A stretch of DNA of 25,719 nucleotides, taken from a virus. The notes beneath the pieces are model-generated. The model saw only the letters and a program-made list of their open reading frames with translations. It was not told where the DNA came from and made no database searches. Each line of letters begins with the position of its first letter. Positions within the stretch are counted from its first letter, which is position 1. The position numbers and the translations under genes were made by a program. The stretch lies in the IMG/VR virus record IMGVR_UViG_3300001533_002715, positions 1-25,719 of that record; one strand, given 5' to 3'. Below are positions 1 to 25,719 of this stretch, one piece after another.

Positions 1-25
1 CATTTTTGCTTATGCTACGTGCCAT
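1..25 (-). CDS. 5' end of an unidentified minus-strand gene (partial)
   Basis: An ATG on the minus strand at 25-23 opens a frame (MARSISKN...) that runs off the left edge. A perfect GGAGG lies at 37-33, 7 bases before the ATG, which supports a true start. Eight residues are too few to name a family. The gene lies just beyond the right end of the mini-IS relic and reads in the same direction as it. Confidence 0.6.
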
Positions 26-67
26 TAAAAATCCTCCAAAAATAAGATTTAGATTCTTATCTTTGCT

Positions 68-112
68 AAGTGAACTAATCACCCGCTAAAGACGGGTGAT
101 CTTCCTGCTTCA
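68..112. repeat. 45-bp direct repeat, copy 1 (TnpB element right end)
   Basis: These 45 bases are identical to 25622-25666. They include the hairpin 78-85/93-100 (ATCACCCG, loop CTAAAGA, CGGGTGAT) and the last codons of the TnpB tail. The sequences diverge immediately on both sides, so the repeat marks the element's right terminus. Confidence 0.9.
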
Positions 113-205
113 ACGTTCAAACTTAATTCTACCGAAGTAGAAACAGGGGTTTTAGACTCCACAGGCTTAACATCGGACTCTCCCAGCCCTAATTCTCTTA
201 ATCCA
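68..205 (-). ncRNA. Candidate orphan TnpB guide RNA (omegaRNA/reRNA) region
   Basis: In IS200/IS605 elements the TnpB guide RNA covers the 3' end of tnpB and the right end, and its guide is the flanking DNA just past that end. Here exactly this part survives. On the minus strand the scaffold would end near 68, and the guide would be read from roughly 67 downward into the leader of the gene starting at 25. That an RNA is made is inference; nothing in the sequence proves transcription. Confidence 0.3.
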
Positions 206-210
206 TATAT
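79..210 (-). pseudogene. tnpB: TnpB C-terminal tail remnant
   Basis: Read on the minus strand, the frame gives a tail containing YGLRELGLGES, then PVESKTPVS, then the terminal NEAG/VEAG-type ending VEAGRSPVFSG and a stop at 81-79. The same ending, with ungapped but diverged upstream residues, closes the frame at 25633-25719. This is the usual basic, poorly conserved tail after the RuvC-III motif of IS605 OrfB (TnpB) proteins. The catalytic RuvC motifs and the zinc-finger cysteines are absent: upstream of about 210 the sequence becomes A-rich low complexity. It is therefore a truncated relic, kept perhaps because the DNA doubles as the right end and as a guide-RNA scaffold. Confidence 0.7.
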
Positions 211-282
211 TATCTTACATGTTTTTTGTGAAAAAATTAAAAAAAAAAATTAAAAAATTTAGAAAAGTTTTGCAAATTTAAT

Positions 283-329
283 TTTGCCATTCATATCAAT
301 GGCTAAAGACCATTGATTTTTCTGGCAAA
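283..329. other. Long two-tier hairpin, left-end-like
   Basis: Inner stem 295-302/310-317 (8 bp) has loop CTAAAGA. A symmetrical 5x5 internal loop separates it from the outer stem 283-289/323-329 (TTTGCCA/TGGCAAA). The loop and the ATCA...TGAT closing pairs match the right-end hairpin at 78-100. It is interpreted as the left-end transposase hairpin of the mini-element. An alternative is a bidirectional terminator for the minus-strand gene ending at 372. Confidence 0.6.
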
Positions 330-371
330 TGTCTTATAAAAATTACTATAGATAAATATGCGTAAAGTTTT

Positions 372-809
372 TTAATATTTATTGTTATTTTTTTCTTCAA
401 CTTTCTCAAAGGAGCCAAGCTCGTTAAATATGAATTTTATCTCATTTTTTTTAACTTTTATCTTAACTTCATTTTCTAGTGTCAAATCAAGCATAGCTGT
501 CTCTGTATCTTTTGCCACTATCTTTTGTTGTTTAATAATTTCACATTCTTTTTTATCAACCACAATAACTTCGTAAATTTTCATAACATTTTTGTTTTCC
601 ATTTTTTCACTCTCCTTATTATTAAGTAATTTTTTAATTTCCTCTAATGCATTATCATATTCTTTAACTACAGGTGCTGATGTATTATAACCCCATTTGT
701 AAATAGATTCATTGTAATCTTGATTCCCAGTCCAAGTAATTTTATGTTGTTGTCCAGCTGAGTCAATTGTAGTCGAAGTATCGTCAAGACTTATCCCATT
801 TATTGACAT
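372..809 (-). CDS. Hypothetical phage protein, possibly with an internal second start
   Basis: Unrecognised 145-residue protein. Its ATG at 809-807 is preceded by AAGGAGGT and lies inside the 3' end of the upstream minus-strand gene (26-base overlap), so the two are co-transcribed. The C-terminal half (from residue 70, MENKNVMKIYEV...) reads like a compact stand-alone phage protein rich in Lys and Glu, ending in FIFNELGSFEKVEEK. It has its own AAGGAG at 617-612, 9 bases before an in-frame ATG at 602-600. Either one fusion protein is made, or two products of 145 and 76 residues share a stop. The N-terminal 69 residues (ITWTG, YKWGYNTSAP) match no family known to me. Confidence 0.6.
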   Translation of the reverse strand: MSINGISLDDTSTTIDSAGQQHKITWTGNQDYNESIYKWGYNTSAPVVKEYDNALEEIKKLLNNKESEKMENKNVMKIYEVIVVDKKECEIIKQQKIVAKDTETAMLDLTLENEVKIKVKKNEIKFIFNELGSFEKVEEKNNNKY

Positions 810-1089
810 TTATTACTACCTCCTTCGAGATACTGGAGCTGTCAGAAGAATAATTTGATATTACCATTGAAGAATTTTCCCAGCTTACATTCCATGAATC
901 TGCATTCTCGAAAGTAAATTTCGTATCATCGCTAGTTGAATAGTATTTAATAGATTCCTCAAGAGTTAAGGTTTTCCGCATTAATTCTTCCATTTTTCTA
1001 GAAGTGTTCTCTGGATAAGCTACTTTAAATTTTTCCCAAACCTCTTTAGATATTGTGATACCAGGCTTGATCCTTCTATTATCTGACAT
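784..1089 (-). CDS. Ribbon-helix-helix-like small protein, putative regulator
   Basis: A 101-residue protein. Residues about 7-45 (IKPGITISKEVWEKFK then SRKMEELMRKTL) follow the short strand, helix, helix pattern of CopG/Arc-type ribbon-helix-helix DNA-binding proteins. The remainder is Ser/Asp-rich (SNYSSDSSS) and unrecognised. The family call is by pattern only. It heads a two-gene minus-strand unit that diverges from the virion block starting at 1232, a common place for a regulator. Its leader lacks a GGAGG and instead has a GA dinucleotide tract, which may serve as a purine-rich ribosome binding site. Confidence 0.6.
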   Translation of the reverse strand: MSDNRRIKPGITISKEVWEKFKVAYPENTSRKMEELMRKTLTLEESIKYYSTSDDTKFTFENADSWNVSWENSSMVISNYSSDSSSISKEVVINVNKWDKS

Positions 1090-1231
1090 ATCTATCTCTC
1101 TCTCTCTCTCTTGCTTATGGCCATGATGTATCCATATATATTAACTTATGCGTATACATATAAAGTTCTACGCTAATTGTCAAAAAGTCTAAAGATAATT
1201 AAAAGAATATTTTAAAATAAGGAAAAAATAT
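1090..1231. promoter_or_regulatory. Divergent intergenic region, probable promoters
   Basis: This 142-base AT-rich gap separates the minus-strand pair from the plus-strand virion block, so it should hold promoters for both. An imperfect palindrome centred on GTATAC (1147-1162) is a possible operator. AAGGA at 1222-1226 is the ribosome binding site for the gene at 1232. I cannot assign a confident -35/-10 pair or a T4-type late promoter. Confidence 0.35.
1095..1111 (-). repeat. GA dinucleotide microsatellite in a ribosome-binding position
   Basis: Seventeen bases of alternating TC on the plus strand give (GA)n on the mRNA of the minus-strand gene, 5 bases before its ATG (1089). No canonical Shine-Dalgarno is present, so the tract is the only purine-rich element available. 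Slippage in such a tract could change initiation strength. Confidence 0.7.
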
Positions 1232-1936
1232 ATGGCTTATGAAGGAATAAAAAATTTTGTTATGAGACGTCTTGGTTATCCAAGAGTTAAAGTGTATTTA
1301 ACTGAAGAGCAGATAGAAGATAATGTATGGGAAGCTATAAGTAGATATTTTGAGTATAGATCTCTCAAAACAAAATGGCATTATATGACTGCAATTTCTG
1401 GTAGCAGTGAGCATGAAATACCTCCTAATATAGTACCACAATACATAAGAGAAGTTATATTCAAGCCAAGTGATCCACTATTATCTCTAACTGGAGTAAT
1501 GCAAGATACTTATATTCTTTATTATTTGCAAAATGCTGGTGGAGCTTCTAACTTTATAGTGGATTATTGGATGACTCTAGCATCTTACGAAGAGTATGTA
1601 AGAGTATTGGGCAATCAACCACACTGGGAAATAATTAACGGAGATACTATAAAATTAGACCCTTCCCCAAGTATTGATTATTCGCTAGGGATTAAATATG
1701 ATGAAATTCCAGATGAGAATGTTATAGAAAATATAAGATGGATAAGATTGTACACTCTTGCTCTTTCTAAAATAGTGGAAGGAGAGATACGATCTAAGTT
1801 TAGCTCTTTTCAAGCTGGATCCGGTGAGATCTCTTTAAATGGAGATGCATTAAAGGCCGATGGTAAAGAAGAACTAGTTGACTTAAAACAAGAGAACTAT
1901 GAAAAAGGGGATCCTCTTGGAATGATAATGGGATAA
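1232..1936 (+). CDS. Neck protein, gp13-like (head completion)
   Basis: A 234-residue protein with the layout of T4 gp13-type neck proteins. An N-terminal part GIKNFVMRRLGYPRVKVY then LTEEQIEDNVWEAI gives the pattern of a helix, 'LG.P...V.LT..Q....' and an aromatic R-x-FEY segment. The C-terminal part has WIRLYTLALSKIVEGEIRSK followed by LNGDALKADGKEEL, a tail typical of this family. In T4 gp13 joins the filled head to the tail with gp14. The assignment rests on motif pattern and on the neighbours (gp14-like, gp15, gp18, gp19 follow in T4 order). AAGGA lies 5 bases before the start. It is the first gene of the plus-strand virion block. Confidence 0.55.
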   Translation: MAYEGIKNFVMRRLGYPRVKVYLTEEQIEDNVWEAISRYFEYRSLKTKWHYMTAISGSSEHEIPPNIVPQYIREVIFKPSDPLLSLTGVMQDTYILYYLQNAGGASNFIVDYWMTLASYEEYVRVLGNQPHWEIINGDTIKLDPSPSIDYSLGIKYDEIPDENVIENIRWIRLYTLALSKIVEGEIRSKFSSFQAGSGEISLNGDALKADGKEELVDLKQENYEKGDPLGMIMG

Positions 1937-1943
1937 TGAGTGT

Positions 1944-2216
1944 ATGGCTTATATGCAAAAACGAAATGAACTAGAAGCTGGAGAAGTTTATATAATAGAA
2001 TTCTTATCTTCACCAAGAAGAAAAGATCCAGGCCATTGGCATAATAGCTACTATGTGACAACAGAAAAGAAAAGTGACCACGTAGAGTTATATATGATAA
2101 ACAAAGGAGAAAAACCGCGGTTTTCAACCTCTGGTACTATAAAAAATAAATTATATAGTAAAGTAACTGATAAGCCTCGGGTAAAGCACAACGTTATTAA
2201 GTATATATTTGAATGA
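1944..2216 (+). CDS. Hypothetical protein in virion block
   Basis: A 90-residue, basic protein of unknown function, 7 bases after the gp13-like gene. No strong ribosome binding site is visible at the ATG at 1944; an in-frame ATG at 1953 is an alternative. It contains VYIIEFLSSPRRKDPGHWHN and ends KYIFE. No membrane segment or known motif is seen. A structured GC-rich spacer follows. Confidence 0.55.
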   Translation: MAYMQKRNELEAGEVYIIEFLSSPRRKDPGHWHNSYYVTTEKKSDHVELYMINKGEKPRFSTSGTIKNKLYSKVTDKPRVKHNVIKYIFE

Positions 2217-2260
2217 TGATATTATTAATGTTAGTTATAATTGTTAATTATGGGCGGTAA

Positions 2261-2313
2261 ATTTGCGGGCAGGGTACCCGCAAATGTCGGGTAACTACCC
2301 GCATTATGCGGGT
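2261..2313. promoter_or_regulatory. GC-rich cluster of alternative hairpins
   Basis: In an AT-rich spacer (2217-2338), stem ATTTGCGGG 2261-2269 pairs perfectly with 2277-2285 (9 bp, 7-base loop). Next, CGGGT 2288-2292 can pair with ACCCG 2297-2301, or ACCCGC 2297-2302 can pair with GCGGGT 2308-2313; these two share bases and exclude each other. No U-tract follows any stem, so a simple intrinsic terminator is unlikely. It may be an attenuator or protein-binding RNA before the gene at 2339, or a transposable palindrome relic: the ACCCGC core recurs in the IS right-end hairpin. Confidence 0.5.
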
Positions 2314-2338
2314 GTTAAGCTACTAAAGGTAAAAACTT

Positions 2339-3295
2339 ATGGAGAATATATTGATACTACTAAACGAGGTAAAAACAAAAAACTTAGACAAGCTTACTAA
2401 TAAAAGCTTTAGAGATTTAGCAGAAGATTTTCCAGTAGAATTAGTTAGAATATTTTACAAAGGAATTAAAGAAACCGGTGTAACAGTAGATAAGGAAAAA
2501 GAAAAGGATTCTATTAAATATATAGCTGCTAATGAGTTTTTTGATGAGCATAAAGAATGTAAATTAAAGTTTACCGGAGATATAAATCTTTCAATTGAGT
2601 TGAGGAGGGGAGAATTAAAAGTTAAAATAAATACGTGGTCCTCTGATTATTATCTTCCTGAAGTTACATTGAGATTTAGCAATAAAGAGTCTGTTAACAA
2701 TATAGTAAACAAAATTAAAGAGTATTTTAATGAAAATAAAGTAAGTGGTACTTATGATAAATCGGAAAGAGAGAAAGTAAAAAATAAATATAGTACTATA
2801 AGTAATTTTCCAAATGAAATAAAAAGTTTAAAGAAATTCGCTAATAAAAATTTATATAATTTATATATAGGGTACACAGATGAAGTGTTAAAAGATATCT
2901 ATTCAATAGTTTTAATATTCGATGTTAATGATATACTGCCACCTAAATTGGCAAGTCAAATAGAAACAAATAAGATTATTGACATAGAGCGTTTAAGATA
3001 TAGTTTTCAAATTGAGCTACTGCAAAAAATAGTTGATTTTGCTATAACAAAAATAGAAAGTATAAATCACAATATAATTAGAGTCATTCCTATGGGCTCG
3101 CGGTTAAAAATACTAATTAGTAAAAATACTGGTAGTAAAAAGTTCGATGGTGAGAAAATAGAATCACTTCATAAGCAAAATAAAGAAAAATTAAAAAATC
3201 TTGGTGATGTATATAAATATATTAAGAAACTAGAGCTACATGAATTTAAGCAAGAAATTATAAAAATTGCACTTGGAGAAAATAATGAAATTTAA
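2339..3295 (+). CDS. Hypothetical protein, 318 residues
   Basis: Not recognised. It is Lys/Glu/Asn-rich with no signal peptide, membrane helix or nucleotide-binding motif visible. A central part has strand-rich segments (LKFTGDINLSIELRRGELKV), and the C-terminal third looks helical (SLHKQNKEKLKNLGDVYKYI). AAAGGT precedes the ATG. It sits after the hairpin cluster and overlaps the next gene by 11 bases, so the two are translationally linked. Its place between gp13-like and gp14-like genes could indicate an inserted accessory gene or a virion component. Confidence 0.65.
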   Translation: MENILILLNEVKTKNLDKLTNKSFRDLAEDFPVELVRIFYKGIKETGVTVDKEKEKDSIKYIAANEFFDEHKECKLKFTGDINLSIELRRGELKVKINTWSSDYYLPEVTLRFSNKESVNNIVNKIKEYFNENKVSGTYDKSEREKVKNKYSTISNFPNEIKSLKKFANKNLYNLYIGYTDEVLKDIYSIVLIFDVNDILPPKLASQIETNKIIDIERLRYSFQIELLQKIVDFAITKIESINHNIIRVIPMGSRLKILISKNTGSKKFDGEKIESLHKQNKEKLKNLGDVYKYIKKLELHEFKQEIIKIALGENNEI

Positions 3296-3545
3296 TGAAG
3301 CTTTGCAAACAGCTATTGGTGATGAAATAGACGTTGGCCAAGATGCAACCAAAAAGAATAAATTTGAGAAATTGCTAAACTCCATAAAAAAGAATGATAC
3401 CTTAGCGATGACTCATATAGTTAATATATTTCCGAGAATTGAAATTGGTCAAACATTAGATAAATTAAGAAAGAGAAAAAAATATAAAAAATACCCTGGA
3501 TATGATGTTGCTATCTCCAAACTCGAGTGGAGACGGAGTCACTAA
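3285..3545 (+). CDS. Hypothetical protein, 86 residues
   Basis: Small basic protein (MKFNEALQTAIGDEIDV... ending SKLEWRRSH). I chose the ATG at 3285 over a TTG 18 bases upstream, because TTGGAGA at 3273-3279 is placed correctly for it. The start overlaps the previous stop by 11 bases. The region DKLRKRKKYKKYPGYDVAI is strongly basic and could contact nucleic acid. No family was recognised. Confidence 0.55.
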   Translation: MKFNEALQTAIGDEIDVGQDATKKNKFEKLLNSIKKNDTLAMTHIVNIFPRIEIGQTLDKLRKRKKYKKYPGYDVAISKLEWRRSH

Positions 3546-3616
3546 TATGATAAACAAAAATACAACAATATTTATGATGTTATCGTACTATCTAAAATAT
3601 GATATGAGGTTTTTAA

Positions 3617-4129
3617 ATGTCTAGTCCTTTTGAATTATATGATGATACACACAACTGGGAGATGGATCTCTTTAATGAGGTTGACCAAGAAAAGATAGAA
3701 ATTGAAGGTGCTCCGATGTTAATTTGGCTCTTTAATTTAGAGGAGACGAAAAAACAGAATGATTCTATACCAGATGATGGCTTAGATTTAAATGATTTAT
3801 ATGGAGAAGCACCTCCTGAGAATATGGTGTACGAAGGACCCTTCGGACCAATTAAAGGTAGCTATCTAGAGCCAATTTGGACACAAGACTTGGTGGCTTT
3901 CGGAATAACAGAGCCGGAAGAAATAAATATAAAATTTAACAAGGATTTTGTAACAAATAAGCTTGGTAGAAGTTTTGTTATAGGGGATATAATAAAAACT
4001 TTTCGTAGGAAATTTTACATAATTGAAGATGCTTATGTTTCTGACGAAACGGGAATTTGGGAATATATACATATTAATGTAATAGCTAGAAAAGTTGATT
4101 ATGAAAGCTTAAATTTACCAGGAGTTTAG
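3617..4129 (+). CDS. Neck protein, gp14-like (head-tail connector)
   Basis: A 170-residue protein. The acidic N-terminal half (FELYDDTHNWEMDLFNEVDQ...) leads to a C-terminal part with QDLVAFGITEPEEINIKFN, then GRSFVIGDIIKTF, then FYIIEDAYVSDETGIWEY. T4-type gp14 neck proteins show the same order: 'fGi..p.ei.f.f....', a 'GD.I' strand and an 'F.I.da' strand followed by an aromatic cluster. Shorter than T4 gp14 (about 256 residues). The position between gp13-like and gp15 genes agrees with T4 order. In T4 it forms the neck with gp13. The call rests on pattern and context. Confidence 0.5.
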   Translation: MSSPFELYDDTHNWEMDLFNEVDQEKIEIEGAPMLIWLFNLEETKKQNDSIPDDGLDLNDLYGEAPPENMVYEGPFGPIKGSYLEPIWTQDLVAFGITEPEEINIKFNKDFVTNKLGRSFVIGDIIKTFRRKFYIIEDAYVSDETGIWEYIHINVIARKVDYESLNLPGV

Positions 4130-4132
4130 TTT

Positions 4133-4564
4133 ATGGAAAAAGAGTATAAAATAAAGCTTAGTAAAGCAAAGCCAATTGATAAATCTGATTTAAAAAAAGA
4201 AATTGATGGAATAATTAAAGAGATTTATAAAAATATAAGTAAAGTGATTTTTGTTAGAAAAGAAACTGGAAAGATTAAAAATGGTATGCCACTAAAAGAA
4301 TTTGTAGATAAAAATGCTGGATTATTTACTAGAGATATATTAACTGGCTTTATTAAAAATGGCATTATAGATAAAAATTCCAAAATTCAACTTAATGATG
4401 GACGATCTTTTTTCTCTAAAAAAGAATTAGTATTAGATGGCGAAATTAAAGAAGCTCATGTAGATAGATTAAAAAAAGAGAGAGCTGGCTATATATTAAA
4501 ACAAGCAGGTAATCTAGATTCTAGCACAGCTACAAAAATATTTAATGATATAATGAGGAAATAA
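4133..4564 (+). CDS. Hypothetical protein in virion block, 143 residues
   Basis: Unrecognised basic protein that starts 3 bases after the gp14-like stop and ends 1 base before the gp15 GTG, so it is part of the same transcript. Segments: a helical N-terminus (DLKKEIDGIIKEIYKNI), FVRKETGKIKNGMPLKEFV, a strand-turn part (SKIQLNDGRSFFSKKELVL) and a helical C-terminus (ATKIFNDIMRK). No cysteines, membrane segments or catalytic motif stand out. A role in head-tail joining is suggested only by position. Confidence 0.6.
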   Translation: MEKEYKIKLSKAKPIDKSDLKKEIDGIIKEIYKNISKVIFVRKETGKIKNGMPLKEFVDKNAGLFTRDILTGFIKNGIIDKNSKIQLNDGRSFFSKKELVLDGEIKEAHVDRLKKERAGYILKQAGNLDSSTATKIFNDIMRK

Positions 4565-4565
4565 A

Positions 4566-5276
4566 GTGAATAATAGTTATCCAATATTTGCAGAATATCA
4601 TCTATATATAAAAAGATGGTTAAAAGAAAAAATGACTTTACCAAGACTTGAGAATTCAGATAGAAAAGTTCCAGTAGTATATAGTACTCCCCGTAGAGCT
4701 TTTGCAATGGGCTCTTCAAGCGAAGAGGAAGGTGATGTAGGTGGTGAACCATTTTATGCTCCCCCAAGTCAGGGTAATAACTGGTTACCTGTAATTAGCT
4801 TTCATATGACTAGTATGGAGCCTATTATGGGAAAAACTATACCCTATGAACATGTTTTGACTCAAAAAATCAAAGATAATAATGATAGGGTAATAGGCTA
4901 TAAGAAGAATAAGCCTTTATTGCCATACACTATAAATTATGTGGCTACTGTATATGCTGGTCTTATGCAAGATATGGATATTCTAACTTATAAATTGAGT
5001 TCAGAATTTAGACCAAATTGCTATTTATGGATAGGACCAGAAGATAAAGTAGATGATGGCACGGCTGGTTTATGGGCACATATGGTTCTAGATAGTGTTA
5101 CTGATGGAACTGAATATGAGCCTGGAGATATAGGCGAAAGAGTGGTAAGGAAAGATTTTTCTTGGACTGTTACTGAAGCTTATGTCCCAACCTCAGAACC
5201 GGTAATAGATGAGAGAATTATACGAGAGGTATATACTGATATTATGGATGATAAAGGAGATTTATTATTAGAATGA
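4566..5276 (+). CDS. 15: Tail sheath stabiliser / tail terminator, gp15-like
   Basis: A 236-residue protein that follows the T4 gp15 pattern along its length. VPVVYSTPRRAFA resembles the T4 'RVPITYAS' segment; LPVISFHMTSMEP resembles 'LPRINLHLVDFSY'. LPYTINYVATVYAGLMQDMD corresponds to the 'IYELSIFTRYEDDM' strand-helix, and RKDFSWTVTEAYVP with IREVYTDIMD matches the C-terminus. In T4 gp15 forms the hexameric ring that caps tube and sheath and binds the neck. GTG start at 4566 with GAGGA 7 bases upstream; no ATG gives a comparable N-terminus. An acidic loop (SSSEEEGDVGGEP) near residue 50 looks like a lineage-specific insertion. Confidence 0.8.
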   Translation: MNNSYPIFAEYHLYIKRWLKEKMTLPRLENSDRKVPVVYSTPRRAFAMGSSSEEEGDVGGEPFYAPPSQGNNWLPVISFHMTSMEPIMGKTIPYEHVLTQKIKDNNDRVIGYKKNKPLLPYTINYVATVYAGLMQDMDILTYKLSSEFRPNCYLWIGPEDKVDDGTAGLWAHMVLDSVTDGTEYEPGDIGERVVRKDFSWTVTEAYVPTSEPVIDERIIREVYTDIMDDKGDLLLE

Positions 5277-5458
5277 AATATTTAATAAAGAACAAGACAA
5301 TAAAAAATATAGTTTTCCTATTAGATGGAAAAACTAAATACCTTTACCCAAAAGGTGATAAAAAGGGAAGAGATAGCATGGTAATAAATAAGATTACCGA
5401 ACAAGTGAAGAATACAAAATCGCTTAAATTTATACAAGTAACTAAAATAGAAAAATAA
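5273..5458 (+). CDS. Small hypothetical protein before the sheath gene
   Basis: A 61-residue basic protein whose ATG overlaps the gp15 stop (ATGA). It contains IVFLLDGKTKYLYPKGDKKGR and ends IQVTKIEK. Small proteins with a similar 'L..GKT.YL.PKG' pattern occur in phage structural operons, but I know no function for them. The sheath gene begins 13 bases downstream, so it is co-transcribed with gp15 and gp18. Confidence 0.6.
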   Translation: MKYLIKNKTIKNIVFLLDGKTKYLYPKGDKKGRDSMVINKITEQVKNTKSLKFIQVTKIEK

Positions 5459-5471
5459 GGAGGCTAGATAA

Positions 5472-8231
5472 ATGGCTCATGATATTTTAAGTCCGGGCGT
5501 ATCAGTACAAGTTAAGGATACTACATCCTTTACAGCAGCAACACAAGGAACAGTTTCAGCAACTGCTGGTTTCGCAGAAAAAGGACCAGTTGGGGAACCA
5601 ACTTTAATACTTTCAAAAGAAGATTATGTAAATACTTTTGGTAGACCAATTTCAGATAACCCATTTATGGGTATGTTCGCTGATAAATTTTTGGAACAAT
5701 CTGTAGGATGGTTTACAAGAGTAGCAAAAGAAAAAGATTATGAAAAGGTATGTGGAACAGTAGATCCAAGTTTGGATTTTACCTCAGTAACCTCACCAGA
5801 ATTTTGGGTAAAATTGGAAGACTTTCCTATTCCTAATAACGGTATTTATAAAGTTCAAATGACTGGTGGTTCTGAATTTTCAGACCTACAGGCAATGATT
5901 GATGATATGAATACCGCCTTTGAAGCTGTAACCTTACCAGATGGAGAAACTCCATTGAGTAGTTATATTACAGCTATTGAAGATGAGGAAGACTCTGGAA
6001 AGATTTGTATAAAAAGCGATTTTTATATGAACGTGAAGATAACAGTATTGGAATCTGAGGATGCAACAAATAACGTAGTTGGCACTAGTGGAACAGGTCA
6101 CATAGGAATAGAAGATGGAGCAAGCTCTGAAGATGTAGGAGCTATCTCAAGAGCATTTTATAGACTTCCAGTTGAAGAAGAAAGCTCTACTAATGCAAGT
6201 ATTAGCTCTTCTAGTCAAATAACTCAAGAGGATCTAAATGAGATATCCGCTTTTAATCGTATCAATTTAAAAGTAGATGGAAGCTCAAGTGATCCCTATA
6301 AAGAATATGAAGATGTCAATATAAGACCATCTTCTGGATCAGCAGCAACCTTCCCAAAAGTTGGAGCAGATAACACTCCTTCGACAGATGCTGATTTATC
6401 AACTTCAGATTTTGAAATATCGCTAAGTGGTTTTTATGACCTACTGAGTGGTGATGCTGATGGAGATGTAAATTCAACTTTTACTATAACAACAACATTA
6501 GATGGAACTGGCACGGCTTTTACAGTAGACGACTTAGTCACAGATCTTAATGATCAACTAAATGGAGTTACCACTCCAGGCGGAACATTAGACCAATATA
6601 TTCAGTTTGAAAAATTTGAGACTGACAAAATTAGATTGGTTAATGGCACAGAAGGTCTAGCAAACTTTGGTAGTCAAGTAACTGTCGAAATAGCAAATGG
6701 CACTTCTGGTGATATAGTTGATCTAGGTTATACCGGCTCATCTGTTTCTGAGTTTGGCGAAGATGCAACTTGGACTCTAGAAGATGTAGCAAGTAGAATA
6801 GATAACCAAATTAGTGAAATTAAGGTAAGTGGATCAAATGGAGTACTAACATTAGAAAGTAACACAGTAGGTGGAACAAGTTTCATAGAAATAAACGAGG
6901 CGGCAACAACCGAAGATTCTGCTGTAAGCCTATTAAATTTTATGGATGGCGATTCAGCTACAGGCTCTATTGCAACTAACGAAGGAATTATAAACTTTGT
7001 AGCAAAAGATGCTGGTAGTTTCGGCAATAATCTAAAAGTAAGAACTTACACTACTACAAATCCTATCACTGGAAATGATAGATATAATCTAGAAGTTTTT
7101 GATGGTGATGAAAGTGTAGAAATTTTTAACAACATAAGTTGGACCAACGAATCATCAGATAACTTTATAAAGAAAATGCTAGAAGAATCTGACTATATAG
7201 CAGTTGATTTTGGAGTTACTGTACAATATCCAGAACAAGACACTGGAGATGTCCCAACAGCACCAGCACCTAACAGCAACAAAAATGGAAATCCAGAATA
7301 TTGGGAATTAAGCGGCGGAAATGATGGAGTTCCTGATGACGCAGATTCAATAGATTCACTAATAGTTAATGCACTAGATGAATATTTAGACACAGAACAA
7401 TTTATAATCGATGTAGTACTAGCTCCTGGTTTCGTAGGAACACCAGTAGTAAATAAGCTACAATTACTTGGTGAAGCAAGAAGAGACTGTGTGGTACTGG
7501 TAGATCCTCCTCCATTTTTAGATTGGAAACAAATTATAGATTGGCATAATGGCTCATATGATATGGGATCTGAAACTTCCGTATCCTTAAGCTCAGCCTA
7601 CACAATAGCAACATGGGGATGGCAGAGAGATTTCGATCCTTATAATGAAAATTATATCGATCTTCCACCATCCATATATGAAGCAGTGGCAATAGCTAGA
7701 ACACAAAGTAACTATGAGCTATGGGAAGCGCCAGCTGGTCAAGCAAGAGGAGTAGTAAACTCAATTAGTTCTTATACTAAACCAAATCAGGCACAAAGAG
7801 AATATTTATATAACGATGTAGATCCAGCATGTATAAATCCTATAGTTCAGTTTCCAAATAAGGGCACTTTGATCTATGGCCAAAAAACTTGCTTAAGACA
7901 AACTAAAGCCATGAATAGAATAAACGTAGTAAGATTAGTTAATCACATAAAAAGAAACGTAGAGAATATTGGAGATAAATATATTTTCGAGCTAACTAAC
8001 GCAAGCACATGGGCCGAGGTAGATAGGGAGCTAAGAAACTTTCTTGGTAATATACAAGAAAGAGGTGGACTAACAACATATGGAGTAGCATTTGATGCCT
8101 CTACTAATACCCCAGAAAGAAGAGATCAAGGTATTATGTATGGTAAAATCTTCATACAGCCAGTAAGGGTAGCAGAAAGAATTTTCATAGATTTGACAAT
8201 ACAAAGAACTGGAGCTGAAGCTGCTGTATAA
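5472..8231 (+). CDS. 18: Contractile tail sheath protein, gp18-like, with a large insertion
   Basis: A 919-residue contractile sheath subunit. The N-terminus SPGVSVQVKDTTSF and AGFAEKGPVGEPTLIL (residues 7-45) are typical sheath sequences. The conserved core resumes near residue 660 (LLGEARRDCVVLVDPPPF). The C-terminal domain holds FPNKGTLIYGQKTCLRQT (from about 789), NVVRLVNHIKRNVE and the final IFIQPVRVAERIFIDLT. T4 gp18 has 659 residues, so about 250 extra residues lie in the middle, in Ser/Thr/Asp/Gly-rich, repeat-like segments (near 130-530) that probably form surface domains. Strong AAGGAGG 7 bases before the ATG. A perfect 11-bp hairpin surrounds the stop codon. Confidence 0.93.
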   Translation: MAHDILSPGVSVQVKDTTSFTAATQGTVSATAGFAEKGPVGEPTLILSKEDYVNTFGRPISDNPFMGMFADKFLEQSVGWFTRVAKEKDYEKVCGTVDPSLDFTSVTSPEFWVKLEDFPIPNNGIYKVQMTGGSEFSDLQAMIDDMNTAFEAVTLPDGETPLSSYITAIEDEEDSGKICIKSDFYMNVKITVLESEDATNNVVGTSGTGHIGIEDGASSEDVGAISRAFYRLPVEEESSTNASISSSSQITQEDLNEISAFNRINLKVDGSSSDPYKEYEDVNIRPSSGSAATFPKVGADNTPSTDADLSTSDFEISLSGFYDLLSGDADGDVNSTFTITTTLDGTGTAFTVDDLVTDLNDQLNGVTTPGGTLDQYIQFEKFETDKIRLVNGTEGLANFGSQVTVEIANGTSGDIVDLGYTGSSVSEFGEDATWTLEDVASRIDNQISEIKVSGSNGVLTLESNTVGGTSFIEINEAATTEDSAVSLLNFMDGDSATGSIATNEGIINFVAKDAGSFGNNLKVRTYTTTNPITGNDRYNLEVFDGDESVEIFNNISWTNESSDNFIKKMLEESDYIAVDFGVTVQYPEQDTGDVPTAPAPNSNKNGNPEYWELSGGNDGVPDDADSIDSLIVNALDEYLDTEQFIIDVVLAPGFVGTPVVNKLQLLGEARRDCVVLVDPPPFLDWKQIIDWHNGSYDMGSETSVSLSSAYTIATWGWQRDFDPYNENYIDLPPSIYEAVAIARTQSNYELWEAPAGQARGVVNSISSYTKPNQAQREYLYNDVDPACINPIVQFPNKGTLIYGQKTCLRQTKAMNRINVVRLVNHIKRNVENIGDKYIFELTNASTWAEVDRELRNFLGNIQERGGLTTYGVAFDASTNTPERRDQGIMYGKIFIQPVRVAERIFIDLTIQRTGAEAAV

Positions 8232-8241
8232 GCAGCTTCAG
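8215..8241 (+). terminator. Stem-loop at the sheath stop codon, possible terminator or stabiliser
   Basis: CTGAAGCTGCT (8215-8225) and AGCAGCTTCAG (8231-8241) are perfect complements around a 5-base loop holding part of the stop codon. A competing 6-bp stem (8237-8242/8248-8253) overlaps it and is followed by ATTTTAA. The U-tract is weak, so partial termination or mRNA protection between sheath and tube genes is as likely as a full terminator. Confidence 0.5.
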
Positions 8242-8277
8242 TCTAAAACTGAAATTTTAATGGAAATTTTAGAAAGA

Positions 8278-8285
8278 TATAAAAA
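8278..8285 (+). promoter_or_regulatory. Possible T4-type late promoter for the tube gene
   Basis: TATAAAAA matches the T4 late consensus TATAAATA at seven of eight positions. It lies 31 bases before the tube ATG and just after the sheath hairpin. In such an AT-rich genome a chance match is quite possible. Confidence 0.25.
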
Positions 8286-8308
8286 AATGACTTTTATGGA
8301 GGAAACTA

Positions 8309-8938
8309 ATGGCTATTAGTTTAAGTAACGCAATATCCGGCAAAAGAGAGCCGAAAAGAGGTAATAGATGGATTCTTAAGTTTGAAACTGTGCCAATGTT
8401 AAGTGAGTCATCAGATATAGAAAAATTCTCAAATGGTGCAGCAGGAGCAGCTGAATCTTTAGCAATAGACTTACATTCTGCAAGTAGGCCAAATCTATCT
8501 GTTAATGCTAGTGAAGATGTGTCAAGGTTAAACGAGAAATGGAAGTTTGCACATAACCCAACATGGGAAAATATAACAGTTGAATGGTATGATTTTGACT
8601 CTGGTAAGTCTTCAGCAACACAAATCATGTGGAGATGGATGCAAACAATTTATGACGTACTTAATGGTACAATGGGCTATGCAGCTAGCTATAAAACGGA
8701 TGCATCTCTAATATTGTTAGGACCTGGCCAATCGGCTGGATCTAATCTTACTACTGATATACAAATTATTGAAGCATGGGATTTATTCGGCTGTTTTCCA
8801 AATAATATATCAACAAACGAACTAAGTTATGAATCCGCGGACCCATTAATGGTATCTGCTGAGTTCTATTTTGATTATGCTAACTTGCATACAGATGATG
8901 ATTATGGCACCGACGGGGGAAAATGGAGTACAGATTAA
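8309..8938 (+). CDS. 19: Tail tube protein, gp19-like
   Basis: A 209-residue protein that directly follows the sheath gene, as in T4. Sequence typical of tube subunits: KRGNRWILKFETVP near the N-terminus, the strand ITVEWYDFDSGKSSATQIMW (about 90-110), the helix RWMQTIYDVLNGTMGYA, IQIIEAWDLFGCFPNNIS and the closing MVSAEFYFDYANL. Tube proteins stack as hexameric rings and share a fold with baseplate and type VI Hcp proteins. T4 gp19 has 163 residues, so this one carries modest insertions, including an Ala/Gly-rich stretch near 45. GGAGG lies 7 bases before the ATG. Confidence 0.88.
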   Translation: MAISLSNAISGKREPKRGNRWILKFETVPMLSESSDIEKFSNGAAGAAESLAIDLHSASRPNLSVNASEDVSRLNEKWKFAHNPTWENITVEWYDFDSGKSSATQIMWRWMQTIYDVLNGTMGYAASYKTDASLILLGPGQSAGSNLTTDIQIIEAWDLFGCFPNNISTNELSYESADPLMVSAEFYFDYANLHTDDDYGTDGGKWSTD

Positions 8939-8987
8939 TAATCGCATACTTTAATTAAAGTGATAATAAAATTACAAAGGGGCAAAA

Positions 8988-9890
8988 ATGAGTGAAAATA
9001 AAAAAGATTCAATAGAAATACCTGAACCTATTAATAGGCCAAAAGAGGAGGAAAAGGTAAAAGCTGACCATCCTAATCCTCCTCAGGGTAATAAAATTGG
9101 AAAACCGGTCAGAGATAATAAAACTTCAAAATCTAGGTTTGAACCCGACCCAATTCCTGTTGAAATACCATCAAAAGGGTACCCTTATAAAGGAGTATCG
9201 AACGATAAAGATCTAGTTAGAGGTATAGTCTACCTCAAACCAATGACTTACAAAGAAGAAAAGATTTTAACTACTGATAGATTAGTAAGAGAAGGCATAG
9301 CACTAGATATGATCCTAGAAAGCTGCATAAAGTCAGATATAAATCCTTATGATCTATTGTCTACTGACAGAATGTATCTTTTATTCTATCTAAGAGGTAT
9401 GTCTTATGGGCTTAAATATGACTTTGATGTAAAGTGCTATCATTGTGGTACTAATTTTGTACAATCAGTCGAAATTGATAAATTGCCTATAAATGAATTT
9501 GAATCAGAGGAAGAGGCAGAAGAGCCATTTAGCATAAAACTGCCAATATCACAAGCTGAATTGAAAGTACACTTTATGAGAGGAAATGAAGAGAGAAAAG
9601 CAACTGAAGACGCAACGGCAAAATCTTATGATGAACCTGACGATGTAGGAGCTACTCTCTTAAATACCGTAGAACAAGTAAAACTTAAAGATGGAGAAGT
9701 TTTATCCCCATCAGACAAAATAGACTTTCTTAATAACCTAGTAGGAGCTGATATAGATCATTTTCGAACAGTTGTAAATGAACTATCACCTGGGATCAAA
9801 CAATTAGAGCATATCTATTGTCCAAGATGCCGTGGAGAATTGGAGTTTAATGTCCCTCTGGGACGCAACTTTTTTCGTAGATCAAGATAG
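8988..9890 (+). CDS. Baseplate hub/assembly protein of the T4 gp26/gp51 family
   Basis: A 300-residue protein. The first 50 residues are charged and probably disordered. Then VEIPSKGYPYKG (about 58-69) and YLKPMTYKEEKIL (82-94) give the 'lPSkG.fY.....i.vrpmt..eE..l' signature of phage T4-type baseplate proteins. CYHCG (C150, C153) and CPRCR (C278, C281) form two CxxC pairs likely to bind zinc. A helical segment (DRMYLLFYLRGMSYGLKY) lies between signature and first CxxC. Family members act in assembly of the baseplate hub. AAAGGGG precedes the ATG. The 3' end overlaps a second frame with a T-rich stretch discussed in the findings. Confidence 0.72.
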   Translation: MSENKKDSIEIPEPINRPKEEEKVKADHPNPPQGNKIGKPVRDNKTSKSRFEPDPIPVEIPSKGYPYKGVSNDKDLVRGIVYLKPMTYKEEKILTTDRLVREGIALDMILESCIKSDINPYDLLSTDRMYLLFYLRGMSYGLKYDFDVKCYHCGTNFVQSVEIDKLPINEFESEEEAEEPFSIKLPISQAELKVHFMRGNEERKATEDATAKSYDEPDDVGATLLNTVEQVKLKDGEVLSPSDKIDFLNNLVGADIDHFRTVVNELSPGIKQLEHIYCPRCRGELEFNVPLGRNFFRRSR

Positions 9891-9915
9891 TGATAGAAAC
9901 CAGCGCCGGCTCAAA

Positions 9916-10149
9916 ATGATGGTAGAAGAGCAATATAGAATTGCTTATGTATCTCAAGGAGCACTTGCTTATCATGAAGTAGGTACTTTGACTACTGAAG
10001 AAAGAGAAATGATAATAGACTCAATAAAGAAAATAAAGGAAGAAGAAAGAAGATCGGCTGAGAAAGCTACTGGCAAATCTGGCCAACAATATTCTACAGA
10101 TAATAAGCCGTTTAGTAGCAAATCAGCTCTTAATTCTATAAAAAAATAG
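9916..10149 (+). CDS. Small hypothetical protein following the baseplate gene
   Basis: The conserved-looking part begins near MMVEEQYRIAYVSQG and continues ALAYHEVGTLTTEEREMIID, then a charged tail (EEERRSAEKATGK). The frame stays open upstream to 9832 inside the baseplate gene (+1 relative to it), so the start is uncertain. ATG at 9916 or 9919 has no good Shine-Dalgarno; the upstream ATG at 9832 would add 28 residues that look like out-of-frame sequence. Small proteins of this type accompany gp26/gp51-family genes in T4-like tail modules, and an assembly role is possible. It could also be translated by frameshifting from the preceding gene. Confidence 0.6.
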   Translation: MMVEEQYRIAYVSQGALAYHEVGTLTTEEREMIIDSIKKIKEEERRSAEKATGKSGQQYSTDNKPFSSKSALNSIKK

Positions 10150-10163
10150 CATAAATATATTTA

Positions 10164-11192
10164 ATGAAAATATTAATATATTCCGATTTGCACCTACATA
10201 ATCATCATAAACTTATAGTGAATTCCGAAACTGCATTGGGCGTACTGTCTTATATAAAGGAGTACGCCCAGTCTAATGATATAAAGAAGATAATAAGTGC
10301 AGGTGATTTTTTTCACACAAAAGCTAAAACATACGCTCCACATGTAATTCAGGGTTGGCTTAAAGTTAAGGAAATAAAAAAGGCTAATATTGATCAATAC
10401 ATGCTGATTGGCAATCATGATATGGCCAACCCGAATACTACAATGAACTCTATTCTATTTGTATATAGCGACTATGTTAAAGTAATTCCAGATTATTATT
10501 TCTTTGATACAGAAAACACAAGGTACCACTTACTAAGCTACACGGACACTAAATTTGATAATTTTCAATTAGATGATGACAAATATAACGTTCTGATAGC
10601 TCATTTAGATATAATAGGATTTCAAATGAGTAACGGTTTTCAGTCTATATCTGGATTTAAAATGGAAGATTTCAAAGATTTTGATTTAGTCTTATCTGGC
10701 CATTATCACAAACATCAACAAAAAAATAATATAGTGTATATAGGTAGCCCTTATCAAACTTCTTTTTCAGAAAGGGGACAGAAAAAAGGCTTTATCATAT
10801 TAGACGATGAAACACTAGATTGGGAATTTGTAGAAACACCAGAAGCACCAAAATATGAAATTATAGATATTAGCTCTTTGGACGATTTATCAAATAAAAA
10901 TGTAAATAATAAATTTTTAAAAATAAGATTAAAGAACAATAAAATAAATAAGACAAAACTTAAAGATCGTTTGGTTGAACTTGGTGCTATTAGTACTAAT
11001 ATAGTGATGCCAGAAGACACTAAAGAAATAGAGAAATATTATGAAGATGAGCTAAGCGCGGATCCCGTCGAGTTAGCAACTTCATATATTAATAGTTTAT
11101 CTAGTTTACAAAGATTAGATAAAAGAAAGCTAGTCAAATATTTTAACAAAATTCAAGAAGTAGCGGATAATATAACAGAATATGAACTTTAA
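10164..11192 (+). CDS. 47: gp47-like recombination nuclease subunit (SbcD/Mre11)
   Basis: A 342-residue calcineurin-type phosphoesterase with all metal-binding motifs: SDLHLH (7-12), GDFFH (47-51), GNHD (83-86), AHLD (146-149) and SGHYHKH (178-184). This is the Mre11/SbcD arrangement, and T4 gp47 (339 residues) is the same size. With gp46 it forms the nuclease-ATPase that resects DNA ends for recombination-dependent replication. The stop overlaps the gp46 start by 11 bases, ensuring coupled translation. No clear Shine-Dalgarno precedes the ATG. It follows the tail genes directly, marking the switch from virion to DNA-metabolism genes. Confidence 0.93.
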   Translation: MKILIYSDLHLHNHHKLIVNSETALGVLSYIKEYAQSNDIKKIISAGDFFHTKAKTYAPHVIQGWLKVKEIKKANIDQYMLIGNHDMANPNTTMNSILFVYSDYVKVIPDYYFFDTENTRYHLLSYTDTKFDNFQLDDDKYNVLIAHLDIIGFQMSNGFQSISGFKMEDFKDFDLVLSGHYHKHQQKNNIVYIGSPYQTSFSERGQKKGFIILDDETLDWEFVETPEAPKYEIIDISSLDDLSNKNVNNKFLKIRLKNNKINKTKLKDRLVELGAISTNIVMPEDTKEIEKYYEDELSADPVELATSYINSLSSLQRLDKRKLVKYFNKIQEVADNITEYEL

Positions 11193-13017
11193 CAACGTAA
11201 AATTTAGAAACTTTATGAGCTATGGTGATGAACTACAAGTTCTAGATTTGTCTAATAGAGGTATAAAACTTGTAGTTGGCGAAAACGAGAAAGATGGTGG
11301 CAGCAATGGCTCTGGTAAGAGCACTGCTGTAGTAGATGCTATATGTTATGGTCTATTTGGAAAAACCACAAAGCGGTCAAAAGCTGACGACGTGGTGAAT
11401 TATTCTTCTGGTAAAAATTGTTATGTCGAAGTTAATTTTAAAATTGGAAAAAAAGAATACTCAGTAAGACGCTATAGGAAAGATGAAAATTTTAACAACT
11501 CATTGTTTTTTGAGTTGAATGGCGAAGATTTTTCTGGCGAAAGTAAAACAAGTACTCAAGAAAAAATAGAAAGTGTTATAGAAATAAGTTACAAATCTTT
11601 TGTTTCAGGAATAGTCTTAAGTCAAGAAAAAGTTGCAAACTTTGCTGATTCTGATCCTTTAGAGAGAAGAAAAATAATAGAAAATTTACTCATGTATGAT
11701 TTTATTACTAAATATCATAGAGCAACAAAAGAGATACTAAGAGTTATATCACCAGAGATTAATAATATTAACTCTAAAATAAAGGATAAAAAAGAAACAG
11801 TAAAAACTTTAAAGGATAATCTGTTAAATTATATAGATAAAAAAGAAAGAGAAGAAGAAAACAGAGAAAATAAGATTGTTGAACTAAAAAAGGAAAAAGA
11901 AAAGTTAGAAAAACTTGATTTAGACAGAGAACTCTCTTTAAGAAAAAGGATTAAAGAATTAACTCCAGAAGTAGAAAATTTAAGAAAAAGTATAAACGAA
12001 ATAGAAGTAAATATAAACGAGTATAACAAAGAAATAAATAGATCTAATAAAAAACTAAACGACAAAATTTCCGAAATTGATAAGGCAAAAGAAAATCCAG
12101 ATATATGTCCAGTCTGTTCTAATTTGATTGATGAGGAAAATTTTAAAAAATATATTAATACTAAAGAAAAAGAAAGAGATGAGTTAAGTAAGATTATTGA
12201 AGCAGATAAGGAAAAGAATAAAGAACTAGAATCAGAATTAGAAAGGCTTGATGAAACTTTTAATGAGAAAAAACAAGAGCTTAAAGATACAAAGAAAGGA
12301 TGTAGCTCTGAACTTAGTGATGAAGATATAGAGCATTCTTCAGATAGAATAACAGAAATAAACTCAGAAGTAAAGTATTTAGAAAATAATAATATAGATT
12401 TAGAGAGTGATGAATGGGTAATCAGTATGTCTGGATCTATAGACGAGCACAAAAATAAATTAAAAAAATTAAAGAAAAAAATAAACAAATTAGAAGAAGA
12501 AAAGGAATATTATGAATGGTGGAAAACAGCTCTTGGCAATGATTCTAGTTCAATAAAATCATTTGCTATTAATCAAATATTGACATCATTTAATAAGTAC
12601 ATAAATTATTATTTAGGGTTTTTTGGATATGATATTAGTTATTATTTAAATGATCAATTAGAAGAAACTATAATGAAGGATGAATATGAAACAAATTTTA
12701 ATTCATTTTCTGGTGGTGAAAAAAGAGTACTAGAAATAAGTTTAGTGTTTGCTTTATATGAGATAATAAGATTAAAATTGCCAGATAGTGTAAATATATT
12801 AGTGCTAGATGAGCTTTTATCTACTAGCCTAGATGAAGTAAGAATAAATGGAACCATTGAAATATTAAACGAGTTGGAAGAGAGAAGCCTTTCAATATTT
12901 ATCATAGATCATAAATCGGCATTAAAAGACAGTTTAGAGTGTAAAACTATAACTGTATATAAGGACAAGGATGGATTATCGCGACTGGAAACAGAGCAAA
13001 AATACAAAGATAACTAA
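11182..13017 (+). CDS. 46: gp46-like recombination ATPase (SbcC/Rad50)
   Basis: A 611-residue SMC-type ATPase. Walker A GSNGSGKS is at residues 40-47. Two long Lys/Glu coiled-coil arms flank a zinc hook C309-P-V-C312. The ABC signature FSGGEKR starts at 509 and Walker B ILVLDE at 539-544. T4 gp46 has 560 residues. The hook lets two molecules tether DNA ends while gp47 cuts. Partners in the same transcript are gp47 upstream (overlapping) and UvsX downstream, the T4 recombination set. Confidence 0.94.
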   Translation: MNFNNVKFRNFMSYGDELQVLDLSNRGIKLVVGENEKDGGSNGSGKSTAVVDAICYGLFGKTTKRSKADDVVNYSSGKNCYVEVNFKIGKKEYSVRRYRKDENFNNSLFFELNGEDFSGESKTSTQEKIESVIEISYKSFVSGIVLSQEKVANFADSDPLERRKIIENLLMYDFITKYHRATKEILRVISPEINNINSKIKDKKETVKTLKDNLLNYIDKKEREEENRENKIVELKKEKEKLEKLDLDRELSLRKRIKELTPEVENLRKSINEIEVNINEYNKEINRSNKKLNDKISEIDKAKENPDICPVCSNLIDEENFKKYINTKEKERDELSKIIEADKEKNKELESELERLDETFNEKKQELKDTKKGCSSELSDEDIEHSSDRITEINSEVKYLENNNIDLESDEWVISMSGSIDEHKNKLKKLKKKINKLEEEKEYYEWWKTALGNDSSSIKSFAINQILTSFNKYINYYLGFFGYDISYYLNDQLEETIMKDEYETNFNSFSGGEKRVLEISLVFALYEIIRLKLPDSVNILVLDELLSTSLDEVRINGTIEILNELEERSLSIFIIDHKSALKDSLECKTITVYKDKDGLSRLETEQKYKDN

Positions 13018-13489
13018 AATGGACCAAAAGAAATTAAATTCAACATTTGTTGCTACTAGAAATAAGATAGATGTAGTAAAAGATTTATTGAGTGATTCTT
13101 GGATTAAAGAAAGTGGATCTAGCTTTTACAAAACTAGAAATAAATATATTATAAAATTGTCTGGTAATCATCATCCAATATGGCAAGTTTCTGTCTCTTC
13201 CAAAGCTAAGATTCTTGATGAAAATGATTGGAAGCTAAGAAAAGATTTTAAATCTATAAAAAATCTTGGAAAGAAGTTAGATAAAAGATTATATTTAAAT
13301 GAAGATAATAGAAAAGAAATTATCCAGTTAATAAATGCACTTATTGTAAATGGATTTAGTCTAGTATATAATGAGAACTATATAATTTTTATCAATGGTG
13401 ATACAATGAATATATTTAAAATAGCAGCAACAATGAATTTACACGCTAAAGAAGATGGCTGGTATGTTGGTCAGAAAAAAATATTTTGA
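12971..13489 (+). CDS. Hypothetical protein overlapping gp46
   Basis: A 172-residue basic protein of unknown function. The ATG at 12971 is inside gp46 (47-base overlap) and has AAGGA at 12960-12964. A second in-frame ATG at 13019, after the gp46 stop, would give 156 residues but lacks a ribosome binding site; the segment common to both starts KKLNSTFVATRNKIDVVKD. The pattern is mixed alpha/beta (YIIKLSGNHHPIWQVSVSS, YIIFINGDTMNIFKIAATM), and the end is DGWYVGQKKIF. No catalytic motif was recognised. Confidence 0.65.
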   Translation: MDYRDWKQSKNTKITKMDQKKLNSTFVATRNKIDVVKDLLSDSWIKESGSSFYKTRNKYIIKLSGNHHPIWQVSVSSKAKILDENDWKLRKDFKSIKNLGKKLDKRLYLNEDNRKEIIQLINALIVNGFSLVYNENYIIFINGDTMNIFKIAATMNLHAKEDGWYVGQKKIF

Positions 13490-13497
13490 GGTTATAA

Positions 13498-13986
13498 ATG
13501 AACTTAAAACTAGGAACGGTTATAGCGATAACAAAAGAATTAGCAGAAAAGCTAACTGGTGATCCATATAATAATAGATTTCTAATATCGGTTGTCACAG
13601 ATAATTCTGTCGTAATGAGATCCGCTAAAGACAATAAATCATATAATGTTAGAAATGAGAAATTATTAGAAAATTTTAAATGGACTGAAAGCAGATTTGA
13701 TGTTAGATATAATGGTGCTGCAAATGACGTTAGATTAAAACAAGAGGAAGAGGGTGACTCGGATAATAGTGAAGATAAAGATGATGGCGACGGCGAAAGT
13801 GAAGAGGATAGTGGCGAAAGTGAAGAAGATAGTGGTAATAATGAAGAGGATAGTGGCGAAAGTGAAGAGGATGCCATAACAGTAGAAGCATCTGGGAAAA
13901 TAAGAATAGTAAGAATTTCAGCAGGATCTTCTTTTGAAGAAAAGGAAGATGACCCATATAGTGATGGAGATGACGTATATGGGTAA
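13498..13986 (+). CDS. Hypothetical protein with acidic tandem repeats
   Basis: A 162-residue protein. Residues 1-80 look folded (LGTVIAITKELAEKLTGDPY, FLISVVTDNSVVMRS). Residues about 80-125 are almost all Glu, Asp, Ser and Gly, in a 7-residue repeat SGESEED (four copies with one variant SGNNEED). A short basic strand (GKIRIVRIS) and an acidic end follow. Acidic tails of this kind in phage DNA-metabolism genes can mimic DNA or tether ssDNA-binding partners, but no family was recognised. GAGG lies upstream of the ATG. It sits between gp46 and uvsX and overlaps the next gene by 8 bases. Confidence 0.65.
   Translation: MNLKLGTVIAITKELAEKLTGDPYNNRFLISVVTDNSVVMRSAKDNKSYNVRNEKLLENFKWTESRFDVRYNGAANDVRLKQEEEGDSDNSEDKDDGDGESEEDSGESEEDSGNNEEDSGESEEDAITVEASGKIRIVRISAGSSFEEKEDDPYSDGDDVYG
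13792..13872 (+). repeat. In-frame 21-bp tandem repeat, about four units
   Basis: Unit AGTGGCGAAAGTGAAGAGGA+T encodes SGESEED. Units lie at 13792-13809 (first three bases missing), 13810-13830, 13831-13851 (diverged) and 13852-13872. The length is a multiple of three, so unit gain or loss would keep the frame. Confidence 0.85.
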
Positions 13987-14332
13987 GAAACAAAAAAAGT
14001 ATCCTGGAATCAAAGAAGTTATGAAAGATATAATTTCAAATTATGAAAATATCAATACTGAGGATGTGCAGATAGATAATGTAGGAGAAGATGAATTAGA
14101 GGAGAGGGATTATAAGCTTTGGACTATGAAAATAATAAAATCTATTGAAGATGGTGACTCTTGTGATAAAGAAGCTTATGAAAATTTAACAAAAAAATAT
14201 CCACAAGTTAAGAATATAGTTGATGAAATGATAGAACAATATACATTATTTTCTTTATACGATTTCGAGGGTGCAGACGATAATACCAACCTGTCTGCAT
14301 ATTTTAAAAATATAGATAAATCAATAGAATAA
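13979..14332 (+). CDS. Hypothetical protein, 117 residues
   Basis: The start is placed at ATG 13979 (MGKKQKKYPGIKEVMK), which overlaps the previous stop and has GGAGA suitably upstream. Upstream in-frame ATGs lie in the acidic-repeat gene and give implausible sequence. It is mostly alpha-helical and acidic after a basic N-terminus (LTKKYPQVKNIVDEMIEQY). No family was recognised. It precedes uvsX by 14 bases. Confidence 0.6.
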   Translation: MGKKQKKYPGIKEVMKDIISNYENINTEDVQIDNVGEDELEERDYKLWTMKIIKSIEDGDSCDKEAYENLTKKYPQVKNIVDEMIEQYTLFSLYDFEGADDNTNLSAYFKNIDKSIE

Positions 14333-14346
14333 CATAAGGGGTAAAT

Positions 14347-15501
14347 ATGTCAAAAAGAGAATTGAGTACACTTGAAAATAGTCTGCTTAAAAATATTAAT
14401 AAAAAATTCGGAGAGAACAATCCAATGATGCAACTAAGCGAAGATTCTGAGCTTGGTAAAATCAGGGGGTTTGTAGATACCGGCAATCTAGCTATGAACT
14501 GGCTAATTTCTGGGAGTCTAAATGGCGGATATCCACTAGGTAGGATAACCGAATTAGATGGCGATCCATCTACAGGAAAATCATTACTGTGCGAAATGGC
14601 GATGAAAGACCCAACTACGGATCTTATAATATATTTTGACACAGAAGCGGCTATGAACATAGAGTTCTTGAAATTTTTAGGTGTAGATCCGGGAAAAGTA
14701 TTGTACATGCCTATAGATACTGTTGAACAACTACAAGAAGCGGCACAAGATGTACTTGAGACCATTGTCATGAACAAATCTAACAAAAAAGTGTTGATGA
14801 TAATTGACTCAGTAGCTCTAGCTACCACTAATAAAGAGATAGACCCTAATGCTGGTAGTGATATGGGAAATAAAGCTAAGCTACTAAGAAGCTTCTTTAG
14901 AGTGTATGCTAGAAAAATGGAAAAGCATAACATAGCTTTGTTAGCAACAAATCATTATACTCAAAAGATCGGTGTTATGTATGGTCCAAGTAAAGTTACT
15001 ACTGGTGGAACTGCATTACCTTATGCTGCATCTGTTAGACTTGATCTTAAGATAGCTGAGACTGAGATTGATAAAAAATTAGAATCATTGGGAGCTTCGG
15101 CTATAACAATAAAAGCAAAGACAGAAAAAAATAGAATATTCTCTCCCAAAAGAACGGTAAGGTTTATACTTGATTTTGAGAGAGGAGTTGATAAATACTC
15201 AGGTTTATTTCAAATACTAATTGACTTAGGGTTAGCCGAGAAAAATGGAGCATGGTGTAAACTACCACAATGGGATCCAGAGAAAAAGTTTTATGCAAAA
15301 GAATTTCCAAAGCTACTAGAAGAAAATAATTTGCTACCTTTGGTACAGGACTTATTGGATGGAATTAGACATAAAGAGATAGAAGAAGATATTGAGGGTA
15401 TGTCTATCGAGGAAGCCGAAATAGAAAAACAGGAAGAAAAAAAGAAGTCTAAAAAGAAGCTAGAAAAAGCTGTAGAGGAAGTCGCTGCGGGGGATAATTA
15501 A
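14347..15501 (+). CDS. uvsX: UvsX-like RecA recombinase
   Basis: A 384-residue RecA-fold strand-exchange protein, the same size as T4 UvsX (391). Walker A GDPSTGKS is at 72-79, the strand YFDTEAAMN (96-104) carries the catalytic region, and Walker B MIIDSVALA is at 151-159. Then LLATNHYTQKIG and VTTGGTALPYAAS form the L2/ATP-sensing region. The C-terminus is a long Glu/Lys-rich tail (EIEEDIEGMSIEEAEIEKQE), plausible for contact with partners such as UvsY or ssDNA-binding protein. It coats ssDNA resected by gp46/47 and drives strand invasion, later reversed or remodelled by UvsW. AAGGGG precedes the ATG. Confidence 0.92.
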   Translation: MSKRELSTLENSLLKNINKKFGENNPMMQLSEDSELGKIRGFVDTGNLAMNWLISGSLNGGYPLGRITELDGDPSTGKSLLCEMAMKDPTTDLIIYFDTEAAMNIEFLKFLGVDPGKVLYMPIDTVEQLQEAAQDVLETIVMNKSNKKVLMIIDSVALATTNKEIDPNAGSDMGNKAKLLRSFFRVYARKMEKHNIALLATNHYTQKIGVMYGPSKVTTGGTALPYAASVRLDLKIAETEIDKKLESLGASAITIKAKTEKNRIFSPKRTVRFILDFERGVDKYSGLFQILIDLGLAEKNGAWCKLPQWDPEKKFYAKEFPKLLEENNLLPLVQDLLDGIRHKEIEEDIEGMSIEEAEIEKQEEKKKSKKKLEKAVEEVAAGDN

Positions 15502-15502
15502 G

Positions 15503-15697
15503 ATGTATACACTTGGAGTACTTAGAGAAAATGATGAAAATTTTGACATGTCTGTTGAAATTAAATTAGAAAAAAATCCCGATGGATCTATAGGCCTAGT
15601 AGAGAACAGAGAAATAGATAACGAGATAAAAAGTGAAATTATTAAAATTTTCTCTAAGTATGATGTATTAGAAAAAATATCTTTTACAGTGAGGTAA
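15503..15697 (+). CDS. Small hypothetical protein, 64 residues
   Basis: Begins 1 base after the uvsX stop. Its sequence is MYTLGVLRENDENFDMSVEI... with an acidic middle and the end KISFTVR; it may form a small beta-alpha unit. No recognised motif. Its tight coupling to uvsX suggests expression with the recombination genes. Confidence 0.5.
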   Translation: MYTLGVLRENDENFDMSVEIKLEKNPDGSIGLVENREIDNEIKSEIIKIFSKYDVLEKISFTVR

Positions 15698-15704
15698 TAA
15701 GTAA

Positions 15705-16067
15705 ATGAACGAATATGAGTCAAGATTGAGGTCTGTATCTAATGAGATAGTAGGTCTTAGAAATTCGAGTGGAATCACTTCTACAACATTAATGTTTGGA
15801 GTACTTGCTCTTCTTAAATCCAAAAACAAAATAACCGATAAAGATTTAGATATAATTTTTGAGGTAGAGAAGCAAGGTGTTAAAAAAACATTGGATGATT
15901 ACTTTGAAAAAAATTATGGTGACGAGTCTTCACAAATAGCTAATGAAGAAGAATTAAAACAAGTAGTTAAATTCTGCTATGAATATGTGGATAATATGAA
16001 AACCTTTGTTACAAATGCTGCTAAAGAAATTAATCCACCAAAAAAGAAAACTAATAAGGACAGCTAG
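15705..16067 (+). CDS. Hypothetical helical protein, 120 residues
   Basis: Starts MNEYESRLRSVSNEIVGLRN; mostly helical with SSGITSTTLMFGVLALLKSK in the middle, too broken by polar residues for a confident membrane helix. It ends in a basic PPKKKTNK tail. No family was recognised. It lies 7 bases after the preceding gene and 4 before the next, in the uvsX-uvsW interval. Confidence 0.6.
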   Translation: MNEYESRLRSVSNEIVGLRNSSGITSTTLMFGVLALLKSKNKITDKDLDIIFEVEKQGVKKTLDDYFEKNYGDESSQIANEEELKQVVKFCYEYVDNMKTFVTNAAKEINPPKKKTNKDS

Positions 16068-16071
16068 TAAT

Positions 16072-16479
16072 ATGAAATTTTCAAGTTTTCAATACACAAA
16101 AAAGAATGGAGAAATGAAAAATTATTTTATTCTTAAAATGGAAAAAAATGAAGAGTATGTAGAGGGTATAGTTCTATCTAATTTAGAAGACGAAGAGATT
16201 GAAGATTTAATTGAAAAATACTTCAAATTTGAAGTGGCAAATAAAGAAATAGAATTAGAGGCACAAAAATTAAATATGAGTGTCGAGGATTATTTGGAAA
16301 ATAACCCAGATGAAAAAGAAAAAAGCAAAAACAATTATGAAGACATTAAGCCATATATAAAGAAAGCTTATAGAAAATTTATAGCTAGTAATATAACTAT
16401 TAAGCCAAATATGACTGAAGAATTAAAGCAAAATGTAAAGGAGTCAATAATTGCAGATATTTCTACTAATAAAGAATAA
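16072..16479 (+). CDS. Hypothetical protein upstream of UvsW, 135 residues
   Basis: The start is set at ATG 16072 (MKFSSFQYTKKNGEMKNYF), since upstream in-frame residues overlap the previous gene and read as out-of-frame sequence. AAGGAC lies about 13 bases upstream. The N-terminus is a strand pair (YFILKMEKNEEYVEGIVLS), the rest acidic helices (EDEEIEDLIEKYF) and a basic part PYIKKAYRKFIASNI. The 3' end overlaps the uvsW TTG start by 29 bases and contains its Shine-Dalgarno. Function unknown. Confidence 0.6.
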   Translation: MKFSSFQYTKKNGEMKNYFILKMEKNEEYVEGIVLSNLEDEEIEDLIEKYFKFEVANKEIELEAQKLNMSVEDYLENNPDEKEKSKNNYEDIKPYIKKAYRKFIASNITIKPNMTEELKQNVKESIIADISTNKE

Positions 16480-17827
16480 TTATTTTATAGTTAGTAGTGA
16501 AAACAAAGATATTCTTGAGACTATATTAGAGACTCTTAGCTTCTGGGATTCGTCCAAAGCTTATTCTATGGGCAGGTTTGACAAAAACTTAATAAGAAAA
16601 GTAACATTTGCTAAATGGGTTGAAGATCTTGGTATGCCATCTATTAAAGTAACTATAGGCTTTTTGCAATTTGTAGAAAGCGTATTAGAAGATTATGATT
16701 ATAAAGTTATAGATGACAGGGAAGAGCTAAAAGAACCAACTGGCCAAGATTCCAGCTTAAAAGATATAGAACTTTATGATCACCAAAAAAGTGCCATAAA
16801 GAAAGCTATAAATAATCGAAGAGGACTTATAATTAGTCCTACAGGATCTGGCAAGACAGAAATTTTTCTTGCTATGATTAAGATGCTAGATGAGTCAACT
16901 TTAGTTGTTTTTAATAGAGCGCAACTTACTAGACAAACCATGGAAAGGGCTGTAGGCAGAGGAATAGATGCTGGTATAGTACAAGGAAATAACGTATTGG
17001 AAAAAACTGTAACTATGGCCACCATTCAAAGTATAGAGAAATTAGAAGATATAAGAAAATATAAGAACTTAATAATAGATGAGGTTCATAATGCTAGCTC
17101 TAAGAGTTTTCAAAACATATTGAAAGAAAAGCATTGGAACAGAGTTTATGGATTTTCAGCAACGGCTGTTAACCCAAGTAAGATGGATCTTAAAACTGCT
17201 AAAATTATATCTAATATAGGGCCAGTCATATTTAAAGCTGATTCTAAAAAGTTAATGGAAAATGGCATAATAGCTAAACCAACTATATATATGATAAAAA
17301 TAAATCGGCCAGATAATATAGAAGATTTAGGATATAGAACTGCTGAAAAAACAGGTATTATATATAACAAACATAGGAATAAGATAGTAAAGGGGTTATG
17401 TGATATCCACGAAAAAGATAAAATATTAATAATGACAAAATACGTTGACCAAGGAAAAGAAATTCAGAAACTCTTGCCGGGAGTTGAGTTTATTTGGAAT
17501 GAAACAAAGATTGAACGTAGAATGGAATTGATTGAAAAATTTGAACGCAGTGATATAACTACTTTAATAGCATCCCGTATTTTAGATGAAGGCATAGATA
17601 TAAAAGATTTTAATGTATTAATAATAGCTAGTGCTGGTGCCACATTTAGAAAGACAATACAAAGACTTGGTAGAGGACTTAGAATAACAGAAAACAAAAA
17701 AACTGTTACTGTCTATGATTTTCTTGATGATACCCACAAAAGTCTATATAAACACTCAAAGCAAAGAATGAAAGATTATAAAATTTTTGGCTACGACGAT
17801 ATTAGAACATTGGAGGATTTAGATTAA
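16451..17827 (+). CDS. uvsW: UvsW-like superfamily 2 DNA helicase
   Basis: A 458-residue SF2 helicase. LYDHQ (108-112) resembles the motif before Walker A. Motif I is SPTGSGKT (129-136), motif II DEVH (210-213), motif III SAT (236-238) and motif VI QRLGRGLR (404-411). T4 UvsW (503 residues) unwinds D-loops, R-loops and branched DNA and helps switch origin-dependent to recombination-dependent replication. The TTG at 16451 is taken as start because AAAGGAG at 16437-16443 is 7 bases before it; the first in-frame ATG (residue 40) would remove an N-terminal part that looks genuine (YFIVSSENKDILETILETL). Confidence 0.88.
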   Translation: MQIFLLIKNNYFIVSSENKDILETILETLSFWDSSKAYSMGRFDKNLIRKVTFAKWVEDLGMPSIKVTIGFLQFVESVLEDYDYKVIDDREELKEPTGQDSSLKDIELYDHQKSAIKKAINNRRGLIISPTGSGKTEIFLAMIKMLDESTLVVFNRAQLTRQTMERAVGRGIDAGIVQGNNVLEKTVTMATIQSIEKLEDIRKYKNLIIDEVHNASSKSFQNILKEKHWNRVYGFSATAVNPSKMDLKTAKIISNIGPVIFKADSKKLMENGIIAKPTIYMIKINRPDNIEDLGYRTAEKTGIIYNKHRNKIVKGLCDIHEKDKILIMTKYVDQGKEIQKLLPGVEFIWNETKIERRMELIEKFERSDITTLIASRILDEGIDIKDFNVLIIASAGATFRKTIQRLGRGLRITENKKTVTVYDFLDDTHKSLYKHSKQRMKDYKIFGYDDIRTLEDLD

Positions 17828-18102
17828 TGCCAACATATATATATTACGACCCTGAGACTAATGATGAAATTGAAAAGGTTCATGAAATGAAAGAAAGTCC
17901 AGTTGTTATTAATCCAAAAACAGGCAACAAGATGAAAATAAAAATTACTGGTGGTATGCACATTATATTTAAGGGTTCTGGTTGGACTGGTGCTTCTACC
18001 ATTAAAAGAGACGACAATTATCACATAGATAGGAATAAGGATGAAATAAGAAGTGGCCTAAAAGAGGATCCTTATTCTAAATGGAGAGAGGAGCCCTTAT
18101 AA
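17827..18102 (+). CDS. FmdB-like protein lacking the zinc-ribbon cysteines
   Basis: A 91-residue protein. MPTYIYYDPETNDEIEKVHEM and ITGGMHIIFKGSGWTG match the start and end of the FmdB family of small zinc-ribbon regulators (usual pattern MPTYEY-C-x2-C ... CP-x-CG ... GG-x-IFKGSGFY). All four cysteine positions are replaced: the first pair falls in YYDPET and the second in NPKTGNK. The fold may persist without zinc. FmdB proteins are poorly understood putative regulators. The ATG overlaps the uvsW stop (TAATG), and the next gene begins directly after the stop. Confidence 0.65.
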   Translation: MPTYIYYDPETNDEIEKVHEMKESPVVINPKTGNKMKIKITGGMHIIFKGSGWTGASTIKRDDNYHIDRNKDEIRSGLKEDPYSKWREEPL

Positions 18103-18339
18103 ATGGAAAATAAAAATGAACTTAATGAAGTTGTAGTTAATAAAACTGTGAAGTATTATATAACAAACTATAATTTTGAAAAAGTATTAAAAATCTTAGA
18201 AGAGGACTCTGAAGAGATAGAAGTAATTAGATCAACTACTAGGCTAACCGAGGATGAGATAGTTATTGATCCTCAAGAAACTAGTGGTTTGAACACAGCT
18301 ATATCTGATGATTACGAATATGAATTGGAAAATGAATAA
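18103..18339 (+). CDS. Small acidic hypothetical protein, 78 residues
   Basis: The ATG directly follows the previous stop. Strongly acidic (ILEEDSEEIEVI, DDYEYELENE) with a short beta-like start (TVKYYITNYNFEKV). No motif recognised. It is expressed with its neighbours by tight spacing. Confidence 0.5.
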   Translation: MENKNELNEVVVNKTVKYYITNYNFEKVLKILEEDSEEIEVIRSTTRLTEDEIVIDPQETSGLNTAISDDYEYELENE

Positions 18340-18355
18340 AACAAGGGATATAGAG

Positions 18356-18493
18356 ATGAGAAAAATAAATAAACCCAAGGATTTAACAGAAAATAAATAT
18401 TATGAAATTGAAGAGCAATATTATAAAGAAGATATAAGAAATAGTCAAAAAAAACAACATGAGAAAAATATAAGAAAAATCAATAAGAGGTAG
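18356..18493 (+). CDS. Very small basic protein, 45 residues
   Basis: MRKINKPKDLTENKYYEIEE... ending KNIRKINKR. The ATG at 18356 is chosen because AAGGGA lies about 8 bases upstream; an upstream in-frame ATG at 18332 has only a weak GGA. Mostly one charged helix. It immediately precedes the tubulin-like gene (5 bases). No function was recognised. Confidence 0.45.
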   Translation: MRKINKPKDLTENKYYEIEEQYYKEDIRNSQKKQHEKNIRKINKR

Positions 18494-18498
18494 AATCA

Positions 18499-19569
18499 AT
18501 GAATGAAAAAAGAATAATATTAGGTGTCGGTCAATGTGGAATGAAATTAGCTAATAAATTTTTTCATACCTATAAAGGCTCTGAAGGTTTAATAAATTTA
18601 AGCACAAGTATTGAAGACTCAGTTGGAATTCCAACTACTGGCTTAGTACAAGTTAGCAAATCAGGTAGTGGTAAAAAGTTTAGTAGAGGGCTATCCATAT
18701 GGAAAGAAAATAATGACGAGCTTGAAAAACAATTACGTAAAGTAAAAAATTCAGATGTTATATATTTTTCTTCAGCTGGCGGTGGCAGTGGAAGTAGCTC
18801 TATTAAGTATGTTTCTGACGTCTTATTAAAAAATAATAACAGAGTATTCTTAGTATTAGTTCTGCCATTCGACCATGAAAATTTGCCTTACAAACCTAAT
18901 GCTCTTCAGTCCTTGAGTAAATTACAAGATGAGGGTTACACTAGCAAAATTAGCGTGTTGATTTTCGACAATGACAAACTTGGTAAACAATATTATGACA
19001 CTGAATATTCTGAAGATGGGAAAGAAATTAAAAGGCCAAACTTAGAATCTATTAATAATCATATAATTAGCATCACTGATATAGTAATTGACATGGTTGA
19101 GAAGTATCATATTAAAGACAAGTACTCTCCATTTTCGATTGATGCTTTAGAGCATGAGTCTGTTATATTCTCTAATGGAATTTTAGGAGTAGATTTTAAA
19201 AAATATGATAATGGACCCACTAATGTAAAATTTGACTATGGCAAACTAAAAGATTGCAAGAATGTTATAATTGCTAGAGCAGTAAATTTACATACTAGCG
19301 ATTATCATATTGATCAAAGCACTACTATGTTTATAGACATAGTTAAGAAAATTTCTAGAAAATCAAAAAATGCAAGGATCATTTCTGGTATCATTAGAAC
19401 AAATCAAATAGATGATGGCACTTATATTATTATAGGAAATAATTTAGATATTAGTAAATACATAGAAAGAACAAAAAATAAAATAGGAACATCCATAGAG
19501 GGATATAAGCATACCGACGAAAAAGTGAAAGTATTGGATGAAAAAGAACACGAAACCTACGATATCTAA
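18499..19569 (+). CDS. Tubulin/FtsZ-superfamily GTPase
   Basis: A 356-residue protein with the tubulin-fold GTPase pattern. First loop ILGVGQCGMKLA (7-18) resembles the tubulin/FtsZ 'G.GQ.G' start, and INLSTSIED (32-40) the strand after it. The nucleotide-binding signature AGGGSGSSS (93-101) corresponds to GGGTGSG. VLVLPFDHENL then NALQSLSKL (134-142) matches the region that contacts the base in FtsZ, and VLIFDNDKL follows. SIDALEHE has the D-x-x-E spacing of a synergy (T7-like) loop, the form seen in tubulins and TubZ rather than the FtsZ D-x-x-D. Phage relatives (PhuZ, phage TubZ) make filaments that centre or segregate DNA. Whether this one polymerises is unknown. GAGGT lies before the ATG. 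Confidence 0.8.
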   Translation: MNEKRIILGVGQCGMKLANKFFHTYKGSEGLINLSTSIEDSVGIPTTGLVQVSKSGSGKKFSRGLSIWKENNDELEKQLRKVKNSDVIYFSSAGGGSGSSSIKYVSDVLLKNNNRVFLVLVLPFDHENLPYKPNALQSLSKLQDEGYTSKISVLIFDNDKLGKQYYDTEYSEDGKEIKRPNLESINNHIISITDIVIDMVEKYHIKDKYSPFSIDALEHESVIFSNGILGVDFKKYDNGPTNVKFDYGKLKDCKNVIIARAVNLHTSDYHIDQSTTMFIDIVKKISRKSKNARIISGIIRTNQIDDGTYIIIGNNLDISKYIERTKNKIGTSIEGYKHTDEKVKVLDEKEHETYDI

Positions 19570-19912
19570 CTTAAAATTTTTTGAGTCAACTGAAATTAAG
19601 TTAGTTTCTAAAAAAGACGATATATATGATCAACTTGATTCAATAAGATATCTTAGAGATAAACTTAATGAGCTTCTTGATGAAAAGAGGCTTGCTTTCT
19701 ATTTAACTATACAAAATTATGATGGAGATATAAATGATCTCTTTGATTTTGCGGAACATTTGATTGAAAGCGATGACATACTTTCTGACAACTCAACCCT
19801 TAATAATGTCTATAGTAAGAATTTGAAAATATCAAAAAGACTGTTAAAGGATTTAGATTTTCGCCAAGCTATTTCATTAATAATAGATTTAACCAGAATC
19901 CAACGGACATAA
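19538..19912 (+). CDS. Helical protein overlapping the tubulin-like gene
   Basis: A 124-residue protein in another frame, overlapping the GTPase gene by 32 bases. Helices dominate (IRYLRDKLNELLDEKRLAFY, NLKISKRLLKDLDFRQAISL), which could form a bundle. No helix-turn-helix like TubR is evident. Close coupling suggests it may be an adaptor or regulator of the filament protein, but this is only context. The start has a weak ribosome binding site and may rely on translational coupling. Confidence 0.6.
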   Translation: MKKNTKPTISNLKFFESTEIKLVSKKDDIYDQLDSIRYLRDKLNELLDEKRLAFYLTIQNYDGDINDLFDFAEHLIESDDILSDNSTLNNVYSKNLKISKRLLKDLDFRQAISLIIDLTRIQRT

Positions 19913-19924
19913 TTATACTTAACT

Positions 19925-20944
19925 ATGAAAAAAAGAATAGAATACTCCGCAAAAGCTGTAGAAAAAATAATTAAAAAATTAACTAACAATGATTATAGAT
20001 TGTTAGACGATGGAGAAATAGCTATTAATTCGCCATTTGTTGGTGATACAACTTATGATTGCAGAATAAATATAGAAAAGCAATGTTTTTTTGATTTTGA
20101 ATCAAGTGAAGGCGGGAATATAGAGCAACTGGTATCTGAATTAGCTGATGTGTCTATAGGCGAAGCTAGAGACGTGCTAATTGGACTAGGTGAATTTAAT
20201 GTTAGAGATGTAATACCAAAAGAGCCAGTAGAAAGAAATGTTAAAAAAGTAGAAATGCCTGCCGGCGCATTTACATTTGATAAAAGCAATAGGTTTAAAT
20301 CTGTTTTCAATTTTGATAAAGCAATAGATTTTTTAAGAGACAAAAATGTAGACTATAAAAAGACTAAAAAGTATGATCTAAGATGGACCGAGGCGTCTTT
20401 TATATCCTCTGGAGAAAAGAAAATAAATATTAGTAATCGTATTATAATACCCAGCTATGAAGATGGGATGCTAGTGTATTATCAGGCTAGAGACTATTCT
20501 GGAAAAAGCAATCTAAGATATAAAAATCCACCAAAAGAAATCCAATCCAAATCAATGATAGTTCCCTTTTATGATAATATATTAAATGACGAAATTCTTT
20601 TTATATCAGAGGGTCCTTGGGAAGCTATAAATTATTCTGGGACTTATATGCTTGGTCCTGGCTTTAATGATATTCAGCTAACCAAGATAAGAGAGAAAAA
20701 TCCAAAAGCTATATATTTAGTGCCAGATAATGATGAAACTGGCAGGAGGAAAATTGCAAAAAATATACAACTGATAAAGTCTAATTTAGACTGCCCAATA
20801 TATATAGTTAAGTGGTGGAAAGGTGATTACAAAAATTTTAAGGATCCAATAGATGCTAATATAGATTTTGATGAACTGGTTAATTCGGACTTCATAGAAG
20901 TAAATAGGCACACTGAATTAAGAATACTACTTGGAGAACTTTAA
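19925..20944 (+). CDS. 61: DnaG-type primase, gp61-like
   Basis: A 339-residue primase, same size as T4 gp61 (342). NRIIIPSYEDGMLVYYQARD (171-190) is the catalytic-core strand motif. The TOPRIM domain shows FISEGPWEA (226-234, catalytic Glu) and LVPDNDETG (265-273, metal-binding DxD). The N-terminal zinc-binding (CHC2-like) region is recognisable by its order, SPFVGDTT, CFFDFESSEGGNIEQLV, but most of the cysteines/histidines are replaced, so it may not bind zinc as T4 gp61 does. It makes primers for the lagging strand and should act with the gp41 helicase encoded downstream. No clear Shine-Dalgarno precedes the ATG. Confidence 0.87.
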   Translation: MKKRIEYSAKAVEKIIKKLTNNDYRLLDDGEIAINSPFVGDTTYDCRINIEKQCFFDFESSEGGNIEQLVSELADVSIGEARDVLIGLGEFNVRDVIPKEPVERNVKKVEMPAGAFTFDKSNRFKSVFNFDKAIDFLRDKNVDYKKTKKYDLRWTEASFISSGEKKINISNRIIIPSYEDGMLVYYQARDYSGKSNLRYKNPPKEIQSKSMIVPFYDNILNDEILFISEGPWEAINYSGTYMLGPGFNDIQLTKIREKNPKAIYLVPDNDETGRRKIAKNIQLIKSNLDCPIYIVKWWKGDYKNFKDPIDANIDFDELVNSDFIEVNRHTELRILLGEL

Positions 20945-21255
20945 TGAATAAAGAAACTTCTAATGAAAATATAATAGCAAATAACGAAATAACAAAAGGC
21001 TTATTGAGAAACAAATACAAAAGATTAAAAGGTGTACTTCCATTAAGTTGTGAACTTATAAGAGAACCAATTAATTTCGAAAATAAATCTCATGTATTGG
21101 GCAACTGTGAAAGAGCAGAGGTAACACTTAAAATAGATGATCCTGAATCAATAGCTTTCTTTGGAAAACTTTTTAGCAATTTATTTACTAAAAATAGATA
21201 TATTGATATGCTAATTGAGTTAAAAGAAAATGAGGATTATGAAAATGACATTTAA
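20944..21255 (+). CDS. Hypothetical protein between primase and helicase, 103 residues
   Basis: The ATG overlaps the primase stop (TAATG), with GGAGA upstream. Basic N-terminus (GLLRNKYKRLKGVLPLSCEL), then PINFENKSHVLGNCERAEV and an acidic end. Possibly a small beta-rich domain. No family recognised. Its last bases overlap the next gene. Confidence 0.55.
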   Translation: MNKETSNENIIANNEITKGLLRNKYKRLKGVLPLSCELIREPINFENKSHVLGNCERAEVTLKIDDPESIAFFGKLFSNLFTKNRYIDMLIELKENEDYENDI

Positions 21256-21733
21256 CTGGATTGGCTCTGGATTTTTATTTGGTGTATTTTTGGATTTCTT
21301 TTCCATAACAGCTTTTGGTGTAGAACAAATATTTCAAATTTATAAATCTAATGATGAAGACCAAATATTTTATATTAAAAAAGCAAAAGATGTTAAAAAC
21401 AATTTAATAGAAAAGAATAAAGAAGTATATGAGAAAATAAATAATATTTACTTAATTAAAACAGATGACGAATTCAGAAAAAAATATAAAAGGACATACA
21501 ATTTATTAAAATTTGAATGTGAAAATAACGAAGTAATAACAATAGGAGCATATACGGATAGTAAAAATATACCAACTCCAGATAACACATATATATTATG
21601 TGAAAATGATTTTATAAATATATTAGCAAAGCCAAAAATAATAACATCACATAAGGATTTAGAGGAGACTGAATTTAATGGGCTAAAAAGTATTCTAAAT
21701 AAAAATGAGTTAACAAAAGAATTACTAAAATAG
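21245..21733 (+). CDS. Hypothetical protein with N-terminal membrane segment
   Basis: The start is placed at ATG 21245 (MTFNWIGSGFLFGVFLDF) because GAGGA at 21232-21236 is 8 bases before it; upstream ATGs at 21230 and 21239 are less well placed. Residues about 5-24 are hydrophobic (WIGSGFLFGVFLDFFSITAF), so the protein is probably anchored in the inner membrane or secreted. The rest (138 residues) is charged and mixed alpha/beta (LKFECENNEVITIGAYTDS). No family recognised. A membrane-anchored protein inside a replication operon is unusual and could tie replication to the membrane. Confidence 0.6.
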   Translation: MTFNWIGSGFLFGVFLDFFSITAFGVEQIFQIYKSNDEDQIFYIKKAKDVKNNLIEKNKEVYEKINNIYLIKTDDEFRKKYKRTYNLLKFECENNEVITIGAYTDSKNIPTPDNTYILCENDFINILAKPKIITSHKDLEETEFNGLKSILNKNELTKELLK

Positions 21734-21742
21734 GAGAAAATC

Positions 21743-22462
21743 TTGAGCGATAGTTTTAATTTAGGTAACATGGAATATCTCATACTCAACTACTCTTTAA
21801 AGGATAGATCATTCTGGCTAAAGGTTTTTGAAAATATAAAGCCAAAGTATTTTGAAAAAGATGAAAATAAACAAGTGTTTAAATTTTTCAGAGAGTTTTT
21901 TAACGAGTACAATGAATTACCAGATATCGATATAGCAAAAAACGAGTTGGGAGATTCACTAGATAAAACACTGCTAGATGGAATATATAATAAAGCAGAG
22001 CTTGAGAACGAGGAAAATAAAAAAGAATATATTTATAATAATACTCTTCGTTTTATAAAAGAAAGTATGATGTCAGATTCCCTAAGAAAATCCATAGAAT
22101 TAATGGAAGAGGGTAAATTTGACGAAATTGGCGAAGAGATTAAAAAGGTATTAACATTCAATCTTGACACTTCTTTGGGTATTTCCCTTGATCAAATTGA
22201 TGAAAGATATGAAAGAATAAATAAATTACAAACTGATAAAGTGCCTACTGGATTCCCACAGGTAGATGCTATTTTACACGGCGGATGGGCACGTAAAGAA
22301 CTATATAGTGTTGCCGCTCCTCCAGGTGTCGGCAAATGTCAAACTTATGATACCGAAATTGAAATTGAAATAGATGAAAATTGTGAAGAATATGAAATTT
22401 TGAAAAATCTTTTATATGATATATCCCACATAAGGACTAAAAATGGGAAACATAAGAGCTAA
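21743..22462 (+). CDS. 41: gp41-like replicative helicase, N-terminal part fused to intein N-fragment
   Basis: A 239-residue product. Residues 1-198 are the helicase N-extein: a helical N-terminal domain, the linker and FPQVDAILHGGWARKELYSV leading to Walker A APPGVGK (192-198). The motif is then interrupted: residue 199 is Cys and starts an intein block A (CQTYDTEIEIEID). The reading frame ends 40 residues later (TKNGKHKS, stop). The rest of the intein and the helicase are in the next gene, in another frame, overlapping by 20 bases. TTG start supported by AGGAG 6 bases upstream. Alone this part lacks the rest of the ATPase domain, so activity would need trans-splicing. Confidence 0.85.
   Translation: MSDSFNLGNMEYLILNYSLKDRSFWLKVFENIKPKYFEKDENKQVFKFFREFFNEYNELPDIDIAKNELGDSLDKTLLDGIYNKAELENEENKKEYIYNNTLRFIKESMMSDSLRKSIELMEEGKFDEIGEEIKKVLTFNLDTSLGISLDQIDERYERINKLQTDKVPTGFPQVDAILHGGWARKELYSVAAPPGVGKCQTYDTEIEIEIDENCEEYEILKNLLYDISHIRTKNGKHKS
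22337..22459 (+). other. Intein N-fragment (Int-N), 41 residues
   Basis: Begins at Cys199 of the upstream product, right after GVGK of Walker A. Block A pattern C-x2-YDTEIEIEI. It ends before the usual 'I.IGDL' segment, which is in the second gene, so the break lies between blocks A and B. That is unlike classical split inteins, which break at the endonuclease position. Confidence 0.82.
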
Positions 22463-22826
22463 AATAAAAATTGGTGATTTAGTAGAAGCTTTAGGTGCAA
22501 AAGCAGAAAAGCAAGAGGTAAACATAAATAACTATAATATAAAAGTTAACACTCCATATGGGTTTAAAAAGATTGATGGAGCAATGAAAACTGAAGAGTT
22601 GTCCATTGTTAATGTTAAAACAAATAGCTATTCTCTTAATTGTGCAACAAGACATAGAATAGAAACTAAAAATGGCTTTGACTTTGCTACAAATGCCAAA
22701 GAGGTTAAAACTAAAAATGGTTTTGAAGACTGTAAGATAACAGATTTGAATAAAAAAGAAAATTGTTATGACATACAGGTATCAGATGTACATAGTTATT
22801 GGTCTAATAATATGCACAGCCATAAT
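22443..22826 (+). other. Intein C-fragment (Int-C), 128 residues, no endonuclease
   Basis: Contains KIKIGDLVEALGAK, the block B-like segment LNCATRHRIET (H71), block F CYDIQVSDVHSYW and block G MHSHN ending in Asn128, followed by Ser as +1 residue. Penultimate His127 and Asn128 are the usual pair for Asn cyclisation. No LAGLIDADG or HNH domain lies between B and F, so this is a mini-intein. Confidence 0.83.
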
Positions 22827-23507
22827 TCTATCTTCCTTGCCAATTGGGCAGTTAATGCCATGAAGCAGGGTTATAACGTTTTAGTATATACTCTAGAAAT
22901 AGCTGAAGAAAGATTGTCAATGAGGCATGACGCTATTTTAACAAAAATACCAGTTGATGAGCTAGCTATAGACATTGATAAATTGAAAAAGAAATACCAA
23001 ATGTTTGCCAAGACATCTAAAGCTAATTTATGGATTAAAGAGTTTGCAACAAAGACCGCCTCCGTAAATCAATTAAAGGCTCATCATGAGCAACTTATGG
23101 TATATGAGAATTTCAAGCCAGATTTAATAATAGTTGACTATGCAGGTTTGATGAAGCCAACTTATAAAACTGGTGAGGGTTATGAAGACTTAAAGACTAT
23201 ATATGAGGATTTAAGAGGATGGGCTGGAGAGGCAGATCTGCCAATATTGACAGCTGCACAAACAAACAGAAAATCTCTTGGCGATAAGGGTGGAACAAAA
23301 GAGTTGATTACCCAAGCTCAGGTATCAGAGTCATTGGGTATTACACAAACACTAGATGTTTTTATGACTATAACACAGTCCCTTGAAGAAAAAGAAGACC
23401 AAATTATAAGTTTATATTTTGACAAACATAGAAATGGAGAATCTTCTAAGATGATGAAATTTAATATTAATTATAAAAACTTTTTGCTAGAGGAATTAGA
23501 TATTTAG
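22443..23507 (+). CDS. 41: Intein C-fragment fused to the C-terminal part of the gp41-like helicase
   Basis: A 354-residue product. Residues 1-128 are the intein C-fragment and 129-354 the helicase C-extein. The C-extein starts with Ser129, completing Walker A as GVGK-S, then IFLANWAVNAMKQGYNVL, TLEIAEERLSMRHDA, Walker B DLIIVDYAGLM, TAAQTNRKSL and the C-terminal FDKHRNGESSKM typical of DnaB/gp41. The spliced protein would have 424 residues (T4 gp41: 475). The ATG at 22443 has AAGGA at 22432-22436, 6 bases upstream. In its frame a stop at 22431 blocks upstream extension. The helicase unwinds the fork and pairs with the primase. Confidence 0.85.
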   Translation: MGNIRAKIKIGDLVEALGAKAEKQEVNINNYNIKVNTPYGFKKIDGAMKTEELSIVNVKTNSYSLNCATRHRIETKNGFDFATNAKEVKTKNGFEDCKITDLNKKENCYDIQVSDVHSYWSNNMHSHNSIFLANWAVNAMKQGYNVLVYTLEIAEERLSMRHDAILTKIPVDELAIDIDKLKKKYQMFAKTSKANLWIKEFATKTASVNQLKAHHEQLMVYENFKPDLIIVDYAGLMKPTYKTGEGYEDLKTIYEDLRGWAGEADLPILTAAQTNRKSLGDKGGTKELITQAQVSESLGITQTLDVFMTITQSLEEKEDQIISLYFDKHRNGESSKMMKFNINYKNFLLEELDI

Positions 23508-23536
23508 TAATTATCGATAAGGAATTATAATAAAGC

Positions 23537-24106
23537 ATGGATTGGTTTACAAGTGATCTACATTTAGGACATATTAAGATACTAGAAGGACCCAGAGGAA
23601 AGCTCTTTAATAGCATTAAAGATCATGATAATATTATAACTAACAATATATTAGAGGTTACAAGTCCTGGCGATAACTTGTATATACTTGGTGATATATT
23701 TTGGAAATATACAAGAGATCAAATTGCTGAGTTTTTTAATAAATTTAAAAAAAGAAAAGTAAATATACATTGGATAGTTGGCAATCATGATAGGATTAGA
23801 AGCACTGACCATAAAGCTGTAGTATTTATAGGTCCATTAAAGGATATAACAATTGAAAAGCAGCCAATAACGCTATGCCATTATCCAATGTATACTTGGA
23901 ATAAAAGCCACTATGGAGCATGGCATTTTTTTGGCCACCATCATTCTAATACACATGGTCATAAAGAAATCAAAGTATTTGAGGAGTCTGGTAAAAGATT
24001 AAACGTATGTTGTGAATTTCATAACTATAGGCCTATTAGTTTTGAACAGATCAGAGATATAATGAATACACGTCCTGATAATTGGGATATAATAAAAAGT
24101 AACTAA
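23537..24106 (+). CDS. Calcineurin-like metallophosphoesterase
   Basis: A 189-residue phosphoesterase. Metal-binding motifs are complete: SDLHLGH (6-12), LGDIF (51-55), VGNHD (81-85), CHYPMY and FFGHHHSNTHGH. The compact form resembles bacterial and phage phosphoesterases of the COG4186 type, whose substrates are largely unknown. It is distinct from gp47 in length and in lacking a C-terminal domain. AAGGA lies upstream of the ATG. It follows the helicase gene by 29 bases and may act on nucleotides or RNA ends during infection (inference). Confidence 0.82.
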   Translation: MDWFTSDLHLGHIKILEGPRGKLFNSIKDHDNIITNNILEVTSPGDNLYILGDIFWKYTRDQIAEFFNKFKKRKVNIHWIVGNHDRIRSTDHKAVVFIGPLKDITIEKQPITLCHYPMYTWNKSHYGAWHFFGHHHSNTHGHKEIKVFEESGKRLNVCCEFHNYRPISFEQIRDIMNTRPDNWDIIKSN

Positions 24107-24126
24107 ACTTATAAAGGATCTATATT

Positions 24127-24480
24127 ATGCATGATGGAGAATTCAAATATGTTGTTGCCAAAAAAGGAAATTTTTTTATAGTGGGCCTGAGCCCAATATT
24201 TAGTATATGTGATCATGAAAGTATTTTTAAAAGGATGAATGTTAAGAAAAATAAATTATATTCAGCCGGATTTATAAGACTTTTACCATGTAGTTTATTT
24301 TTACCATATAGTTTTCATGTTTATGGTGATTCAGAGTCTTTAAATTTAGAGCATAAAGAAGATGATAAAAAGATTATAACAAATATATCTAAGGACTTAG
24401 ATCTATATAAATTATATTATACTAGGTTAAAGAAAATTAACATGGATCCAATATATAGAAGATTTAGGAGAAAACTTTAA
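24127..24480 (+). CDS. Hypothetical phage protein, 117 residues
   Basis: Basic protein starting MHDGEFKYVVAKKGNFFIVG, with CDHESIFKRMN, SAGFIRLLP and FHVYGDSESLNLEHKEDD. The arrangement suggests a small beta-rich domain like those of many phage accessory proteins, but no named family is recognised. AAAGGA lies upstream of the ATG. The next gene starts 1 base after its stop. Confidence 0.6.
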   Translation: MHDGEFKYVVAKKGNFFIVGLSPIFSICDHESIFKRMNVKKNKLYSAGFIRLLPCSLFLPYSFHVYGDSESLNLEHKEDDKKIITNISKDLDLYKLYYTRLKKINMDPIYRRFRRKL

Positions 24481-24481
24481 T

Positions 24482-24859
24482 ATGGGAACTAATTATTATT
24501 TTAAAATGGAAGATGAAAAATATCATATCGGTAAATCAAGTGTAGGATGGAAATTTACATGGAGAACTCAACCTAAAATTGATGTATACTCTAGAGATCA
24601 ATGGAAAAATTTTATCACAAACAATAAAGGTGAAATAATTGATGAGTATGGTGATTTTGTAAATAAAGTAAATTTCTTTACTGATATAACAAATCCTGAA
24701 TTTAGAAAAAGAATATTTTCAGAAGCGAGCCCCGATGAAGAGCAAGACAACTCTGAATATTATTTGAAAAGCCACTTTTTAGAAACTAGGAATGAGGCTT
24801 TTCATTTTACTTATTTAGACAAAGATGATAATGATTTTATAATGGGGGAATTCTCATAA
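24482..24859 (+). CDS. MGTNYY-family conserved hypothetical protein
   Basis: A 125-residue protein. MGTNYYFKMEDEKYHIGKSS and VGWKFTWRTQP match a widespread family of unknown function in phages and bacteria that starts MGTNYY and contains HIGKSS-x-GW-x-F. Many members, as I recall them, have cysteines between these two motifs; here that segment is FKMEDEKY with none. Later, EIIDEYGDFVNKVNFF is also typical. Function unknown. Its stop overlaps the next start (TAATG). Confidence 0.7.
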   Translation: MGTNYYFKMEDEKYHIGKSSVGWKFTWRTQPKIDVYSRDQWKNFITNNKGEIIDEYGDFVNKVNFFTDITNPEFRKRIFSEASPDEEQDNSEYYLKSHFLETRNEAFHFTYLDKDDNDFIMGEFS

Positions 24860-25098
24860 TGATAGAAGTAAATGATATAAAAATAGAAAAGACAGAGTTT
24901 AAAGGTAAAGAGTATTTATCCATAAGACGCTGGTACGAAAAAGATGGTAAGGTTAGGCCTGGCAAACAAGGGATAAATTTAAAACGTGAAGAAGCGGAAG
25001 AACTAATTAAAAGCTTAACTCAATTAGCACAAAATAGTATTGACTTAGATCAAGAAATTGTAAATACGATTAACGATAATTTCTGGGAGTTGTTATAA
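24859..25098 (+). CDS. PC4/YdbC-like ssDNA-binding protein
   Basis: A 79-residue protein. KTEFKGKEYLSIRRWYEKDG, KVRPGKQGINLKREEAEELI and the closing helix follow the PC4 (transcriptional coactivator p15) pattern: four strands with 'YvdIR.wy...g...PtkkGi.L' then a helix. PC4-type proteins dimerise and bind ssDNA, and bacterial and phage forms (YdbC-like) act in DNA replication or transcription. A typical T4 gp32 is not visible in this window, so this could be an accessory ssDNA binder. TAATG overlaps join it to both neighbours. Confidence 0.75.
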   Translation: MIEVNDIKIEKTEFKGKEYLSIRRWYEKDGKVRPGKQGINLKREEAEELIKSLTQLAQNSIDLDQEIVNTINDNFWELL

Positions 25099-25325
25099 TG
25101 GAAAAGGTTAAGTATAAAATAAAACCCAAATGGAAAGTCATATTGATAATGATTTTTAGAGGCTGGTGGAAAATAGGTAAATATAATATTTCAAATTTGT
25201 TTGGGCCAGGCTGGTGGTCATATTCTAAATTTAGAGAATGTGGTAAAACGCTAGAAGGATTTATGGATGGTAGAATGTTCAAGACTGATATTTGGGATTT
25301 CCAAGAAATATTCACTGAGAGATAA
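25098..25325 (+). CDS. Small hypothetical protein, Trp-rich
   Basis: A 75-residue protein whose ATG overlaps the preceding stop. Basic with several tryptophans (MIFRGWWKIGKYN, FGPGWWSYSKF), ending DIWDFQEIFTER. Residues 14-21 are hydrophobic but too short for a membrane helix. Not recognised. Confidence 0.55.
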   Translation: MEKVKYKIKPKWKVILIMIFRGWWKIGKYNISNLFGPGWWSYSKFRECGKTLEGFMDGRMFKTDIWDFQEIFTER

Positions 25326-25363
25326 TTTCGATAATATTATATAATTATTTCAAGGAGTCATTT

Positions 25364-25627
25364 ATGAAAACAGTCATGGAAACTATACCATATGGTCCAA
25401 CTAGAGTTATTGTAGATGGTGATGGCTTAGGGGTTACATCTAATATAGCCAGAGAAAAATATAATATAGATCCTGATATTATATTCTTACGAAATGATGA
25501 GTGGTCATTGGGAGCTCCCACTAAATATGAGAATGTAGCTTATAGCATATGGGCTAGCGAATGGACTCACTTTGTAAGAAAGGGTAATAATGAATGGATA
25601 AGTATAAATGAATATTACAGAAAGTGA
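25364..25627 (+). CDS. Hypothetical protein, possibly truncated by the downstream IS
   Basis: An 87-residue protein starting MKTVMETIPYGPTRVIVDGD, with AAGGAG 8 bases before the ATG. Contains APTKYENVAYSIWASEWTHF and WISINEYYRK at the end. No family recognised. Its last codon and TGA stop (25622-25627) are the first bases of the 45-bp IS right-end repeat, so the natural C-terminus may have been cut by insertion. Confidence 0.6.
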   Translation: MKTVMETIPYGPTRVIVDGDGLGVTSNIAREKYNIDPDIIFLRNDEWSLGAPTKYENVAYSIWASEWTHFVRKGNNEWISINEYYRK

Positions 25628-25666
25628 ACTAATCACCCGCTAAAGACGGGTGATCTTCCTGCTTCA
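25622..25666. repeat. 45-bp direct repeat, copy 2 (TnpB element right end)
   Basis: Identical to 68-112. The hairpin arms are 25632-25639 and 25647-25654. The sequence to its left differs completely from that beside copy 1. Confidence 0.9.
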
Positions 25667-25719
25667 TTGACAAGACTTACTTCTAATTGCTTAGAAGCAT
25701 TGGTCTTCATCTCCACAGG
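25633..25719 (-). CDS. tnpB: TnpB C-terminus (partial, runs off right edge)
   Basis: The minus-strand frame is open for 28 residues to the window edge, reading PVEMKTNASKQLEVSL then VNEAGRSPVFSG and a stop at 25635-25633. It aligns without gaps to the tail at 79-210 but differs at many residues outside the last ten. TnpB is the RuvC-type RNA-guided nuclease of IS200/IS605 elements. Whether a full gene lies beyond the edge, or another miniature relic, cannot be told from here. Confidence 0.7.
   Translation of the reverse strand, partial: PVEMKTNASKQLEVSLVNEAGRSPVFSG

What the first reader, a model, noticed from the sequence alone, without database searches (positions are those of the whole stretch)
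22337..22826. Fractured gp41-like helicase with an atypically split mini-intein in Walker A
Seen: helicase residues end at GVGK, an intein block A starts with Cys, and the frame stops 41 residues later. A second frame, overlapping by 20 bases, starts at an ATG with AAGGA 6 bases upstream. It carries blocks B, F and G (MHSHN) and resumes the helicase at Ser, restoring GVGKS. Known: split inteins in fractured gp41 helicase genes (gp41-1, gp41-8) were found in environmental sequences, and a few inteins (AceL-TerL) are split near the N-terminus. Inference: here the break falls even before the IGDL segment, between blocks A and B, with no spacer between halves. The P-loop itself is rebuilt by splicing, so helicase activity would depend on trans-splicing.
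Basis: partly seen in the sequence, partly recalled or inferred. Interest (0 to 1): 0.9.

Follow-up and report, generated by a model that had tools for sequence, protein, structure and literature searches.

The report
Naturally split intein in phage helicase
An uncultured T4-like phage makes its replicative helicase as two overlapping gene products that very probably have to be spliced together by a naturally split intein, and its closest relatives carry the same intein unsplit, split around an extra nuclease-like gene, or not at all, which makes the origin of split inteins traceable.

Summary
ORF 21743-22462 ends a gp41/DnaB-like helicase at PPGVGK and continues into a 41-residue Int-N. ORF 22443-23507, overlapping by 20 nt in the +1 frame, carries a 128-residue Int-C ending in HSHN and resumes the helicase at Ser. 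Intein-free relatives (L019, L020, L040) read GIGK/GFGK|SIFLAN through that exact point, so the insertion site is certain. Two relatives (L009, L011) carry the same intein in one open frame. A third (L010) is split at the same linker, with a separate nuclease-like gene between the halves. Intein and phage-core trees agree: the window pairs with contiguous L009, and split L010 falls with contiguous L011. The best solved match is VidaL, an atypically split intein (Z 18.4). The break is therefore at the known 'S1' position, not an unprecedented one. Int-N exceeds the published 15-37 residues because it carries an extra predicted helix and strand; the break lies at a beta-hairpin tip. Trans-splicing is inferred, not shown. 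The main rival is a one-base assembly error. It is made unlikely by no other broken frame in 16.8 kb of conserved sequence, by a Shine-Dalgarno plus ATG at the break, and by L010, but raw reads were unavailable.

The parts
21743..22336 (+). N-terminal 198 residues of the gp41/DnaB-like helicase (N-extein), ending in Walker A PPGVGK
   Evidence: phrog_19 DnaB-like replicative helicase E 1.1e-31, protein 9-198; TTG start with AGGAG upstream
22337..22459 (+). Int-N, 41 residues: block A with Cys1, beta strand TEIEIEI, inserted helix, strand, then tail; stop TAA 22460-22462
   Evidence: direct reading; orthologous in L009 and L011; AlphaFold model of read-through
22432..22436 (+). Shine-Dalgarno AAGGA, 6 nt before the Int-C ATG
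   Evidence: anti-SD duplex -5.9 kcal/mol; only 8.9% of non-start ATGs in the window are as good; homologous ATG in contiguous L011 -0.9; TTG of Int-C in split L010 -5.9
22443..22462 (+). 20-nt overlap of the two halves in different frames; at the tip of a predicted beta hairpin
   Evidence: overlaps between listed ORFs of 11-59 nt in +1 frame are common in this genome
22443..22826 (+). Int-C, 128 residues: helix IKIGDLVEAL, block B His (CATRH), block F (CYDIQVSDVHSY), block G MHSHN
   Evidence: VidaL E 4.8e-6; 60-71% identical to L009, L010, L011 at the same site
22827..23504 (+). C-terminal 226 residues of helicase (C-extein) starting SIFLANW; Ser+1 completes GVGKS
   Evidence: Pfam DnaB_C E 8.5e-18; phrog_19 E 4.6e-46

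Best explanation
This is a genuine, naturally split class 1 intein (Cys1, Ser+1) in the replicative helicase of an uncultured T4-like phage, split at the S1 region (between the second beta strand and the first conserved helix). SHOWN by sequence: the two reading frames, the motif residues, the exact insertion site (empty in relatives), orthologous inteins in one frame or split by a nuclease-like gene in close relatives, and selection against amino-acid change over long divergence. PREDICTED: a Hint (intein) fold, with the break at the tip of a beta hairpin, so that the Int-N strand would pair with the first strand of Int-C. INFERRED: the two proteins are made from one transcript (Int-C started at its own SD/ATG, probably coupled to translation of the first half), associate, and trans-splice by the standard class 1 route (Cys1 thioester, transfer to Ser+1, Asn cyclisation) into a 424-residue helicase. 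Because Walker A is divided between K and S, neither half can be an active ATPase, so helicase activity would require splicing. Evolutionarily the intein sits in a phage group where its helix-hairpin linker is found broken in two different forms.
For: Both frames, motifs and coordinates. VidaL, an atypically split intein, is the best PDB hit by sequence, Foldseek (E 2.6e-8) and VIA-align (Z 18.4, rmsd 2.1, 134 aligned). AlphaFold pLDDT 91.3 for the read-through window intein, lowest exactly at the break; the unaltered contiguous L011 intein gives the same hairpin, with Met35 (homologous to the window's Int-C Met) in its turn. Empty sites GIGK|SIF in L019, L020/L021 and GFGK|SIF in L040. Contiguous orthologues L009 and L011. 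L010 is split at the same linker, with a 324-aa ORF between and Int-C starting LRIRAKIKIGDL against MGNIRAKIKIGDL. pN far below pS in Int-C and lower in Int-N, with synonymous sites near saturation in Int-C. SD and start at the break. In 16,765 bp of conserved sequence the helicase is the only gene found in two frames. A sequenced isolate, Vibrio phage vB_VmeM-32, has a similarly split gp41 (27-aa Int-N, ORF between) three residues upstream.
Against: No splicing data and no reads. The window's linker aligns with the contiguous L011 linker (score 39.5 against null 14.5) with a net +4 nt, so a single spurious base would be enough to create the break. The closest relative, L009, is contiguous. 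The flexible pattern across the break found no second contig, though near-identical records may be left out. Pfam Intein_splicing is only 13.5 bits for Int-C, below its cut-off, although the contiguous relatives also score below it. An SD of this strength occurs at 9% of non-start ATGs.
Confidence: 0.8

Rival explanations
1. Assembly or sequencing indel: in reality the intein is contiguous, as in L009 and L011, and splices in cis; the two frames are an artefact of one base.
For: The window linker is homologous to the contiguous L011 linker, with an in-frame Met at the same place; the nearest relative, L009, is contiguous; there is a 5-A run next to a 3-G run in the overlap region.
Against: No other frame break in 16.8 kb of conserved sequence, so a random error is unlikely to fall in the roughly 30 bp where it leaves both halves intact; SD AAGGA at the right spacing, absent at the homologous ATG of L011 (-5.9 against -0.9 kcal/mol); L010 is truly split at the same linker.
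Confidence: 0.09
2. One protein is made by programmed +1 ribosomal frameshifting in the overlap, and the intein then splices in cis.
For: The second frame is +1 relative to the first, and an SD-like AAGGA lies upstream of the possible shift region.
Against: No prfB-like CUU-UGA or other standard +1 shift site precedes the stop (N-frame codons ATA AGG ACT AAA AAT GGG AAA CAT AAG AGC TAA, by inspection); the SD has start-codon spacing to an ATG; relatives are either fully contiguous or fully split by a gene, never frameshifted.
Confidence: 0.04
3. A recently broken, non-splicing relic: the phage is defective or relies on another helicase.
For: A recent frameshift would not yet show in dN/dS.
Against: All catalytic residues, both exteins and a translation start are intact; pN well below pS in both halves; no second helicase of this family was seen among the window proteins scanned, though the record is only a 25.7-kb fragment.
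Confidence: 0.07

Closest known systems
VidaL intein (PDB 6vgv/6vgw), naturally and atypically split at S1
   Same: Best sequence and structure match; break before the first conserved helix; Ser after the last intein residue; same CAxxH variant of block B. From memory, not checked here: VidaL was found in a T4-like helicase.
   Different: VidaL Int-N is 16 aa (PMC13014065); here it is 41 aa with an inserted helix and strand, and the break is at a hairpin tip. About 24% identity.
AceL-TerL and GOS-TerL atypically split inteins
   Same: Short Int-N, long Int-C, phage-type host gene.
   Different: They are split at S2, after the first helix (PMC13014065); other host gene. The window's helix IKIGDLVEAL is in Int-C.
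gp41-1 / gp41-8 fractured helicase inteins (Dassa et al. 2009, known by citation only)
   Same: gp41-type helicase as host; fractured gene.
   Different: Canonical split (Int-N about 90-120 aa, Int-C about 40 aa). From memory their insertion sites are outside the P loop; the window's is K|S of Walker A.
Vibrio phage vB_VmeM-32 gp41 (KU160494)
   Same: gp41 split near Walker A by an intein with 27-aa Int-N; break before the same helix.
   Different: Insertion point GVN|TGKS, a nuclease-like ORF between the halves; the helicase halves are not annotated.

Membership tests
Naturally split, atypically split (short Int-N) class 1 intein | Hint/horseshoe intein fold | tested here: met
   AlphaFold of the window read-through pLDDT 91.3; VIA Z 18.4 to VidaL; unaltered L011 orthologue has the same fold elements. 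Predicted, not solved.
Naturally split, atypically split (short Int-N) class 1 intein | Cys/Ser/Thr at 1, penultimate His, terminal Asn, nucleophile at +1 | tested here: met
   Cys1, His127-Asn128 of Int-C, Ser+1; invariant in all four orthologues
Naturally split, atypically split (short Int-N) class 1 intein | Block B TxxH | tested here: inconclusive
   His conserved, Thr at -3 replaced by Ala (CATRH), as in VidaL CAFNH
Naturally split, atypically split (short Int-N) class 1 intein | Two separate genes, each with its own start, that together give the whole host protein | tested here: met
   Two ORFs with SD; concatenated exteins align without interruption to intein-free helicases (63.7% over 427 columns with L020). 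Base accuracy rests on the assembly.
Naturally split, atypically split (short Int-N) class 1 intein | Split site near the N terminus (S1 or S2) | tested here: met
   Break after residue 41, before the first conserved helix; slightly longer than the published 15-37 aa (PMC13014065)
Naturally split, atypically split (short Int-N) class 1 intein | Trans-splicing activity | not testable with these tools
   needs co-expression
gp41-1/gp41-8 canonical split inteins | Split at the endonuclease (S0) site, short Int-C of about 35-50 aa | tested here: not met
   Int-C is 128 aa
gp41 / DnaB-like replicative helicase (host protein) | DnaB_C / phrog_19 profile and Walker A GxGKS after splicing | tested here: met
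   phrog_19 E 1e-31 and 5e-46 for the two halves; GVGK + S

The most novel reading that the evidence does not exclude
The same hairpin linker of one vertically inherited intein has been broken twice independently in one phage group (window: overlapping frames, no insert; L010: nuclease-like gene between halves), while sister phages keep it whole. If so, S1-type split inteins arise repeatedly because the hairpin tip tolerates a break and offers an internal Met that becomes a start codon, with a nuclease gene as an optional companion and not a prerequisite. The alternative, one ancestral split followed by two re-fusions, is equally parsimonious and would be just as new.
Probability: 0.4. Interest if true: 0.72.

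Novelty: new variant of a known kind. Interest (0 to 1): 0.6.

Why it matters
Few atypically split inteins are known (one 2025 study had five to analyse, PMC11923092), and it is assumed rather than shown that split inteins come from contiguous ones (PMC12707363). Here the empty, contiguous, split-with-ORF and split-without-ORF states of one orthologous intein occur in a single syntenic phage group, so the order of events and the effect of the split on splicing can be tested with natural pairs. The halves are also a new candidate pair for protein ligation, with an Int-N that brings its own helix and strand. It further implies a phage replicative helicase that cannot bind ATP properly until spliced.

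Tried and rejected
Close-relative searches with the helicase halves alone found almost nothing; relatives came through UvsX. Idea that the window's linker is a scar of an L010-like nuclease gene: its similarity to the 3' end of that ORF is weak (18 of 2000 shuffles as good) and much weaker than to the contiguous L011 linker (0 of 2000), so I did not adopt it. Outgroup-rooted trees were uninformative because the outgroups are too distant; four-taxon tests were used instead. Genome collection: only a remote helicase, no such intein. DNA similarity to sequenced phages: none for the 11-15.5 kb segment. Papers on GOS-TerL and Dassa 2009 are not in the library, and no held paper names the VidaL host gene.

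Full report
OBSERVATION. The finding reads correctly. ORF 21743-22462 (239 aa) carries 198 residues of a DnaB/gp41-like helicase ending SVAAPPGVGK, then CQTYDTEIEIEIDENCEEYEILKNLLYDISHIRTKNGKHKS and a stop. ORF 22443-23507 (354 aa) overlaps it by 20 nt in the +1 frame and carries 128 residues ending NNMHSHN, then SIFLANW... of the helicase. Both helicase parts match the same profile, phrog_19, at adjoining positions (162-366 and 367-581), so nothing of the host protein is missing.

WHAT THE INSERT IS. Int-C alone finds one convincing relative among solved structures: VidaL, E 4.8e-6. A read-through of the window intein (one four-letter word read as one residue, for folding only) gives an AlphaFold model of pLDDT 91.3 whose weakest block (65) is at the break. 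Foldseek ranks VidaL first (E 2.6e-8), and so does VIA-align (Z 18.4, rmsd 2.1 A, 134 residues; gp41-1 and NrdJ-1 inteins at Z 15.7-16.7). The unaltered contiguous orthologue L011 gives the same elements at pLDDT 94.4: strand 7-13, helix 17-25, hairpin 27-32/37-43, helix 44-50. Its Met35, which aligns with the window's Int-C start Met, lies in the hairpin turn. So the window's gene break falls at the tip of a hairpin that a contiguous relative possesses.

RELATIVES. The window is a 25.7-kb IMG/VR virus record. UvsX led to syntenic relatives with 64-71% identical UvsX. Four states of the helicase occur among them. (a) No intein: L019, L020/L021 and L040 read GIGK|SIFLAN or GFGK|SIFLAN uninterrupted; this fixes the insertion point to the residue. 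(b) Contiguous intein in one ORF: L009 (576 aa) and L011 (583 aa). (c) Split with an intervening gene: in L010 Int-N stops after 28 residues, a 324-aa ORF follows, and Int-C starts at a TTG 1-2 residues from the window's start. That ORF has weak nuclease signals only: a PHROG HNH-endonuclease family E 1.6e-7, NUMOD3 and phage endonuclease I at about 0.002, below Pfam's cut-offs; calling it a homing endonuclease is inference. (d) Split with overlapping frames and no insert: the window. More distant phages L022-L024 have a contiguous mini-intein at the same GIGK|S point.

HISTORY. Four-taxon likelihood tests give ((window, L009), (L010, L011)) for the intein (149 columns, alternatives rejected, AU below 1e-4) and for eight concatenated core proteins (3623 columns, alternatives rejected); the exteins agree without reaching significance. 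The intein has thus mostly been inherited with the phage in these four, and the two split forms are not sisters. Either two independent breaks or one break and two re-fusions is needed; the data do not choose. L020, without intein, nests among carriers in the core tree, so precise loss or repeated gain also happens.

IS THE BREAK REAL? For: (1) relatives' proteins hit 16,765 bp of window + strand sequence, and only the helicase is found in two frames. (2) AAGGA lies 6 nt before the ATG; the predicted anti-SD duplex is -5.9 kcal/mol, weaker than most of the listed gene starts (about three quarters are as strong or stronger) but matched by only 8.9% of other ATGs, and absent at the homologous ATG of L011 (-0.9). 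(3) L010 is unmistakably split at the same linker. (4) ORF overlaps of 11-59 nt in the +1 frame are frequent in this genome. (5) Int-N and Int-C show pN well below pS. Against: the linker is homologous to L011's with a net +4 nt, so one erroneous base could mimic the split, and I could not see reads. I put the error at about 9%.

MECHANISM. Shown: frames, motifs, site, orthologues. Predicted: fold, and Int-N strand pairing with the first Int-C strand. Inferred: separate translation, association and class 1 trans-splicing to the 424-residue helicase. Since Walker A GVGK|S is divided, helicase ATPase activity would depend on splicing.

KNOWN AND NEW. Published atypical splits give Int-N of 15-37 aa, either just after strand beta2 (S1: VidaL 16 aa, PolB16 OarG 15 aa) or after the first helix (S2: AceL-TerL, GOS-TerL) (PMC13014065, PMC10189870). 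What differs is the 41-residue Int-N with an inserted helix and strand, the break at a hairpin tip, the overlapping genes without a spacer, and the natural series of states in close relatives. [quoted passage not shown]); this set makes that testable. I therefore call it a new variant of a known kind.

Noticed in passing
L003 (KU160494.1, Vibrio phage vB_VmeM-32) 535-3610: The gp41 helicase of this isolate is a fractured gene whose halves are not annotated: N half plus 27-aa Int-N (535-1233), a 378-aa ORF (1336-2472), then Int-C plus C half (2444-3610), inserted at GVN|TGKS. Its uvsX is also noted as HintC in the record.
   Followed up: partly
L022 13378-15957 (also L023, L024): One phage helicase carries two inteins: a contiguous mini-intein at GIGK|S and a second, canonically split one at ANR|S with a 65-aa ORF between the halves.
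   Followed up: partly
L018 2492-5917: gp46-like recombination nuclease gene broken by a canonically split intein (GEGK|S) with a 351-aa ORF between the halves; its Int-C end is 67% identical to the window's over 30 residues.
   Followed up: no
L005 (MT366762.1) 1085-3505: Vibrio phage GR28A gp41 has a contiguous large intein at GINVGK|T, the equivalent Walker A position; the record's annotation does not mention it.
   Followed up: no
L020 helicase 17307-18572: Intein-free helicase in a phage that nests among intein carriers in the core-protein tree, suggesting precise loss or repeated gain.
   Followed up: partly
window 18499-19569: A weakly tubulin/FtsZ-like gene (phrog_4733 PhuZ, E 0.00046) conserved in L009, L010 and L012, not found by tblastn in the L011 stretch.
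   Followed up: no
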